A stretch of 64,000 nucleotides of DNA, taken from assembly GCF_000337775.1 (NCBI RefSeq), contig NZ_AOLQ01000065.1, positions 124,001-188,000 of the forward strand, given 5' to 3'. Both the position numbers and the translations under genes were made by a program. Below are positions 1 to 64,000 of this stretch, one piece after another (the stretch's first letter is position 1; each line of letters opens with the position of its first letter). The DNA is from Haloarcula vallismortis ATCC 29715. GTDB lineage: Archaea; Halobacteriota; Halobacteria; Halobacteriales; Haloarculaceae. The notes under the pieces were generated by a model that worked only from the letters and a program-made list of their open reading frames with translations, searched no databases and was not told where the DNA came from.

Positions 1-729
1 AAGGTCGTCCTCGCACAGAGCCTCACGGTCGCGCTGGCGGCTGACCTGTCGGTCCCGGACGTGATGGCCCGACTCTCTCGGACGTACCCGGACTGCTACC
101 GGTTCATGCTGTCGCCCGAGGCCGGCGGCACCTTCTTTGGAGCCACGCCGGAGCGGCTGGTCTCGGTTCGCGGGCGAACCGTCCGGACAGAGGCGCTGGC
201 TGGCTCGACCGGGCGGGGCGACACCCCTGCCGAGGACGAGTGGCTTGCCGCTGAACTCCTCGACAGCGAGAAGGACCGCCACGAGCAGAAGCTCGTCGCC
301 GACGCGATACGGGACCAGCTCGAACCGTTCGCCTCGACGGTCCGCATCGGCGACCGGACCATCCGCCGGCTCGCCACGGTGCAGCACCTCCGAACGTCGA
401 TAACGGCGGAACTCGACGACGACGAGCACGTCCTCTCGCTGGTCGAGGCGCTGCACCCGACGCCGGCCGTCGGCGGCCTGCCGCCGGACGCGGCGCTGCG
501 AACCATCCGCGAGACAGAGGCGTTCGACCGCGGCTGGTACGCCGCCCCGATTGGCTGGGTCGACGCCGCCGGCAACGGGACCTTCGCCGTCGGCATCCGC
601 TCGGCCGTCGCCACGGCGCGCGAGGCGACCCTCTTCGCGGGTGCGGGCATCGTCGCGGACAGCGACCCCGACCGCGAGTGGGACGAGGTCCAGCTCAAGT
701 ACCGGCCGATACTGGACGAACTAGAATGA
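1..729 (+). CDS. menF: Isochorismate synthase, 5' end outside the window
   Basis: Converts chorismate to isochorismate, the entry step of menaquinone synthesis. The reading frame is open from base 1, so the N-terminus is missing and only the C-terminal chorismate-binding domain is visible. It opens with KVVLAQS and continues with GATPERLV, the EALAGS block, SEKDRHEQ (the conserved Glu/Lys/His region) and PTPAVGGLP, all typical of the MenF/EntC/PabB fold. The stop overlaps the menD start by 4 bases (ATGA), so the two genes are translationally coupled. The menD neighbour favours MenF over anthranilate or aminodeoxychorismate synthase. I am confident of the family and nearly so of the reaction. 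Confidence 0.93.
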   Translation, partial: KVVLAQSLTVALAADLSVPDVMARLSRTYPDCYRFMLSPEAGGTFFGATPERLVSVRGRTVRTEALAGSTGRGDTPAEDEWLAAELLDSEKDRHEQKLVADAIRDQLEPFASTVRIGDRTIRRLATVQHLRTSITAELDDDEHVLSLVEALHPTPAVGGLPPDAALRTIRETEAFDRGWYAAPIGWVDAAGNGTFAVGIRSAVATAREATLFAGAGIVADSDPDREWDEVQLKYRPILDELE

Positions 730-2504
730 CGGCCCCGAACGTCAACACGCTGTGGGCCGAGACGCTCGTGTCCGAACTCGCCGCGGGCGGTGTCGACGCG
801 GTGTGTCTCTCGCCCGGCAGTCGCTCGACGCCGCTGACGGTCGCGTTCGCCGAGCACCCCGATATCGAGGTGTTCTCCCATCTCGACGAACGGTCAGCGG
901 CCTTCTTCGCGCTTGGGCGCGCCCGTCGAACTGGCGAGCCAACGCCGCTGGTCTGCACATCGGGAACCGCTGCGGCGAACTACCACCCGGCGGTCATCGA
1001 AGCCAATCAGTCGGGCGTTCCGCTGCTCCTGCTGACGGCGGACCGTCCGCCGGAACTCATCGACAGCGGGGCGAACCAGACCGTCGACCAGGAGAAACTG
1101 TACGGCGACGCCGTCCGCTGGTATCGGGATATGCCCGAGCCGGAGGCCGAGCCACGGAAAATGCGGATGCTTCGGACGACGGCGGCCCGGGCACTCGCGA
1201 AGAGTACCGGACGCAATCCTGGCCCGGTCCACCTGAACTGTCGGTTCCGGAAGCCGCTGGAACCGACGCCGACGCCCGACGACGACCCGGCGGGCGTGCC
1301 GGCCGACTGGGCGGGCGGCGACGACGCGGCCGAAGCCGGCCGCGACGGCCCGTTCGTCTCGACGAGCGAAGGAGTCGCCACGCCGGACGAGCGGACGGTG
1401 CGCCGTGTACAGGACGCGCTTCGGGCCGCCGAACGGGGCCTCATCGTCGCTGGTCCGGCCGATCAAGGGCTCAGCGCAGAATCGCTTGAACAGCTGGCGT
1501 CGGCGACTGGCTTCCCCGTCCTCGCAGACCCGCTCTCTGGCCTGCGGTTCGGCCCGCATGTCGACCGCCTTGACGTGCCGGTCTGTAGCGGCTATGACGG
1601 CTATCTCGGCAGTGATGGCGTCGAGTGGAGCGACCCCGACGTGGTCGTCCGCTTCGGCGCGTCGCCGACCTCGAAGCCGCTGCGTCACTACCTCCGGGAC
1701 GCCGACTGTCGGCAGTTTGTCGTCGACCCGAGCGGGGGATGGCCAGAGGCGGAGTTCACCGCCACGGACCTGCTCGTCGCCGACGAAGACGCCACCGCGG
1801 ACGCGCTCGCATCAGGGTCGCTGGGTAGCGTTGCGGCATCGTGGCGCGAGCGGTTCGCCAGGGCGGAACGAATTCACTGGGACGCCGTCGACGATGCTGC
1901 CGCCGAAACCTACTGGGAGGGGGGCGTCCTCGCAGACGTGGCGGCACTGGCCCCTGACCCGGCCACGCTGTTCGTCTCAAACAGCATGCCGATACGGGAC
2001 ATGGACCGCTTCGGCCGGCCCCGCGACGCCGATCTGACCGTGCTGGGCAACCGCGGAGCCAGCGGTATCGATGGCATCACGTCGACGGCGCTGGGGGCTG
2101 GCAGCGCGACGGCGGATCCGCTCGTGCTGGTCACGGGTGATCTGGCGTACTACCACGACATGAACGGCCTGCTCGCGCTCGGTCGCTGTGCGGTCGACGC
2201 GACGGTCGTCCTCGTAAACAACGACGGGGGCGGTATCTTCCATATGCTCCCGATCGATGACCACCCGACCTTCGAGGACCAGTTCCGAACGCCACACGGT
2301 CTCGATTTCGAACCCACGGAGGCGCTCTACTCGCTGGAGTTCGAGCGGGCGGCCGACCGCCGGCAGTTCCGCGAGCGGTTCGGTGCATCGGTCGAATCCG
2401 ACGGCACACAGGTCATCGAGGTCCAGTTCGACGCCGGCGACAGCCACGCGGTCAGGGACCGGGTTGCCCGGCAGGTCGGCGACGCCCTCGGTGGCGACCG
2501 TTAG
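726..2504 (+). CDS. menD: SEPHCHC synthase (2-succinyl-5-enolpyruvyl-6-hydroxy-3-cyclohexene-1-carboxylate synthase)
   Basis: A thiamine-diphosphate enzyme of 592 aa that joins 2-oxoglutarate to isochorismate. The N-terminal Pyr domain includes VCLSPGSRSTPL and CTSGTAAANYHPA. The C-terminal ThDP/Mg domain carries GNRGASGIDG, GDLAYYHDMNG and NNDGGGIF. The length fits the family. The ATG at 726 overlaps the menF stop; longer in-frame starts upstream would run back into menF. The gene converges on a J-domain gene with a 4-base overlap of stop codons. Confidence 0.96.
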   Translation: MTAPNVNTLWAETLVSELAAGGVDAVCLSPGSRSTPLTVAFAEHPDIEVFSHLDERSAAFFALGRARRTGEPTPLVCTSGTAAANYHPAVIEANQSGVPLLLLTADRPPELIDSGANQTVDQEKLYGDAVRWYRDMPEPEAEPRKMRMLRTTAARALAKSTGRNPGPVHLNCRFRKPLEPTPTPDDDPAGVPADWAGGDDAAEAGRDGPFVSTSEGVATPDERTVRRVQDALRAAERGLIVAGPADQGLSAESLEQLASATGFPVLADPLSGLRFGPHVDRLDVPVCSGYDGYLGSDGVEWSDPDVVVRFGASPTSKPLRHYLRDADCRQFVVDPSGGWPEAEFTATDLLVADEDATADALASGSLGSVAASWRERFARAERIHWDAVDDAAAETYWEGGVLADVAALAPDPATLFVSNSMPIRDMDRFGRPRDADLTVLGNRGASGIDGITSTALGAGSATADPLVLVTGDLAYYHDMNGLLALGRCAVDATVVLVNNDGGGIFHMLPIDDHPTFEDQFRTPHGLDFEPTEALYSLEFERAADRRQFRERFGASVESDGTQVIEVQFDAGDSHAVRDRVARQVGDALGGDR

Positions 2505-3454
2505 AGTCGCAACACCGACGCCGTCAACAGCGACAGTCCGAACGGGAGCCACGTCCCCGACAGTGCGAGCGCTCCAATGAGCGAGACCGCACTGATGTTC
2601 AGCGTGAAAAGCAGCACTGTCGTCGCTAGGCTCCAGCTCCCGAACACCATGATCGCGATAGTGGGTTCGGACTGGAGGTAGCCGACCATGAAGACGGTAC
2701 AGATACCGATTGTCACGTTGACCCACAGCGGAAACGCCGGCAGCAGCGCGCTGAACAGCATCACCGGGTAGAGGGCGAACGTGATGGCAAACAGCGTCAG
2801 CCCCCGGCCGGTCGGCATCTCCAGAATCGACCCGCGGGATGGGGTGTCGGTCTGGCGGACGGAGTACGCTGACGACGAACTCCATGTAGCGCCGTTACTG
2901 CCGCTGTCGCCGAAGCCGCTGGTCGCAGCGGTCTCGGAACGCCGGGTCGACTCTGCGTTCGACGCGGTCGTCGTTCCGCCGGTCCCGTCTGTCGACTGCT
3001 CGTCGCTCGCCGACGTCTCTGCAGCAGCGGTCGAGCGCTCGTTTCGGTCCTCGGAGACGCGGTCTCTGGCGGCCCGCTCGCGCCGGGCCCGCTCCCGAGC
3101 GCTGGTTCGAGACGCGCGTCGGTCGGTGCTTGCTTCGGCTCGGTCACCAGCCGATGTAGACCCGTCATAGCCCGCTCGCCGTGCCGCTTCCGCCGCGCTA
3201 CTGCCGTCGTCGTCCGCCGCACTACTTTCGCCCGCGACGTAGGCGTCGTGACCCAGCCGGTCGTACCGCGCCCGCTCGGCCTCGTCAGTGAGCACGTCGC
3301 GGGCTTCGATGAGCCGCTGTGTCGCCTCGCCGGCGTCGGCCGCATCGCTCACGTCGGGATGGGTCTCCTTCAGCCGCTCCCGGTACGCCGCTTCGATGGC
3401 CGCCGTCGAGGCGTCGGTCGGAACGCCCAGCACCTCGTAGAACGTCTCCGTCAT
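2501..3454 (-). CDS. DnaJ-like J-domain membrane protein
   Basis: A protein of 317 aa from the ATG at 3454, chosen because MTETFYEVLGV starts the J domain directly; an upstream in-frame start would add 15 unconserved residues. Residues about 4-65 form a J domain with the HPD motif (ETHPDVS), which in other J proteins stimulates an Hsp70 ATPase. Residues about 70-215 are a low-complexity Ala/Ser/Arg/Glu linker. About four hydrophobic segments fill the C-terminal 100 residues. It is probably a membrane-anchored co-chaperone facing the cytoplasm. It overlaps menD tail to tail and has no evident role in quinone synthesis. Confidence 0.85.
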   Translation of the reverse strand: MTETFYEVLGVPTDASTAAIEAAYRERLKETHPDVSDAADAGEATQRLIEARDVLTDEAERARYDRLGHDAYVAGESSAADDDGSSAAEAARRAGYDGSTSAGDRAEASTDRRASRTSARERARRERAARDRVSEDRNERSTAAAETSASDEQSTDGTGGTTTASNAESTRRSETAATSGFGDSGSNGATWSSSSAYSVRQTDTPSRGSILEMPTGRGLTLFAITFALYPVMLFSALLPAFPLWVNVTIGICTVFMVGYLQSEPTIAIMVFGSWSLATTVLLFTLNISAVSLIGALALSGTWLPFGLSLLTASVLRL

Positions 3455-3512
3455 GCCGGACGTAGCACCTGCAAGCGAGCGACTGACGTTAGCTGCCACC
3501 GACCCCGATCAG

Positions 3513-3821
3513 TCACTCGTTCTCGACGCCTCCTTCGGACTCTGTGCCGCGTTCGTACGACTCAGACGGCCGCTGATAGGTCCCGCCGGGACCAGCCGAC
3601 TCCGATTCTTGGGCGCGTGCTGTGGCGAGCCGTTCCAGCGCGGTCGCGATGCGTTCCAGAATGAAGACGAATCGCACGAACAGGTACAGGAGCCAGGGGA
3701 CCACGGCTACTATCAGGCCGAGCAGAATCTGCTGGACGATAACGACACTGTACACCAGAATCACCACCGAAACGACGCCAAACAGCGCCAGTATCGGTTT
3801 CCGGTTCCGTGTGGAGGGCAT
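3513..3821 (-). CDS. Small two-helix membrane protein
   Basis: 102 aa from the ATG at 3821; an ATG at 3836 would add five residues and I cannot decide between them. Two adjacent hydrophobic segments (about residues 9-50) are followed by an amphipathic stretch with ERIATALERLATA and a polar, Glu/Ser-rich tail. No catalytic motif is visible and I do not recognise the family. It sits upstream of the J-domain membrane protein on the same strand, 58 bases away, so the two could share a transcript. Confidence 0.65.
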   Translation of the reverse strand: MPSTRNRKPILALFGVVSVVILVYSVVIVQQILLGLIVAVVPWLLYLFVRFVFILERIATALERLATARAQESESAGPGGTYQRPSESYERGTESEGGVENE

Positions 3822-3916
3822 CGCTAGTGGATTCACGTGCGCGACACCAAAGCGTTTCCTCCGCTGTGAGAGCGCGTACGAGGAATCTTTTTGCGACGGC
3901 CGTCCCGAGCCACGGT

Positions 3917-4876
3917 ATGGTCTCTGAGTTATTCGACCCGGAGCGGTGGAGTGCCATCGACCGGTTCGACTTCGCCGACATCACCTATCACCGTTCGACC
4001 GATACTGGCGCAGTACGTATCGCCTTCGACCGGCCGGAGAAACGCAACGCCTTCCGCCCGGAGACAGTCGATGAGCTCGCGACGGCGCTGGACCACGCCA
4101 AGCGCCAGACCGACGTTGGCTGCGTCATCATCACTGGGAACGGCCCCTCGCCGAAGGACGGCGGCTGGGCGTTTTGCTCCGGCGGGGACCAGAGCATTCG
4201 AGGTGAGAGCGGGTACGAGTACAGCGAGTCGCCACACGACTCGGACACAGCGAGCGGGGAGCAGAGCGACCCGCGAGACACAGAAGTCAGCGATGGCGTG
4301 GAAGACGACACGCCGGAGAACGTCGGCCGCCTCCACATTCTCGAAGTCCAGCGCCAGATCCGCCACATCCCCAAGCCCGTCGTCGCCGTCGTTCCGGGGT
4401 GGGCCGTCGGCGGCGGCCACTCGCTGCACGTCGTCTGTGACCTCACGCTCGCCAGCGAGGAGCACGCGAAATTCCTCCAGACGGACCCCGACGTGGGGAG
4501 CTTCGACGGCGGCTTCGGCTCGGCGTATCTCGCGCGACAGGTCGGCCAGAAGAAAGCCCGAGAGGTGTTCTTCCTCGGAAAGACCTACGACGCCGAAGAA
4601 GCCGCCGACATGGGGATGGTCAACGACGTGGTGCCACACGAAGAGCTTGAGGACACTGCCATCGAGTGGGCCGAGCGGATGAACGAGAAGTCACCAACTG
4701 CGATGCGGATGCTCAAGTACGCCTTCAACCTCGATTCGGACGGCATGGTCGGCCAGCAGGTGTTCGCCGGCGAGGCGACGCGGCTGGCGTACATGACCGA
4801 CGAGGCCCAGGAGGGCCGGGACGCGTTTAACGAGGGCCGGAAGCCGGATTTCGACGGCGTGCCGTGGCACTACTAA
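3917..4876 (+). CDS. menB: 1,4-dihydroxy-2-naphthoyl-CoA synthase
   Basis: Crotonase-fold enzyme of 319 aa that closes the second ring of menaquinone from o-succinylbenzoyl-CoA. EKRNAFRPETVDEL and the oxyanion-hole regions FCSGGDQ and GWAVGGGHSLHVVCDL are clear, followed by QTDPDVGSFDGGFGS and the C-terminal region ending PDFDGVPWHY, characteristic of MenB. An Asp/Glu/Ser-rich insertion of about 35 residues after SGGDQ is typical of haloarchaeal acidic expansion. The ATG at 3917 is the first start that gives the family N-terminus (MVSELFDPERW). Confidence 0.96.
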   Translation: MVSELFDPERWSAIDRFDFADITYHRSTDTGAVRIAFDRPEKRNAFRPETVDELATALDHAKRQTDVGCVIITGNGPSPKDGGWAFCSGGDQSIRGESGYEYSESPHDSDTASGEQSDPRDTEVSDGVEDDTPENVGRLHILEVQRQIRHIPKPVVAVVPGWAVGGGHSLHVVCDLTLASEEHAKFLQTDPDVGSFDGGFGSAYLARQVGQKKAREVFFLGKTYDAEEAADMGMVNDVVPHEELEDTAIEWAERMNEKSPTAMRMLKYAFNLDSDGMVGQQVFAGEATRLAYMTDEAQEGRDAFNEGRKPDFDGVPWHY

Positions 4877-4930
4877 GCGATGGTTGACCGGGCGTTGTAG
4901 GGATCGACGGGGACGGAAGAAGCTACGCGC

Positions 4931-5281
4931 TCAGTCCTCGTAGGCGAGGGTCATGACCCACTGCGAGAACGTGTCGTCGTGGGGGTCGACTTCTTCGTCG
5001 CCGATGAACGGCGAGAGCTGGTCCCCGGCCATCAGGAGCGAGAAGTCGAGGTCGCGGGCTGCGGGCGTCAGGTAGTACGTGTTATGGCCCTCGTACACAG
5101 TCTCCTCGCGCTGGATGAGGTCCTTCTCGAACAGAGACTCGACGATGCGACTTCCCTTCCGCGAGGAAACGTCGAGTTCCTTCCAGAAGTCGCTCTGGTG
5201 GATGCCACCGGACTCACGAATCAGTTCGAGCCCGGCCCGCTCGCCGTCAGAAAGGTCCGCCTCCGACGCTGCTGAACTCAT
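4931..5281 (-). CDS. Winged-helix transcriptional regulator
   Basis: 116 aa. Residues about 14-75 read as a winged helix-turn-helix (ELIRESGGIHQSDFWKELDVSSRKGSRIVESL, then a wing with YYLTPA), as in MarR/Lrp-like haloarchaeal regulators. The C-terminal 40 residues have no known ligand domain. It lies among menaquinone genes, between menB and the menA-C-E operon, and shares its strand with the NRDE gene 27 bases upstream. Control of the men genes is possible but only by position. Confidence 0.8.
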   Translation of the reverse strand: MSSAASEADLSDGERAGLELIRESGGIHQSDFWKELDVSSRKGSRIVESLFEKDLIQREETVYEGHNTYYLTPAARDLDFSLLMAGDQLSPFIGDEEVDPHDDTFSQWVMTLAYED

Positions 5282-5308
5282 GTATTGTGTACACCGTGAG
5301 ACGGCCGC

Positions 5309-6046
5309 TTAAATCTGACCTTCGACCGGGCGGTACGGTGTCCGGCACGGCGGCCCGTCCGCGTACTGATACTCGTAGTCAGCACCCAGCGTGATGAGCG
5401 ACGACGACCGCGTCCCGAAGCCGTCGCCGTGGATGCAGACGCCGTACTCGTGGTCGCTGATAGTATCGCCCGCCCGTCCGAGCCACTTGTCGGCGGATTC
5501 ACCGGGCTCCGGAACAAGCGCCTCGTGGAGCCGCGTCGCGTTGTTTGCCTGTTCTTCACCGGCGTCGGGCCGATGGGCCGGAATCCGGTAGTCGCCGTCC
5601 GCGCCGACGTTGACGACGACGTGAATGCCGGGCTGGAAGTTTCGGACAGCGAGTTGCCCGTCCCATTCCAGCAGGACCGCGGCGTTCTCGTCGGCCAGCA
5701 GGAGATTGAAGCCCGAGTACTCGGCCTCGCGGGTCGCCTGCTCGACCGCACGGGCGGCGGACTCAGCACTCTCGTGACCGAGCGTGTCCCGAACCAACAG
5801 CCCGCGTGAGCGGTCGCCGGCCAGGTCTGTCTCAACCCAGCGGTTGGTCACCGCCGCAAGCAGGCCGTGTTCGTTGTAGCCGATCCACGTCCCGTCGGCT
5901 TCCTCGTCGGCCGGCGCGACGACCTGACTCCCCCAGTGGCGCTGTTGTGGCGACTGCGACGGCCGGTCAAGCCGTTCGTCGCGGTTCGCCGCGACGGCGA
6001 CCGGCGTCCCGTCGAAGACCTGCCACGCGAGGACGATTGTACACAC
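5309..6046 (-). CDS. NRDE (TANGO2-like) family protein
   Basis: 245 aa beginning MCTIVLAWQ, where Cys2 would become the N-terminal residue of an Ntn-hydrolase-like fold, followed by AANRDER, the signature that names the family, then GTWIGYNEHG and AVTNRW. Family members occur in bacteria, archaea and eukaryotes (TANGO2, linked to heme and lipid handling), but the biochemical role is unsettled. It lies between menE and the winged-helix regulator, all on the minus strand. Confidence 0.88.
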   Translation of the reverse strand: MCTIVLAWQVFDGTPVAVAANRDERLDRPSQSPQQRHWGSQVVAPADEEADGTWIGYNEHGLLAAVTNRWVETDLAGDRSRGLLVRDTLGHESAESAARAVEQATREAEYSGFNLLLADENAAVLLEWDGQLAVRNFQPGIHVVVNVGADGDYRIPAHRPDAGEEQANNATRLHEALVPEPGESADKWLGRAGDTISDHEYGVCIHGDGFGTRSSSLITLGADYEYQYADGPPCRTPYRPVEGQI

Positions 6047-6097
6047 AGGACCTCGTACGCTGTGGACGTAAAAAACCGCTTGGCCACTTGCTCCGAG

Positions 6098-7600
6098 CTA
6101 CTGGGTTGATTCGCTCGCCTCGTCAGCAGCCGCGAACCGCGACCGGACGGCGGACCGGTCAACGGTGCCCGACGCCGTCCGCGGGAGCACGTCGGTGACC
6201 CGGACCGTCTTCGGGACTTCGTACGGCGCGAGCCGCTCGGCACAATGGTCACGCACTATCTCCGGCGAGACATCCCCGACGACCAGCGCGGCGACGCGCT
6301 GGCCCCACTCCTCGTCTGACAGACCCACCACGGCAGCGTCCTCGACACCGGGATGGTCCCGCACCACCGCAGCGACCGTACTCGCATCGACGTTCTCTCC
6401 GCCGGTCACAATCTGGTCGTCGACGCGGCCCTCGACCCAGAGGCGACCGTCGGCGTCGCGGTAGCCGAGGTCGCCCGTCCGGAAGCCGAACTCGCCGAAC
6501 GCCGCGCCGTCGCCGCCCAGATAGCCCGGCGTCACCGTGGGGCCGTCGACAGCTATCTCGCCGCGTTCGCCGGGGTCGCAGGGCTCCCCGTCCGCGACGA
6601 CCGTCGCGTCGGTGAATACGAGCGGCTGGCCGACGGTGCCGGCGTGTTCGAAGGCCGTCTCGGGCCGCGCCGTCGCTATCTGGGACGCCGTCTCGGTCAT
6701 CCCGTAGGTGGGACAGACTGGCACGCCCCGCTCCCGGCAGCGCTCGATGAGTGACTCGCTGGCCGGGCCGCCGCCAAGCAGGACGAACCGGAGCGAGGAC
6801 GGCGGCTCCCAACCGGCGTCCAGTAGCCGCGAGAGCATCGTCGGCACCAGCGAGACACCCGTCACCTCGTGCTCTGCGACGACCCGTTGCGTCGCTGCGG
6901 CGTCGAACGACTGCTGGACGACGACGGCGGTGCCATACAGGGCGCTCCGGACGAAGGGGGCCAGCCCGCCCATATGGTAGGTTGGCAGGCAGACCAGCCA
7001 GCGGTCCGTCGGCAAGACCCCGAGGCGGTACGACGATGCGACGGCGCTGGCGACGAGGTTGCCGACAGTCAGCCGGACGCCTTTCGGCTCGCTGGTCGTC
7101 CCCGAGGTGAAGATGACGAGCTGTGTGTCCGTCCGGGACAGGGTCGCTGGCGGCACGTCGGTCTCGCGGTCGGCTCCTGTGCCGTCCGGCGTGACTGGCA
7201 GGTCATCCACCGGGACGACCGGACATGTCGCCGTCTCCGTGGCGAGGTCGTGCGTCGACGGCGCACAGACCAGCAGGTCCGCCCCGACCGTCGCACACTG
7301 CGCTCGGAGCGTCGCCGCGTCGAGTTCGACGTTTAGCGGTGCGAGCGTCGCCCCCAGCCGCATCGCCGCGAACAGGAGCGTGCCGACCGCCGGTCGAGTC
7401 GGCAGGAGCGTCGCGACCGTAGGGTCCGTGCCGTCGATTCGTTGGTCGAATTCGGCAGCCACCGCGTCGACAGCGGCGTCGAGTTCGCGGTAGGTGACCG
7501 CCGCCCCCGATTCCGCCGCGACCATCGCCGTTCGGTCGGGCGTGGTGTCGGCGCGGTGGGTCACGAGGTCCCTCGTCGGCCAGTCGACGGGGTCACGCAT
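6098..7600 (-). CDS. menE: o-succinylbenzoate-CoA ligase
   Basis: ANL-superfamily adenylating enzyme of 500 aa that activates o-succinylbenzoate with ATP and CoA. FTSGTTSEPKGVRLT is the P-loop (A3 motif), YGMTETASQ is A5, FRTGDLGYRDADGRLWVEGRVDD is A7/A8, and PRTASGTVDRSAV carries the C-terminal catalytic region, where the expected Lys is Val. It overlaps the end of menC by 8 bases and is the third gene of a menA-menC-menE transcript. Context decides MenE over other acyl-CoA ligases. Confidence 0.93.
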   Translation of the reverse strand: MRDPVDWPTRDLVTHRADTTPDRTAMVAAESGAAVTYRELDAAVDAVAAEFDQRIDGTDPTVATLLPTRPAVGTLLFAAMRLGATLAPLNVELDAATLRAQCATVGADLLVCAPSTHDLATETATCPVVPVDDLPVTPDGTGADRETDVPPATLSRTDTQLVIFTSGTTSEPKGVRLTVGNLVASAVASSYRLGVLPTDRWLVCLPTYHMGGLAPFVRSALYGTAVVVQQSFDAAATQRVVAEHEVTGVSLVPTMLSRLLDAGWEPPSSLRFVLLGGGPASESLIERCRERGVPVCPTYGMTETASQIATARPETAFEHAGTVGQPLVFTDATVVADGEPCDPGERGEIAVDGPTVTPGYLGGDGAAFGEFGFRTGDLGYRDADGRLWVEGRVDDQIVTGGENVDASTVAAVVRDHPGVEDAAVVGLSDEEWGQRVAALVVGDVSPEIVRDHCAERLAPYEVPKTVRVTDVLPRTASGTVDRSAVRSRFAAADEASESTQ

Positions 7601-8639
7601 CGGTCCCCACCTCCGCGGGGTCGACGCCGAGGCCGGTCTTTTGTGGGACTGACATCGCGCCGTCAGTTACCGTCGTCGGGTCCGGCGCGAGGTCGACGGC
7701 AAGTCGGTCACCGGTCGCCAGACCGCAGGCCCCGATATCGGGCACCGCGGCGGCGACGTGCAGCGCCGCGAGGCGGGCGACGACGGCGTCGATGGTCGTC
7801 GTGACGACCGGCTCGACGCCCTGCTCGCGGGCACGCAGGGCCAGCGTGTGGGCGTTCCCCGGGCCGCCCAGCACCATCGGTTTCAGTATCAACACGTCGG
7901 CCGCGTCGGCGTCGAGTACGCTGTCGACCCGGCGGTCGACGAGTGATTCGTCGAGCGCGATACCGACGCCCTCGCCCCGGAGCGCGGCGTGCCCGGCGAG
8001 GTCGTCGGCCGGGAGCGGCTGTTCGACGTATGCGACGCCCAGAGGCGCGAGTCGGTCGACGGCGTCTTCGGCCTGTCCGCGGGACCACGCGCCGTTGGCA
8101 TCGGCTCGCAGGGTCACGTCGTCGCCCACCCGCTCGCGGACGGCCCGAACGCGCTCCACATCTTCGGCAACGGATCGCTTCCCGATTTTGAGCTTACAGC
8201 AGTCATAGCCCGCCTTGACCGCCTGCTCGACGGCGTCAGCTGTCTCCGTTGGCGACCCATCGCCAACCGTCGCATTGACCGGAACCCGGTCGCATCGCCT
8301 GTCAGGCTCGAACCACTGGTACAGCGGCACGCCGTCGGCTTTGGCGTCGGCGTCCAGTAGCGCGGTCGCGAAGCCATGTCGGGCGGCCGGGACCGAAGCG
8401 GCGTCCAGCGACAGGAGGATATCCGTATGCCCGCCGTCAGTCGCGACTGTGGCTGCGTCGTCGAGCCCGCGGTGGCAGTTGTCGAGCGATTCCGTCCAGC
8501 CCGGGAGCGGGGTGGCTTCGCCGACGCCGGTTTCGCCGCGGTGGTCGTAGCGGACGACGAATCCAGACCGCTCGCGTATCGTCTCCCGCGCGGTGGCGAG
8601 CGGGCTCGACAGCGGGAGCGAAAACGGGTCGACCTTCAT
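7593..8639 (-). CDS. menC: o-succinylbenzoate synthase
   Basis: Enolase-superfamily (muconate lactonizing) enzyme of 348 aa that dehydrates SHCHC. The catalytic KxK is in CCKLKIGKR. The metal ligands sit in LRADANGAW (Asp), YVEQPL (Glu) and IALDESL (Asp), with the second catalytic Lys in LILKPMVLGG. All are intact. It starts at the ATG overlapping the menA stop by 4 bases and overlaps menE by 8 bases, so the three are tightly coupled. Confidence 0.95.
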   Translation of the reverse strand: MKVDPFSLPLSSPLATARETIRERSGFVVRYDHRGETGVGEATPLPGWTESLDNCHRGLDDAATVATDGGHTDILLSLDAASVPAARHGFATALLDADAKADGVPLYQWFEPDRRCDRVPVNATVGDGSPTETADAVEQAVKAGYDCCKLKIGKRSVAEDVERVRAVRERVGDDVTLRADANGAWSRGQAEDAVDRLAPLGVAYVEQPLPADDLAGHAALRGEGVGIALDESLVDRRVDSVLDADAADVLILKPMVLGGPGNAHTLALRAREQGVEPVVTTTIDAVVARLAALHVAAAVPDIGACGLATGDRLAVDLAPDPTTVTDGAMSVPQKTGLGVDPAEVGTDA

Positions 8640-9595
8640 AGTAGCTGTGGGACGGCGAGTCCCAGGGCGAACAGGACGGAGTGGGCGAACAGCGTCTGGC
8701 CGACCCGTTCGAGCGTGGGGTTCAGTGCGTCACCGCCAGTCTGTGTGAGGACTGTCTTCGAAATGGTCGCCGCCAGTGGCAGCGTCAGCAGCGGGGCCAG
8801 TGCCGGCAGCCCGTACTGACCGTCGAGGGCGAACACGACCGGGACGACGTAGGCCATCCCGACCAGCAGGAGAAATTCGACGCGGCTCCATCCGTAGCCC
8901 ATGTAGACGGCCAGGGTTTTCTTGCCCGCGGCGCGGTCCGTCTCGCGGTCGCGGATATTGTTGACGACGAGAATCGCGGTCGACAGGCCGGCCGCCGGGA
9001 GACTCGCGGTGATGGCGGCGGCAGTGACCGACCCCGCCGGTAGTGTCATCGGGAACGTGCCGACGCCGCCGGCGCTGGCGACGGCCTGCACGTAATATGT
9101 GCCGGTGACCGCGATGACGCCGAAGTAGACGAAGACGAACAGGTCGCCCAGACCGCGGTAGCCATAGGGGAACGGACCGCCAGTGTAGAGAACCCCGGCG
9201 GCGATGCCCGAGAGACCGACAACGACGATAGGAAGACCCCCGACAGCGACGAGATAGCCGCCGATGACGACAGCGAGCCCATAGGTCGCTATCATCGCCC
9301 GCTTGACCTCCTCGGCATCGATGAGGCCGCCGGCGGTCACACGGGTGAACCCCTCGCGGTCGTCGGTATCAGCCCCTTTCACCGCGTCGTAGTAGTCGTT
9401 CGCGAAGTTCGTTCCAATCTGGATTAGCAGCGCACCAACCAGCGCTGCGACTGCCGGCAATAGGGCGAAGACGCCGGCGTGGACCGCCAAACCCATCCCG
9501 ACGATGACCGGCGCGGCCCCGGCGGGCAGTGTCTGTGGCCGCGCGGCCATCACCCACGCCTGCCGCTTCGAAACGTCTGCCGTCGCTGTACTCAT
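8636..9595 (-). CDS. menA: 1,4-dihydroxy-2-naphthoate polyprenyltransferase
   Basis: Integral membrane UbiA-family prenyltransferase of 319 aa that attaches the isoprenoid tail to DHNA. Both Asp-rich substrate/Mg motifs are present: FANDYYDAVKGADTDD near residue 68 and NNIRDRETDRAAGKKTL near residue 212. About eight or nine hydrophobic segments are visible. It is first in the menA-menC-menE operon. The 134-base gap to the acyl-CoA ligase gene on the other strand holds divergent promoters. Confidence 0.95.
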   Translation of the reverse strand: MSTATADVSKRQAWVMAARPQTLPAGAAPVIVGMGLAVHAGVFALLPAVAALVGALLIQIGTNFANDYYDAVKGADTDDREGFTRVTAGGLIDAEEVKRAMIATYGLAVVIGGYLVAVGGLPIVVVGLSGIAAGVLYTGGPFPYGYRGLGDLFVFVYFGVIAVTGTYYVQAVASAGGVGTFPMTLPAGSVTAAAITASLPAAGLSTAILVVNNIRDRETDRAAGKKTLAVYMGYGWSRVEFLLLVGMAYVVPVVFALDGQYGLPALAPLLTLPLAATISKTVLTQTGGDALNPTLERVGQTLFAHSVLFALGLAVPQLL

Positions 9596-9697
9596 TGGTG
9601 AAAACTGGGGACGCTATCCCCAAAGCGACTGTGGTTCGACGGACACCCAAAATATGACCCGTGCTGAGACAGCAAGATCAGGGGAGTATCACAACCA

Positions 9698-9705
9698 CTT
9701 TATCA
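9698..9705 (+). promoter_or_regulatory. TATA box of the acyl-CoA ligase gene
   Basis: CTTTATCA in an AT-rich pocket, centred 28 bases before the ATG at 9730. That is the spacing expected for an archaeal leaderless transcript starting at or next to the start codon. This is inferred from sequence and spacing only. Confidence 0.5.
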
Positions 9706-9729
9706 TGATTAACCATACGATAGCCTGAG

Positions 9730-11349
9730 ATGCATAAGCCACTGCTTACCACGGATTTTCTCGACCGTGCGCGAGAATACTACGGGGACGAAGAGGCGGT
9801 TGTCGCCACAACCGGTGAGCGCTTTACATACAACGAATTCGGCGAGCGAGCCGACGGGTTCTCGGCGGCGATGGCTGCCCGTGGCATCGAGAAGGGGGAC
9901 CGGGTGGCCGTGCTGGACCCGAACACGCACTACCACCTCGAAGCAGCCTACGGAACCATGCAGCTGGGCGCGGTCCATACGCCGCTGAACTACCGGCTCG
10001 TTCCGGACGATTTCGAATATATCCTCTCCGACGCGGAGGTCGACGCCGTCTACGCGGACTACGAGTACGCGGAGAAGATTGAGCCGATCCGTGACGACGT
10101 CCCCACGGAAATCTTCGTCACCAACGACACGGACGCCGTCGACGGCGACTGGGAGTCTTTCGACGAAATCATCGAGGCGGCGGGGACCGACTACGAGCGC
10201 CCGGAGATGGACGAAGACGACGACATAACCATCAACTACACGTCCGGGACGACCGGCGACCCGAAGGGAGTCGTCCGGACCCACCGGACGGAGACGCTCC
10301 ATGCCTACTTGGTCGCGCTCCATCAGGAACTCTCGGACGACGACGTCTACCTCTGGACGCTCCCGATGTTCCACGTCAACGGCTGGGGCCACATCTTCTC
10401 GGTCACCGGCATGGGCGCGAAACACGTCTGTACCCGCGGTGTCGACGCCAAGGGCATCTTCGACGCCGTCAGGACAGAGGACGTGTCCTATCTCTGTGGC
10501 GCGCCGACAGTGTTGAACATTCTTTCGGACCGCTACAAGGACCACAATGGGGAGATTGAGACGACGGGGGCCAACGACGTGCGCATCGCGACAGCTGGCA
10601 GCGCGCCGCCGGAGGCCGTCATCCGAACTGTCGAGGACGACTTCGGCTGGTACCTGAAACACGTCTACGGCGCGACCGAAACCGGCCCGCTCGTCACGAC
10701 CTCCGACGCCCGGCGCTTCTTCGAGGACGGCAGCGATGCCCGCTTCAGCGTCAAGAAGCGTCAGGGTATCGGCTACCTTGGGACCGATGTCCGTGTCGTT
10801 GACGAGGACGGCAACGACGTGCCACACGACGACGAGACGCTGGGGGAGGTCGTCGTCCGCGGCAATCAGGTGATGGACCGCTACTGGAACAAACCCGAAC
10901 AGACGGAGGAGGCCTTCTCCGACCGCGTCGAGGGATACTACCACATGGGCGACCTGGCAACCGTCGACGAGGACGGCATGGTCGCCATCCGCGACCGCAA
11001 GAAGGACATCATCATCTCCGGCGGCGAAAATATCTCCAGCATCGAACTGGAGGACACGCTCTACGAACACGACGCCGTCAGCGATGTCGCCGTTATTCCT
11101 GCTCCGAGCGACGAGTGGGGTGAGACGCCGAAGGCCTTCGTCGTCCCGAATTCGGGCGATACAGACGACCCCGGTGTGACAGCCGAGGACCTCCGAAACT
11201 TCACCCGCGAACAACTGGCGACATACAAAGTCGTTCGCCGGGTGGAGTTCGTCGAGGAACTGCCGACGACGGCGACCGGAAAGGTCCAGAAGTACGAACT
11301 TCGCGAACAGGAGTGGGAAGACGAGGACGAGATGGTCGGCCAGGGGTAG
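9730..11349 (+). CDS. Long- or medium-chain acyl-CoA ligase (AMP-forming)
   Basis: 539 aa ANL-superfamily ligase. NYTSGTTGDPKGVVRTH is the ATP-binding loop, YGATETGP is A5, YYHMGDLATVDEDGMVAIRDRKKDII covers A7/A8, and PTTATGKVQKYELR carries the conserved C-terminal Lys. It activates a carboxylic acid to its CoA thioester in the cytoplasm; the substrate cannot be read from sequence, though the overall form resembles the medium/long-chain fatty acid group. It is monocistronic, divergent from menA. Confidence 0.88.
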   Translation: MHKPLLTTDFLDRAREYYGDEEAVVATTGERFTYNEFGERADGFSAAMAARGIEKGDRVAVLDPNTHYHLEAAYGTMQLGAVHTPLNYRLVPDDFEYILSDAEVDAVYADYEYAEKIEPIRDDVPTEIFVTNDTDAVDGDWESFDEIIEAAGTDYERPEMDEDDDITINYTSGTTGDPKGVVRTHRTETLHAYLVALHQELSDDDVYLWTLPMFHVNGWGHIFSVTGMGAKHVCTRGVDAKGIFDAVRTEDVSYLCGAPTVLNILSDRYKDHNGEIETTGANDVRIATAGSAPPEAVIRTVEDDFGWYLKHVYGATETGPLVTTSDARRFFEDGSDARFSVKKRQGIGYLGTDVRVVDEDGNDVPHDDETLGEVVVRGNQVMDRYWNKPEQTEEAFSDRVEGYYHMGDLATVDEDGMVAIRDRKKDIIISGGENISSIELEDTLYEHDAVSDVAVIPAPSDEWGETPKAFVVPNSGDTDDPGVTAEDLRNFTREQLATYKVVRRVEFVEELPTTATGKVQKYELREQEWEDEDEMVGQG

Positions 11350-11494
11350 CGACGCACGACAGCCACACAGACCAGACGTGTCTGAAGACGAACTGGGGGA
11401 CGGACCGCACCCGGGGGTGACGATAGCCCGGTCTCCGGCCACGGAGACTATCTGTGCCGACGCCGTCAGGTAAGTATATCCAACGGATAGATTC

Positions 11495-13741
11495 ATGACG
11501 ACTATCGCAGATACGATGCAGATTCTTCACGTCGACGACGAGCCGGGGTTCGCCGAGATGACGGCGTCGTTTCTTGAACGCGAGGACGAGCGGTTGGTGG
11601 TTCAGACAGCGACGAGCGCCGCGGCAGGGGTTGAGACGCTGGCCGAGGACGATATCGAGTGTATCGTCTCCGACTACGACATGCCCGAGCAGAACGGCAT
11701 CCAGTTCCTCAAAGCCGTCCGCGAGCAGGACGAGTCTCTTCCCTTCATTCTCTTCACCGGGAAAGGCTCAGAGGAGATAGCCAGTGACGCGATTTCGGCC
11801 GGCGTCACCGACTATTTGCAGAAGGGGAGCGGCACCGACCAGTACGCGGTGCTTGCGAACAGAATCACGAACGCTGTGGAGTCCCAGCGTGTCAAGCGCG
11901 ATCGGAACCGACAGCTCGACGCCATCGAAACCGCACAGGAAGGAATCAGCATTCTCGACGAAGATGGGCAGTTCATTTTCGTCAACGAAGCCTACGCGGA
12001 CCTCTATGGCTACGATCCGGCGGAGATGCGCGGGGAACACTGGGAACTGCTGTATCGGGAGGAAGACATCCCACGCATCTACGAGGACATCGTTCCAACT
12101 GTCGACGAAAACGGCTACTGGACCGGGACGACGACGGGGCTTCGTGCTGACGGGAGTACGTTCACGGAGGACCATGTGCTCGCCCGGACCGACCGCGGTG
12201 AGCTGGTCTGTACCGTCCGGAATATCTCCGACCAGCGCAACGGCGAACAGGAACTCACCCGAATCAAACGTGCCATGGACGAGGCACCCATCGGGATAAC
12301 GATCACCGGCCCCGAGCAGGAGGACACACCGATTACGTATGCTAACCGTCGGTTTCTGGAACTGACCGGCTACACGGAGTCAGCGGTGCGCGGCCGAAAC
12401 TGTCGGTTCCTGCAGGGCGAAGAGACCGAATCCGAGCCAGTCGACGCGATGCGGGCGGCCATCGAGACAGACGAACCTGTCTCGGTCGAACTCCGAAACT
12501 ACCGGAAAGACGGGACCATGTTCTGGAATCAGGTGACCATCGCACCCGTGCGTGACGACGACGGAACGGTCGTCAACTACGTCGGGTTCCAGCAGGACGT
12601 CACCGAACGGAAAGAACACGAACACCGCCTCAAAGCCCTCAGCGAGTCAGTCCAAGACCTGCTTCGGGCAGACACGCGCGAGGAAGTCGCCGAGATCGGC
12701 GTCGAAACGGCGCGCACTGTGCTTGGACTTGAGGCGAACACGATCCATCTCTACAACGAGGACGAACGGACTCTCGAACCCGCCGCCGCATCTGACGCGA
12801 TATATGAGCTAATAGACGATTTACCGACGTTCACACCCGGAGACAGTATCGCGTGGCGGGTCTTCGAGTCCGGCGACGCACTCGCTGTCGATGACGTCCA
12901 TGCCGACCCGGACATCTACAATCCGGACACGCTGATCAAAAGCGAACTGTTCCTCCCGCTCGGCGAGTACGGCATCCTACTGGCTGGCTCGAAGACGGCT
13001 GCAGCATTCGACCAGCGAGATGTCGTCCTCGGGGAGATTCTGGCCGGACATGTTACCAGCGCGCTCACGCAGGTCGAAGGGACCGAAGAGTTACGCGACC
13101 GCGAGCAAGACCTCAAACAGCACAACGACCGGCTGGAAGCGTTCACCAGCGTCGTCTCCCACGACCTACGGAACCCACTGAACGTCGCTCAGGGACGACT
13201 GCAGCTGGCACGCGAACAGTGCGAGAGTGAGCATCTGGCGGCTGTCGAGCGAGCACACGAGCGGATGGACACGTTGCTAACTGATCTGCTTACGCTTGCA
13301 CAGGACGGTAAGACCGTAACCGACCGCGAACCGGTCGCGCTCGCGTCGCTCGTGGAAAATTGCTGGGCGACCGTTGCGACGGCCGGTGCAACGCTCGTCA
13401 CCGACATCGACCGGACCGTCTCGGCAAACCAAAGCCGCCTGAAGCAGTTGTTCGAAAATCTTGTTCGGAACGCGGTCGAGCACGGCGGCGCGGACGTGAC
13501 CGTCACTGTCGGTGAGTTAAACGGCGGGTTCTACGTCGCCGACGACGGCCCCGGTATCTCCGAAGACGACCGGGAGGCGGTGTTCAAAGCCGGCTACTCG
13601 ACAAGTGCGGAGGGGACCGGGTTCGGGTTGAGTATCGCCAGGCAGGTCGCGGAGGCCCACGGCTGGGAGATTAGCGTTCGTGACAGTGCCGACGGTGGTG
13701 CACGCTTCGAGATTACCGGCGTCTCGTTTTGCGATGGGTAG
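11495..13741 (+). CDS. REC-PAS-LOV-GAF sensor histidine kinase
   Basis: Soluble protein of 748 aa with no membrane segment. Order: receiver domain (about 8-125; phospho-acceptor Asp60 in VSDYDMP), PAS (about 135-250), LOV (about 256-372), GAF (about 385-530), HisKA with His556 in VVSHDLRNPLN, and HATPase_c with NLVRNAVEH, ADDGPGIS and GTGFGLSI. The second PAS is a full LOV signature: GRNCRFLQG with Cys303 placed for the flavin adduct, NYRKDGTMFWN and VGFQQDVTER. It should sense blue light through FMN and alter autophosphorylation. No partner regulator is adjacent. A second ATG at 11516 is possible. Confidence 0.93.
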   Translation: MTTIADTMQILHVDDEPGFAEMTASFLEREDERLVVQTATSAAAGVETLAEDDIECIVSDYDMPEQNGIQFLKAVREQDESLPFILFTGKGSEEIASDAISAGVTDYLQKGSGTDQYAVLANRITNAVESQRVKRDRNRQLDAIETAQEGISILDEDGQFIFVNEAYADLYGYDPAEMRGEHWELLYREEDIPRIYEDIVPTVDENGYWTGTTTGLRADGSTFTEDHVLARTDRGELVCTVRNISDQRNGEQELTRIKRAMDEAPIGITITGPEQEDTPITYANRRFLELTGYTESAVRGRNCRFLQGEETESEPVDAMRAAIETDEPVSVELRNYRKDGTMFWNQVTIAPVRDDDGTVVNYVGFQQDVTERKEHEHRLKALSESVQDLLRADTREEVAEIGVETARTVLGLEANTIHLYNEDERTLEPAAASDAIYELIDDLPTFTPGDSIAWRVFESGDALAVDDVHADPDIYNPDTLIKSELFLPLGEYGILLAGSKTAAAFDQRDVVLGEILAGHVTSALTQVEGTEELRDREQDLKQHNDRLEAFTSVVSHDLRNPLNVAQGRLQLAREQCESEHLAAVERAHERMDTLLTDLLTLAQDGKTVTDREPVALASLVENCWATVATAGATLVTDIDRTVSANQSRLKQLFENLVRNAVEHGGADVTVTVGELNGGFYVADDGPGISEDDREAVFKAGYSTSAEGTGFGLSIARQVAEAHGWEISVRDSADGGARFEITGVSFCDG

Positions 13742-13795
13742 CGACTTCTGCTATGGAGTTGTTCGTCGGCAGAAACGTCAGCAAGCCGCGTTCCG

Positions 13796-14230
13796 TTAGT
13801 CTTCCAGTGCGTCGGCGATACGGTCGAGCGAGCGTCGAACGTCGTGGACTTCGTCCCGGAGCTTTCGGATTTCGCGGGTGAGTTCCTCGTTGTCGCTGCT
13901 GCCTTCCTCTTCCGGTCGGCCTGGCGGGCCGCCGCCCATGCCGCCGGGGCCGCCCGGACCGGGGCCGCCGGGCCCGCCGCCCATCATACCGCCCATCATC
14001 TGCGCAAACGGATTGCCCCCGCCCATACCGCCGGGGCCGCCACCGCCGCCCATCATCTCTTCCATGCGCTCTTCACGGCTCATCTCTTCGCCGTCACCCT
14101 CACCTTCTTCGCGCTCCTCGGCGCGCTGCTGTCGGATCTCCTCGACCCGCTCGCGGAAGGACTTCTCCTCGCCGCCTTCCTCGGTCGCATCCGCCGGTTC
14201 GTCAGCGTTCTCAGGTTCATCGTCTGCCAT
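13796..14230 (-). CDS. Acidic, Gly/Met-rich low-complexity protein
   Basis: 144 aa in three parts: a Glu-rich N-terminal third with a charged helix, a central block of about 50 residues made almost only of Gly, Met and Pro, and a C-terminal helical stretch with a heptad-like pattern (about 112-144) that may form a coiled coil. No known domain. Codon and composition bias on the opposite strand gives long false frames, but the acidic composition here is right for a haloarchaeal protein. Function unknown. Confidence 0.7.
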   Translation of the reverse strand: MADDEPENADEPADATEEGGEEKSFRERVEEIRQQRAEEREEGEGDGEEMSREERMEEMMGGGGGPGGMGGGNPFAQMMGGMMGGGPGGPGPGGPGGMGGGPPGRPEEEGSSDNEELTREIRKLRDEVHDVRRSLDRIADALED

Positions 14231-14307
14231 ACGCCCGGCTTTGGTTGGGCCGCTGAAAAGGGTTGCCGTCCGGAGACAGACCGCTGTGGACCCGAGCGAC
14301 CGGACGA

Positions 14308-15348
14308 TTAGCGGGGGACGCTGGTCCGGAGAATCGCGCCGTCTTCGGGTGAGTTGTTCGCGAAGTTGCAGATGAACAGCGATTCGCGCTGGTCGCCGAC
14401 GCCGAAGAGCACGTCCGAGGGGAACACCAGCCCGTCGTCTCCGGTCGCCACCGCCTCCGTGGCTCCGTCAGCAGTCACTCGAACGACGCGGTTCTGGCTG
14501 TTGGCCGCGACGTAGATGTCACCGTCCCGGCTGGTAATCCCGTCGGCACCGAATATCGCACCGCCCTCAAAAAACATCGAGGGTTCGCCGGCGACGCCGT
14601 CCGATTCGACCGGGACGCTGAGCAGGCGGCCGGTCTCCTCGGGCGCTCGCGTCACTGCGACGTAGATAGTGCCATCGCCGTCGCGAGTGATGCCGTTCGC
14701 GCCGAAACTCTCCGTCGCGAGCCGGTCGTCGTCCAGCCATTCCGACCGCTCGCCGTCGGTCGTGACCGAATAGACCACGCCGTTCTGTGACTCGGTCACC
14801 AGCAGACGCTCCCGGTCGGTGTCGTAGTGGATGTCGTTCGGGAAGCCGCTAATCCCGACAAGCTGTGTCGCTTCGCCGTCTGGTGGGACTTCCCAGACAC
14901 CCGCCTGGTCGTCCTGCGTGGCGACGGCGACGTACACCGTTCCATCGGGCGCTGTCTCGACGCCAATCGCGCCGGGCAGCGTCGCAACCTGTTCGGTGTC
15001 TTCGAGCGAGAGGCCGGTCGTGCCGGTCTCTGCTTCGGGGACCCGCCGAACCTCGCCAGCAGTGATGCCGAAGTACAGGTCCCCGTCCGGGCCGAACGCC
15101 ATGTTCTCTGGCACGCGGTCGCCGCCGACAGAGACGAGCGTCTCGACGGCCGCCTGCTCCGGCGTTGCTGTCTCGGTGTCGGTCGCGGTCGCTGTCGATG
15201 GCTCCGCCCTACCGCCGTCAGCGGTGGGTGTCGGTGTGGAGTCGGTTTCGGCCGGGTCGTCCCCGCCGGTACAGCCGGCCAGACTCACGCCGGCGATGGC
15301 GCTGCAACTCAGCAGGAATCGTCGCCGCGTCGCGTTTCGTCGGGTCAT
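14308..15348 (-). CDS. Secreted beta-propeller lipoprotein (SMP-30/gluconolactonase-like)
   Basis: 346 aa. The N-terminus has a twin-arginine motif (RRRFLLS) and a lipobox ending at Cys25 (SLAGC), followed by an Asp/Thr-rich linker, so it should be Tat-exported and lipid-anchored outside the membrane. The rest contains repeated blades with DGTIYVAV, DGDIYVAAN and FGPDGDLYFG, as in SMP-30/gluconolactonase propellers. Substrate unknown. The gene is alone between the Gly/Met-rich protein and a small membrane gene on the same strand. Confidence 0.85.
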   Translation of the reverse strand: MTRRNATRRRFLLSCSAIAGVSLAGCTGGDDPAETDSTPTPTADGGRAEPSTATATDTETATPEQAAVETLVSVGGDRVPENMAFGPDGDLYFGITAGEVRRVPEAETGTTGLSLEDTEQVATLPGAIGVETAPDGTVYVAVATQDDQAGVWEVPPDGEATQLVGISGFPNDIHYDTDRERLLVTESQNGVVYSVTTDGERSEWLDDDRLATESFGANGITRDGDGTIYVAVTRAPEETGRLLSVPVESDGVAGEPSMFFEGGAIFGADGITSRDGDIYVAANSQNRVVRVTADGATEAVATGDDGLVFPSDVLFGVGDQRESLFICNFANNSPEDGAILRTSVPR

Positions 15349-15444
15349 GCGGATACCTCTCGACGTATGTCTGACAGGTCCCTGAAACCTCGGATTACTG
15401 AAACGCCGACTGTGGCTACCTGATCTGGCCGGCGACGGTCCGTC

Positions 15445-15750
15445 TCAGGCGAGCCGTCGAACCAGCACCGAGAGGCCCAGCCCACAGCCAAGCACCACGA
15501 CGAGGTTGAACGCCGCGTTGAACAGCGGCCGATACCTGTCGGTGACGAACGTATCAATTGCCGACGAAGCGGAGAAGTAGAACTGCAGTGTCGCGATGAG
15601 CGCGACAAGCGTGAGAATAGCGAATACGGCCCACTGTGCGTAGACGGCTATCGACTGACCGGAGCCGTCTGCATCGTCCTCGTCGACAGCGCCGCTGGTC
15701 TCCGCGTCGATGTCCTGTGCCACTGTGTCGGTGTTGGAGGTGTCACTCAT
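15445..15750 (-). CDS. Small two-helix membrane protein
   Basis: 101 aa from the ATG at 15750; longer frames would run far into the upstream gene. An acidic 30-residue N-terminus precedes two hydrophobic segments (AVFAILTLVALIATLQFYF and AAFNLVVVLGCGLGLSVLV) joined by a short loop. Its start overlaps the end of the PGF-CTERM gene by 8 bases, so the two are coupled and may act together at the membrane. I do not recognise the family. Confidence 0.75.
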   Translation of the reverse strand: MSDTSNTDTVAQDIDAETSGAVDEDDADGSGQSIAVYAQWAVFAILTLVALIATLQFYFSASSAIDTFVTDRYRPLFNAAFNLVVVLGCGLGLSVLVRRLA

Positions 15751-16783
15751 TGGTCTGTCTCCGTGCGATGAGGAGGGCGCTTGCGAGGACCGCACCCAGT
15801 CCGACCAGCGCCGTGAAGCCGGGGCCTTCCTCGGCCATCGTCTGCTGTGGTTCGTCCCTCTCCCGCTCCGGCGGCCGGTCCTGTTCGAAGTCACTGGACT
15901 GGAAGCCGACTTCCTGCCGGGTTTCGTTCTCCCGGAGGCGCTCCGTCGGATGGAGGTTCGCCGGGGAGCTCTCCGTCCCGACGATGACGCCGTCGGAGAG
16001 CAACATCCCGTCGAGCCAGTAGTTGTAGTCGTCGGGCACCGTCAGCTGGGTTCTGACGATCTCTGTCCGACCGGGGCGAATCTGGCCGACCCGCACGGTC
16101 GACTCGTCGGCGATAACATTCGAGTCGGCCTGCCGCGCTCGAAGCCGGAGCGAAAGGTCATCGGACGGATTGTTGCCGGCGTTCGTGACGTACACCGAGA
16201 CGTTCAGCGTCGTCTGGTTGTTCGAGACGCTATCAATCCGATAGGTTATGGAGTCCAGCGGGACGCCGGCGTTCTCGAACCGCTGGAAGGTCACGGTACT
16301 CCGGGCGTACGCTGGCGTGAGAGCGTCGACATTCTGGACCGACTGCTGTCCGGTCTCGACGCGGTTCCCGTCCTCGTAGACGATTGTATCTATCTGATAC
16401 CCGCCAGCCCGCTCGACTGTGATGTTCGACCGCACCGATACCTCTCGTTCCCCTTCGATTGTGCCGACTGACCGCCGCGTCGTCGTCGCGACGAGGCCAG
16501 TGTCCGCGTCGATGGCCCGCGTCTCCACGGTGACGTTCTCGGCTGGCCCGCCGCGGTGTGAGAGCCGGGCGTCCAGAGAGAGCGTCACCGTCTGGCCGTC
16601 GACGGCAGCCGGCTCGATGGTCGTCTCGCGGAGGTCGAGATAGCTCTCGCGAACGCCGTCTTCGGGTTCGGAGAGCGCGCCGGGGACCGCTGTTGCACCG
16701 ATGACCATGGTCAGGACGACCACGACCATGCCACCGGTCAGGAGGGTTTCACGTCGCACACGAGGATGGCCAACAGCCGCCAC
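15743..16783 (-). CDS. Cell-surface protein with PGF-CTERM anchor
   Basis: 346 aa. A hydrophobic N-terminal signal segment (about 15-37) leads into an extracellular region rich in beta strands with several NxS/T sequons (ENVTVE, NNQTTLNVS), resembling paired Ig-like or CARDB-type modules. The C-terminus is a short PGF tripeptide motif (EEGPGFTAL), a hydrophobic helix and a basic end (ARRQ). That is the PGF-CTERM signal, removed by archaeosortase A in haloarchaea before lipid attachment. It is followed in the operon by a small membrane protein. Confidence 0.85.
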   Translation of the reverse strand: MAAVGHPRVRRETLLTGGMVVVVLTMVIGATAVPGALSEPEDGVRESYLDLRETTIEPAAVDGQTVTLSLDARLSHRGGPAENVTVETRAIDADTGLVATTTRRSVGTIEGEREVSVRSNITVERAGGYQIDTIVYEDGNRVETGQQSVQNVDALTPAYARSTVTFQRFENAGVPLDSITYRIDSVSNNQTTLNVSVYVTNAGNNPSDDLSLRLRARQADSNVIADESTVRVGQIRPGRTEIVRTQLTVPDDYNYWLDGMLLSDGVIVGTESSPANLHPTERLRENETRQEVGFQSSDFEQDRPPERERDEPQQTMAEEGPGFTALVGLGAVLASALLIARRQTNE

Positions 16784-16827
16784 TAAATGTCTTCTGCACG
16801 TTCAAACGCCGACGGAAGCCTCCCGCG

Positions 16828-17583
16828 CTAGCCGAACGCGCCGAGACTCGACTGAAGGTCGCGGTCGGTCCCACCGTCCGAAAGTTCATATCCAACGAGC
16901 TGCCGGAGGTCGACGGCGTAGACGCTGTCGTTGTTTTCCAGCACGGCGACTCGCCCCTTCGTCCCGCGGACGGTCCCCGTCGCCAGGGTTTCGGCCATCG
17001 GCCGCTCGGAAAGTGACAGGTCGTACTCGAACTCGTAGGTCGAAAGCGGGTCGTAGCGCTCACATAGCGACGCCCACCAGTCAGTGTCGACGGACTGGTC
17101 GAAGCCCGATATCTTCCTGGGGACTCTGACGCGGTCACCTAGCTCGGTAGCGATATCGGCCTCGACCTGCCGGGCGATACGGCCGTCGGCGACGGTTCGG
17201 AGATGGGCGGCCCTATCAGCACCCTGCTCGCGGAGCCGCGTTTCCAGCCGCCAGGAACGGGTGACGCCGACCTTGATGACATCCGGCGCGAACGCCGCCA
17301 GATACACCGCGTGTTCCTCGTCGCAGGTGTCGAGAGGCTTGTTGCAGTCCCCGGTGCACCGGGCACACGGCCAGATATCAGTGTGTTCCGGACAGTACGG
17401 GGCGGAATCGCTGTCACAGCGGAAGTGGCGGTCGCCGTCGACTGCCCCGGCACAGTGGCGCTCGCCGAGCGTGTAGGAGAGGTCCGTATCCGGGTCCAGT
17501 CGCTCAGTAGTCACGCTCCCGCCCTCGGCCAACAGGAGCGCGGCGTGTTTGTCGACCCGCGCGCGGTAGCCCACGACCTGCAC
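16828..17583 (-). CDS. DUF2797 family zinc-binding protein
   Basis: 251 aa from a GTG at 17583 (MQVVGYRARVD), chosen because family members start close to this block; a GTG at 17658 would add 25 residues and leave no room for the divergent promoters. Cys/His pairs (ERHCAG, YCPEH, CARCTGDC, and a Cys in LDTCDEEHAVYL) suggest one or two zinc sites. APDVIKVGVTR and RLREQGA are conserved in the family, and a GIY-YIG-like relationship has been suggested. No function is assigned. Confidence 0.82.
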   Translation of the reverse strand: MQVVGYRARVDKHAALLLAEGGSVTTERLDPDTDLSYTLGERHCAGAVDGDRHFRCDSDSAPYCPEHTDIWPCARCTGDCNKPLDTCDEEHAVYLAAFAPDVIKVGVTRSWRLETRLREQGADRAAHLRTVADGRIARQVEADIATELGDRVRVPRKISGFDQSVDTDWWASLCERYDPLSTYEFEYDLSLSERPMAETLATGTVRGTKGRVAVLENNDSVYAVDLRQLVGYELSDGGTDRDLQSSLGAFG

Positions 17584-17658
17584 GTCCGGCGGTTCGACCC
17601 GGAGCCGCAAATGGCTGCCGGGACGACGTTTTTGTGTTTGCCTGTCAAATATCCGCAC

Positions 17659-18114
17659 ATGGCTGACCTACAGCTTCGGAGTCCAGCTTTCGACGACGGC
17701 GAGCGCATTCCCGAGGAGCACGGCTACTCAGCGGCGAACACAAACCCCCCGCTGGAGGTCGAGAACGTCCCATCGGACGCGTCGTCGCTCCTCCTCATCG
17801 TCGACGATCCGGACGCCGAAGAGCCGGCCGGGAAGGTATGGGACCACTGGCTCATCTGGAATATCCCGCCAGATATCGGTCGGATTCCGGCGGGATGGGA
17901 GCCCGACGAGGCTACAGAGGGGCAGAACGATTTCGGCGAAGGTGGCTGGGGCGGCCCGAGTCCGCCCGACCGGGAACACACCTACCGGTTTCTCCTGTAC
18001 GCGCTAGATACGTCGCTCGACCTTTCTCCGGCAGCAGACAAAGATGACGTATACGACGCGGCTAGCGGCCACGTCGTGGAAAAGGCACAACTAACCGGTA
18101 CGTACCCGGCCTGA
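17659..18114 (+). CDS. YbhB/YbcL family (PEBP-like) protein
   Basis: 151 aa, cytoplasmic. The phosphatidylethanolamine-binding fold signature is clear: IVDDPDAEEPAGKVWDHWLIWNIP, then GWGGPSPPDREHTYRF and LYALD. Bacterial and archaeal members have no firm role and are annotated as Raf-kinase-inhibitor-like by homology only. The ATG at 17659 is close to the divergent DUF2797 gene, with an AT-rich promoter stretch at about 17620-17655. Confidence 0.9.
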   Translation: MADLQLRSPAFDDGERIPEEHGYSAANTNPPLEVENVPSDASSLLLIVDDPDAEEPAGKVWDHWLIWNIPPDIGRIPAGWEPDEATEGQNDFGEGGWGGPSPPDREHTYRFLLYALDTSLDLSPAADKDDVYDAASGHVVEKAQLTGTYPA

Positions 18115-18122
18115 CGCCCCGC

Positions 18123-19049
18123 TCAGAGTTCTTCGAGCAGTTCGCGGGTCGACTGCCGCACCGCGTCGTCGCTCGACTGTTCGGGCTCCCAGCCTAGCGC
18201 TGAGAGCTTGTCGATAGAGAGGCGCATCCGTGGCACATCGCCGGTCCAGCCGCGGTCGCCGCCAGTGTACTCGTACTCGGGGTCAATGTCCATCTCGTCG
18301 GCGACGATGCTGGCGATGCGGTCGACCGAAGTGGTCGTCCGCGTGCCGAGATTGAACACGTTGTGGTCCGCATCTGCGTGTTCGACGGCAAACAGCATCG
18401 CGTCGATGCACTCGGTGATGTGCATGTATGACTTCTCCTGCCGACCGTCACCGAGGATCGTCAGCGTCGACGGGTCGTCGGTGAGTTTCTCGATGAAGTC
18501 CGGGATGACTGCGCCGCGCAGGCGTGGGCCGACGATGTTCGCAAACCGGAACACCCACGACTGGATGTCGTGGCTGTGGGCGTACGTCGAGACCAGCGAC
18601 TCTTCTGCGAGTTTTGTCGCGCCGTAGACGCTGATTGGCTCAAGCGGTGCGTAGTCCTCCGGCGTCGGCCGCGGCGCTTCGCCGTATACTGTAGATGACG
18701 ACGTAAACACGAGGTTCTCGACGCCGGCCTCCTGCATCCGTTCGAGGACGTTGTAGGTAATGTCGCTGTTGTCCTCGAACTGTCGGCGGGGCGTATCCGT
18801 GTCGACCAGTTTCGACGCCGCTAGATGGACGACGAGGTCGACATCGCTCGTGATGGCCTCGGCGACGACGTCGGGGTCGGTGAGGTCACCGTCCAGATAG
18901 GTCGCGTCCTCGTGGACCCACTCGGACTGCCCGTTCGCTTCGTTGTCGACGACGACTACATCGTTGTCCGGAACGAGACGCTCGACCAGGTGCGACCCGA
19001 TAAAGCCCGCCCCGCCGGTGACGACTATTCGCTTCTCTGATACGTCCAT
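18123..19049 (-). CDS. NAD-dependent nucleotide-sugar epimerase/dehydratase
   Basis: Extended SDR of 308 aa. The Rossmann motif TGGAGFIGSHL (residues 11-21), the catalytic SSSTVYG and YGATK (Tyr-x-x-x-Lys), and the family block RFANIVGPRLRG are intact. It resembles UDP-glucose 4-epimerase and related enzymes that supply sugars for surface glycans. The exact substrate is not readable. It is a single gene convergent with the PEBP-like gene. Confidence 0.88.
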   Translation of the reverse strand: MDVSEKRIVVTGGAGFIGSHLVERLVPDNDVVVVDNEANGQSEWVHEDATYLDGDLTDPDVVAEAITSDVDLVVHLAASKLVDTDTPRRQFEDNSDITYNVLERMQEAGVENLVFTSSSTVYGEAPRPTPEDYAPLEPISVYGATKLAEESLVSTYAHSHDIQSWVFRFANIVGPRLRGAVIPDFIEKLTDDPSTLTILGDGRQEKSYMHITECIDAMLFAVEHADADHNVFNLGTRTTTSVDRIASIVADEMDIDPEYEYTGGDRGWTGDVPRMRLSIDKLSALGWEPEQSSDDAVRQSTRELLEEL

Positions 19050-19166
19050 GGTTGCGATGTTTCGTATGCGCGGTAAAACGTTGCGGTTGCGGCCGATTCC
19101 AGTGGAGTCGCTAGCCTCGTAACGGATGACAACGTCGTTTTATAGCTTCCCCTGTGAGAAACGGCT

Positions 19167-19829
19167 ATGACTCGATTCACTCGCCGCGGCTTCCTCTCGG
19201 CGACGACGGTTGCCATCGGTGCGATAGCCGGTTGTTCCGGGGGCAGTTCGGAAGGGGAGCCGACCGAAAGCGGGGAGACGGCGACGCCCATCCCGGGCCA
19301 ACCGCTCGCGACGCCGGTCGCGGGCGATCCCGAGGCCGACGTGACAGTCGCAGTCTACGAGGACTACGCCTGTCCACACTGCGCAACCTACTCGGAATCC
19401 GTCTACCCGAAGGTCCACGAAGACTACCTCACTGACGGAACCGTCCGCTACGAACTCCACGACTTCCCGATTCCGGTCGACGAGACCGTCTCCTGGCAGG
19501 CCGCAAGCGCCGCACGGGCCGTTCAGGACAACGCCGGCGACGAGGCCCTTTTCACCTACTCCAAGCGCCTGTTCGCAAACCAGAACCAGCTTGGGCCGGC
19601 CACCTACGCCGACCTGACGGAGGGACTCGACGTCGACGGTGAGACGGTCCGAGCGGCCGCGACGGGGGAACTGTACCGCCCGACGGTGTCCGACGACCGC
19701 GAAGCCGGTATCGACCGGGGCGTGCAGGGAACGCCAACCGTGTTCGTCAACGACGAACCCGTGGAGTGGAGCGAAATCGCCTACGAGCCGGTCCAATCGG
19801 CCATCGAGTCGGCACGGAGCGACGGATGA
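19167..19829 (+). CDS. DsbA-family thioredoxin-fold lipoprotein
   Basis: 220 aa. A twin-arginine start (TRRGFLSATT) and lipobox at Cys23 (AIAGC) indicate Tat export and anchoring outside the membrane. The thioredoxin fold has the redox motif CPHC at residues 69-72 and the cis-Pro loop GVQGTPTVFVN. It is probably an oxidoreductase of exported proteins. The stop overlaps the trm56 start by 4 bases, coupling an exported redox protein to a tRNA methylase, a positional rather than functional link. Confidence 0.92.
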   Translation: MTRFTRRGFLSATTVAIGAIAGCSGGSSEGEPTESGETATPIPGQPLATPVAGDPEADVTVAVYEDYACPHCATYSESVYPKVHEDYLTDGTVRYELHDFPIPVDETVSWQAASAARAVQDNAGDEALFTYSKRLFANQNQLGPATYADLTEGLDVDGETVRAAATGELYRPTVSDDREAGIDRGVQGTPTVFVNDEPVEWSEIAYEPVQSAIESARSDG

Positions 19830-20368
19830 AGGACTCGCCACAGGTGACGGTGCTCCGACTGGGCCACCGACCCGGCCGGGACGAGCGGATGACGACCCAC
19901 GTCGGGCTGACCGCACGCGCGCTCGGGGCCGACAAGGTCGTACTGGCCAACGCCGCCCGTAACCAGGCCGACACCGTCATCGATATCACCGACCGGTTCG
20001 GCGGCCCCTTCGACGTGGCCTCAACCGAGGAGCCAAAGCGACTCATTCGCGATTTCGAGGGCCGCGTCGTCCATCTGACGATGTACGGCGAACCGGTTCA
20101 GGACGTGGAGGACGACGTTCGGGCGGCCCACGCCGAAGAGCCGCTGCTGGTCGTCGTCGGCGCGGAGAAGGTTCCCTTCGAGGTGTACGAGCACGCCGAC
20201 TGGAACGTCGGCGTTACCAACCAGCCACACTCCGAGGTGGCCTCGCTGGCCGTCTTCCTCGACCGCCTGTTCGAGGGCCGGGAACTCGACCGCGAATGGG
20301 AGAACCCCGATAGAGTCGTCGTTCCACAGGAGACCGGCAAGCGGGTCGTCGACCCCGACGAACAGTGA
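19826..20368 (+). CDS. trm56: tRNA (cytidine(56)-2'-O)-methyltransferase
   Basis: SPOUT-class methylase of 180 aa that modifies C56 in the T-loop of archaeal tRNAs using S-adenosylmethionine. The N-terminal block VLRLGHRPGRDERMTTHVGL is diagnostic for aTrm56. The knotted SAM site includes VVVGAEKVP and NVGVTNQPHSEV. Start at 19826 chosen from the ATGA overlap with the preceding gene. Confidence 0.95.
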   Translation: MKDSPQVTVLRLGHRPGRDERMTTHVGLTARALGADKVVLANAARNQADTVIDITDRFGGPFDVASTEEPKRLIRDFEGRVVHLTMYGEPVQDVEDDVRAAHAEEPLLVVVGAEKVPFEVYEHADWNVGVTNQPHSEVASLAVFLDRLFEGRELDREWENPDRVVVPQETGKRVVDPDEQ

Positions 20369-20423
20369 TACCCACGCAGTTGTGCCGCGGGGCTTTTATC
20401 CCTCGACGCTAACTGTGGCGCAG

Positions 20424-21776
20424 ATGTCGCGTCACAACGTGTTGGTCGTCGTCGCCGACAGTCTCCGCGCCCGGAGCACCTCCGTCCTGGGCTATCGCCG
20501 GGAGACAACGCCGTTTCTCGACACCTTCGCCGAGGAGGCGACAGTGTACACGCAGGCCCGCAGCCCAAGTAACTGGACCGTCCCCAGCCACGTCAGTATG
20601 TTCACGGGCCACGAGGTCCACGAGCACGGCGTCGACCACACCGCGAGACTCGACGCCGGCCACACAATCTTCGAGGAACTGGCCGAGGCGGGCTATGACA
20701 CGGGGTTGTTCTCCGACAATCCGTTCCTGACGGACCACGAGTCGGGGCTCGACGAGGTGTTCCAGACGGCTATCGGCTCACCCGAGCAGTACGATTCGGA
20801 ATACGAGACGAACGGCTCGCTGGGTGACTGGCCCAACGGCTTCTGGTACGCCGACCGGACGCTGGAGTGGATCGACGACCGAGAGAGCGAGTGGGCTGCC
20901 TGCATCAACCTGATGGACACCCACCGCCCGTACGAACCGCTTGCCGAGTACGACGAGTGGAGCGACGAGCGCTCCCGTGAGATGCAGGAGTCGATGGGAT
21001 TCAAGTGGCACTGGGAGTTCCTCTCGGGGAACCTCTCCCTTGGCTTTGCAAGCATCCTCGAACAAATATACGACGGCGCAGTCCGGCAGGCCGACGCCAT
21101 CTTCGAGACTCTGATCCGCGGGCTGGACGAACAGGGGGTCCTCGACGATACGCTGGTCGTCTTCGCCGGCGACCACGGCGAGGGTTTCGGCGACCCGACA
21201 GCAATTCCCGAGGAACCGCCGGCCGTCAGCCACCGCATCGGAACCCACGACACCATGTACCACGTCCCGCTCATCGTCCGTGCCCCCGGCCAGCGGCACG
21301 GTCACCGCGTCACTGACTTGGCGACCCTCAGCCGGTTCCCCGACGCCGTCCGCGCGATAGCGCTCGGCGACGGCAACGCGGACGGCCCGGCGTTCGCCTC
21401 GCCGAACGGGACCGTCGTCGCGTCCCAGGCCCCCATCGGGCCGGCGATGCGCGAAGAGGCCGAACGGGTTTGTGGCGACGCCGCACCGTTCGCGAAGCAC
21501 GCCCGACTGGTCTATCACGACCGGCCCGGCGACGAAGTGCGTAAACGGGCGGCGTGGGGCGACAGCGCCCACGAATCCGTCATCAAGGGCTGTGGCGGCA
21601 CGGCCGAGGACAGCGATATTGATGCCGCCGTCGTCCGGAACCACTTCGACAGCGACCGGTACACCGACGTGGATATTGCGACGCCGCTCGACGGCTACAC
21701 CGAGTTCGAGGATGCGTCCGACACGCAGTTCGCTGACGACCTCGACGAGCGACTGGAGGCACTGGGATACAGATGA
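20424..21776 (+). CDS. Sulfatase-fold (alkaline phosphatase superfamily) hydrolase
   Basis: 450 aa. The metal site begins at VVADSLRA (Asp12) and continues with FAGDHGEGFGD and GTHDTMYHVP. The position where true sulfatases have Cys or Ser in C/S-x-P-S-R is NWTVPSHVSMFTG, giving Thr52 as the likely nucleophile. That is the pattern of the phosphoglycerol-transferase and phosphoesterase branch, so the usual label sulfatase may mislead. No signal peptide is visible. The stop overlaps the dihydrofolate reductase start by 4 bases. The ATG at 20424 gives the family N-terminus. Confidence 0.85.
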   Translation: MSRHNVLVVVADSLRARSTSVLGYRRETTPFLDTFAEEATVYTQARSPSNWTVPSHVSMFTGHEVHEHGVDHTARLDAGHTIFEELAEAGYDTGLFSDNPFLTDHESGLDEVFQTAIGSPEQYDSEYETNGSLGDWPNGFWYADRTLEWIDDRESEWAACINLMDTHRPYEPLAEYDEWSDERSREMQESMGFKWHWEFLSGNLSLGFASILEQIYDGAVRQADAIFETLIRGLDEQGVLDDTLVVFAGDHGEGFGDPTAIPEEPPAVSHRIGTHDTMYHVPLIVRAPGQRHGHRVTDLATLSRFPDAVRAIALGDGNADGPAFASPNGTVVASQAPIGPAMREEAERVCGDAAPFAKHARLVYHDRPGDEVRKRAAWGDSAHESVIKGCGGTAEDSDIDAAVVRNHFDSDRYTDVDIATPLDGYTEFEDASDTQFADDLDERLEALGYR

Positions 21777-22333
21777 CGACGATACCTGACACCGAACTGG
21801 TCCTCGTGGTTGCTGCAGACGAGAACAACGTCATCGGTCTGGACGGCGGTGTCCCCTGGCACTACCCGGAGGACGTGCGACAGTACAAGGCCCGCATCGC
21901 CGGCCACCCGGTCATCCTCGGCCGACGGACGTTCGACTCGATGGATCCGCTCACGGACTGTTACACCGTCGTTCTGACGAGTGACGGCAGCCGGAGCGCC
22001 GACTCGGAGAGCGTCGAGTACGCCACGACGCCCCGGATTGCGGTCGACGCCGCCGCCCGCGCCGGCGCGACCGAGGCCTTTGCCGGCGACGACTCAGCCG
22101 GACCGAGTGACGCCCCGCCCGTCACCTACGTCATCGGCGGCGAAGCGGTGTACGACCTGTTTCTCCCGTTCGCCGGCCGGGTTTTCCTCAGCCGTATCCA
22201 CGAGCACAACGAGGGAGATCGCTACTTCCCGGACCTTGGCGAGGAGTGGACGGAGTTGTCCCGGGAGTCTCACGACGGGTTCGACGTCATCGAGTACAGG
22301 CAGGCGTCGCCGCGGCCGCTCGACGACCTCTGA
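21773..22333 (+). CDS. folA: Dihydrofolate reductase
   Basis: 186 aa, NADPH-dependent reduction of dihydrofolate. VVAADENNVIGLDGGVPWHYPEDV holds the substrate-binding and catalytic region, with Glu in the usual Asp position (YPED), then HPVILGRRTFDSM and YVIGGEAVYDLFLPF. An acidic insertion of about 20 residues before YVIGG is a haloarchaeal addition. It is coupled to the sulfatase-fold gene. A chromosomal haloarchaeal DHFR is usual in trimethoprim-sensitive species. Confidence 0.94.
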   Translation: MTTIPDTELVLVVAADENNVIGLDGGVPWHYPEDVRQYKARIAGHPVILGRRTFDSMDPLTDCYTVVLTSDGSRSADSESVEYATTPRIAVDAAARAGATEAFAGDDSAGPSDAPPVTYVIGGEAVYDLFLPFAGRVFLSRIHEHNEGDRYFPDLGEEWTELSRESHDGFDVIEYRQASPRPLDDL

Positions 22334-22431
22334 CCGTTCAGCAACGAGGGCGGTCGTCCGTAACTGTCTGTGACCTGAAAACCATAGCTGTTAAAGTAAT
22401 TCAAATGACTACTATCCTGCAACAGCTCGTG

Positions 22432-22683
22432 ATGCTAGACAAAATCAAAGAATCCGTCTCGGACGTGCTCTCGGGTGGGAAGCGGCAGTCGGACGACGAA
22501 CCACAGGCCGGAACAGTGACCGAGAAACGTGTTCAGGCCAGCGCTGCCGGCGATAGCGGGACGGACGCGGCCGGCGAACCCGAATCGAATCTATACGAGT
22601 GTCCGTCCTGTGACTCCGTCTTCGTCGCTATCGACAAAGAGACCTGCGCCTCCTGTCGGACGCCAGTCGAGCGAATCGAATAG
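22432..22683 (+). CDS. Small zinc-ribbon protein
   Basis: 83 aa from the ATG at 22432 (MLDKIKESV). Another ATG at 22405 is possible, but a TATA-like TTAAAGT at 22391 would put the transcript start near 22418, which favours the inner start. The C-terminal 30 residues form a single zinc ribbon, YECPSCDSVF and CASCRTPVE. The middle is a disordered acidic linker. Such haloarchaeal proteins are common and uncharacterised. Confidence 0.75.
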   Translation: MLDKIKESVSDVLSGGKRQSDDEPQAGTVTEKRVQASAAGDSGTDAAGEPESNLYECPSCDSVFVAIDKETCASCRTPVERIE

Positions 22684-22886
22684 CGGGTCTGTAGCGGTGC
22701 AGTCAGCGTTTTCAGTGCTGGCAGCAGGTGCGAGCGGGGCTGCTGCCTGCCGTAGGTAGCTGCTGCGGGCAGGCAAAGCTGGGCTCCACGGCCTTATGAG
22801 CACAATCATGCTTACCGCCCCGGCGTCACCGTTCGAGAGAGGACGACCCGATGGTTTTAACCACATGACTCCCGGATGTGCGGGTA

Positions 22887-23417
22887 ATGGCTTTTGAGGA
22901 ACTCTTGGAGGACCCCGTCATACAGAAGTACCTCCACGAGCTGGTCGGACCGAAAGGGATGCCGGTCGCCGCCGCGCCGCCGGACGGCGAAGTGACCGAC
23001 GAGGAACTGGCCGAGGAGCTCGGACTCGAACTGAACGACGTGCGTAGAGCGCTGTTTATCCTCTACGAGAACGACCTCGCGACCTACCGTCGGCTCCGCG
23101 ACGAGGACTCCGGGTGGCTCACGTACCTCTGGACGTTCCAGTACGAGAAGATTCCCGAACAACTGCAAGAAGAGATGCACCGCCTGCTTGACGGTCTCGA
23201 AGAGCGCCGCGAGTACGAGCGGGAAAACGAGTTCTACCTCTGTGAACACTGTGGCATCCGCTTCGAGTTCGGTGAGGCGATGGAGTTCGGCTTCGAATGC
23301 CCCGAGTGTGGCAATCAGGTCGAGACGATGGAGAACACCCGGCTCGTCACCGCGATGGAGAGCCGCATCGACGAGCTCAGAGACGAACTGAACGCTGACG
23401 TGGACGTGGAAGCCTGA
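22887..23417 (+). CDS. tfe: Transcription factor E (TFIIE-alpha homologue)
   Basis: 176 aa. Stabilises the open complex of archaeal RNA polymerase. The N-terminal winged helix (about 1-85) includes DEELAEELGLELNDVRRALFILYENDLA, then a helical linker with WTFQYEKIP, then a C-terminal zinc ribbon with Cys pairs in LCEHCGIR (Cys119) and CPECGNQ. The ATG at 22887 is preferred over a GTG nine bases earlier. A TTTTAA element near 22854 would serve as TATA box. It touches the DUF2110 gene (TGATG overlap). Confidence 0.96.
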   Translation: MAFEELLEDPVIQKYLHELVGPKGMPVAAAPPDGEVTDEELAEELGLELNDVRRALFILYENDLATYRRLRDEDSGWLTYLWTFQYEKIPEQLQEEMHRLLDGLEERREYERENEFYLCEHCGIRFEFGEAMEFGFECPECGNQVETMENTRLVTAMESRIDELRDELNADVDVEA

Positions 23418-24091
23418 TGGTCGTTCTCGGTACAAAAGTGTACGTCGCCGGCGACGCCCGGGACCGTACGCTCGACGGGCTGCGCTCGATGGTCGGCAAC
23501 GAACTCGGCGACCTCGACGTGGAATACGACATCAGCCTGCGGGACGACGAGTTCCCGTCGGTGACCGTCGACGGCCCCGACGAGACCGTCGCAAAGAACC
23601 TGTTGCGTGAGGAGTTCGGCGAGATGGTCGCCGACCACGAGGACGGCGAGACGTACGTCGGAACCCTCGATAGCTGGGACGAGGACGGCTTCGTCCTCGA
23701 TGTCGGCTTCGGCCAGACGGTCCGGATTCCGGCCGACCAGCTCGGGCTCGGACAGGGGACGCCGACCCAGATCCGGAAGCGGTTCGGACTGGTCCAGCAC
23801 CTCCCGCTTCGTTTCGTCGCTGGCGACCCGGCGCGCCTCGCGGAGGTCGAACAGGACCGCCTGTACGAGTGGAGCCGTGGCGATAACGGTCGCATCAACG
23901 CAAACAGCGTCACGCGTTCAGAGGCGCGCGCGACGGTCAACCGCGCCGGCCACGCACAGGACATCGTCACTGTCGAACGAATCGGCCTGTTAGAACAGAG
24001 TATCATCTGCAACCCGGACACTGACCCGCCGGGGCTGCTCGCCGATATCGGGCAGTACATGCCGTCGGAGCTACTGGCAATCGTCCCCTGA
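23417..24091 (+). CDS. DUF2110 family protein
   Basis: 224 aa, conserved across archaea next to tfe. Begins MVVLGTKVYVAGDARDRTLDGL. A central beta-rich part, GTLDSWDEDGFVLDVGFGQTVRIP, resembles an S1/OB-like strand pattern. The C-terminal half contains NRAGHAQDIVTVERIGLLEQ. The one-base overlap with tfe suggests a role alongside transcription, but no biochemical function is known to me. Confidence 0.88.
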   Translation: MVVLGTKVYVAGDARDRTLDGLRSMVGNELGDLDVEYDISLRDDEFPSVTVDGPDETVAKNLLREEFGEMVADHEDGETYVGTLDSWDEDGFVLDVGFGQTVRIPADQLGLGQGTPTQIRKRFGLVQHLPLRFVAGDPARLAEVEQDRLYEWSRGDNGRINANSVTRSEARATVNRAGHAQDIVTVERIGLLEQSIICNPDTDPPGLLADIGQYMPSELLAIVP

Positions 24092-24101
24092 CTTTCGAGC
24101 T

Positions 24102-24884
24102 ATGAAACGCCGACACCTCCTGCTTGTCGCCGTTCTCGCACTGGTCGCCCTTTCGGGCTGTACCGGCTTCTTCGGCTCCGAAGAGGTCGACCCGGAGCGG
24201 CTGAACGAGAACGCGAGCTACGATTGGAACACCTCCGCTGACGGGACCATTGTTATCGAGGAGTCGAAGTACACCGCCGTCTACGCCGTCGAAAACGAAA
24301 CGACGTTCGACGTGTACACCGTCGACGGCCTCGGGCGCGAGCGGAGCGTCCCCATCAGCGCACTTCGGTTCAGGTACGACAACGGGACGGTCGTTAGCGC
24401 AAACGAATCGTCGCTGAGCGCTTCGGAGACCCGCCAGCGGACCACGATTAATTTCTCGGGGAACGTCTCCGGACAGGTGGGGTACTCGGTCGCACGGACC
24501 GGCAAGCGCTTTGCCTCTCCGGCACTCGTCGAAGACGGGTCGTACACGGTCGTGCTCCCGCCTAACACCGGGGCCGGGATACCGTTCCTCTCGCGAATTA
24601 GCCCGGGTGGCTACGAGTCCGAGACCGTCGACGGCCAGCAGGTCATCCGCTGGGACGAGGTGACCGCGGACCAGATCGTCGTCCGGTACTACCTCGACCG
24701 CGACCTGTGGCTGTTCGGCGGCCTGTCGGCCATCGCCATCGTCATCGGCGTCGTGGGGACGCTGTACTACTATCGACAGCTGCAGGCGGTGATTCGTCGA
24801 CGCAAGGAGGCCGGTATCGACCTCGAAGAAGAGGACGGCGACGACGACCCACGGGACCGCGGTCCGCCGCCAGGAATGCGCTGA
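24102..24884 (+). CDS. Membrane-anchored lipoprotein (resembles DUF5803)
   Basis: 260 aa. A Sec-type signal peptide with lipobox ends at Cys20 (VALSGC). The exported part (about 21-200) is rich in beta strands and Thr/Ser, followed by one membrane helix (LFGGLSAIAIVIGVVGTLYY) and a basic then acidic cytoplasmic tail. It follows DUF2110 by 10 bases in the same operon. I believe it belongs to the haloarchaeal family catalogued as DUF5803, but cannot confirm the number. Confidence 0.75.
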   Translation: MKRRHLLLVAVLALVALSGCTGFFGSEEVDPERLNENASYDWNTSADGTIVIEESKYTAVYAVENETTFDVYTVDGLGRERSVPISALRFRYDNGTVVSANESSLSASETRQRTTINFSGNVSGQVGYSVARTGKRFASPALVEDGSYTVVLPPNTGAGIPFLSRISPGGYESETVDGQQVIRWDEVTADQIVVRYYLDRDLWLFGGLSAIAIVIGVVGTLYYYRQLQAVIRRRKEAGIDLEEEDGDDDPRDRGPPPGMR

Positions 24885-24965
24885 AGCCGGATCGAAAGCG
24901 GCAACCGGCGCGCTTCGCAGACACTAATCGGGTCACTTTTTCGCATCGGGCGTGCACACACGGCT

Positions 24966-25808
24966 ATGAGCAACGGGTGGTTCGCCGGGCTGGACCCGGA
25001 CGACGACGCGGCCGCTGTCAAACGGATAGCGGCCGGGCAAGCCGACACGCCGGACGACTGGCCACAGCAGGCCGTCGACGCTGGGTTCGCCGACGACGAG
25101 GCGGACTACTACCACCGCCTCCACGATGTGACGATGGCGGCGACCAGCGCGGCGGTCGCCGAACAGGAGGGGGCCGACGACCAGCAACTGGTCCACGCGG
25201 TGCGAGCAATGGCCGACTGCGAACGCACGGCGAATGAGCTCTCCGAACGGGTCGCTGAATGGGGCGGGAGCCGATACGGTGATAGCGGAAGTGGCGTCGA
25301 GTACGCCCGCTCGGTCACTGACCGGGACGACGAGGACGAGGGGGACATCGCCCTTCGGTCACTTGCAGAGCAGACGGTCGAACTGGCCAACGAAGCGGAC
25401 TCGCTTCGGGCGTACATCGAGCGGACCGCGCCCGCCGTCGCGCCGAACCTCTCGATGCTGGCCGGGCCAGTGCTTGCTGCCCGGCTCATTTCACTGGCCG
25501 GCGGGCTCGAAGCACTTGCGAAGAAACCGAGCGGGACGGTGCAAGTACTTGGAGCCGAGGACGCCCTGTTCGCCCACCTCAAGGGGAATGCCCCCTCACC
25601 GAAACACGGCGTCATCTTCACCCACGAGTACGTTCGGGGGACCCGCCGGGAAGACCGCGGGTCGGCCGCGCGGGCGCTGGCGGGCAAGCTCTCCATCGCG
25701 GCCCGCATCGACCACTACAGCGGCGACCGCCGGCCGGACCTGCAGGCCGACCTCGACGAGCGCATCGAACGGATTCAGGCACGAGCCGAGGAGGGAGACA
25801 GCGAATGA
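24966..25808 (+). CDS. nop5: Nop5-like C/D box RNP core protein
   Basis: 280 aa Nop56/58-type protein. It bridges fibrillarin to L7Ae and guide RNA in the 2'-O-methylation RNP. The Nop domain block is clear: APNLSMLAGPVLAARLISLAGG, LAKKPSGTVQVLGAEDALFAHL and KHGVIFTH. A long helical central part forms the dimerising coiled coil. The basic tail of eukaryotic homologues is absent. It overlaps the fibrillarin gene by 4 bases, so the two RNP subunits are made together. Confidence 0.95.
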   Translation: MSNGWFAGLDPDDDAAAVKRIAAGQADTPDDWPQQAVDAGFADDEADYYHRLHDVTMAATSAAVAEQEGADDQQLVHAVRAMADCERTANELSERVAEWGGSRYGDSGSGVEYARSVTDRDDEDEGDIALRSLAEQTVELANEADSLRAYIERTAPAVAPNLSMLAGPVLAARLISLAGGLEALAKKPSGTVQVLGAEDALFAHLKGNAPSPKHGVIFTHEYVRGTRREDRGSAARALAGKLSIAARIDHYSGDRRPDLQADLDERIERIQARAEEGDSE

Positions 25809-26437
25809 CGCTCCCAACTGGCGTCGAGCGCCACGACTTTGGCGGCGAAACGAGCCTCGCCACACAGGGACAGCCGGTGTATGGCGAGCGGACTGACGGC
25901 GACTGGCGGCGATGGGACCCCCACCGCTCGAAGCTCGGGGCGATGCTGGAGCAGGGGATGGAAACCGGTCTCGAGGGCGGCGAAACCGTCCTGTATCTCG
26001 GCGCGGCAGCCGGGACGACCGTGAGTCACGTCGCTGATTTCGGCGGCCCGACCTACGCCGTCGAGTTCGCGCCCCGGCCGGTTCGGGAACTGCTGGACGC
26101 CGCGGAGAGCCGACAGAACCTCTTTCCGCTGCTCAAGGACGCGCGAAAGCCCGGGAGCTACGCTCACGTCGTCGAACCGGTCGACGTTATCGTGCAGGAC
26201 GTGGCGACCAGAGGGCAGGCCCGGGTAGCGGCGCTCAACAAGCGGTTCCTCGGCGACGACGGGCGGCTCCTCGCGGCTATCAAAGCCCGGAGTGAGGACG
26301 TGACCGCTGACCCTGCGGACGTGTTTGATAGCGTGCGTGAGGAGCTGAGCGCCGAATACGAGCTGCTTGAGACGGCGCGTCTGGACCCGTATCACGAGGA
26401 CCACCTCGGTATCGTTGCCCGGCCCCGCGAGGACTGA
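25805..26437 (+). CDS. flpA: Fibrillarin-like rRNA/tRNA 2'-O-methyltransferase
   Basis: 210 aa Rossmann methyltransferase, the catalytic subunit of the C/D box RNP. WRRWDPHRSKLGA, TVLYLGAAAGTTVSHVAD (SAM motif I), YAVEFAPRPVREL, DVIVQDVATRGQA and LDPYHEDHLGIVA are all family marks. The Gly/Arg-rich domain of eukaryotic fibrillarin is absent, as expected in archaea. Confidence 0.97.
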   Translation: MTLPTGVERHDFGGETSLATQGQPVYGERTDGDWRRWDPHRSKLGAMLEQGMETGLEGGETVLYLGAAAGTTVSHVADFGGPTYAVEFAPRPVRELLDAAESRQNLFPLLKDARKPGSYAHVVEPVDVIVQDVATRGQARVAALNKRFLGDDGRLLAAIKARSEDVTADPADVFDSVREELSAEYELLETARLDPYHEDHLGIVARPRED

Positions 26438-26544
26438 CTCGGTCCGTTCTGTTCGCGCGACTCACTTCAGGAGCAGAGCCAGTTATGTGGGCCGAGCGGG
26501 CAGGGACGGAAGGCTTTACCGGGTCGATTCCGATGTGCTGAATA

Positions 26545-27624
26545 ATGGACGCGACGGGTTCTGCCGAGCATTTTACCCGGATGGGGACGCTTGGCATCGA
26601 GGAAGAGTTCTACGTCGTCGACGAGTTCGGTCGCCCGACGTCTGGCACGGACGAACTCGTCTACGAGACGGAGCCGCCAGCGGTTCTCGACGGCCGGCTT
26701 GACCACGAGCTGTTCAAGTGCGTTATCGAGACACAGACGCCACGCATCGACGACCCGGCGGACGCCGGTGACCACCTCCGGTCAGTCCGGGACGCGCTGG
26801 TCGACCACGCCGAAGCGAACGGGTTCGATATCGCCGCTGCGGGTCTGCACCCGCTGGCGAAGTGGCGCGAACTCGAACACGCCGAGAAGCCCCGCTACAA
26901 GTCACAGCTGGACCGCATCCAGTATCCACAGCACCGCAACACGACCGCGGGGCTGCACGTCCACGTCGGTGTCGACGACGCCGATAAGGCCGTCTGGGTG
27001 GCGAACGAACTCCGCTGGCATCTCCCGCTGATGCTCGCGCTGTCGGCGAACTCGCCGTACTGGAACGGCTTCGACACCGGGTTGCAGTCCGCCCGTGGGA
27101 AGATATTCGAAGCCCTGCCCAACACCGGGATGCCGACGGCGTTCGACGACTACGACGCCTTCGAGACCTACGAACGGCGGATGCTCGAAACGGGGAGCAT
27201 CGACGACCGCGGCGAGCTCTGGTTCGATGTACGGCCCCACTCCGGCCACGGCACCGTCGAAGTGCGTGCGCCAGACGGGCAGGCTGACCCGGACCGGGTG
27301 CTGGCATTTGTCGAGTACGTCTACGAACTCGTTGTCGACCTCGCCGAGCGCTACGAGGACGGAGAATCCGGCCGACGACTCCGTCGGGAGTTCCTCGACG
27401 AGAACAAGTGGCGCGCAATTCGCCACGGCCAGTCCGCCGAACTGCTGTCGCGTGACCTATCGACCACACGGTCAGTCGAGGAACTGGTTGAAATCGAGAG
27501 TGACCGCCTAGGTATCGATGGTCTGTGGAAGCTGTACGACCGCGAAAGCGGCGCAGAACGACAGCGCCGGCTTCGCTCTGCGGAGGGCGTCATGGCGCTC
27601 GCTGACTCGCTGCGACTGTCCTGA
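26545..27624 (+). CDS. gshA: Glutamate-cysteine ligase, haloarchaeal type
   Basis: 359 aa, YbdK/GCS2-type ATP-dependent ligase. Haloarchaea accumulate gamma-glutamylcysteine as their main thiol and members of this family make it. [13 protein letters not shown] (metal-binding Glu residues), [23 protein letters not shown] (metal His residues), [29 protein letters not shown] and [10 protein letters not shown] are intact. It is monocistronic with a promoter in the 107-base gap upstream (GCTTTACC near 26513). Confidence 0.92.
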
Positions 27625-27725
27625 GCTGCCCTGTTGTCCAGAGCCGAACCGGCTGAGTGAACGGCAGAGCGCCATAGCCAAGGGTTTTTATCCAGCTATA
27701 GCTTTTGTCCTCACAGAGACAACGT

Positions 27726-28268
27726 ATGTCTACAGACGACAACGACCACGACGACCTCGAGGACACAGACGATGTCCGCGACCGAATCGAACAGGAGGCA
27801 GACCGCGCGGTCGAGCAGTTCGACGAGGGAATTGTCGACCTGCTGGCGTGGGTCCTTGACACGGAGACGCGAGCGCGGATCTACGTGCACCTGCGACAAC
27901 AGCCCGAAAGTACCAGCGAGGAGATAGCCGAGGGAACCGGCCTGTACCCGAGCACCGTCCGCGAGGCCCTGGCCGCGCTCACCGAGGAAGAGGTTGTGAC
28001 GCGCCAGAAGCGTGAGAGCAACGGCGCGGGCAACAACCCCTACGAGTACAGCGCCATCTCGCCGAGCGACCTCGTCAACACCATCGTCGGTGACATCCAG
28101 TCGGAACTGAACACAGTGTTCAATCTCGACGACCACATCGGCGGCGAAACGACACTGGAACCCGACGACGAGCCAGTGACGATTACGGTCGAAGATGCGG
28201 ACGACGACGCGACGAACGCCGATGCAGGCGAGGACACCGGCACCGACCCAGACGAGTCTGAAGATTAA
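27726..28268 (+). CDS. Winged-helix transcriptional regulator (ArsR-like)
   Basis: 180 aa. Residues about 45-110 form a winged helix: ILDTETRARIYVHLRQQPESTSEEIAEGTGLYPSTVREALAALTEEEVV, followed by NPYEYSAISP. Both termini are very acidic. The ATG at 27726 lies about 38 bases after a TTTTTAT TATA-like element at 27685. Targets are unknown; nearby genes (gshA upstream, coaD downstream) do not point to one. Confidence 0.85.
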   Translation: MSTDDNDHDDLEDTDDVRDRIEQEADRAVEQFDEGIVDLLAWVLDTETRARIYVHLRQQPESTSEEIAEGTGLYPSTVREALAALTEEEVVTRQKRESNGAGNNPYEYSAISPSDLVNTIVGDIQSELNTVFNLDDHIGGETTLEPDDEPVTITVEDADDDATNADAGEDTGTDPDESED

Positions 28269-28359
28269 AACGACGCCGCCGACGTGTAGTCAAACCCGGC
28301 TCCAGCAGGCTGTTTCGCAAGTCGATATTACTAAACCTACCCGTGCCGTTGCCCGGGAT

Positions 28360-28848
28360 ATGAATGTCGCGCTGGGGGGAACGTTCGACCCGATTCACGA
28401 CGGGCACCGCGCGCTGTTCGAACGCGCACTCGAACTCGGGGACGTGACAGTTGGCCTCACCAGCGACGACCTCGCGCCGAAGACGCGCCACGACCAGCGC
28501 CATGTTCGCCCGTTCAGCGAACGGAAATCCGCACTTGCCGACGAGCTCGCGGCGCTCGCCGCCGACTGGGAGCGCGAGTGGGAGGTCCGAGAACTCACAG
28601 AACCGACCGGCATCGCCACGGAACCGCAGTTCGACATGCTCGTCGTCTCGCCAGAGACGGAGACCGGCGGCCGTCGTATCAACGAAATCCGCGAAGAACG
28701 GGGCCACGACCCGCTCGAAATCGAAGTCGTCCCACACGTCCGCGCTGAAGACGGCGATATCATCTCTTCGACCCGAATCGTCGAGGGCGAAATCGACGAA
28801 CACGGGAACCTGACCCCGAATCGCACCGGCCGTCAGAACATTTCGTAG
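28360..28848 (+). CDS. coaD: Phosphopantetheine adenylyltransferase, archaeal type
   Basis: 162 aa nucleotidyltransferase that makes dephospho-CoA from 4'-phosphopantetheine. VALGGTFDPIHDGHRALFERA holds the HxGH-type motif (HDGH), and IISSTRIVEGEI is the second nucleotide-binding motif (the ISSTR loop). The archaeal form differs from bacterial CoaD in the middle region (VVSPETETGGRRINEIREERG). With panB 4 kb away this covers two CoA steps in the window. Confidence 0.93.
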   Translation: MNVALGGTFDPIHDGHRALFERALELGDVTVGLTSDDLAPKTRHDQRHVRPFSERKSALADELAALAADWEREWEVRELTEPTGIATEPQFDMLVVSPETETGGRRINEIREERGHDPLEIEVVPHVRAEDGDIISSTRIVEGEIDEHGNLTPNRTGRQNIS

Positions 28849-29157
28849 TTACCAGCCCGGCGCTTCGAGTCCGGCTGTCTCCAGCAGGCCCTTCCAGCGC
28901 TGCTGAATCGTCAACCGGGAGACGCCAGTCGCCTCCGCGACAGCGGACTGGGACCGCTCCTCGCCGGCTACCAGGGCGCCAACGTACACACTGGCCGCCA
29001 TCGTCGCCTGTTTCGACCGGTCCTCCGCCGGAACTGTCGAAAGGAACAGGTCGACCGCATGGGACCGCGCCGCCGTTCCGAGGTCGAGCCTGTCCGACGC
29101 CGCCTCGATATCGGACAGCCACTCGTCGTGCTCGATTCGGTCGCTGGCGCGGTGCAT
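28849..29157 (-). CDS. TFIIB-like single cyclin-repeat protein
   Basis: 102 aa. The whole protein aligns with one TFIIB cyclin repeat: EAASDRLDLGTAARSHAVDLF, AEDRSKQATMAASVYVGAL and AVAEATGVSRLTIQQRWKGL, the last being the repeat's helix-turn-helix region. It lacks the zinc ribbon, B-reader and second cyclin repeat of a true TFB, which is about 320 aa. It may bind DNA or TBP as a modulator, or be a fixed relic of a TFB duplication. Tail-to-tail with coaD. Confidence 0.8.
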   Translation of the reverse strand: MHRASDRIEHDEWLSDIEAASDRLDLGTAARSHAVDLFLSTVPAEDRSKQATMAASVYVGALVAGEERSQSAVAEATGVSRLTIQQRWKGLLETAGLEAPGW

Positions 29158-29243
29158 AACAGCTCGTTGTTCCTCATCCTACCTAAACCTTCGTCGCCCG
29201 CAAGCGAAGGGTTCTTGATGCCAACGCGGATATCGACTGGTGC

Positions 29244-29328
29244 GCGCGGGTTGCCGAGCCAGGCCAAAGGCGTAGCGCTTAGGACGCTATCCCGTAGGGG
29301 TCCGCCGGTTCGAATCCGGTCCCGCGCA
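29244..29328 (+). tRNA. tRNA-Leu (anticodon TAG)
   Basis: 85 bases, class II. Acceptor stem GCGCGGG pairs with CCCGCGC (29321-29327) and A is the discriminator. The anticodon stem TAGCG/CGCTA encloses the loop CTTAGGA, giving anticodon TAG (codon CTA). A long variable arm (CCC/GGG) and the T-loop TTCGAAT follow. CCA is not encoded. Its last 24 bases recur downstream. Confidence 0.93.
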
Positions 29329-29329
29329 T
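29305..29329 (+). repeat. tRNA 3'-end repeat, copy A (inside tRNA-Leu)
   Basis: The T-arm and acceptor 3' half of tRNA-Leu(TAG), from CCGGTTCGAATCC to the base after the discriminator. This 25-base segment is repeated exactly at 29416-29440, as expected of an integrase attachment site at a tRNA 3' end. Confidence 0.8.
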
Positions 29330-29415
29330 GAGCGAACGAAGTGAGCGAAGAGCAGGACCGGAGCGAACCCTGCAAGGAACGCGCAGCGAACTGTTGTGAG
29401 CGAGCATTTCTTGCT

Positions 29416-29440
29416 CCGGTTCGAATCCGGTCCCGCGCAT
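29416..29440 (+). repeat. tRNA 3'-end repeat, copy B
   Basis: Exact 25-base copy of 29305-29329, 111 bases downstream, with unrelated bases on both sides. It cannot be part of a complete tRNA because the 5' two-thirds are absent. The short spacer has purine-rich GAGCGAA-type repeats and no gene. It is best explained as a leftover attachment site after an integrated element was lost. Confidence 0.75.
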
Positions 29441-29537
29441 ATTCTGTCCGAACGACAGTGAGGACGAATAGCGGCCGGGGGGTATTCGAGCCCTGGGAGG
29501 CGCAGCGGCCGAACGAGGTGAGGCCAACCGGCTCTAT

Positions 29538-29560
29538 CCGGTTCGAGTCCGGTCCCGCGA
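29538..29560 (+). repeat. tRNA 3'-end repeat, copy C (degenerate)
   Basis: A 23-base partial copy of the same segment (CCGGTTCGAGTCC then GGTCCCGCGA), with an A to G change in the T-loop and a different end. The stretch from 29329 to 29673 around copies B and C, about 345 bases, holds no gene I can support. Confidence 0.6.
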
Positions 29561-29673
29561 GTTCTCGTTGCCAGAAGCAACTGAAGCGGGTCACCGACCA
29601 GATTCCCACAGGGCAAGAATGGCAACTGCCGCTTATAGGGTGCGTCTACGTCGGATTAGGTGAGGGACTGACG

Positions 29674-29862
29674 ATGTCAGTGTACGACCCACTCCGTGAC
29701 TCGTCTGCTCGCCCCGCAGGATCGACTCGGTTCGACTATGCGGTTGACGACGCGGACAATCCGACCGAGCTCACCGTCTTTAGCGACCAAGACGAGGAGC
29801 TCCCGACCCACTGGATTTCGGTCGACATAGACCACGCTGTCGCGCTCGACGAGATGCGGTGA
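29674..29862 (+). CDS. Small haloarchaeal protein (DUF7511-like)
   Basis: 62 aa. The C-terminal half (DNPTELTVFSDQDEELPTHWIS and VALDEMR) is a motif seen in many short haloarchaeal proteins that I associate with DUF7511; the number is from memory. CTTATAGG near 29632 could be its TATA box. It is the only credible gene between the two tRNA-Leu genes and may be cargo of a lost element. Confidence 0.7.
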   Translation: MSVYDPLRDSSARPAGSTRFDYAVDDADNPTELTVFSDQDEELPTHWISVDIDHAVALDEMR

Positions 29863-29998
29863 GCGAGGAGTGGGCTCGCTCAGGACGCGTCTATCGGTTT
29901 CTTGAGAACGGATTGGACAGCCAACGCTCTGGAAGCGTTGTGTCCGAAGTAAGTTTGCGTGGGTGCAGTCCCAAGGGAATGCACCTGCACTCTGAGAG

Positions 29999-30083
<85 letters not shown>

Positions 30084-30214
30084 GCGCTCTTGCTTAGTGC
30101 ATTCAATCGTTCCCGGTGGGTCAATAAAAGCGCTTTCGTTTGGACCCGCCCCGGGAGGGTGTGACACTCGGTCGAACCGGACGTTTGAAATATCACGAAA
30201 CCGCTACGGGGGGC

Positions 30215-30715
30215 ATGGCCAAATACTCGACCGGCAGTGGTGGCGACAGCGCCGGCGGGAGCTGTGAGCTCTGCGGCAGCGACGGCGACCTCCAGACCGC
30301 GAACGTCGCTGGTGCGACCCTCCAGGTGTGTGACAGCTGCGCACGTGACCACGGGGAAAATGAGCGAACGACGGGCAGTGACAGCTCGCGCGACGAGCAG
30401 AACCGGAAGCGCAAAGCCGCACAGAACGCGGCGAAGCTACAGGACGCACAACAGACCGACACGTCCCACTGGGAGGACGGCGCTGACTACGACGACGACC
30501 AGCTCCCGTATCTGGTGAGCAAGTACGGCGAGCGCGTGACAGAGGCGCGCCAGAGTGAGGGACTGCAGACAAGTGAACTGGCTGCGGAACTCGATCTGGA
30601 CGAAGCGGACGTCCTCGCTGTCGAGCAAGGGCGCGCGACGCAGGCGAACGTCGGCGGGTCGACGATCAAGGCGCTCGAACAGTATCTCGACATCGACCTC
30701 GTCGAGTCCAGCTGA
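30215..30715 (+). CDS. Multiprotein bridging factor aMBF1
   Basis: 166 aa. An N-terminal zinc ribbon (CELCGS and CDSCARDH) is followed by a charged linker and a C-terminal helix-turn-helix of the Xre/Cro type (KYGERVTEARQSEGLQTSELAAELDLDEADVLAVEQG). This is the architecture of archaeal MBF1, which is associated with ribosomes and basal transcription. The ATG at 30215 starts the zinc-ribbon module; longer frames run into the promoter region. Confidence 0.92.
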   Translation: MAKYSTGSGGDSAGGSCELCGSDGDLQTANVAGATLQVCDSCARDHGENERTTGSDSSRDEQNRKRKAAQNAAKLQDAQQTDTSHWEDGADYDDDQLPYLVSKYGERVTEARQSEGLQTSELAAELDLDEADVLAVEQGRATQANVGGSTIKALEQYLDIDLVESS

Positions 30716-30753
30716 CCCCTTGATATTTTGCCGACTCCGGCGTAACGGTCGGT

Positions 30754-31881
30754 ATGGATCTCTCCGCTGAGCAGCGAGCCATCCGCGACACCGTTCGAGA
30801 GTTCGCCGTCGAGGATATCCGCCCGAAAGCCGCCGACGCCGACCGTGAGCAGTCCTTTCCCGAGGAGTGCTGGGACGGGCTCGCGGATATCGATATCACT
30901 GGGCTGACTACGCCGGTCGAATACGGCGGCTTCGGCGCGGACAAACCGACCTACGCGCTGGTCAACGAGGAGCTCGCGTACGGGTCCCTCGCAGTCGCGA
31001 CGGCGCTGTCAGTCCACTGCCTTGCGACCTCGTGTATCGCACAGTTCGGCTCCGAGGCAGTGCGGGACGAGTGGCTCCCGAGGATGGCCGACGGCCGGCC
31101 TGTCGGCGCGTTCGCGCTCTCGGAGCCACAGGCCGGGTCGAACCCCCGGGAGATGTCGACCACTGCTCGGCGCGACGGCGACGAGTACGTCATCGACGGT
31201 GAGAAGCAGTGGATTACCAACGGCAAGCGGTCGGGCGTCGTCATCGTCTTCGCGAAGGCCGACCCAGACGACCCGGATTCGATAACGCAGTTCCTCGTTC
31301 CGAAAGACGCAGACGGGCTCACCGTCGGCGAGAAGGAAGACAAGCTTGGGCTTCGTGCGAGCGACACGACGCCGCTGCAGTTCGACGGCGTCCGCGTGCC
31401 CGAACGCTACCAGCTGACCGAGGAAGGGAAGGGACTGGCCGCAGCCCTGTCGATTCTGACGACCGGCCGGGTCGCTATCGCTGCGCAAGCGGTCGGACTC
31501 GCACAGTCCGCTCTCGACGAAGCCCTCGACTATGCACAGGAGCGCGAGCAGTTCGACCAGTCGATCAGCGAGTTCCAGACGATTCAGCACAAACTCGCGG
31601 ACATGGCGACGAACGTGCAGGCGGCACGGCTGTTGACGTGGAACGCCGCACAGCAACTGGAACGCGGCGAGCGGGCGAGAGCCACGGCGAGCATGGCGAA
31701 GTACTTCGCGAGCGAGACAGCGGTCGACGTGACCAACGAGGCCGTCCAGATTCACGGCGGCTACGGCTACACGACTGACTACCCTATCGAGCGGTTCTAC
31801 CGCGATGCGAAGGTGACGACTATCTACGAGGGGACCAGCGAAATCCAGAAAAACATCATCGCACAGGACTTGCTGGAGTAG
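30754..31881 (+). CDS. Acyl-CoA dehydrogenase
   Basis: 375 aa FAD flavoprotein that oxidises an acyl-CoA to the 2-enoyl-CoA. [19 protein letters not shown] and [11 protein letters not shown] form the flavin-binding region, [12 protein letters not shown] and [16 protein letters not shown] are family signatures, and [12 protein letters not shown] carries the catalytic Glu. Chain-length preference cannot be told. It follows aMBF1 by 38 bases on the same strand. Confidence 0.93.
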
Positions 31882-31926
31882 AGCGGAGGGGAAGCGGTTT
31901 TGCAGGTGTCGGCCCTAGCGGTGGGT

Positions 31927-32469
31927 GTGACACACGACGCCGTCATCTACGACCTTGACGGGACGCTCGTCAGGCTGGCTGTCGACTGGGGGACAGTGAC
32001 CAGCGACGTTGCGGCAGTGCTGCGCGAACGAAACGTCGACCCTGGGAACCGCGACCTCTGGGAGATGCTGACGCTGTCCTCGGAGACTGGCTACCGTGAC
32101 GCCGTCGAAGCGACGATCACCGACCACGAGCGGACCGGTGCGTACGATTCGGAGCGACTGGCCCTCGCAAACGGCCTCCCCCACAGCGTCCCCGTCGGCG
32201 TCTGCTCACTCAACGCCGAGGAAGCGTGTCGGACCGCGCTGGATACGCATGACCTCGACAGCTACGTCGGCCCGGTCGTCGGCCGGGACACCGTCGCATC
32301 CTCGAAGCCGGACCCAGAGGGCTTGTTGACAATTACCGAAGAGATCGGCGTCGACCCCGAAGCGACCGTGTTCGTCGGCGACTCGGAGAGCGACGCGACG
32401 GCCGCCCAGCGAGCCGGGATGGCCTTCGAGTGGGCGAGCGAGTTCGATCAGGCCCGGTATCGCGCGTAG
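31927..32469 (+). CDS. HAD-superfamily hydrolase
   Basis: 180 aa from a GTG at 31927 (MTHDAVIYDLDGTLV), the start nearest motif I; earlier TTG/GTG codons would add up to nine unconserved residues. Motif I DLDGT, motif II region (VGVCSLN), motif III SSKPDPEG and motif IV VFVGDSESD are present, as in phosphoglycolate-phosphatase-like enzymes. Substrate unknown. It overlaps a convergent small membrane gene by 22 bases. Confidence 0.87.
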   Translation: MTHDAVIYDLDGTLVRLAVDWGTVTSDVAAVLRERNVDPGNRDLWEMLTLSSETGYRDAVEATITDHERTGAYDSERLALANGLPHSVPVGVCSLNAEEACRTALDTHDLDSYVGPVVGRDTVASSKPDPEGLLTITEEIGVDPEATVFVGDSESDATAAQRAGMAFEWASEFDQARYRA

Positions 32470-32675
32470 AGGTAGACACAGACGGCCGTCAGGAACCAGA
32501 TAAGCGCGCCGACGCGGACCGCGAACAGCGCCCGCGCGGTCCATGTCTGAAGGGTGACCGCAGTCGACGCGAGGACGACGAGCGGCGAGCCGACGAGAAT
32601 CGTCGACACGAACGTGACCTGCATTACCCACCCGAAGTCCACGCCGTCCGGGTCCGTCTTCTCGACTGTTGGCAC
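32448..32675 (-). CDS. Small membrane protein (resembles DUF5822)
   Basis: 75 aa from a GTG at 32675 (MPTVEKTDPDGVDFGWVMQ). Two hydrophobic helices (QVTFVSTILVGSPLVVLAST and VRVGALIWFLTAVCVYLYA). The conserved start TDPDGVD-GWVMQVTF recurs in a haloarchaeal family I associate with DUF5822. It is divergent from panB, sharing the 97-base gap. Confidence 0.75.
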   Translation of the reverse strand: MPTVEKTDPDGVDFGWVMQVTFVSTILVGSPLVVLASTAVTLQTWTARALFAVRVGALIWFLTAVCVYLYARYRA

Positions 32676-32772
32676 GTCCGATGGTACAGCTAGGTGCGGC
32701 AAGCACCTTGCGGTTTCCCGCACAAACTGCGCAACCCGAACAGGTAAGGCGGAGGCGCGCCCCGGCTCGGAT

Positions 32773-33582
32773 ATGCCAACTGTCCGGGATCTGCAGGCGA
32801 TGGCTGGTGAGGAGTCGATCACGATGCTGACAGCGTACGACGCCGTCACCGCGAGCATCGTCGACGACACGGGTGTCGATGTCATCCTCGTCGGCGACAG
32901 TATGGGGAACGCCGTCCTCGGTCATGACGACACGCTCCCGGTCACGCTTGATGAGATGGCGTCCCGGGTCGGCGCGGTCGCACGCGGCGCAGACGACGCG
33001 CTGGTCGTCGCCGATATGCCGTTTCTCTCTTTCGGCGCGGACGAGAGCGAGAGCATCCAGAACTGTGGGCGAATGCTCAAAGAGGAGGGCGCAAACGCGG
33101 TCAAGCTCGAATCCGGCCCACACACGGTCGAGCTGACCGAGCGGCTGACGGAGCTGGGCATCCCGACGATGGCCCACCTCGGACTCACGCCACAGAGCGT
33201 GAACCAGACCGGCTACACCAGACAGGCGACTGGCCGCGAGGAGGCCGAGGAAATCCTCGACCTAGCGCGCGAACACGAGGCCGCTGGCGCGTTCGCGCTG
33301 GTGCTCGAACACATCCCGGCCAACCTCGCCGCTCAGGTCACCGAAACCGTCGACATTCCGACTATCGGTATCGGAGCCGGCGGCGACTGCGACGGGCAAG
33401 TGCTCGTGTTTACCGACGTGGTCGGCCTCTCCGAGTCTAGCCCACCGTTCGCCGAGCAGTTCGGCGACGTTCGCGGCGAAGTCGCAGACGCTGTCGACGA
33501 GTACATCGACGCTGTCGAATCCGGCGAGTTCCCGAGCAAGTCCCACAGCCACACCGAAGGCGAGCTCGACGACCTATACTGA
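32773..33582 (+). CDS. panB: 3-methyl-2-oxobutanoate hydroxymethyltransferase
   Basis: 269 aa TIM-barrel enzyme of pantothenate/CoA synthesis that adds a hydroxymethyl group from methylene-folate to 2-oxoisovalerate. LTAYDAVTASIVDDTGVDVILVGDSMGN holds the metal Asp residues, then GHDDTLPVTLDEM, VADMPFLSFG, AVKLESG, HLGLTPQSVNQTGY and the catalytic LEHIP, IGIGAGGDCDGQVLV. The extra His/Ser-rich tail is a haloarchaeal addition. Confidence 0.95.
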   Translation: MPTVRDLQAMAGEESITMLTAYDAVTASIVDDTGVDVILVGDSMGNAVLGHDDTLPVTLDEMASRVGAVARGADDALVVADMPFLSFGADESESIQNCGRMLKEEGANAVKLESGPHTVELTERLTELGIPTMAHLGLTPQSVNQTGYTRQATGREEAEEILDLAREHEAAGAFALVLEHIPANLAAQVTETVDIPTIGIGAGGDCDGQVLVFTDVVGLSESSPPFAEQFGDVRGEVADAVDEYIDAVESGEFPSKSHSHTEGELDDLY

Positions 33583-33604
33583 GCGGTCACATTGGGCGGC
33601 CGAC

Positions 33605-34324
33605 CTATCCGGCCGTCGCGGTCTGATTCTCGACCCACGTGTCGTATGCGGACTGGTTCTTGACGACGACGGTGGCGTCCATCCTGCTGTGGCCGGCCCC
33701 GCACATCTCGGCGCAGTACAGCCGGTACTCGCCGGGTTCGGTCGCACGCGTACGGGCCGTCATCGTCCGGCCAGGGAAGATGTCCTGTTTGACACCCAGT
33801 TTCGGAATGTAGATGGCGTGAATCACGTCCGTCGTTTGCAGCCTGAACGTGACGTTCTCGTCAGCTGGGATGACGAGCCGTTCCTCAGTCGTGACGTTCA
33901 CGTCGGTGTACGAGAATTCCCAGCCCCACTGGTAGGCGAGGACATCTATCTCCGTATCATCCGCGAAGGCGTCGCCGTCAGCGGATGCCTCGGCCGCTGC
34001 GGGCGTGATATAGGGGTTGGCCATCACCACGAACGCTGAGACCCCGACAAAGACGAGTATTGCCCCTGTCGCGGCCGTCCAGGTCACCTCTAGCGCCGGG
34101 TCATCGACCGTCGGCTTCGGGTCGGCATTGTTCCGGAACCGGTAGATCACGTACACGAGCGTGAGTTCTACGAACAACGTCAGCGGCAAAGCGACGTACA
34201 GGAGTTGTTCGTTGAGGTCATCGATAGCTGCCCTGTTGACCGACTGCGCTGCAGCCGGAGCAGCAAGTAGCGAGAGCCCGACCACGACAAGGCCCGCCTG
34301 AACCACGCGCCGTCGGAGACGCAT
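33605..34324 (-). CDS. coxB: Cytochrome c oxidase subunit II
   Basis: 239 aa. A signal peptide (ending near AAPAAAQS) and two membrane helices precede the cupredoxin domain with the CuA ligands in VIHAIYIP (His) and CAEMCGAGHSRMD (Cys, Cys, His, Met). AYQWGWEFSYTD is the electron-entry Trp region. The ATG at 34324 is favoured over a GTG two codons upstream. The gene is divergent from coxA across 177 bases, unlike bacterial cox operons. Confidence 0.94.
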   Translation of the reverse strand: MRLRRRVVQAGLVVVGLSLLAAPAAAQSVNRAAIDDLNEQLLYVALPLTLFVELTLVYVIYRFRNNADPKPTVDDPALEVTWTAATGAILVFVGVSAFVVMANPYITPAAAEASADGDAFADDTEIDVLAYQWGWEFSYTDVNVTTEERLVIPADENVTFRLQTTDVIHAIYIPKLGVKQDIFPGRTMTARTRATEPGEYRLYCAEMCGAGHSRMDATVVVKNQSAYDTWVENQTATAG

Positions 34325-34501
34325 TGTCACACTGTACCAATCCCCATGTCAAATAACTTGCCCAAAGCCAGAACACGCAGGCAGTGACAGCTACCGGGCC
34401 CGTGGCTCCTGCGTAGTTTTATCAGTGTGGCCGTGTCAGAAATTGGTAACGTGTAGCATGGCGACACGACCAATCGTTCCGGGACGGCACGTTACACACA
34501 G

Positions 34502-36784
34502 ATGCTAAACAGAGCTATCGTCGAAGGGACCGCGCTGACTGTGCTGGCGCTGTCAGTGCTTTGCCTGTGGGTCTGGGAGCGGCGGAAGGCGCGACCGGAG
34601 AGCGACGGCGGATACACGACCCGGGAAGAAATCGAGTTCGAAATCGGTCGGATCCAATCCGAGGTGTACCGCTGGCTGACGACGACTGACCACCGCGACA
34701 TCGGCCTGCTCTACATCGCTTTTGGCACTGTTGCCGGCCTGTGGGGCGGCGTCGACGCCATGATGCTCCGGACGGAGCTGCTGACGCCGCCGGCAGACAT
34801 CTGGACACCGGAGACGTACAACGCGCTGTTTACGACGCACGGGCTGACGATGCTGATATTCTTTGTTCTGCCCGTGTTCTTTGGCATCGGGAACTACGTC
34901 CTGCCGCTGCTCATCGGGGCCGACGACATGGCCTTCCCGCGAGTCAACGCCATCGGATTCTGGCTGCTGCCGCCGGCGTTGATTCTGGTCCGGATGGGAC
35001 TCATGATGCAGGTGCTCGGCCAGGTGCTGAACCTAGTCCTCCCGGCGGACGCCATCCGGTTTTTCCTCACGATGCGAGAGGTGAGCGTCGGCTGGACCCT
35101 GTACGCACCACTGTCCGTGCAACAGCCCAATCCCCAGATAGACCTGCTACTGCTCGGGTTGCACCTGAGCGGCATCGCCACCACGGTCGGAGCCATCAAC
35201 TTCATCACCACAATCGTCTACGAGCGCGGCAAGGGTGTCAGCTGGGCAAATCTGGATATCTTCTCGTGGAACATGCTCGTCACGAGCGGCATCGCGCTGT
35301 TCGCGTTCCCGCTGCTGGGGAGCGCACTGGTGATGCTCCTGCTCGACCGAAACCTCGGAACGGCCTTCTTCGCCACGGAGGGCGGCGGCGCGATTCTCTG
35401 GCAACACCTGTTCTGGTTCTGGGGCCATCCCGAAGTGTACATCCTCTTCCTTCCGGCAACGGGGCTGATGAGCCTCATCCTGCCGAAGTTCGTCGGCCGG
35501 AAGCTCTTTGGCTACCAGTTCATCGTCTACTCGACGCTGGGCCTTGGCGTCCTCTCCTTTGGCGTCTGGGCGCATCACATGTTCACGACGAGTGCGGACC
35601 CGCGAGTCAAACTCTCTTTTATGGCCGTCTCTATCGCTATCGCCGTCCCGAGCGCGATCAAGGTGTTCAACTGGATCACGACGATGTGGGAGGGAGACAT
35701 CCGCCTGACTGCACCGTTTATTCTCTGTGCCGGCGGCATCGGGACGTTCATCATCGGCGGCGTCACCGGCGTGTTCCTCGCCGTCATCCCCGTCGATATC
35801 CTCTATCACGGGACCTACTACGTCGTGGGCCACTTCCACCTCATCGTCGTTGGCATCATCCCGTTCCTGATGATCGCCGCGAGCTACTACTGGTACCCGC
35901 TCATCACGGGCCGGTGGTACGACACGCGGATGGCGAGGTTTCAGGCGCTGCTGATCGTCTTTGGGTCGTTCGTGACGTTCATGACGTTGCTGGTTATCGG
36001 CGGCATAGGGCTCCCGCGACGACAGGCCATCTACCCGCCGGAGTACCAGTTCGCCCAGCAGATCGCGACTGTAGGCGGCTACATCATCGGCCTGAGTGCC
36101 CTGCTGTGGCTGTACAACATGCTCGTCTCCTACTGGCGCGGAACCCCCGTTACAACGACGGACCCGTGGGGGCTGAAAGCGACGAACCAGTTCACCCGTG
36201 AATGGCAGTGGTTCGAACAGCGTATGATAGACAAATACGACATTGAGCCGACCGAGCCCGAGTCGACCCGGCGCTCTTATGCCCCTGAAGCCGAGCCGAC
36301 TGGGCTGGCCGGCGGCGTCGGCACTGTCGCACAGACCGTTTCCCGGAACGCCTGGATGGCCGCCGCGGGCGGGTTCGTCGGCACAGTTCTGATGTCCGGC
36401 GGGCTCATTACGGCGATACTCATCGGCGTCCTCGATCCAGTTTCATTCGGTGAAATCGCCGAGCTGGTTGGGCTGCCTGCGAGTCCGGCCATCGGCGCAG
36501 TCCTGTTTCTGGTCGGTGGAACCGTTACGTGGCCGCTCCTGTTCCTCGCCTTCTCTGACTACCTCCCCGGTCGCCTGCTGTTCGAAACCGGACTGGTGTT
36601 CGCGACGCTGATATCCACCGGGTTTGCCATCGCTTTCTACACCGGCCAGAGCGGGCTCGCGTTCGTCGGCTATCTCACGTTCGTGCTCGTCTCCCACTGG
36701 GCGTACGGCATTGGGCTGACCGTGACCTTCCAGTACCTCAAATCAGACGAGACGCTTCGGACCCGGACTGATGGGGGCGGCTGA
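34502..36784 (+). CDS. coxA: Cytochrome c oxidase subunit I with C-terminal membrane extension
   Basis: 760 aa, about 200 longer than a standard subunit I. The core (about 50-575) has heme and CuB ligands in THGLTMLIFF, WGHPEVYILFLPATG (with the cross-linked Tyr and the Glu of A-type D channels), WAHHMFT and VVGHFHLIVVG. An extra N-terminal helix comes first. The C-terminal 160 residues hold about four or five more helices (AWMAAAGGFVGTVLMSGG onward), a domain resembling small membrane proteins of the DUF6789 sort. It acts in the cell membrane as the O2-reducing, proton-pumping subunit. Confidence 0.94.
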   Translation: MLNRAIVEGTALTVLALSVLCLWVWERRKARPESDGGYTTREEIEFEIGRIQSEVYRWLTTTDHRDIGLLYIAFGTVAGLWGGVDAMMLRTELLTPPADIWTPETYNALFTTHGLTMLIFFVLPVFFGIGNYVLPLLIGADDMAFPRVNAIGFWLLPPALILVRMGLMMQVLGQVLNLVLPADAIRFFLTMREVSVGWTLYAPLSVQQPNPQIDLLLLGLHLSGIATTVGAINFITTIVYERGKGVSWANLDIFSWNMLVTSGIALFAFPLLGSALVMLLLDRNLGTAFFATEGGGAILWQHLFWFWGHPEVYILFLPATGLMSLILPKFVGRKLFGYQFIVYSTLGLGVLSFGVWAHHMFTTSADPRVKLSFMAVSIAIAVPSAIKVFNWITTMWEGDIRLTAPFILCAGGIGTFIIGGVTGVFLAVIPVDILYHGTYYVVGHFHLIVVGIIPFLMIAASYYWYPLITGRWYDTRMARFQALLIVFGSFVTFMTLLVIGGIGLPRRQAIYPPEYQFAQQIATVGGYIIGLSALLWLYNMLVSYWRGTPVTTTDPWGLKATNQFTREWQWFEQRMIDKYDIEPTEPESTRRSYAPEAEPTGLAGGVGTVAQTVSRNAWMAAAGGFVGTVLMSGGLITAILIGVLDPVSFGEIAELVGLPASPAIGAVLFLVGGTVTWPLLFLAFSDYLPGRLLFETGLVFATLISTGFAIAFYTGQSGLAFVGYLTFVLVSHWAYGIGLTVTFQYLKSDETLRTRTDGGG

Positions 36785-36787
36785 CAG

Positions 36788-37312
36788 ATGAGCGACGGTG
36801 CTGACTCGTTCGTGTTCCAGTATCTCGCGCCCTTCGTCGGCGTCTTGCTCATCGCGGTCGGCATCGCCGGAGCTGTGCCCGGCGGGTACGCACTCATTGA
36901 GCCAGATTTGGAGAACTGTGGAAACCCGACTATCGGCGTGGAGGGGCCAGAGGAGACGGCCGAGCGGTTCGGCGAGAATGAACCGGGACCGCAGCTTCCA
37001 CAGCTCACCTTCGAGGAACTCTCGCCGGCCGAACAGACGGCGTTTCTGACGGCTGTAGACGACCCGGTCGGCGAGGAGCAGGTCGTCGGTGACGTGCCCA
37101 ACGCCGACAGCTTCCGACGCGGGAGCATCGTCTCCTACGAGGGCGAGCAGTACTACGTGACTCTCGTCGCCGAGAACACCTGCTTTGCGGCCGCGCCGCT
37201 CCAGTTCCCGCTCGGGGTGTTCGCCATCGCGCTCGGGTTCCTCGGCGTTCTGGCCCCGCCGCTGTACCGGCGGCTGGTGCGGCTGGAGCAGCGGGCCGGA
37301 CGGTCGGAGTAG
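36788..37312 (+). CDS. Membrane protein linked to the oxidase locus
   Basis: 174 aa. A membrane helix at each end (about 10-32 and 139-158) brackets an extracytoplasmic domain with LTFEELSPAEQTAFLTAVDD and RRGSIVSYEGEQYYVTLV; two Cys residues (ENCGNP and NTCFAA) could pair. It starts 3 bases after coxA, so it is in the same transcript and may be an accessory subunit. The family is haloarchaeal and unnamed to me (possibly DUF7979). Confidence 0.78.
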   Translation: MSDGADSFVFQYLAPFVGVLLIAVGIAGAVPGGYALIEPDLENCGNPTIGVEGPEETAERFGENEPGPQLPQLTFEELSPAEQTAFLTAVDDPVGEEQVVGDVPNADSFRRGSIVSYEGEQYYVTLVAENTCFAAAPLQFPLGVFAIALGFLGVLAPPLYRRLVRLEQRAGRSE

Positions 37313-37334
37313 CGGCCCTGCACTCGCTGTGCGC

Positions 37335-38150
37335 TCAGAGCGCAGCGCCAAGGTACAGGACGACGACAAGGAATACCCATACCAGATCGACGAAGTGCCA
37401 GTACAGCGACGTGGTCCGAATAGCTGTGTCCCGCTCAGGCGTGTAATGGCCCCGGAGCGCGCGCCCGAAGGCGATAGCGAGCAGCACTACGCCAAGCGCG
37501 ACGTGGAGGCCGTGGAGGCCAGTCAGCCCGTAGAACGCACTTCCGAACGCACCGGACCCGATGCCGAACCCCTCCACGGCAACGAACTCGTAGTACTCGT
37601 ACACCTGGCCGGCGAGGAAGACGACACCCAGCAGCAGGGTCACGCCGAGCAGGCCGAGAAACCGCCGCCGGTTCCCGCCTTCGAGCGCCTCGTGGCCGTA
37701 ATGGAGCGTGACGCTGCTTGCAAGCAGCAACGCTGTGTTGATGGCTACAAGCGAGCCGAGCAACGGCGGAAGATGGGCCGGCGGCCACGCGCCGGCCCGG
37801 ATGAACGCGTAGTAGACGAAGCCGGCGGCGAACGTCGCTACGTCGGAGACGAGAAACAGGAGCATCGTCGTGGTGTACAGCTCCGCCGCCTTCCCCTCAC
37901 GCCGCTGCAGGTACTCCGCGATGAACGCCTCGTTGGCCCACCCGGCGAGTCCGGTCAGCAAGCCAATCACACCAGCGCCGCCGAGGACAATCGGGACCAC
38001 AGACGGGACCAAGTCAAGCCCGACAAAGACCAGCCCGACGCCTAGGTACAGCGATGCGGCGCCGATTGCAGCTATCAGGGGCCACCGACTCCGGTGTTCG
38101 TGGCCGTCTTCGGTGATGTGTTCGGTTCCCGCCTCCGTCGAACCAGCCAT
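37335..38150 (-). CDS. coxC: Cytochrome c oxidase subunit III
   Basis: 271 aa, seven hydrophobic helices. LFLVSDVATFAAGFVYYAFIR, GQVYEYYEF, FYGLTGLHGLHVALGV and SLYWHFVDLVWVFLVVVLY are the subunit III signatures. A His-rich acidic N-terminus precedes the first helix. The ATG at 38150 was chosen; a start five codons upstream is possible. Convergent with the coxA transcript, so the three core subunits lie in three transcription units. Confidence 0.94.
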   Translation of the reverse strand: MAGSTEAGTEHITEDGHEHRSRWPLIAAIGAASLYLGVGLVFVGLDLVPSVVPIVLGGAGVIGLLTGLAGWANEAFIAEYLQRREGKAAELYTTTMLLFLVSDVATFAAGFVYYAFIRAGAWPPAHLPPLLGSLVAINTALLLASSVTLHYGHEALEGGNRRRFLGLLGVTLLLGVVFLAGQVYEYYEFVAVEGFGIGSGAFGSAFYGLTGLHGLHVALGVVLLAIAFGRALRGHYTPERDTAIRTTSLYWHFVDLVWVFLVVVLYLGAAL

Positions 38151-38228
38151 GTGACTGTGTAACACTGGGGCTGGTAAAACGGTACCCCCGCAATTAGCAG
38201 GTCGGCTGCGGAACCCACCCGAATCTTT

Positions 38229-39371
38229 ATGCAGCCGTCAACCGACACCGCGAGTGTGGTTTACGAGACGGGCAACCAAACGGTAGACGACGCCGTCACG
38301 CGCGTGCTGGACGGCGAGCGCCTCGACCGACGGGACGGACTGGCGCTTATCGCACAGCCAGTCGACGACCTGGCAGCCGGGGCCGACTACGTGCGCACGC
38401 AACTGGGTGACGACACCGTCGACGCGTGTTCGATCGTAAACGCCAAAGCCGGGAACTGCGCGGAGGACTGTGGCTTCTGTGCCCAGTCGGTCCACTTCGA
38501 CACCGGCATCGACAACTACGGCTTTCTCGGCCCGGAGAAGATACTGGAGGCCGCAAAACGCGCCGAACGCGACGGCGCACAGCGGTTCGGTATCGTCGTC
38601 GCCGAGAAAGGCGTCTCGAAGGAGAACCGCCCCGAGGAGTGGGCGGAAGTCCTCGAAGCCATCCGCCTCGTCCGCGACGAGACGGACGTGGAGGTCGACG
38701 CCAGCCTCGGTATCCTGACAGAAGAGGAGGCCGCAATTCTGGCCGAGGAGGGTCTCAACCATTACAATCACAACATCGAGACCTCCCCGCGATACTTCCC
38801 GGAGGTCGTCCAGACCCACACGTTCGAAAAGCGGGTCGAGACGCTCCGGGTCGCCAAAGAGGCCGGTATGGACCTCTGTGCCGGCGTCATTCTGGGGATG
38901 GGAGAATCGCCGACTGACAGGGTTGATGCGGCGATGGCCCTGCAGGACATCGGTATCTCCTCGCTGCCGGTCAACATCCTGAACCCGGTCGCTGGGACTC
39001 CCATGGCCGAACAGGGGCTGCCCGACATCACGACCGAGGAAGTCGTGAAGACCATCGCGGTGTACCGCCTGCTCCATCCCGAGTCCCGCGTGCGCCTGAC
39101 CGGCGGCCGCGAGGTCAATCTCGACACGGACGGACAGGTGGCCGCGCTGGAGGCCGGCGCGGACGGCATCCTCACTGGTGATTACCTCACTACCGAGGGA
39201 CAGACGGCGGCCGACGACCTCGAAATCATGGAGGAGGCCGGGCTCGAACCGAACACCGAGGCGAACGAGTTCGACCCCGAGGCGGTCAAAGAACGCGCGG
39301 CCGACGAGACAGAGACCGAGACGGCAGCAGGGACAGCACAGACCAAATCAGAACTCAAATCCGACGACTGA
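38229..39371 (+). CDS. bioB: Biotin synthase
   Basis: 380 aa radical SAM enzyme that inserts sulfur into dethiobiotin. The 4Fe-4S motif is Cys77, Cys81, Cys84 in GNCAEDCGFCAQS, followed by YNHNIETSP, LCAGVILGMGE, LPVNILNPVAGTP and RLTGGRE, which includes the Arg ligand of the 2Fe-2S cluster. A 60-residue acidic tail is extra. It leads the operon bioB-X-bioF-bioD; the next gene begins 3 bases after its stop. Confidence 0.96.
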   Translation: MQPSTDTASVVYETGNQTVDDAVTRVLDGERLDRRDGLALIAQPVDDLAAGADYVRTQLGDDTVDACSIVNAKAGNCAEDCGFCAQSVHFDTGIDNYGFLGPEKILEAAKRAERDGAQRFGIVVAEKGVSKENRPEEWAEVLEAIRLVRDETDVEVDASLGILTEEEAAILAEEGLNHYNHNIETSPRYFPEVVQTHTFEKRVETLRVAKEAGMDLCAGVILGMGESPTDRVDAAMALQDIGISSLPVNILNPVAGTPMAEQGLPDITTEEVVKTIAVYRLLHPESRVRLTGGREVNLDTDGQVAALEAGADGILTGDYLTTEGQTAADDLEIMEEAGLEPNTEANEFDPEAVKERAADETETETAAGTAQTKSELKSDD

Positions 39372-39373
39372 CA

Positions 39374-40453
39374 ATGGACGACATACGCTTTGCAGTGCTT
39401 GGAACCGGTGGTATCGGACGGCGGACGCTCGAAGTCTCACAGCACAAGGACGGCCTCACTGCCGTCGCGGCCTGTGACCGCAACGGCGTGGCCATCGACC
39501 ACGGCGGCCTCGACGTGGACGAACTGCTGGCGGCGACGGAAGGCAACATCGCGAGCGGGCCGCAAGATGACGGCCCTGGCGACGTTGCGACCGACGGCGG
39601 TGCAGCTGCCGCCAAAGCCGACGGGGTCAAACAGCACGGCGACCAGTCCGGTATCGTCGCCAGCGAACAGGGCGAGCCGACGGAGACGCCTATCGACGAT
39701 ATCATCACCGAGAGCGACGCTATCGACGCCGTGCTGCTGGCGCTGCCGAACCTCGAACACGACTTCATCCCACGCGTTGCCGAGCGCTTCGCGGAAGCCG
39801 ACTACGAGGGCGTGATGATCGACGTGCTCAAGCGCTCACGCGTCATCGGCATGCTTGACGACCGCGAGGACCTCTTGAAGGAATCCGGCATCACGTTCGT
39901 CTGCGGTGCCGGCGCGACGCCCGGCTTCCTGACCGGCGCGGCCGCGCTCGCTGCCCAGTCGTTCGTCGAAGTCGAGGAGGTCGAAATCTGGTGGGGCGTC
40001 GGCCTCAAATCGGGCTACGAGGACAACCGCGGCACCGTCCGGGAGGACATCGCCCATCTCGACGGCTACGACATCGAGACGGCCCGGGAGATGAGCGAAG
40101 AGGAAATTGAGGAACTCATCGACGACCACGACGGCGTGCTTGAGTTCCACGACATGGAACACGCCGACGACGTACTCCTCGAACGGGCTGGCATCTGTGA
40201 CGCTGAAAACGTCCACGTCGGCGGCGTCCTCGACGTGCGCTCGGACGAGAAACCGACCACGACCACGGTCAGCGTGACAGGGACGACCTTCGACGGGGAG
40301 ACGGGAACGAACACCTTCGAACTGGACGACGTGACGAGCATGGAGGCAAACGTCAACGGGCCTGCGCTGGGCTATCTGAAAGCCGGTGTCCGCAACAACC
40401 GCGCCGGCCACTACGGCGTGTTCGGCCCTGCCGACCTCATGCCCGGTTTCTGA
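39374..40453 (+). CDS. bioU: BioU-like NAD(P)-binding protein, probable DAPA-forming suicide enzyme
   Basis: 359 aa Rossmann-type protein. FAVLGTGGIGRRTLEV (residues 6-21) binds NAD(P); an acidic, Gly/Ala-rich insertion of about 30 residues covers roughly 60-100; VLLALPNLEHDF and MIDVLKRSRVIGML follow, then CGAGATPGFLTGAAALAAQS. It looks like a saccharopine-dehydrogenase relative. It sits between bioB and bioF where bioA would be expected, and no bioA is in the operon. Cyanobacterial BioU uses a Lys side chain (Lys124) to give its amino group to KAPA; Lys153 here falls at a comparable place once the insertion is removed. BioU is therefore my assignment from context and layout, not proven. Confidence 0.72.
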   Translation: MDDIRFAVLGTGGIGRRTLEVSQHKDGLTAVAACDRNGVAIDHGGLDVDELLAATEGNIASGPQDDGPGDVATDGGAAAAKADGVKQHGDQSGIVASEQGEPTETPIDDIITESDAIDAVLLALPNLEHDFIPRVAERFAEADYEGVMIDVLKRSRVIGMLDDREDLLKESGITFVCGAGATPGFLTGAAALAAQSFVEVEEVEIWWGVGLKSGYEDNRGTVREDIAHLDGYDIETAREMSEEEIEELIDDHDGVLEFHDMEHADDVLLERAGICDAENVHVGGVLDVRSDEKPTTTTVSVTGTTFDGETGTNTFELDDVTSMEANVNGPALGYLKAGVRNNRAGHYGVFGPADLMPGF

Positions 40454-40473
40454 GACAGCCTGACCCTTTTTTT

Positions 40474-41676
40474 ATGACTCATGGCTTCGACTTGAGCGAC
40501 CGACTCGAACAGCGCGAGGCACAGAACCTCCGCCGGCATCTGGAGGTCGCCGAATCCGTCTCGGCGCGGACCCGCTTCGCCGACGACCCGAAAGGCGGTT
40601 CGCCGGAGTTCGGCGACGGCGCAGTCGTCTTCGCCGCGAACAACTACCTCGGACTGGCCGGCGACAGCCGGGTCCAGCGAGCGGCCGAACTGGGCGCACG
40701 GACCGTCGGGACCGGTGCAGGGGCCTCACGGCTGGTCACTGGTGACACGCAGGTCCACCGCGGGCTGGAGCGCGACCTCGCAGCCTCGAAAGGGACCGAG
40801 CGAGCGCTGGTGTTCTCGTCGGGCTATGCGGCCAATATCGGAACCATCGACGCGCTGGCTCCGGATGTCGTCTTCTCAGACGAACTGAACCACGCCTCGA
40901 TTATCGACGGCTGCCGGGTCGGGGCGAGCGAGACGGTTGTGTACGACCACTGCGACCCTGACGATTTACGGGCGAAGATGGACGCACGAGCGGCTGACGC
41001 CGACGAGGACGAACAGTGGCTCGTCGTCACCGACTCCGTCTTTTCCATGGATGGGGACATCGCACCGCTGGGGTCCATCTGTGACGTGGTCGAGCAGTAC
41101 GGTGCGTGGCTGATGGTCGACGAGGCACACGCAACAGGACTGTTCGGCGATAGTGGCGGTGGCGTCGTCCAGCGCGACGGGCTAAGTGACCGTGTCGACG
41201 TGCAGCTGGGCACCCTCTCGAAGGCGCTGGCGAGCCAGGGCGGCTACATCGCTGGCGACGAGGTACTTGTGGAGTACCTTCTGAATGCCGCGCGGTCGTT
41301 CGTCTTCTCGACCGGGCTATCCCCACCGAACGCCGCGGTGGCCCGCGAGGCGCTGCGAATCGCCCGGGAGACCGACCGCGCGGCGGAACTCTGGGACACC
41401 GTGGCCACGCTCCGGGACGGCCTGGAGACTATGGGCTATGAGGTGCTTGGCGAGACACATATCCTCCCGGTCGTCGTCGGTGACCGCGGCGACGCGCTGG
41501 AACTGGCCGACCGCCTGCGTGAGCACGGTATCGTTGCCCCTGCGATTCGGCCGCCGACGGTGCCAGAGGGGACTTCTCGTATCCGGGTCGCGCCGATGGC
41601 GACACACACCGCCGACGATATCGCGCAGTGTCTCGACGCGTTCCGAACTGCTGGCATAGAGGTGGGTGTGCTGTGA
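40474..41676 (+). CDS. bioF: 8-amino-7-oxononanoate synthase
   Basis: 400 aa PLP enzyme of the alpha-oxoamine synthase family that condenses a pimeloyl thioester with alanine. NNYLGLAGDSRVQ, GTGAGASRLVTGDTQVHRGLE, FSSGYAANIGTI, DELNHASIIDGCR, VTDSVFSMDGDIAPL, VDEAHATGLFG and the PLP Lys region GTLSKALASQGGY are intact. A run of seven T lies directly before the start, in the 20-base gap after the BioU-like gene. Confidence 0.95.
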   Translation: MTHGFDLSDRLEQREAQNLRRHLEVAESVSARTRFADDPKGGSPEFGDGAVVFAANNYLGLAGDSRVQRAAELGARTVGTGAGASRLVTGDTQVHRGLERDLAASKGTERALVFSSGYAANIGTIDALAPDVVFSDELNHASIIDGCRVGASETVVYDHCDPDDLRAKMDARAADADEDEQWLVVTDSVFSMDGDIAPLGSICDVVEQYGAWLMVDEAHATGLFGDSGGGVVQRDGLSDRVDVQLGTLSKALASQGGYIAGDEVLVEYLLNAARSFVFSTGLSPPNAAVAREALRIARETDRAAELWDTVATLRDGLETMGYEVLGETHILPVVVGDRGDALELADRLREHGIVAPAIRPPTVPEGTSRIRVAPMATHTADDIAQCLDAFRTAGIEVGVL

Positions 41677-42407
41677 GCGATAGGGCGGCAGACTCGGAAC
41701 CTGAGCACGGGACCGGCCACATTGCAGATGAGGGCGTCTTCGTCGTCGGGACCGATACCGGCGTCGGCAAGACAGTCGTGACTGCCGGACTGACGGGCTG
41801 GCTGCGGGATATGGAAACGGACGCGGTCGCCGTCAAGCCCTGCCAGACCGGGTATCCGCCGGACGACGACGCGGCGTTCGTCGAGTCCATCTGTGGGACC
41901 GCAGACGCTGCAGTCTGTCTGGAGCGGTTGTCACCACCACTGGCACCGGAAGTGGCTGCGAGAGAAGCAGATGACGATGTCACGCTTTCCTACGAGTCGA
42001 TTCGCGACGGGGTCGCTGATGTCGTTGCCGGGCGCGAGACAGCTGTCGTCGAGGGCATCGGCGGTCTGCGTGTCCCGCTGGCAGACGGTCGAGAGGTCAT
42101 TGACCTCGTTGCAGATGTCGGGCTTCCCGCGCTGGTCGTCGCTCGTTCGGGGCTTGGAACGCTCAATCACACCGCGCTGACAGTGCAGACGCTCCGCCAG
42201 AGAGGCGTGCCAGTCGTCGGCGTCGTTCTCAACGAGTACGAGGGCGCGACGACCGCAGAGCGCACGAACCCGGACAGTATCGAACGGATGACTGGGTCCT
42301 CTGTCTGGCCAGTTCCACCACTTGATATCGAATCGCCAGACGGCGTGATTGACGGCCTCAGAGCGGATCTCCCGCAGTCGGTATTACGGCCGGCTATCGA
42401 TCAGTAA
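41673..42407 (+). CDS. bioD: Dethiobiotin synthetase
   Basis: 244 aa ATP-dependent carboxylase that closes the ureido ring. P-loop FVVGTDTGVGKTVV, the substrate loop KPCQTG, LSPPLAPEVAA and VEGIGGLRVPL match the family. The GTG start at 41673 overlaps the bioF stop (GTGA). Last gene of the biotin operon, followed by hairpins. Confidence 0.94.
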   Translation: MSDRAADSEPEHGTGHIADEGVFVVGTDTGVGKTVVTAGLTGWLRDMETDAVAVKPCQTGYPPDDDAAFVESICGTADAAVCLERLSPPLAPEVAAREADDDVTLSYESIRDGVADVVAGRETAVVEGIGGLRVPLADGREVIDLVADVGLPALVVARSGLGTLNHTALTVQTLRQRGVPVVGVVLNEYEGATTAERTNPDSIERMTGSSVWPVPPLDIESPDGVIDGLRADLPQSVLRPAIDQ

Positions 42408-42435
42408 CCGTCAGTCCGTGACCCAAGGGGATAGA

Positions 42436-42483
42436 ACGGGGGCTAACCCCCGTCGTGTGACACTACGGAGCCGATAAGGCTCC
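42436..42483. terminator. Two hairpins after the biotin operon
   Basis: A 7-bp stem at 42436-42453 (ACGGGGG, loop CTAA, CCCCCGT) and a 6-bp stem at 42467-42483 (GGAGCC, loop GATAA, GGCTCC). They lie 28 bases past the bioD stop. No strong T run follows, so termination is probable from position but not certain. Confidence 0.5.
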
Positions 42484-42540
42484 ATCTGTTGGTTGGCTAC
42501 CGATCACTAAAATAGTAAGGCACGTTTCATCTGGAGATTT

Positions 42541-42574
42541 CCCCGTAGCACGGGGCCGCGTTCCGTTAGGAACG
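42541..42574. other. Two further hairpins facing the acyl-CoA synthetase operon
   Basis: CCCCGT-AGC-ACGGGG at 42541-42555 and CGTTCC-GTTA-GGAACG at 42559-42574, each a perfect 6-bp stem, 27 bases beyond the stop of the minus-strand gene at 42602. They may end the opposite transcript, or be part of a folded RNA with the other two stems. The 194-base gap holds no gene I can support. Confidence 0.45.
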
Positions 42575-42601
42575 GACTACTTCCCAGCCGAAACGACGGT
42601 T

Positions 42602-43678
42602 CTACAGATCGATCGACAGCAGCGTTTCGATGTCGACACCGTCGTCCAGTAGCGACTGCATACGGTCGACCGTTGCCTCGTTACGCGTCTGCCCGGTTCG
42701 GAGCACCTCTTCGACTCTGTCTATCGTCGTTCGCGTGTCCGACTGGACCGACAGCACTGGGACGTTTTTCTCGGCCGCCTGTCCGATGACCGCACTGGGA
42801 GGCTGGAACCCGCCTGTGAGAAGCAGCGCCTTGATACCGGACGCTTCGAGTGCCGCGGTCTGGACCTCCGAGCGGTCGCCGCCGGTGACGACGACGGCAT
42901 CGCGCGTCCGCCGGAAGCGTTCGAGCGCGCTGCTTCCGCTCATCGCACCGACGCTGAACCGCTCGACGTGGACGTCGGTGTTGGCATCGCCAGTGAGGAT
43001 GTCCGCGCCGAGGTTCCGGGCGAGGTCGGCAACGGTGACACCGGCGAGTGAGCGGTCACGGGGCAGGATTCCGTGGACCGGGATTCCCTCGCCTTCGAGG
43101 AACGGAACCACGTCGTCGGCGAGTTCGTCCACTGTCGCATCGGTGACGCCGTTGAACAGGACGCCGTCCAGTCGGTCGCCGATTGCCCGGGCCGCTGACA
43201 GAATTTCGTCCGTATCACTGGGCGTATCGTAGCCAGTGACTAACAGCACGCGGGCGTCGAGCAGTTCAGCGATATCGATGTCCGTGAGGTCGACGATACT
43301 CCCAGTCGTCAGGTCGCTGCTCCCCTCGACAAGGAGCAGGTCGGTCCCGTCCGAACACGTCTCGATGCCCTCCTGCAGTCGCTCACGGAGCTCGGCCGGG
43401 TCCTCACGCCCGCGAATGGCTTCTTGGATGAACGTCGGCGAGTAGACGATGGGCTCCATATCGTGGAGGTCGGTCTCCAGATCGAGCAGTTCGCGGGCGA
43501 GCATCGGGTCCTCGTCCCGCGTCTTGCCGACCGCGCTTCGCAGACGCGTCCCCTTGGGCTTCATGTAGCCGACGTCGTAGCCCGCGTCGTGGGCACGCGT
43601 CGCTAGCGCGAGCGTGATAGCCGTCTTGCCGATACCTTCTTCCAGTGACGTGACGAGTAGCGTGTTCGTGTCGGTCAT
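42602..43678 (-). CDS. BioD-like/DRTGG-domain protein (phosphotransacetylase-family N-terminus)
   Basis: 358 aa. The N-terminal half is a P-loop BioD-like domain (VTSLEEGIGKTAITLALA, GYMKPKGTRLR, LLLVEGSSDLTTG); the C-terminal half is a DRTGG domain. The same two domains stand before the catalytic domain in long bacterial Pta, but that catalytic domain is absent here, so phosphotransacetylase activity is not expected. Its start overlaps the end of the ADP-forming acyl-CoA synthetase gene by 4 bases, suggesting a regulatory or accessory role. Confidence 0.87.
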   Translation of the reverse strand: MTDTNTLLVTSLEEGIGKTAITLALATRAHDAGYDVGYMKPKGTRLRSAVGKTRDEDPMLARELLDLETDLHDMEPIVYSPTFIQEAIRGREDPAELRERLQEGIETCSDGTDLLLVEGSSDLTTGSIVDLTDIDIAELLDARVLLVTGYDTPSDTDEILSAARAIGDRLDGVLFNGVTDATVDELADDVVPFLEGEGIPVHGILPRDRSLAGVTVADLARNLGADILTGDANTDVHVERFSVGAMSGSSALERFRRTRDAVVVTGGDRSEVQTAALEASGIKALLLTGGFQPPSAVIGQAAEKNVPVLSVQSDTRTTIDRVEEVLRTGQTRNEATVDRMQSLLDDGVDIETLLSIDL

Positions 43679-45780
43679 AGTTTCTCCTGATCGAGGGTGA
43701 GCCGCAGGTCGACCGCCTGTACCCCGTCGGGCGTCGCGACGAGGGGGTTGATGTCCAGTTCGACGATAGCGGGGAAGTCAGTGACGAGTTGCGAGAGCCG
43801 CTGGATGGTCTCGACGAGCGTGGCTTCGTCGACGGGGTCGCGGCCACGGGCACCGCGCAGCAGCGGTGCAGAGTCGATGTCATCGAGCATCCCCTTCGCC
43901 TCGTTCTCGCTGACGGGGGCGACACTGACAGTGTTGTCTTCGAGCACCTCGACGAAAATACCGCCGAGGCCGAACAACAGCAACGGCCCGAACTGTGGGT
44001 CGCGGTTCATTCCGAGAATCGTCTCGACGCCGTTGTCGAGGTCGACCATCTCCTGAACCTGGACGCCGAGAATCGTCGCGTCCTCCTGATAGTTCCGCGC
44101 CCTGACGACGAGGTCCTCGTAGGTGTCACGGACCTCTTCGACCGGGACACCGACCTCGACGCCGCCGATGTCTGACTTGTGCAGGATATCCGGACTGACG
44201 ATTTTCATCACCACGTCGTCGCCGATATCCTCGGCGATAGCCTCCGCTTCGACGGGTGAGGAGACCACATCGCCCTGTGGCGTCGGAATCCCGTACGCGT
44301 CGAGCAGTTCCATCGCTTCAACGCCGAGTCGGTTCGACCCGCGTCGGGCACCGGATTCAAGTATCTCACGGGCCCGCTCGCGGTCCACGTCGAAGGTCGT
44401 CGGCTCCTCGTACTCGGTTGCCCTGATCTCGCGATAACGCCTGAGAGCGTCCAGACTCCCAACGGCGCGGGCCGGGTCGAAGTAGTTCGGCACGCCCGCT
44501 TCGCTCAGGACGTTCGCACCGGCATCGACCGACTTCCCGCCCATCAGCGTCGCCGCGACGGGTTTCCCGAATCGCTCCTGCTGTTCAACGACGCTCTCTG
44601 CGAGTTCCTCGAAGGAAAGCACTGCCGTCGGGCAGGCGACGACGACAGCCATCGAGACGCTGTCGTCCGCCAATACGGTCTCAAGCGCCGTTTCGAAGCG
44701 CTCCGCTGGCGCGTCGCCGATGATGTCGACCGGGTTGTAGATGTTGGCCTCGTCGGGCATCTCTTCGCGGAGCCGGGAGAACGTCTCGTCGCCGAACTGG
44801 GCGAGTTGCAGGTCAGAGTCGCCGACGGCGTCGGTCGTCATCACGCCGGGGCCACCGGCGTTCGTGACGATAGCAATCTCGTCGCCGTCCGGGAGCGGCT
44901 GGCCGGCGAGAATCTGCGCGTAGTCGAACAGTTCTTGAACGGACTCGACCCGGAGCGTCCCGGCCTTGTCGAGGCCCGCCTCGTAGGCCCGCTCGGAGCC
45001 GGCCATCGCACCGGTGTGGGAGGCCGCCGCACTCGCACCCGCGTCTGTGCGGCCGGATTTGACGAGCACGATGGGTGTGTCCTGTGTTACCTCCCGGGCG
45101 GTCTGGACGAACGACGACCCGTCGCCGATGTCCTCCAAGTAGCCCAGAATCACGTCGGTATCGGGGTCGTCGCCCCACTCGGCGACGAAGTCGCTCTCGT
45201 CCAGCACCGCCTTGTTCCCGAGCGAGACGATGTCCTTGAAGCCGACATCGCGCTCGGCGGCCCAGTCCAGCACGGCGGTGATGAACGCGCCCGACTGGCT
45301 CATAAAGGAGATGTCGCCGTCGCTGGCCATCTCGTTGCCGAAGGTGGCGTTGAGCCCGACGGGCGTCGACATCACGCCGAGGCTGTTCGGGCCGACCAGA
45401 TTCAGGTCGTACTCGCTGGCCGCCTCGCGGAGCCGTCGCTCGCGTTCGGCCCCGTCGCTGCCGGTCTCACCGAACCCGGCGGTGATGACCACAACGTTCT
45501 CGATACCCGCTTCCCCTGCGTTTTCGATAACGTCGACCGCCACTGTCGGCGGTACGACGACAACGGCCACATCGATGGACGCAGGGTCTTCTATGGCGGC
45601 GAGGTTGTCGTAACACGGCAATCCATGTACTGTCTCTTTGTTCGGGTTCACGGCCAGAACCTCCCCTGTGAAGGAGTCGAGCAGGTTCGTGGTGACCGCG
45701 TGACCGACGGATCCCTCCGAATCGGTCGCCCCGACCACTGCGACACGTTCCGGCGCAAACAACGTCGATAATCGTCCCAT
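43675..45780 (-). CDS. acd: Acetate-CoA ligase (ADP-forming), fused alpha-beta
   Basis: 701 aa NDP-forming acyl-CoA synthetase that makes ATP from acetyl-CoA, ADP and phosphate. The CoA-binding domain comes first (VGATDSEGSVGHAV), then LVGPNSLGVM, SQSGAF and VLVKSGRTDAGASAAASHTGAMAGS, with the phospho-His in ASHTGA. The ATP-grasp beta part starts near residue 475 (MELLDAYGIPTPQGDVV, VMKIVSPDILHKSDIGGV). Used in archaea for acetate formation during overflow metabolism. Upstream gap of 132 bases holds its promoter. Confidence 0.93.
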   Translation of the reverse strand: MGRLSTLFAPERVAVVGATDSEGSVGHAVTTNLLDSFTGEVLAVNPNKETVHGLPCYDNLAAIEDPASIDVAVVVVPPTVAVDVIENAGEAGIENVVVITAGFGETGSDGAERERRLREAASEYDLNLVGPNSLGVMSTPVGLNATFGNEMASDGDISFMSQSGAFITAVLDWAAERDVGFKDIVSLGNKAVLDESDFVAEWGDDPDTDVILGYLEDIGDGSSFVQTAREVTQDTPIVLVKSGRTDAGASAAASHTGAMAGSERAYEAGLDKAGTLRVESVQELFDYAQILAGQPLPDGDEIAIVTNAGGPGVMTTDAVGDSDLQLAQFGDETFSRLREEMPDEANIYNPVDIIGDAPAERFETALETVLADDSVSMAVVVACPTAVLSFEELAESVVEQQERFGKPVAATLMGGKSVDAGANVLSEAGVPNYFDPARAVGSLDALRRYREIRATEYEEPTTFDVDRERAREILESGARRGSNRLGVEAMELLDAYGIPTPQGDVVSSPVEAEAIAEDIGDDVVMKIVSPDILHKSDIGGVEVGVPVEEVRDTYEDLVVRARNYQEDATILGVQVQEMVDLDNGVETILGMNRDPQFGPLLLFGLGGIFVEVLEDNTVSVAPVSENEAKGMLDDIDSAPLLRGARGRDPVDEATLVETIQRLSQLVTDFPAIVELDINPLVATPDGVQAVDLRLTLDQEKL

Positions 45781-45912
45781 GCCTCTAGTCGATGGTTACG
45801 ATGGGCCCGAATATATGTGTGGGGAACTCCCAGCGAGCGGGAATCTAGACGATTCATTACCGCGATTTCGGTGTGGCGGTGTTTTAGTTCGTCACCCCCG
45901 TAGCGGCGTTCG

Positions 45913-46302
45913 ATGACTGACACAGCACTCTTGGCACCGTTTGACGACAGAGTAATCCGTGGAGTCGCGGAGACGAACAGCGTCGACGAAGAACAGTTAC
46001 GCTCCGCGCTCGCCGATCACCAGCGGACGATGCGGCAGAACCCTGGCGTCGAGGACCTCGTGTATGAGTGGCGAAAGCGGTTCGACGACGCAGTGCTACA
46101 CCGCACGCCCGAGACGTTTTTCATGGCCGTCAGAGAGAGTGTTTGGGAAGAGTATGGCACGTATCTTGAACTCGACGAGTACCTGCTCGCCGCGGTCGTT
46201 GCGGTCCACCAGGAGCAAGTCCTTCGTGAAACAGCGGTCGAGAGCAGCGCTATCGGTGAACACGCTGTCGCACTCGTCGTTTCCCGGGTGCCATCTCAGT
46301 AG
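45913..46302 (+). CDS. Conserved haloarchaeal hypothetical protein
   Basis: 129 aa, mostly alpha-helical and acidic, without membrane segments or Cys. Features such as YEWRKRFDDAVLHRTPETFFMA and LAAVVAVHQEQ are seen but match no function I know. It stands alone between acd (divergent) and dpsA. GTTTTAGTT near 45882 could be a TATA element for a leaderless start. Confidence 0.68.
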   Translation: MTDTALLAPFDDRVIRGVAETNSVDEEQLRSALADHQRTMRQNPGVEDLVYEWRKRFDDAVLHRTPETFFMAVRESVWEEYGTYLELDEYLLAAVVAVHQEQVLRETAVESSAIGEHAVALVVSRVPSQ

Positions 46303-46474
46303 GCCCGCTCCTTCTTCTTTCAAGTACGGAGTGCTGACCTGAAGGGTGGTTGTTAATATCGGATAATATTTCAGCTCAGGTAATCAGCCATTCCATCTCA
46401 GAACATAATTTTTGGGTTCCCGAAAACATATTTTCACAAAACAATCTTTAAGTGGCTTCCATGTGTACAATAAG

Positions 46475-47015
46475 ATGACTATGGCAACACAAGAGCACGT
46501 CCGGCGCGAGTTCGGCGAGGTCGAAGAGAACGAACTCCGCCTCGACAAGGAGAAGTCCGAGCAGGTAATCAACGCGCTGAATCAGGACCTGGCGGACACG
46601 TACACACTGTACCATCAGGTCAAGAAGCACCACTGGAACGTCGAGGGCGCCGAGTTCCGCGACCTCCACCTGTTCCTCGGTGAAGCGGCCGAAAACGCCG
46701 AAGAAGCGGCCGACGAACTCGCGGAGCGGGCGCAGGCCCTCGGTGGCACGCCCATCTCCAGCGGCAAGGCACAGGAAGGAGCACGCGTCGGTCGAACCGG
46801 AGGGGCAGGACGTGTACGACATCCGGACGTCGCTCGAAAACGACCTCGAGATGTACGGCGACATCATCGAGTCGCTCCGTGACCACATCGAACTTGCGGA
46901 GAACCTCGGTGACCACGCCACGGCCCAGATCCTCCGTGAAATCATCGTGCAGACCGAGGAAGACGCCCACCACATCGAGCACTACCTCGAAGACGACACG
47001 CTCGTGCTGGACTAA
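46475..47015 (+). pseudogene. dpsA: dpsA, ferritin-like DNA-protecting protein, broken by a one-base frameshift
   Basis: Two overlapping frames together give a complete Dps of about 180 aa. The first part (from MTMATQEHVRREFG) includes YHQVKKHHWNVEG, the ferroxidase-centre region, and EAAENAEEAADELAERAQALGG. The second resumes with EHASVEPEGQDVYDIR and runs through ENDLEMYGDIIESL to the natural end LEDDTLVLD. The frame changes at 46775-46781 (GAAGGAG), where one extra base separates CAG-GAA from GAG-CAC. As read, translation leaves frame after about residue 100 and loses the second half of the fold. A TATA-like CTTTAAGT at 46445 gives a leaderless start. An assembly or read error is as likely as true decay. 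Confidence 0.85.
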
Positions 47016-47158
47016 CGTCAGGACACCGCTTTCTCTCTCGTTTTCTTCTGCCGGGTAGCGTCGCTGCCTAACTCAGGGTGTATAGTGTGGTGCAGACCGA
47101 TCTGATAAAAAGTAAGTCGAGAATCGAAGGGAAGAGAAACGCGACGCGGGGGGACGGA

Positions 47159-47308
47159 CTACCGTCGGAGGTCGACGGTTACGTCGGTCGAAATCCAGCC
47201 GTCTCGGTTTCCGTCTTCGGTAAATACGGTTCTGTCAGCACCGCTGTCCAGTGCTGCAACGTCCGGGCGGTCCTCGGAGGCCTCGACATCGTCCGTCTGG
47301 GATGGCAT
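47159..47308 (-). CDS. 49-aa haloarchaeal protein under an iron-type operator
   Basis: Starts MPSQTDDVEASEDRPDVAAL and ends with DRTVFTEDGNRDGWISTDV and TVDLRR. The final block resembles the core of small haloarchaeal proteins I associate with DUF7331. The acidic composition and clean promoter support it: CTTTTAGC on the minus strand at about 47332-47340 would place the transcript start at the ATG. Two operator dyads lie at 47317 and 47343. Function unknown. Confidence 0.72.
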   Translation of the reverse strand: MPSQTDDVEASEDRPDVAALDSGADRTVFTEDGNRDGWISTDVTVDLRR

Positions 47309-47316
47309 TACTTGGG

Positions 47317-47330
47317 TTAGGCACCCCTAA
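47317..47330. promoter_or_regulatory. Iron-box dyad 1 (TTAGG-CACC-CCTAA)
   Basis: Perfect inverted repeat with a 4-base spacer, 9 bases before the start of the 49-aa gene, between its TATA-like element and its start. The same dyad recurs at 53851, 56999 and 58209. It resembles operators of DtxR/SirR/Idr-family metal repressors. Confidence 0.75.
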
Positions 47331-47342
47331 AGCTAAAAGGAT

Positions 47343-47356
47343 TTTGGTTAGCCTAA
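47343..47356. promoter_or_regulatory. Iron-box dyad 2 (TTTGG-TTAG-CCTAA)
   Basis: One mismatch from the perfect dyad, upstream of the TATA-like element of the 49-aa gene. Its centre lies 26 bases from dyad 1, so two repressor dimers could bracket the TATA element. Confidence 0.6.
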
Positions 47357-47454
47357 TCATCTGCGGACACGAGCCCTGCGCCGACAGCAACGACGGTTCG
47401 GTCCGGGCACCGACACGGCGCGACCTTTAGTACCCGAGGCGACAAGAGAAAGGT

Positions 47455-48048
47455 ATGAGTTCGGACGACGACCTTACCACCCTGATTACGGACCTCGTTA
47501 CGACGCTACAGGAGCTTGAGACTGAGGTCGAGCCCACGACCGACAGCGGCCTGCCGCGGCCGCCGACGCCGGGCGAACTCCTCCGGTTTACCAGTGACGT
47601 GACTATCCCCGCAGTCATCCTCATCCTGAAGACCAATATCGAGGCGCTGAAACTCCTCCGACGTGCCCTCCGGATGGCTGAGGGGCGACCGACCTCGACC
47701 GGTTCCGCCTCAGACGAGGTCCGACAGCGCGCGAGCGACCTGAGCCGGGCCACCCTCTCTCGTCTCGACGCCGCGTTGACCGACCTCCAGCAGGCTGTGG
47801 AAGGGACGCCGGAAGATGAGGATGCCCGCGAACTTATACAGGAAGCCCAACAATTACGGGGCCAGATTCAGGATCGGTTGCCCGACGAAACAGGAGCGAG
47901 TGGGGACGCTGGACCCGACCGGGGTACTGACGTTCCCGTGGACGTAGACGCCGAACTACGGTCGATTAAGGACGATATCGACGGCCCTGATACAGACGAC
48001 ACGGGAACCGAAAACGGGGACGGGAGCGACGAGGGTAACGAACGCTAG
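47455..48048 (+). CDS. Conserved haloarchaeal helical protein
   Basis: 197 aa. The conserved core LPRPPTPGELLRFTSDVTIPAVILILKTNIEALKLLRRALR (about 30-68) holds a moderately hydrophobic helix that may touch the membrane. A helical middle (about 85-145) and a very acidic, Gly/Asp-rich disordered tail follow. I associate the core with a haloarchaeal DUF (7547, from memory). No function known. CTTTAGTA at 47424 is a plausible TATA box. Confidence 0.75.
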   Translation: MSSDDDLTTLITDLVTTLQELETEVEPTTDSGLPRPPTPGELLRFTSDVTIPAVILILKTNIEALKLLRRALRMAEGRPTSTGSASDEVRQRASDLSRATLSRLDAALTDLQQAVEGTPEDEDARELIQEAQQLRGQIQDRLPDETGASGDAGPDRGTDVPVDVDAELRSIKDDIDGPDTDDTGTENGDGSDEGNER

Positions 48049-48062
48049 CGCGGTGTGAAACC

Positions 48063-48084
48063 TTCATTATATCAAACATAATGA
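48063..48084. promoter_or_regulatory. Palindrome in the promoter of the gene at 48118
   Basis: TCATTAT at 48064-48070 and ATAATGA at 48078-48084 form a perfect 7-bp inverted repeat with a 7-base spacer, in an AT-rich upstream region. The decamer TTCATTATAT (48063-48072) appears again at 48665-48674 before the nucleotidase gene. Candidate operator. Confidence 0.45.
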
Positions 48085-48117
48085 TTTATTATCGCACAGG
48101 TCTAGATATGGTTACTC

Positions 48118-48597
48118 ATGTCCAGCTCTTCCGCTCCGGGCGGTCGCCGGGCGAGCCTGTTCGTCCGGTCTGACCTCCCAGCGCCGTCACAGAAACGCTG
48201 TACCGCCATCGAACGTGAGCTACAGGAGCTGGTGTGCCGTGGCGTACTCGATGACACCGAAACGGTGGAATGGGAGAAGCGCGTTCCGTTGCAAGGCCCC
48301 TGTAACGGAACCGAACGGGACCTGTACAACGACTTCGCGGAGTGGGCCCGCGAGGCAGGTGTCTGTCTCGCCCCGTTTTTCGACACCCGGCTCTGTTACA
48401 GTTCGGAGACGGGCGAGAAACGGCGCGAACTCGTCATGCCGGCGGTTTGTCTTGCGGTCTACGAGGACGACAAACTCGTACAGGTGGCCCCCTTCGCCGA
48501 CGCGGGGCGCACTGAATCCGTCGAGGGGTGCATCGCAGGGCTAGCCGAGACGGGGTCACTCCCGGACACCGGCTCGACGACCGTCTCGACCGTGTAA
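48118..48597 (+). CDS. Haloarchaeal HTH-domain protein
   Basis: 159 aa. Starts MSSSSAPGGRRASLFVRSDLPAPSQ; residues about 28-60 (AIERELQELVCRGVLDDTETVEWEKRV) have the helix pattern of a winged HTH seen in haloarchaeal proteins of this kind. The C-terminal half has five Cys and a beta-rich FFDTRLCYSSETGEKRRELVMPAVCLAVYEDDKLVQVAPF. It is probably a regulator. It sits before a secreted nucleotidase gene on the same strand, with a shared promoter decamer. Confidence 0.7.
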   Translation: MSSSSAPGGRRASLFVRSDLPAPSQKRCTAIERELQELVCRGVLDDTETVEWEKRVPLQGPCNGTERDLYNDFAEWAREAGVCLAPFFDTRLCYSSETGEKRRELVMPAVCLAVYEDDKLVQVAPFADAGRTESVEGCIAGLAETGSLPDTGSTTVSTV

Positions 48598-48685
48598 TTC
48601 GCCCCGCGTTGCCGCGTCTGTGGCCCGTCAGCACTATTGCCGCGACACAAAGCATGAAGTTCTGTTCATTATATAACAAGAATAT

Positions 48686-50257
48686 ATGACATATCAGGCG
48701 ACACGCCGTGACGTACTCGGTGCGGGTGCGGCTATTCTGGGCAGCCTCGCAGTCGGTTCGACGACCGCCAGCGGCGCATTACAGACCGACGGAACCACCG
48801 TCACGTTCCTGCACGATACGCACGTCCACGGACGGTTTGCCAACGCTTCTGCGGCGGAGCTGAGCGTCTCCCGGTACTTCAGGCTGATGAACGACATCGC
48901 CGAGGATACGGACACGACACTTCGGGTTGGCAACGGCGACGACCTGGCGTCGTCGGTGCTATCCGCGGTGTTCGAGGGGCGACACGTCGTGTCGACGTTC
49001 AACGCCGGCGGGCTGGATTTCGACACCTACGGCAACCACGACTTCGACATGGGACCGGAGGTCCTCCGCGACCGCGTCTCAGACAGCTTGTTCACGTGGG
49101 TCAGCGCGAACGTCCGCGAGGACGGCGATGTTTTCGCCGCCGACCAGGGCGCACAGCAGTACGTCCTCACGGACGTCGGGGATGTGACGCTGGGGATTAC
49201 TGGCCTCATCACGCCGGAGGCGCCCGAAGTCACCTCTATCGGAGAGAACACCGACGTCTTAGAGCCGGCGTCGGCGCTGGAGGACGTGACAGAACAGATG
49301 CAGTCCGACGGCGCTGACGCGGTTATCGTGCTCTCCCATCTCGCGAGTGAGACCGCTCGAACCGTCGCCGAGGAGGTCGACGGCGTCGACGCGATCATCG
49401 GGGACCACGCCGCGACACTGCTCGAAGAACCGGAAGTCATCAACGACACTGTGCTCTCGTTCGTCGGCGACGAATACGCGTATCTCGGAGAGCTAGCGCT
49501 CGGTGTCGGCGACGGCGGCGTCACGGACCACGAGTTCGCACTGCACGATGTCAGCGCGTCGTCTGCTGGAACGGACCCGTTCGTCAGTCTCGTTCAGGAC
49601 CACTACGAGACACAACTGGAACGGCAACTGGATGTCGTCATCGGGGAAACAACCGAACCGCTTGACACCAGACAGTCAGTCGTTCGGGCACGCGAGTCGA
49701 ACATGGGGAACTTCGTGGCCGACACCATTCGGGCTGATGTCGAGGCCGATGTCGCGCTCATGAACGGCGGTGGAATTCGAACGGACAGGCTGTACTTCGA
49801 GGACGCGAGCGAGGACAATCCTGCCGACATCACACGACGCGTCGTCGTCGATATCCTGCCGTTCCCGAACAACGTTGTCGAACTGGAAGTCACAGGCGAA
49901 ACGCTGCTCGCGGCACTGGAAAACGGCGTCAGCCGCGTCGAGGCGGGGGCCGGCCGGTTCCCGCAGGTGAGCAACATCACGTACACTTACGACCCAACCG
50001 CCGAGAGCGGCGACCGGATTACCGAAGCGACTGCCGGTGGCGACCCGATCGACTCGGAAGCGACCTACACGCTCGCGACGAACGACTTCGTCTCCGGCGG
50101 CGGCGACGGCTACAGCATGCTCAGTGACGCGACTGTCCTCGTCTCGTCGAACGAGGGGGCACTCCTCTCCGACCTCGTCATCAGGACCATCAGCGAGCAG
50201 GAAACGATTTCCCCGACGACGGAGGGACGTATCACCAGGCAGGGCGAAGGAAGCTGA
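48686..50257 (+). CDS. Secreted metallophosphatase/5'-nucleotidase
   Basis: 523 aa. Tat signal at the start (TRRDVLGAGAAILGS). The metallophosphatase domain has its two-metal ligands in LHDTHVHGRF, GNGDD, TYGNHDFDMG and IVLSHLASE; the C-terminal 5'-nucleotidase domain has ESNMGNFVADTIR, NGGGIRTD, NDFVSGGGDGYSML. It should release phosphate from nucleotides outside the cell. The AT-rich element TTCATTATAT ends only 11 bases before the ATG, closer than a usual TATA box. Confidence 0.9.
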   Translation: MTYQATRRDVLGAGAAILGSLAVGSTTASGALQTDGTTVTFLHDTHVHGRFANASAAELSVSRYFRLMNDIAEDTDTTLRVGNGDDLASSVLSAVFEGRHVVSTFNAGGLDFDTYGNHDFDMGPEVLRDRVSDSLFTWVSANVREDGDVFAADQGAQQYVLTDVGDVTLGITGLITPEAPEVTSIGENTDVLEPASALEDVTEQMQSDGADAVIVLSHLASETARTVAEEVDGVDAIIGDHAATLLEEPEVINDTVLSFVGDEYAYLGELALGVGDGGVTDHEFALHDVSASSAGTDPFVSLVQDHYETQLERQLDVVIGETTEPLDTRQSVVRARESNMGNFVADTIRADVEADVALMNGGGIRTDRLYFEDASEDNPADITRRVVVDILPFPNNVVELEVTGETLLAALENGVSRVEAGAGRFPQVSNITYTYDPTAESGDRITEATAGGDPIDSEATYTLATNDFVSGGGDGYSMLSDATVLVSSNEGALLSDLVIRTISEQETISPTTEGRITRQGEGS

Positions 50258-50638
50258 TCAGACGGGGTCCCAGCGGTAACCGCCCCAGTCCTGGCTCTCG
50301 GGCACTTTGATACCCGCTTCGGGGTCGCGGAGTTCCTCCACGTAGACGGGTTCGACCGTGTCACCTGTTTCGACCTCGTCCGTGGTCACCTGCCCGAGCG
50401 CGCGGACGAATTCGTCGCTCGCCTCGTCGAGGTCCGTGATGTCGAACTCGACGATAGCGAGCGTGTTCGGCTCGCGGACGCCCGGCGGGGTCGCCGTCGA
50501 ATGGGTCCAGGTGACGACTTCAGCGGTCCGGTCCGAGAGGTCGACAGTCTCTTCCTGTGGTTCACCACATTCCGGACACAGCGGATGGGTGGGATACGAG
50601 ACGTGGCCGTTCGAGCAGATGCCTGCGTCCAGCGTCAT
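50258..50638 (-). CDS. Zn-ribbon/OB-fold subunit of a beta-ketothiolase
   Basis: 126 aa DUF35-type protein. A rubredoxin-like zinc ribbon (CSNGHVSYPTHPLCPECG) precedes an OB fold with EVVTWTHSTATPPGVREPNTLAIVEF. In Haloferax mediterranei the equivalent PhaA-beta and BktB-beta subunits are required for thiolase activity. The start overlaps the end of the thiolase gene by 4 bases, so the pair is co-translated. Confidence 0.88.
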   Translation of the reverse strand: MTLDAGICSNGHVSYPTHPLCPECGEPQEETVDLSDRTAEVVTWTHSTATPPGVREPNTLAIVEFDITDLDEASDEFVRALGQVTTDEVETGDTVEPVYVEELRDPEAGIKVPESQDWGGYRWDPV

Positions 50639-51786
50639 TCTGCGGCCTCCATGATGGTGGTGATGACACAGTTGCCAAAGCCGCCGACGTTACACGCCAG
50701 CGCGGTGTCGGCATCGACCTGCCGTGGCCCGGCCTCGCCGACGAGCTGTTCGTATATTTCGACGCCCTGTGCGACACCGCTCGCGCCGAGGGGGTGGCCT
50801 TTGGACTTGAGTCCCCCAGAGGTGTTGATCGGCAGGTCGCCGTCCTTGGCGGTTGCGCCGTCCATCGCCAGCTCCCAGGCTGTACCCTGCTCGGCGACGC
50901 CGATACCCTCTAGCTGGAGGAACTCGAGGATGGTGAACATGTCGTGCAGTTCAGCCACATCGAGGTCATCGGGACTGAGACCGGCCATCTCGTAGGCTTG
51001 CTTGCTCGACTCGACGACCCCGCCCATGATTGTCGGATCGTCACGCTCGTGGACGACATGGGTGTCGGTCGCCCCGCCGATGCCGGAGACGAGGGCGTAC
51101 TCGTCGGTGATCTCCTTGGCCCGCTCCTCTGTCGTGAACATGAGTGCGGCGCTGCCGTCCGTGATCGGACAGAAGTCATACAGTCGCAGCGGGTCCGCGA
51201 TGATGGGCGATTCTAGCGCTTTCTCCATCGTGATTTCTTTCTGGAACTGCGCCTTGGGGTTGTCGACGCCGTTCCGGTGGTTCTTGACGGCCACTCGGGC
51301 AAGTGACTCTCGCGGGGCATCGAACCGCTCCAGATAGTGCCGGGCGGTCATCCCGGCAAAGGACGGGAGCGTCACGCCGTGTTTGTACTCGTCGGGGTGG
51401 GTGATTGAGGCGATGATGTCCGTCGCCTGGCCCGTCGTCTTGTGGGTCATCTTCTCCCCGCCGACTAACAGCGTCATCTCGCTGGCCCCGCTGGCGACGG
51501 ACTGCCAGGCCTCGTAGATGCCCGCCCCGCCCGACGAAGAGGTCTGGTCGACCCGTTCGCTGTAGGCCGGAAGCACCCCGAGGTCGTGGGCCAGCAGATT
51601 CATGATTCCCGTCTGGCCTTCGAACTCGCCGCTGGCCATGTTCGAGACGTACAGATGCTCTACGTCATCGGGCGCGACGCCGGCGTCCGTGAGGCACTCC
51701 TCGCCCGCCTGTGAGAGCAACTCACGGATCCAGGCGTCGCGTTGCCCGAATTTCGTCATTGACGCGCCGATTACTGCGACTCCCAT
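50635..51786 (-). CDS. Thiolase catalytic subunit, Ser-type (haloarchaeal beta-ketothiolase)
   Basis: 383 aa, SCP-x-like thiolase. Where thiolases have the nucleophilic Cys (CxSGG), this protein has SSSGG, placing Ser83 at that position. His residues in AELHDMFTILEF and KGHPLGASG are present. Haloarchaeal PhaA/BktB thiolases were described with a Ser-His-His triad and an OB-fold partner, both seen here. It would condense acetyl-CoA with acetyl- or propionyl-CoA, or run in reverse. I do not assign PhaA versus another paralogue. PhaB and PccB genes are 3-5 kb away. Confidence 0.87.
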   Translation of the reverse strand: MGVAVIGASMTKFGQRDAWIRELLSQAGEECLTDAGVAPDDVEHLYVSNMASGEFEGQTGIMNLLAHDLGVLPAYSERVDQTSSSGGAGIYEAWQSVASGASEMTLLVGGEKMTHKTTGQATDIIASITHPDEYKHGVTLPSFAGMTARHYLERFDAPRESLARVAVKNHRNGVDNPKAQFQKEITMEKALESPIIADPLRLYDFCPITDGSAALMFTTEERAKEITDEYALVSGIGGATDTHVVHERDDPTIMGGVVESSKQAYEMAGLSPDDLDVAELHDMFTILEFLQLEGIGVAEQGTAWELAMDGATAKDGDLPINTSGGLKSKGHPLGASGVAQGVEIYEQLVGEAGPRQVDADTALACNVGGFGNCVITTIMEAAE

Positions 51787-51849
51787 ACCTGTGCCGTCAC
51801 AGGGGTCTCGTGTATGTATTACGGTCTACTTGTAGAACGAAGAGAATGT

Positions 51850-52677
51850 TCAGACAGTCGTCGTAACGACCGACAGTCCTTCGGCGGGTTGGTCACCGGC
51901 CAGTGAGACGAGCAGCCGCCAGCCGTCCGCAGTTCGCTCCGCTTGTGCCATCTGTGGCGTGATACTCGTCCGACGCAGTAGCTCGACGGCAATCGGCAAC
52001 ACCGGACAGCGAAGGTCCGACAGTGACGGGCGATAGTTCTGTAATGTGATATATCTGGCACAGCGGCCGGGACCGGCGGCTGCGGGTTCGATTGCCGCCT
52101 CGTCGACAAGCCCCGCTGCTTCGAGGTCGGCGACGGCGTCCCGAACCGGCTCAGGACCGCTTGGTTTTCGCGGCAACTGTCCGGCGGCTTCGCGGAGGGT
52201 ATCTGCCTGTACCTCCGGGTCGAGGTGTTCTGCGAGTGCCGTGGCCATGCTTTCGAGCATCGCCAGACAGAGGCGCTCACGGTTCTCAGTCTCCTCGGCC
52301 GCTTCGAGGTAGCTGTCGATGACTGCCTGCTCGACAGAGCGATGACGGCCCGACAACACCTCGAACAGCGCCCCGGCGACTGTGTGGCAGTACTCTGGAA
52401 GTGACGACGGCCCAGTCCTGACGGCGTCGGTCCCCCACGGCGCTTCACAGACGATGAGGCCGTGAACGGTGACACGTGGGTCGTAGCGCCGGAGAGCGCT
52501 CCGGTAGGCGGTCGCGACGCTGGCCGCTTCGGCGGCCGTCTCTCGGTCCGGGAACTGCATTCCCGACACCGGGAACGGCGGCGTTCCCGTTCGAGCGCTG
52601 ACGATACGATACGGCCCGACAGCCACGCTGAGTTCCGAGAGCCTGTCACGGATGTCTGCGAGCGTTCGTCCGACCAT
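51850..52677 (-). CDS. Conserved haloarchaeal protein downstream of the siderophore-binding gene
   Basis: 275 aa, cytoplasmic, no clear motif. The N-terminal part (VGPYRIVSARTGTPPFPVSG and FPDRETAAEAASVATAYRSALRRYDPRV) looks like a compact alpha/beta domain; the C-terminal half is helical and acidic. It follows the iron-siderophore binding lipoprotein by 6 bases on the same strand, so it probably shares its iron-box promoter. I do not recognise the family beyond haloarchaea. Confidence 0.72.
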   Translation of the reverse strand: MVGRTLADIRDRLSELSVAVGPYRIVSARTGTPPFPVSGMQFPDRETAAEAASVATAYRSALRRYDPRVTVHGLIVCEAPWGTDAVRTGPSSLPEYCHTVAGALFEVLSGRHRSVEQAVIDSYLEAAEETENRERLCLAMLESMATALAEHLDPEVQADTLREAAGQLPRKPSGPEPVRDAVADLEAAGLVDEAAIEPAAAGPGRCARYITLQNYRPSLSDLRCPVLPIAVELLRRTSITPQMAQAERTADGWRLLVSLAGDQPAEGLSVVTTTV

Positions 52678-52683
52678 GAGTCC

Positions 52684-53844
52684 TTACAGGTCTCCGGCGA
52701 CGATGTCGGCGACGCGCTGGCGGTCGAATAGCTCCCGGTCCACATCGTACACCTGCGATGCGGCCCGCTCGGTGACGACCAGATTTGTTATCGGCCCCTG
52801 ATACAACGGGCCACCACGGAACACGTTCCCGTTCTGTACTGCCGTCAGTTCGCTTCCGGTCTCATCCGATTCGAGGAAACTGACGACTGTGTCCTCGAAC
52901 TCAGCTCGCGTCTTGGTCTCCTGTCCACGCAAGAGCAGATACTCGGGGTCGATGTCGAGCAGCGTCTCGAAATCGACTTTTCCCCGGTCGGAGTGGAAGT
53001 CCCGGACATCAGTCTCCGCGAAGGCGTCGCGCACCCCGAGGTCGCGCCACTGTTTGAAGCTGGTCCCGTCCTCAATGAGATATGGTGAGAAGCTGGTGGG
53101 CTCGTCGCTCCCGGCCCACATGATGGCTACCTCAGGCCGGTCGGAGTTTGCTTCCGGAACGATGTCGTCCAGACTTGTCTGGAACTCCTCGTGGAGGGAC
53201 TGGAACGCCTCGAACCGGTCGGTCCGCTGGAATGCCTGAGACAGTTTCTCGAAGGCTTCGTACAGCGTGTAGTGGGTGTAATCGTGCCACTCGTAGCCGG
53301 TCGAGAAGATGCTGTTCCCGAAGAAGGGGGCAACCTGGGACTCGATTTCGTCGATATCCGACTGCTCCCAGGAGCCGCGGCGCTGCAGGAAATTCGGGTC
53401 CATGACGTGGATGTCGGCGTCGATTTCGTAGAACTGCTCCTTGCCGACACCGCTGTCTCCCCACAGCTCCTGAATCGAGTTCCCGTCGACACTGACGCCC
53501 GGGATCCCGTCGTAGTACTGGGTGTGGTACCGTGAGGGGAGCCAGACTCCCTCTGGTGCATCGAGGCCGAGCGCGATTCCCATATCGGCCCAGCTTCCGT
53601 TGTTTGCGACCCAGACCTCCGGCACTGACTCGAAGGTGACCTCGCCGACTGGCTCCATCGAGACCGCGTAGCCTGATTCGGTCGGTTCCGCGGTCGGAGT
53701 CGACTCCGCGGCCGACGTACTGGACTCGGCCGGTTCATCAGTCGTACCATCACTATTGGTCCCGGCCTCTGACTGCCCTGAACAGCCGGCAACGGCACCT
53801 GCCAGCCCAACACCGGCCGCAACGATGTACTCTCGTCGGTCCAT
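52684..53844 (-). CDS. Siderophore/Fe(III)-type ABC transporter substrate-binding lipoprotein
   Basis: 386 aa. Tat motif RREYIVAAG and lipobox ending at Cys21 (AVAGC), then an Asp/Thr/Ser linker and a class III (PeriBP_2, FhuD/FecB-like) binding fold: VPEVWVANNGSWADMGIALGLD, EIDADIHVMDPNFL, IDPEYLLLRGQ and NVFRGGPLYQGP. Permease and ATPase partners are not next to it. Two iron-box dyads overlap its promoter: TTTAAA at 53870-53875 serves as TATA and dyad 3 lies between it and the start. Confidence 0.9.
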   Translation of the reverse strand: MDRREYIVAAGVGLAGAVAGCSGQSEAGTNSDGTTDEPAESSTSAAESTPTAEPTESGYAVSMEPVGEVTFESVPEVWVANNGSWADMGIALGLDAPEGVWLPSRYHTQYYDGIPGVSVDGNSIQELWGDSGVGKEQFYEIDADIHVMDPNFLQRRGSWEQSDIDEIESQVAPFFGNSIFSTGYEWHDYTHYTLYEAFEKLSQAFQRTDRFEAFQSLHEEFQTSLDDIVPEANSDRPEVAIMWAGSDEPTSFSPYLIEDGTSFKQWRDLGVRDAFAETDVRDFHSDRGKVDFETLLDIDPEYLLLRGQETKTRAEFEDTVVSFLESDETGSELTAVQNGNVFRGGPLYQGPITNLVVTERAASQVYDVDRELFDRQRVADIVAGDL

Positions 53845-53850
53845 GTGTTT

Positions 53851-53864
53851 TTAGGCTTGCCTAA
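53851..53864. promoter_or_regulatory. Iron-box dyad 3 (TTAGG-CTTG-CCTAA)
   Basis: Perfect dyad, 6 bases before the start of the siderophore-binding gene and just downstream of the TATA-like TTTAAA at 53870, so a bound repressor would cover the transcription start. Confidence 0.8.
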
Positions 53865-53885
53865 TTGGTTTAAATCTTCCCATAT

Positions 53886-53899
53886 TTAGGCAAGCCAAA
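53886..53899. promoter_or_regulatory. Iron-box dyad 4 (TTAGG-CAAG-CCAAA)
   Basis: One mismatch from the perfect dyad, 35 bases centre to centre from dyad 3, on the far side of the TATA-like element. The paired layout repeats that at 47317/47343. Confidence 0.6.
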
Positions 53900-53960
53900 A
53901 GTTCCCTGAATCGCCAAACAGCACTACAGCCCCCGGCAGTGAGAATCCACACAAAGTATA

Positions 53961-53985
53961 TCCGTGTGTGCTAACCACACACGGA
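53961..53985. promoter_or_regulatory. Perfect 10-bp inverted repeat before the zinc-ribbon gene
   Basis: TCCGTGTGTG and CACACACGGA with the 5-base centre CTAAC, ending two bases before the ATG at 53988 and starting next to AAGTATA. It can be an operator or, in RNA, a stable hairpin at the 5' end. Confidence 0.6.
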
Positions 53986-53987
53986 AT

Positions 53988-54173
53988 ATGCAGGAGGCTT
54001 GGCTCCAACTGCAATGTCCGGCGTGTTCAGTTGCCTGGGAAGCGCAAGTGTCTGACCTCTCGGCTCCGGAGGCACAGTTCGTCTGTGACGACTGTGGGAG
54101 CGAGCGGTCGCTGTCGGAGTTTATGCGGACCGCCCGTGACCTCGAAGTGCTGCAGGAGTTTACCGAATCTTAG
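53988..54173 (+). CDS. Small zinc-ribbon protein (DUF7836-like)
   Basis: 61 aa, starting [19 protein letters not shown]. Cys pairs in CPAC and CDDC form a single zinc ribbon; the rest is a short helix ([18 protein letters not shown]). Related small haloarchaeal proteins are filed, from memory, as DUF7836. The start at 53988 was chosen over one eight codons upstream, which would put the inverted repeat inside the coding sequence. Convergent with pccX. Confidence 0.78.
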
Positions 54174-54481
54174 TACCGCGCTCGCGCCGCCGCCTTCCAC
54201 TCCTCGCCGCGTTTGACGTTGGCTGGAAGGCGGCGTTTGCCTGCGCTCGCCACCCGTCCGGCCAGCGTCCACTCGTCGACGTATTCAGCTGTCTGTCGCT
54301 GTGCTGTCGCCACGGCGGCCCGTTGGCAGTCAGTCACGTGGGCGCTAATCGCGGCAGTGATAGCCGCTGCCTCTGCCTGTGATGCGTCCGCCGGTATCGA
54401 CAGCGACAGCTCCGCCGGGTCCGCGCTGTCAGTGGGCAGCGCCGCCTCCGTGTCCGACTGTGGTGTATCCCGAGTCGCCAT
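54170..54481 (-). CDS. pccX: Propionyl-CoA carboxylase small subunit PccX-like
   Basis: 103 aa from the ATG at 54481. Features: [29 protein letters not shown], then DEWTLAGR and a basic C-terminus ending [14 protein letters not shown]. This resembles acyl-CoA carboxylase epsilon subunits and the PccX described as a third subunit of the Haloferax mediterranei propionyl-CoA carboxylase, also next to pccB. It starts one base after the pccB stop region, in the same transcript. Confidence 0.8.
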
Positions 54482-54482
54482 G

Positions 54483-56066
54483 TTACAGCGGGATGTTGCC
54501 GTGGTCTTTCGGCGGGGTGTCCTCACGCTTGCGCTCTAAGAGTTCGAGGTCCTGAATGAGGCGCTTGCGCGTGTCCTTCGGTTCGATGACGTCGTCGAGA
54601 TACCCCCGCTTTGCCGGTCCGTACGGATTGGCGAACTCGTCGCGGAACTCGTCCATCAGCTCCTGACGCCTAGCGTCTGGATCGTCGGCCTCCGCGATTT
54701 CGTTCCGATAGAGGATATTGACCGCCCCGCGGGGACCGAGCACCGCCATCTCCGAGCCGGGCCAGGCGTAGTTCACGTCGCTGCCCAGGAACTTCGAAGA
54801 CATGACGATGTACGCGCCGCCGTAGGCCTTCCGCACGACGACCGACAACAGCGGGACCGTCGCCTCAGCATATGCGTAGATGAGCTTTGCGCCCCGTCGG
54901 ATGATACCGTTGTGCTCCTGATCCGTGCCGGGCATGAATCCGGGCACGTCGACGAGCGTGAGAATGGGGATGTTGAACGAATCACAGAAGCGGACAAACC
55001 GGGCCGCTTTCTCCGCCGCATCGATGTCCAGCGTTCCCGCGCTCACGCGTGGCTGATTGGCGACGACGCCGACCGACTTGCCGTCCATCCGAGAGAAGCC
55101 CACGACGACGTTGCGCGCCCAGTTGCCGTGGACCTCGAAGAAGGAGTCTTCGTCGACAATCGAGTCGATGACCTTCGTCATGTCGTAGGGCTTGCGTGGG
55201 GCCGACGGAACGATATCAGTCACGCCGGGGATTTCCCGGTCAGGGTCGTCCCACGGCTTGACCCGCGGCGGGTCCTCCATGTTGTTTGCGGGGAGGTACG
55301 ACAGGAGGCGGCGGATATTTTCGAGTGCTTCCTCCTCTGACGGGTACGAGAAGTGAGCCACGCCGGATTTGGTGGAGTGCGAGCCCGCGCCGCCGAGTTC
55401 CTCTTTCGACACCTGTTCGCCGGTCACCGTCTCGATGACATCCGGCCCGGTGATGAACATATGGCTGGTGTCCTGCACCATGAAGGTGAAGTCAGTCAGG
55501 GCCGGGCTGTAGGTCGCGCCGCCGGCACACGGCCCCATGATGGCCGAAATCTGTGGGATAAGTCCGCTGGCTTTGGTGTTGCGCTCGAAGATCTTGGCGA
55601 AGCCGACGAGCGAGTCAACGCCCTCCTGAATGCGTGCGCCACCGGAGTCGTTGAGTCCGATGACCGGAACACCGTTCTCGATTGCCCGGTCCATCACCTT
55701 ACAGATTTTGTCGGCGACGACCTCGCCGACCGAGCCACCGAGCACGGTGAAGTCGTGGGCGAACAGGAACACCTTCCGACCGTCGACCTCACCGTAGCCG
55801 GTGACAACCGCATCACCGGCGAAACGCTTCTCCTCCATGCCGAAGTTCGTCGACCGGTGTTCGACGAACGGATCAACCTCGTTGAACGTGCCGTCGTCGA
55901 CGAGAAAGTCGATGCGCTCGCGGGCGGTCATCTTGCCTTTCTCGTGCTGGGACTCGATACGTGCTTCACCGCCCCCGAGTTCGGCTTCGGCTCGTTTCTG
56001 TCGCAACTCTTCGACTGCGTCGTCAGGCACCCCAGTCTCGTCCTCTGGTTCTTCCTGTTGACTCAT
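54483..56066 (-). CDS. pccB: Propionyl-/acyl-CoA carboxylase carboxyltransferase subunit
   Basis: 527 aa. Transfers the carboxyl group from biotin to propionyl- or acetyl-CoA. [75 protein letters not shown] and [13 protein letters not shown] are typical of PccB; the two oxyanion Gly-rich loops are intact. The ATG at 56066 gives the acidic haloarchaeal N-terminus. The biotin carboxylase (PccA) is not here, as in other haloarchaea where it is unlinked. One base separates it from the upstream reductase gene. Confidence 0.93.
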
Positions 56067-56067
56067 C

Positions 56068-56811
56068 CTACCACTCCATCCCGCCGTTGACACCAAGTAC
56101 CTGTCCTGTCATGTAGCTCGATTCCTCGCTGGCAACGAACCGCACGATACCGGCGATGTCTTCGACGCGTGCGAACCGGTCGAGCGGAATCTCCCGTAGA
56201 ATCTTCTCCTGAACGCGCTCGGGCACCTCTTCTAACATATCGGTCTTGACGAAGCCCGGCGCGACGCAGTTCGCGGTTGAGCCCGTGTGTGCTAATTCAA
56301 GTGCAAGCGTCCGTGTAAATCCGAACAACCCGGATTTCGTCGTCGCATAGTTAGCCTGCCCGATGTTGCCCTGCTGGCCGACGACGCTAGAGATATTTAT
56401 GAGTCGGCCGTGTTCGGCGTCGCGAATGTCATCGTAGAAGGCTTTTGTCCCGTTGAACACACCACCGAGGTTGACATCGATCACCGTCTCCCAGTCGTCA
56501 CGGCTCATGTTCTCGAACTTCTTATCGATAGTAATACCAGCATTGTTGACGAGCACGTCCGCGGAACCGAACTCGTCAGCCACCCTCTCACGCATTGCCC
56601 GGACTTCCTCGAGTTTCGCCACGTCGGCCTGCGCCGTGATAGCAGTGCCGCCGCTTTCGCGGATGTCCTCGACGACGGCACGGGCTTCCGCCTCCGAGGA
56701 CCGGTAATTGACGACGACGTTAGCCCCGTGAGCACCGAGATCTTTGGCGATGCCGCGGCCAATACCGCGTGAGGACCCAGTGACGACACAGGTTTGATTA
56801 TCCAGGTTCAT
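56068..56811 (-). CDS. phaB: 3-ketoacyl-CoA reductase PhaB/FabG type
   Basis: 247 aa short-chain dehydrogenase. TGSSRGIGRGIA (cofactor), NNAGITIDKKFENMS, INISSVVGQQGNIGQANYATTKSG (catalytic Ser, Tyr, Lys) and VNGGMEW at the end match NADPH-dependent acetoacetyl-CoA reductases and FabG. In haloarchaea, which lack classic fatty acid synthesis, such enzymes serve as PhaB for polyhydroxyalkanoate. First gene of phaB-pccB-pccX. FabG is the alternative name; no PHA synthase gene is in view. Confidence 0.87.
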   Translation of the reverse strand: MNLDNQTCVVTGSSRGIGRGIAKDLGAHGANVVVNYRSSEAEARAVVEDIRESGGTAITAQADVAKLEEVRAMRERVADEFGSADVLVNNAGITIDKKFENMSRDDWETVIDVNLGGVFNGTKAFYDDIRDAEHGRLINISSVVGQQGNIGQANYATTKSGLFGFTRTLALELAHTGSTANCVAPGFVKTDMLEEVPERVQEKILREIPLDRFARVEDIAGIVRFVASEESSYMTGQVLGVNGGMEW

Positions 56812-56855
56812 TTGTGATTGATAGGAGCCCTGTTGCTTCGTACGCTCATCACCTA

Positions 56856-56877
56856 ATCTGGCAAAGCACAGCCAGAT
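56856..56877. promoter_or_regulatory. Inverted repeat upstream of phaB
   Basis: ATCTGGC at 56856-56862 and GCCAGAT at 56871-56877, a perfect 7-bp dyad with an 8-base spacer, 45 bases before the phaB start, inside a markedly AT-rich 218-base gap (56812-57029). Candidate operator for the divergent promoters; no gene seen in the gap. Confidence 0.4.
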
Positions 56878-56998
56878 AATAGTTCTCCTAATACAACATT
56901 AAACGACAGATTTAGAATATAATGATATCCCTATTACAGGAGAAATGACGGCCAGAAGACAAACTCACGAGGGAAGCAAAGTGAGAACGCCAAATCTT

Positions 56999-57012
56999 TT
57001 AGGATGGCCTAA
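56999..57012. promoter_or_regulatory. Iron-box dyad 5 (TTAGG-ATGG-CCTAA)
   Basis: Perfect dyad ending 17 bases before the ATG at 57030, with the AT-rich AAATCTTTT just upstream as a likely TATA region. Confidence 0.8.
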
Positions 57013-57029
57013 AGAGGTGGAGTCAGTAC

Positions 57030-58193
57030 ATGACAGCCGACATCTGCGTAATGGTGCCGACGATTCGAAATCACGAATGCATGCGGTCGTACTTCCAGAA
57101 CGCCCGGGACCACGGCTTCGATCTCGACCGATTGTTCGTCGTACTCATCACGGAGGACTTCTGTGACACCGAAGCAATGGCACAGATGCTCGACGAGGAG
57201 GGCGTCGACGGAGCCGTCTACGACGGGACCGCGCGCGAGACGTGGTTCGAAACCCACGGCGCGAGCGAATACTCGCATCTTATCCCCGAAGCAAGTCACG
57301 CCCAGACCTCGTTTGGCCTCCTCTACATGTGGGCCAACGACTACGAGTACGGCGTGTTCATCGACGACGACACGCTGCCACACGAGGACGCTGACTTCTT
57401 CGGGACGCACATGGAGAACCTCGCCTACGAGGGCGAGATCGAGACGGTCAGCTCTGACGAACAGTGGGTCAACGTTCTCTACCAGAACGAAGACGAGCAC
57501 GGCCTCTACCCGCGCGGGTACCCCTACGCCGCGATGGACGAGGCGGTCGAGACCGAAACTACCGAGGTCGACGACGTGGTCGCCTCACAGGGCCTCTGGA
57601 CGAACGTGCCCGACCTCGACGCCGTTCGCATCCTGATGGACGGCGACCTCAAGGGACAGGCCCAGACCCGTACTAGCGGAGCGGACTTCGGCGAGGACTT
57701 CGTCGCCGCCGAGGGCCAGTACCTCACCGTCTGCTCGATGAACCTCGCGTTCCGCCGCGAAGTCATCCCGGCGTTCTACCAGCTCCCGATGGACGACAAC
57801 GAGTGGGACGTCGGCCGCTTCGACGACATCTGGTCGGGTGTGTTCCTCAAGCGGGCCTGTGACGTGCTGGGCAAACAGATCTACAACGGCGACCCGCTGT
57901 GCGAGCATAATAAAGCGCCCCGTTCGACGTTCTCGGACCTCACGAACGAGGTTCACGGGCTCGAACTCAACGAGCACGTCTGGGAGATCGTCGACGATGC
58001 CGGCGCCGGTGCCGATTCCTACGCCGAGGTGTTCGATGCAATCGCCACGGCGATGGCCAACGGCGATTTCAGCGACTGGGAAAACGGTGCGTTCCTTAAC
58101 TACTGCGGCGAATTCATGCTCGACTGGCTGGAATGTCTCGACGAACTGGACGCCGCTGCGGCAGAACAGGTCCCCGCGACCGCCGACGACTAG
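57030..58193 (+). CDS. RGP/UDP-arabinopyranose-mutase-like protein (annotated elsewhere as alpha-1,4-glucan-protein synthase)
   Basis: 387 aa, cytoplasmic. Homologous to plant reversibly glycosylated polypeptides: the DDD motif is at residues 112-114 (GVFIDDDTLP), followed by YPRGYPYAAMDE, SQGLWTNVPDLDA, VCSMNLAFRREV, GRFDDIWSGVFLK and CEHNKAPRSTF. Plant members isomerise UDP-arabinose rings and become self-glycosylated. An iron-type dyad lies in its promoter and the next operon is an Fe3+-type ABC transporter 37 bases on. The role here is unknown; the family call is good. Confidence 0.85.
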   Translation: MTADICVMVPTIRNHECMRSYFQNARDHGFDLDRLFVVLITEDFCDTEAMAQMLDEEGVDGAVYDGTARETWFETHGASEYSHLIPEASHAQTSFGLLYMWANDYEYGVFIDDDTLPHEDADFFGTHMENLAYEGEIETVSSDEQWVNVLYQNEDEHGLYPRGYPYAAMDEAVETETTEVDDVVASQGLWTNVPDLDAVRILMDGDLKGQAQTRTSGADFGEDFVAAEGQYLTVCSMNLAFRREVIPAFYQLPMDDNEWDVGRFDDIWSGVFLKRACDVLGKQIYNGDPLCEHNKAPRSTFSDLTNEVHGLELNEHVWEIVDDAGAGADSYAEVFDAIATAMANGDFSDWENGAFLNYCGEFMLDWLECLDELDAAAAEQVPATADD

Positions 58194-58208
58194 AAAGGCC
58201 TAAGTTGT

Positions 58209-58222
58209 TTAGGCAACCCTAA
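58209..58222. promoter_or_regulatory. Iron-box dyad 6 (TTAGG-CAAC-CCTAA)
   Basis: Perfect dyad, extended by T and A on the flanks, 8 bases before the ATG at 58231. It sits in the 37-base gap after the RGP-like gene, so the transporter has its own switch even if read through from upstream. Confidence 0.82.
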
Positions 58223-58230
58223 ATCAAACA

Positions 58231-59430
58231 ATGAGTGATTCTAACGATATGACGGAACGTAACTCGACGCAGTCACGACGACGCTTCCTTGCGCTGGGCG
58301 GTGCAACTGGCGCGGCAGCGCTTGCCGGTTGTTCCAGTATTCTCGGTGGTGGTGACGGCGGTGACGGTGGAAGTGGTGAAACTGATACCGGGGTCGGTCA
58401 GGTCTCCCTATCTGATTTCCGGGGCTCCGGCCCCTTAGTGGCACAGCGGGACGCCCCCGGCGGCACCTCTATCGAGGAGCTTCCGGACCTCAGCGGCGAA
58501 CTGACGCTGTATCTCGGCGGTGGTGAAGGTGGACTGTATCTCGATCTCATCGAACTGCTCGAACAGCGGTATCCGGATTTCACGGCGAACCACCGGCTCG
58601 AAGCCTCCGGCGACCTCGCGAACACGATTATCGAGGAAAACGAGGCAGGTGCAAGCCCCGCCGACGTGTTCATGTCCATCGACGCCGGCTCGCTCGGTGC
58701 CGTGGCGAACGCCGGCGCGACCGCGAGCCTCCCCGAGGAGGCCCTTTCGACGGTCCCCGAAGCGTATCAGGACAGCGAGGGCCGCTGGGTCGGTATCGCC
58801 GGCCGCGCCCGAGCGATTCCGTACAACACGAACGAGGTCGCTGAATCGGATATCCCGTCGACGGTCCAGGAGTTCCCCGAGGCAGCCGCACTCGAAAACA
58901 GCATGGGCTGGGCGCCGAGTTACGGCGCGTTCCAGTCTTTTGTCACCGCGATGCGGCTCATCCGCGGCGACGACGAGACGATGTCGTGGCTCCAGGCGAT
59001 GCAGGACCACGGTATCACCACCTACGACGACGAGTTCCGCGTCTCCAACGCCTGCGCCGACGGGGAACTCACCGCCGGCTTCGCCAACCACTATTACACG
59101 CTTCGAGTCCAGTCCGCCCGCGAAAGCTCGCCGATCGGCCTCGCGTTCACCGAGGGGGACGCCGGCGCGCTCGTCAACGTCTCGGGCCTCGAAATCATCA
59201 ACGGAACCGACAACGCGGACCTGGCATCGAACTTCGTCCGGCACGTCCTCTCAGCTGAGGCACAGGAGTTCTTCGCCACCCGAACGTTCGCGTACCCGAT
59301 GATTCCGGGCGTTGCACCGGTCGGCGACCTGCCGCGTATCGACGAGCTGAACCCGCCGGACATCAACCTGACCGAACTGGCTGACGTGGCCGGAACAGTC
59401 GACTTACTACGGGACGCAGGCGTCCTCTAA
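58231..59430 (+). CDS. Fe3+-type ABC transporter substrate-binding lipoprotein
   Basis: 399 aa. Tat motif (SRRRFLALGG) and lipobox ending at Cys34 (ALAGC), a Gly/Asp-rich linker, then a class II periplasmic fold: LTLYLGGGEGGLYLDLIELLEQRYPDF, PADVFMSIDAGSLGAVANAG, GRARAIPYNTNE and AFVNHYY-like FANHYYTLRV. This is the FbpA/AfuA pattern for ferric iron. First of three genes for a complete transporter. A second ATG at 58249 is possible. Its operator is dyad 6. Confidence 0.9.
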   Translation: MSDSNDMTERNSTQSRRRFLALGGATGAAALAGCSSILGGGDGGDGGSGETDTGVGQVSLSDFRGSGPLVAQRDAPGGTSIEELPDLSGELTLYLGGGEGGLYLDLIELLEQRYPDFTANHRLEASGDLANTIIEENEAGASPADVFMSIDAGSLGAVANAGATASLPEEALSTVPEAYQDSEGRWVGIAGRARAIPYNTNEVAESDIPSTVQEFPEAAALENSMGWAPSYGAFQSFVTAMRLIRGDDETMSWLQAMQDHGITTYDDEFRVSNACADGELTAGFANHYYTLRVQSARESSPIGLAFTEGDAGALVNVSGLEIINGTDNADLASNFVRHVLSAEAQEFFATRTFAYPMIPGVAPVGDLPRIDELNPPDINLTELADVAGTVDLLRDAGVL

Positions 59431-59431
59431 T

Positions 59432-61054
59432 ATGGGCACCAAGGACCGCTACGAGCGGCTTCGGGAGCAGGCGACGGCGTCGGAACGAGACTCGTCTCCG
59501 CAGACGCTGCTCGCAGTGGTCTCGCTCGCGATCTCGCTGCTGTTACTGGCACCGCTGGTCTGGGTGTTTCTCCGAGCAGGCGAAATCGAGTTCGCGCGTG
59601 CGATGGAACTGGTGACCAGCGACACGACTGTTTCGGTGACGCTGAACACGCTGGCGCTGGTGACTGGTGTCACCGTCGCGTCGATTTTCATTGGCGTCCC
59701 GCTGGCGATTCTCACCGCCCAGACAGACCTGCCGTTCAAGCGGTTCTGGACGATTACGTCCGCGCTGCCACTGGTCGTCCCGAGCTACATCGGGGCCTTC
59801 GCGTTCGTTTCGGCCTTTGGCCCCCGTGGCGTCCTCGCGGACCTACTCGCGCCGCTCGGTATCGATCAGATACCGACGATATACGGCCTGCACGGCGCGA
59901 TACTTGTGCTGACACTGTTTACGTACCCGTACGTGTTCCTGACCACGCGCGCGTCGCTGCTGTCGTTCGACGGGACCGTCGTCGAGGCCGCCCGGACGCT
60001 GAATCACACGCGCTGGGAGGCGTTCCGTCGCGTCACGTTGCCACAGATCGCGCCGGGTATCGCCGCCGGCGCCCTGCTGGTGGCGCTGTACGCGCTTTCG
60101 GACTTCGGGACACCAGCGATTATGCAGTACGACGTGTTTACCCGGATGATCTACAACGAGTTCGGGGCCCGCCGACTGGACTACGCCTCCGTGCTTTCGA
60201 TGCTGTTGCTCGTGATGGCGCTCGGTATCCTCGCTGTCGAGTCCCGCCTCAATGCCGGGCGAGACGGTGCCTACGTCAGCAGCGGTTCGCGCCGGCCCGG
60301 ACTCATCAGGCTCGGGTACTGGAAGGTCCCGGCACTGCTGTTTTGCGGTACTATCGCGTCGCTGTGTCTGGTATTGCCGATCGGTATTCTGGTTCAGTGG
60401 CTCCTCCGGTCCGGGACGGGCTACAGTGGCGGTGGCTTCGCGTTCGATGCCGCCTATGCCTGGAACTCGGTCGGCCTTGCGGCCGCCGCGGCCGCCATCT
60501 GTGTCGTGGCAGCGCTCCCGATAGCGTATCTCTCCGCCCGCGGGAGTTCGGGCTTCTCGTCGCTTCCCGAGCGGGCCACGTACGTCGGCTACGCCGTCCC
60601 GGGTGTCGTGCTCGGTCTGGCGCTCGTGTATCTCGGACTCCGGTACGTCCCTTTCCTGTACCAGAGCGTCATCCTGCTGGTGTTTGCCTACGTGATTCGG
60701 TTCCTCCCGCAGGCCGTCGGGACGACTGAATCCTCGATTCTTCAGGTCGATCCGAGCTACATCGAGGCGGCGCGGTCGCTTGGCTACCACCCACTTTCGG
60801 CGTTTCGGAAGGTCGTCTTACCGCTCGTCGCGCCGGGTATCGCCGCCGGAGCCGCGCTGGTGTTCCTGACGACCATGAAGGAATTGCCGGCAACGCTGAT
60901 GTTACGCCCGACGGGCTTCGAAACCTTCGTCACGTACATCTGGCTCGTCCAGGGTGCCGGCTACTACGGACAGGCTGCGGTTCCGGCTCTCGTGCTCGTT
61001 GGCCTTTCCGGACTCTCCATGCTGGTCATTCTTCGACGGGAGGACACAAGCTAA
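59432..61054 (+). CDS. Fe3+-type ABC transporter permease (two fused halves)
   Basis: 540 aa, about twelve membrane helices in two similar halves. Each half has an EAA loop for the ATPase: EAARTLNHTRWEAFRRVTLP near residue 183 and EAARSLGYHPLSAFRKVVLP near residue 441. This FbpB layout is typical of ferric and thiamine importers. One base after the binding-protein gene and overlapping the ATPase gene (TAATG). Confidence 0.93.
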   Translation: MGTKDRYERLREQATASERDSSPQTLLAVVSLAISLLLLAPLVWVFLRAGEIEFARAMELVTSDTTVSVTLNTLALVTGVTVASIFIGVPLAILTAQTDLPFKRFWTITSALPLVVPSYIGAFAFVSAFGPRGVLADLLAPLGIDQIPTIYGLHGAILVLTLFTYPYVFLTTRASLLSFDGTVVEAARTLNHTRWEAFRRVTLPQIAPGIAAGALLVALYALSDFGTPAIMQYDVFTRMIYNEFGARRLDYASVLSMLLLVMALGILAVESRLNAGRDGAYVSSGSRRPGLIRLGYWKVPALLFCGTIASLCLVLPIGILVQWLLRSGTGYSGGGFAFDAAYAWNSVGLAAAAAAICVVAALPIAYLSARGSSGFSSLPERATYVGYAVPGVVLGLALVYLGLRYVPFLYQSVILLVFAYVIRFLPQAVGTTESSILQVDPSYIEAARSLGYHPLSAFRKVVLPLVAPGIAAGAALVFLTTMKELPATLMLRPTGFETFVTYIWLVQGAGYYGQAAVPALVLVGLSGLSMLVILRREDTS

Positions 61055-62184
61055 TGTCTCGACAAACACGCACACAGCAAACATCGGACTTCGACGACGT
61101 GGACGCAGCGGTAGCCAACCCGAACCGGACCGTCTTGGAACTGGACGGCGTCTCCAAGGACTACGGGCAGGAACTCGCCGTCGAGAACCTCTCGCTCGAC
61201 GTGAAAGATGGCGAACTGCTGACACTACTGGGGCCGTCTGGCTGCGGGAAGACGACGACGCTCCGGATGATTGCTGGGCTGGAACGCCCCTCGGGCGGGC
61301 AGATATCAATCGCCGATGAGGTCATCGCCGACGGCTCCTCGTTCCGGAAGCCCGAGGAACGCAACGTCGGCATCGTCTTTCAGGACTACGCCCTGTTCCC
61401 GCACCTCACCGTCGCCGAGAACATCGCCTTCGGCCTGACCGAGATGGACGAGGAGGCCGTCGGCGAACGGGTCGACGAACTGCTCGAACTAGTCGACCTC
61501 TCGGCCCATCACGACAAGATGCCGAGCCAGCTTTCGGGCGGCCAGCAGCAGCGCGTCGCACTCGCACGCTCACTGGCCCCGGAACCGGACGTCCTCCTGC
61601 TCGACGAGCCGTTCTCGAACCTGGACGTGCGCCTGCGCGTCGAGATGCGCGAGGAGGTCCGCAAAATACTGAAGCGGGCCGGCGTCACGGCCATCTCCGT
61701 GACCCACGACCAGGAGGAGGCCCTCTCGATAAGCGACCGCGTCGCCATCATGAACGATGGAACCATCGCTCAGATTGGTGACCCCGCGGAGGTGTTCGAG
61801 AACCCCGAGAGCCGCTTCGTCGCGAGCTTCCTCGGCCAGGCGAGTTTCCTCTCGGCCCGGGTGACCAACGACCGTATCGAGACAGGGCTGGGCTCGTTCG
61901 ATGTCGAGTTGCTGAACGGGCCAGTCGCAGCGTACAACGGGGCAATGGTAGATGTGCTCGTCCGGCCCGACGACCTGCAGGCGATGCCGACAAACGAGTC
62001 CAAGGCCGACGGCTACGTCGTCCACCGCCAGTACAACGGCCCCTCGTTCGTCTACCGGGTCGAACTCCACAGCGGCGACGTCGTCCACTGCATGCACAAC
62101 CACGTCGAGACGTTCGAACCGGGCCAGCCCGTCGAAGTTGATCTGGTCGCCGACCACGACCTGGCCTGGTATCCGACGGAATGA
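61054..62184 (+). CDS. Fe3+-type ABC transporter ATP-binding protein
   Basis: 376 aa. Walker A GPSGCGKTT, Q-loop VFQDYALFPHLTV, signature LSGGQQQRVALARSLA, Walker B LLLDEPFSNLD, and the switch His in VTHDQEEA are intact. The C-terminal 120 residues form a TOBE-like regulatory domain (DVLVRPDDLQAMP). FbpC/PotA-type. Its stop overlaps the next gene's start by 4 bases. Confidence 0.94.
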   Translation: MSRQTRTQQTSDFDDVDAAVANPNRTVLELDGVSKDYGQELAVENLSLDVKDGELLTLLGPSGCGKTTTLRMIAGLERPSGGQISIADEVIADGSSFRKPEERNVGIVFQDYALFPHLTVAENIAFGLTEMDEEAVGERVDELLELVDLSAHHDKMPSQLSGGQQQRVALARSLAPEPDVLLLDEPFSNLDVRLRVEMREEVRKILKRAGVTAISVTHDQEEALSISDRVAIMNDGTIAQIGDPAEVFENPESRFVASFLGQASFLSARVTNDRIETGLGSFDVELLNGPVAAYNGAMVDVLVRPDDLQAMPTNESKADGYVVHRQYNGPSFVYRVELHSGDVVHCMHNHVETFEPGQPVEVDLVADHDLAWYPTE

Positions 62185-64000
62185 CGCGGCTGCGCCGGCC
62201 GGGGGTACAGGCGGGGCTGGTGGCGCTGCTCGGCGGGCTCGTCATCTTCACGCTGGCCCACGTCGTCTTTCCACATCACACCACCAACCACGACGAGGGC
62301 GTCTACCTCCAGCAGGCCGCCATGCTGCTTGAGGGGCAACTGTTCATCTACCCGCCGGTCGAGGAGGCGTTCCGCCCATGGTTCTTCGTGGCCGACGGCG
62401 AACGGCTGTATCCGAAGTACGCGCCGGTTCCAGCGGCGATGTTCGCCGTCGGGAAACTGCTGGGCGGCTACCGCGTCGCGCTCGGCCTGATTTCGACCGG
62501 CGTGCTGGCACTGACCTATCACACCGTCCGCGAAGCCTTCGACGCACGAACGGGCGTGGTGGCGACACTTCTCATGTTCGGGTCGCCGCTGTTCCTCGTC
62601 GAGGCCTCGGTGTTCCTCTCGTACGTGCCGACGACGCTGTGGAATCTCGGGTTCGCCGCGGCGTACCTCCACGCCGACCGGACCGGGAGCCGAAAGACGG
62701 CGGCCTGTGCCGGCCTCGCTATCGGCATCGCCTTTTTCGCGCGGCCGTACACGGCCGTGCTGTTTGCGTCGCCGTTTATCGCCCATGCCCTGTGGTCACT
62801 TCGGACACGCGACCCGACACGGTTCACGCGCCTGTCGCTGACCGCCGTCGGCGGGCTCACCGGTGTCGCCGCGACGCTCGCATACAACCGCGTGGTCACC
62901 GGTTCCGCCCTGCTGTTCCCGTACGAAGTGTTCGCCCCACTGGACGGGCCGGGCTTTGGCTATCGGGAGATTCAGGGCTACTCGCGTGAGTTCACGCCGG
63001 CGATGTCGCTTGACGCGAACGCCGAACTCCTCTGGAAGCTCCTCACCCAGTGGGTCGTCGCCGGTCCGCTGGGGACAGTCGCCGCGGCCGTCGGCCTCGG
63101 TTCCGTCGTGCGCCGCGGGATAGACAGCCGACAGGCAGCGCTGGCCGGCGTCCTCCTGACGGTCCCGCTCGGCAACGGTTACTTCTGGGGCACCGTGAAC
63201 ATGCTCGGGGACCTCTCGGACCCGACAGACGGCTTGGTCACCTTTCTGGGACCGTTCTACCACGTCGATATGCTCGTCCCGCTTTCGGCCTTCGGTGCCG
63301 TCGGTGTCGTCGCCGTCGCCCAGCGGGCTCATCGGCTGGTCACCGAGCGGATCAGCGCCGACCGGGCGCGTCCGGTCCTGCTCGCGGTAGCGCTGTGTGG
63401 CGCGGCGCTTGGCGGTGGCGTGACCGCCGCGACAGCGGCCGAGCCGGTTTCGGACAACTACGAGACGACCCAGCAGTTAGCACAGGCCTACGAGCCCTTC
63501 GAGGAGCGCGACCTCGACGACAGCCTCATCTTGCTTCCGACGCCGTACGGCGACTGGCTCAACCACCCGTTCCAGTCAGTCCGCAACGACCCCGGATTTG
63601 ACGGCGATACCGTTTACGCGATGCAACACCGACAGTTCGACGTGGTCGACGCCTATCCCGACCGGACCTACTACCGCTACGTGTTCCGCGGCGAGTGGGT
63701 CCCCTATCTGGGCCTGCCGGTCGAGCCGCGGCTCCAGCCGGTGTCAGTTGCCGAGGGCGGGACGGTCCGGACAGATGTGTCGGCGTCAGTTCCGGCGCAG
63801 GCCGAGCTGGTCTCGATGCGGCTCACAAGCGAGGACGAGAACGACTACGCGACCGTCACCGGCGCAGACAGGCTGAATCTGCAGCTCTCGATGGACCGGG
63901 AGCGGACGCGGCTCACCGGCGACGGAATCGACGAGCAGGTCAGCGTGCCGACGCCCGAAAACGGGACGGTGACGCTGGTCATGTTCGTCGACTACGGCAC
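62181..64000 (+). CDS. GT39-like membrane glycosyltransferase, 3' end outside the window
   Basis: At least 606 codons, open to the right edge. A first membrane helix is followed by the external loop HHTTNHDEGVYLQQA, where Asp-Glu matches the catalytic acidic pair of the GT-C/PMT (GT39) class. About ten helices follow to residue 410, then an extracytoplasmic domain (NDPGFDGDTVYAMQHRQFDVV and onward). It should use a dolichol-phosphate sugar to glycosylate outside the membrane. The ATGA overlap with the iron-transport ATPase gene puts it in that operon. Confidence 0.83.
   Translation, partial: MTRLRRPGVQAGLVALLGGLVIFTLAHVVFPHHTTNHDEGVYLQQAAMLLEGQLFIYPPVEEAFRPWFFVADGERLYPKYAPVPAAMFAVGKLLGGYRVALGLISTGVLALTYHTVREAFDARTGVVATLLMFGSPLFLVEASVFLSYVPTTLWNLGFAAAYLHADRTGSRKTAACAGLAIGIAFFARPYTAVLFASPFIAHALWSLRTRDPTRFTRLSLTAVGGLTGVAATLAYNRVVTGSALLFPYEVFAPLDGPGFGYREIQGYSREFTPAMSLDANAELLWKLLTQWVVAGPLGTVAAAVGLGSVVRRGIDSRQAALAGVLLTVPLGNGYFWGTVNMLGDLSDPTDGLVTFLGPFYHVDMLVPLSAFGAVGVVAVAQRAHRLVTERISADRARPVLLAVALCGAALGGGVTAATAAEPVSDNYETTQQLAQAYEPFEERDLDDSLILLPTPYGDWLNHPFQSVRNDPGFDGDTVYAMQHRQFDVVDAYPDRTYYRYVFRGEWVPYLGLPVEPRLQPVSVAEGGTVRTDVSASVPAQAELVSMRLTSEDENDYATVTGADRLNLQLSMDRERTRLTGDGIDEQVSVPTPENGTVTLVMFVDYG

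Follow-up and report, generated by a model that had tools for sequence, protein, structure and literature searches.

Organization of the biotin gene cluster

The window considered here is the whole stretch of DNA that was analysed (64,000 nucleotides), and the genome that carries it is 3.9 Mb in size and 99.8% complete. Four genes, bioB, bioU, bioF and bioD, lie tightly spaced on the same strand of the window, between positions 38229 and 42407. These genes and the features discussed below are as follows.

38220..38230, + strand: CGAATCTTTAT, probable BRE/TATA element of the operon promoter (from aligned upstream regions of approximately 75 haloarchaeal loci)
38229..39371, + strand: bioB, biotin synthase (TIGR00433, 344 bits, cut-off 225; GTG at 38256, giving MVYETGN..., a likelier start than ATG at 38229)
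39374..40453, + strand: bioU, 359 aa, orthologue of Slr0355 that very probably replaces bioA (phmmer, Foldseek, NF047886 E value 1.8e-98)
39401..39418, + strand: Rossmann motif GTGGIG, residues 10–15 of BioU (translation)
39545..39643, + strand: length-variable, probably disordered linker, residues 58–90 of BioU (pLDDT under 50; length comparison)
39830..39832, + strand: codon of Lys153, equivalent to the sacrificial Lys124 (from the alignment with Slr0355 and its K124A chain, 6itd)
40160..40162, + strand: codon of His263, equivalent to His233 (from the alignment with 6k38, the H233A protein conjugated with DAPA)
40474..41676, + strand: bioF, 8-amino-7-oxononanoate synthase (TIGR00858 the best match, 408 bits, just below the cut-off of 426)
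41673..42407, + strand: bioD, dethiobiotin synthase (TIGR00347, 119 bits, cut-off 83; start read from the sequence)

The family models bear out the gene order given in a preliminary description of this DNA (bioB, an NAD(P)-binding protein, bioF, bioD), as well as the tight packing reported there. The bioB and bioU genes are separated by 2 bp and bioU and bioF by 20 bp, while bioF and bioD overlap by 4 bp, provided that bioD begins with the GTG at 41673.

When the upstream regions of the haloarchaeal loci were aligned, CGAA/CACAA followed by TTTAT/TTATA was found at the promoter position, often without an ATG. Because the bioB ATG at 38229 falls within this conserved TATA-like element, and because bioB of a relative (locus L140) begins MVYETGN, the GTG at 38256 appears to be the more likely start; translation from that codon would probably mean a nearly leaderless transcript. 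A run of T residues just 5′ of the bioF ATG was considered as a terminator that would yield more bioB/bioU than bioF/bioD, and was rejected, as it is kept in only a few Haloarcula. In Natrialbaceae loci (e.g. L028, L031 and L080), the gap between bioU and bioF is 95–190 bp and ends, directly 5′ of bioF, in a conserved block, GAACCGTGAGAGTSAAACC..., which is missing from other families and is possibly a second promoter or a regulatory site.

Identification of the second gene as bioU

The product of the second gene was compared with the PDB using phmmer. The match to Slr0355, the BioU protein of Synechocystis, had an E value of 2.6e-81, and all other matches were no better than 0.07. The match to Slr0355 falls in two stretches, residues 4–54 and 86–359, with a linker between them, and the two proteins are 44% identical across 321 alignment columns. 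At 101 positions, the residue is the same in Slr0355 and conserved in 97% or more of 111 haloarchaeal sequences. The closest named relative, judged by the BioU protein, is Haloarcula amylolytica (96% identical). The NCBIfam model for BioU, NF047886, gave 329.6 bits (E value 1.8e-98), which is below its curated cut-off of 600 bits, a threshold for the naming of annotated proteins and not a biological feature of BioU. The best haloarchaeal score was 349 bits, so that every copy found falls under that cut-off.

An AlphaFold model of the protein was built from 47 haloarchaeal sequences (mean pLDDT 82) and searched against the PDB using Foldseek. The five top matches are the five Slr0355 entries (6itd, 6k37, 6ir4, 6k38 and 6k36), all with a TM score of 0.93, normalized by target length, and an rmsd of 2.1–2.3 Å. 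Below these come diaminopimelate and amino-acid dehydrogenases, with TM scores of approximately 0.5 and rmsd values above 10 Å. The predicted fold therefore matches that of BioU, and for a modelled structure the match is decisive. Taken with the sequence comparisons, it indicates that the product of 39374..40453 is the haloarchaeal orthologue of Slr0355, very probably standing in for BioA.

Conserved residues and the variable linker

The preliminary description had pointed to a GTGGIG Rossmann start and to Lys153 within IDVLKRSR, near the position of Lys124 of Slr0355. Both are present in the translation, and the alignment with Slr0355 places Lys153 exactly opposite Lys124; in 6itd, the deposited chain with the K124A change, an alanine is found there. 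Within the Rossmann motif, G10, G12, G13 and G15 are invariant in 47 sequences. Lysine occupies the 153/124 position in all 112 of the sequences compared (110 haloarchaeal copies, that of the window and Slr0355), as does histidine the 263/233 position. Thus, the residues that were mutated in the Slr0355 PDB entries (Lys124 and His233) are all retained.

The preliminary description had also noted an acidic insertion of 30 residues next to the active region. An insertion is indeed present, and between fixed flanks the window BioU is 33 residues longer than Slr0355 (55 and 22 residues, respectively). It is not especially acidic, however: residues 58–90 are rich in G, A, S and T, with D and E accounting for 17% of them vs 21% of the whole protein. 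Nor is it next to Lys153 in the sequence, from which it is separated by more than 60 residues on the N-terminal side. With a pLDDT below 50 in the predicted model, residues 58–90 are probably a disordered linker of variable length, present in all of the homologues but three. Those three are deep-branching (L005, L013 and L113) and have 23–28 residues between the same flanks, compared with 37–87 in all of the others. The linker would most simply have been gained after the deepest lineages branched off, and the clade that bears it has an SH-aLRT support of 100.

Absence of bioA and the state of the pathway

The whole genome was searched for bioA using the TIGR00508 model, and no protein scored above the cut-off of 405 bits. 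Three proteins matched at 215, 147 and 115 bits, all far under the cut-off. They are an aminotransferase of the ArgD/LysJ type encoded beside argB, an acetylornithine-type aminotransferase encoded beside a gene of the agmatinase/arginase family, and HemL. The lack of bioA that had been remarked upon at the operon thus extends to the rest of the genome. Across the class, bioA exceeded the cut-off in 0 of 294 Halobacteria genomes, and 6 of 14 control genomes were positive. This count agrees with a 2018 survey of 31 Halobacteria, in which bioA was found in none, bioF in 18, bioD in 14 and bioB in 19 (PMC6138646).

As for the supply of pimeloyl-CoA to BioF, bioW is absent, and the complete biotin pathway is for that reason putative. 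Genes for a biotin ligase and an importer of the BioY type are present in the genome, and the demand for biotin may therefore be met in part by uptake. On the opposite strand, 3′ of bioD (42602–45780 of the window), are genes for an AAA_26/DRTGG protein and an ADP-forming acyl-CoA ligase, and to link this pair to pimelate activation is only a guess. Flanking genes were considered as a source of pimeloyl-CoA and set aside, as the acyl-CoA ligase and DRTGG genes occur at just 17–18 of 80 loci, on one side of the class; clustering of the flanks was swamped by antisense ORFs of the GC-rich DNA.

Distribution of BioU among the Halobacteria

The protein had seemed at first to be a peculiarity of a single species, and it proved to be widespread. 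Strong BioU matches were obtained in 109 of the 294 Halobacteria genomes, as compared with 130 for bioB over its cut-off and 109 for bioD. BioU and bioD are found together in 108 genomes, each is found alone in one, and 184 have neither; the figure of 108 is raised by the sharing of operons and by common ancestry, and does not stand for as many independent events. Both exceptions to the pairing trace to contig ends: bioD runs off the end of a contig in one genome (G186), and in the other (G228) it is situated at a contig edge, adjoining a cut bioF. In three genomes of a single genus (G056, G087 and G273), bioD is not linked to bioU, and both genes are nevertheless retained. Of the 80 named loci, 78 have bioB 5′ of bioU, and 73 have the complete set of four genes in order.

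BioU genes were found on chromosomes and megaplasmids. In a thinner sample of the phylum, strong matches were confined to the order to which the window belongs. Slr0355 was used as the outgroup for a tree, and its branch is far too long for the tree to show whether cyanobacteria or haloarchaea were the donor in any transfer between them.

Several loci depart from the usual arrangement. In one genome (G096), bioB is split across two frames, with an N within the stretch. In four genomes, G243 (locus L140), G033 (locus L141), G182 and G216, bioB adjoins bioF, and the two genes for the middle of the pathway, bioU and bioD, are both missing. At L134 (G266), L135 (G150) and L136 (G249), bioU is broken over two or three frames, and the other three genes (bioB, bioF and bioD) are intact; these are either errors of assembly or true pseudogenes, in strains from which the step is being lost. 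Approximately 22 genomes (e.g. G040, G065, G067 and G112) have bioB without BioU or bioD, and most of these are also without a strong bioF match; such organisms perhaps salvage dethiobiotin.

Proposed reaction and alternatives

To our knowledge, the single-use mechanism of BioU has been demonstrated to date only in cyanobacteria. In Slr0355, 8-amino-7-oxononanoate condenses with Lys124 and the product is reduced by NAD(P)H; the conjugate is then carboxylated, and NAD(P)+ releases the carbamate of diaminononanoate, with loss of the lysine nitrogen from the enzyme (PMC12915131, PMC7133116). By analogy, the amine of Lys153 would condense with the ketone of the 8-amino-7-oxononanoate produced by BioF, and reduction of the imine by NAD(P)H would yield a covalent conjugate of enzyme and diaminononanoate. 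Carboxylation of the conjugate (by CO2 or bicarbonate) and oxidation by NAD(P)+ would allow diaminononanoate carbamate to leave with the lysine nitrogen, so that Lys153 would end as an aldehyde (allysine) and BioU would be spent after one product per molecule. BioD would then close the ring, and BioB would insert sulfur. Both the reaction and its single turnover are carried over here from Slr0355. Since the fold, the two residues and the gap in the pathway are the same, the same chemistry is the best explanation, and it is considered highly probable that the haloarchaeal orthologue takes the place of BioA by single-use, lysine-donating chemistry of the Slr0355 kind.

It is unlikely, although conceivable, that the step is instead carried out by a true catalyst, in which Lys153 is regenerated or ammonia or another amine serves as the donor, in the manner of the multi-turnover, Cys-less THI4. 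The Foldseek matches show that related folds include amine and amino-acid dehydrogenases, and multiple-turnover relatives are known for THI4, the other vitamin suicide enzyme (PMC8454699). The catalytic THI4s, however, are without the donor residue, and the donor lysine is present in 110 of 110 haloarchaeal BioU copies, along with all of the residues mutated in the Slr0355 structures. There is a similarly small chance that the mechanism in haloarchaea has diverged from that of cyanobacteria (e.g. by regeneration of Lys153 or by a change to a multi-turnover reductive aminase), and that the linker has a role such as holding BioU close to the other enzymes of the pathway or flagging spent enzyme for degradation.

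Class-III aminotransferases can be promiscuous, and as such enzymes are present in the genome, one of them (the ArgD/LysJ or acetylornithine-type paralogue) might perform the BioA step and leave the BioU-like protein with a different role. This seems very improbable, given that all of them fall far below the bioA cut-off and have clear families or neighbours of their own, while the operon holds BioU and no aminotransferase, and BioU tracks bioD across the class. Equally hard to credit, and if anything harder, is the reading implied by public annotation, that the protein regulates transcription or is a standard NAD(P)-dependent dehydrogenase. Names given in RefSeq (e.g. 'transcriptional regulator') would favour it, as would weak matches to the Rossmann regions of glutamate dehydrogenase and GFO_IDH_MocA, but the E value of the BioU match is better than theirs by over 70 orders of magnitude. 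The fold fits BioU over its whole length, the others reaching only the lower TM scores given above, and a Pfam scan revealed no DNA-binding domain.

Relationship to known enzymes

The haloarchaeal BioU is an archaeal branch of a known kind of enzyme. It resembles Slr0355 of Synechocystis sp. PCC 6803 (6ir4, 6itd, 6k36, 6k37 and 6k38) in sequence (44% identity), in fold (TM 0.93), in the Lys124/Lys153 and His233/His263 pairs and in the lack of bioA. Unlike Slr0355, the window protein is archaeal, is encoded in a bioB-U-F-D operon, is longer by 33 residues within a length-variable and probably disordered linker, and is known here from its sequence and a model. BioA (TIGR00508), an aminotransferase dependent on S-adenosylmethionine or lysine, would be expected to carry out the same step (8-amino-7-oxononanoate to 7,8-diaminononanoate), but it is an unrelated, catalytic PLP enzyme, absent from this genome and over the cut-off in none of the 294.

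Haloarchaea also depend, for thiamine, on a Cys-type THI4 that is thought to be a suicide enzyme (PMC4215014), so that a protein-consuming vitamin enzyme would not be out of character for them. HvThi4 of Haloferax volcanii, an enzyme of this type, is like BioU in being thought to sacrifice an active-site residue (PMC4215014), but it belongs to another family and donates sulfur from cysteine.

No report of BioU in archaea was found in the open-access literature, and earlier mention elsewhere is possible. If the assignment is correct, BioU fills the missing bioA step in about a third of the Halobacteria sampled (109 of 294), the protein-consuming route to biotin extends from cyanobacteria to archaea, and haloarchaea have a second suicide-type vitamin enzyme in addition to THI4. 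Plasmid records give the haloarchaeal homologues the name 'transcriptional regulator' or 'hypothetical protein', and pathway predictions will therefore call these organisms biotin-incomplete. Close relatives of the protein occur in Haloferax (H. larsenii and H. elongans), which makes the BioU step directly testable. In Haloferax mediterranei, HFX_5076 (bioD), 5077 (bioF) and 5079 (bioB) show a joint response under nitrogen starvation when the Lsm protein is deleted (PMC10779274), and we infer that the gap at 5078 is bioU.

Two assemblies have two copies of bioU each, Halorientalis salina (L062 and L067) and Haloterrigena sp. H1 (L109 and L110, which are identical). These may be assembly duplicates, or the second copy possibly raises the dosage of an enzyme that would be consumed in its reaction.
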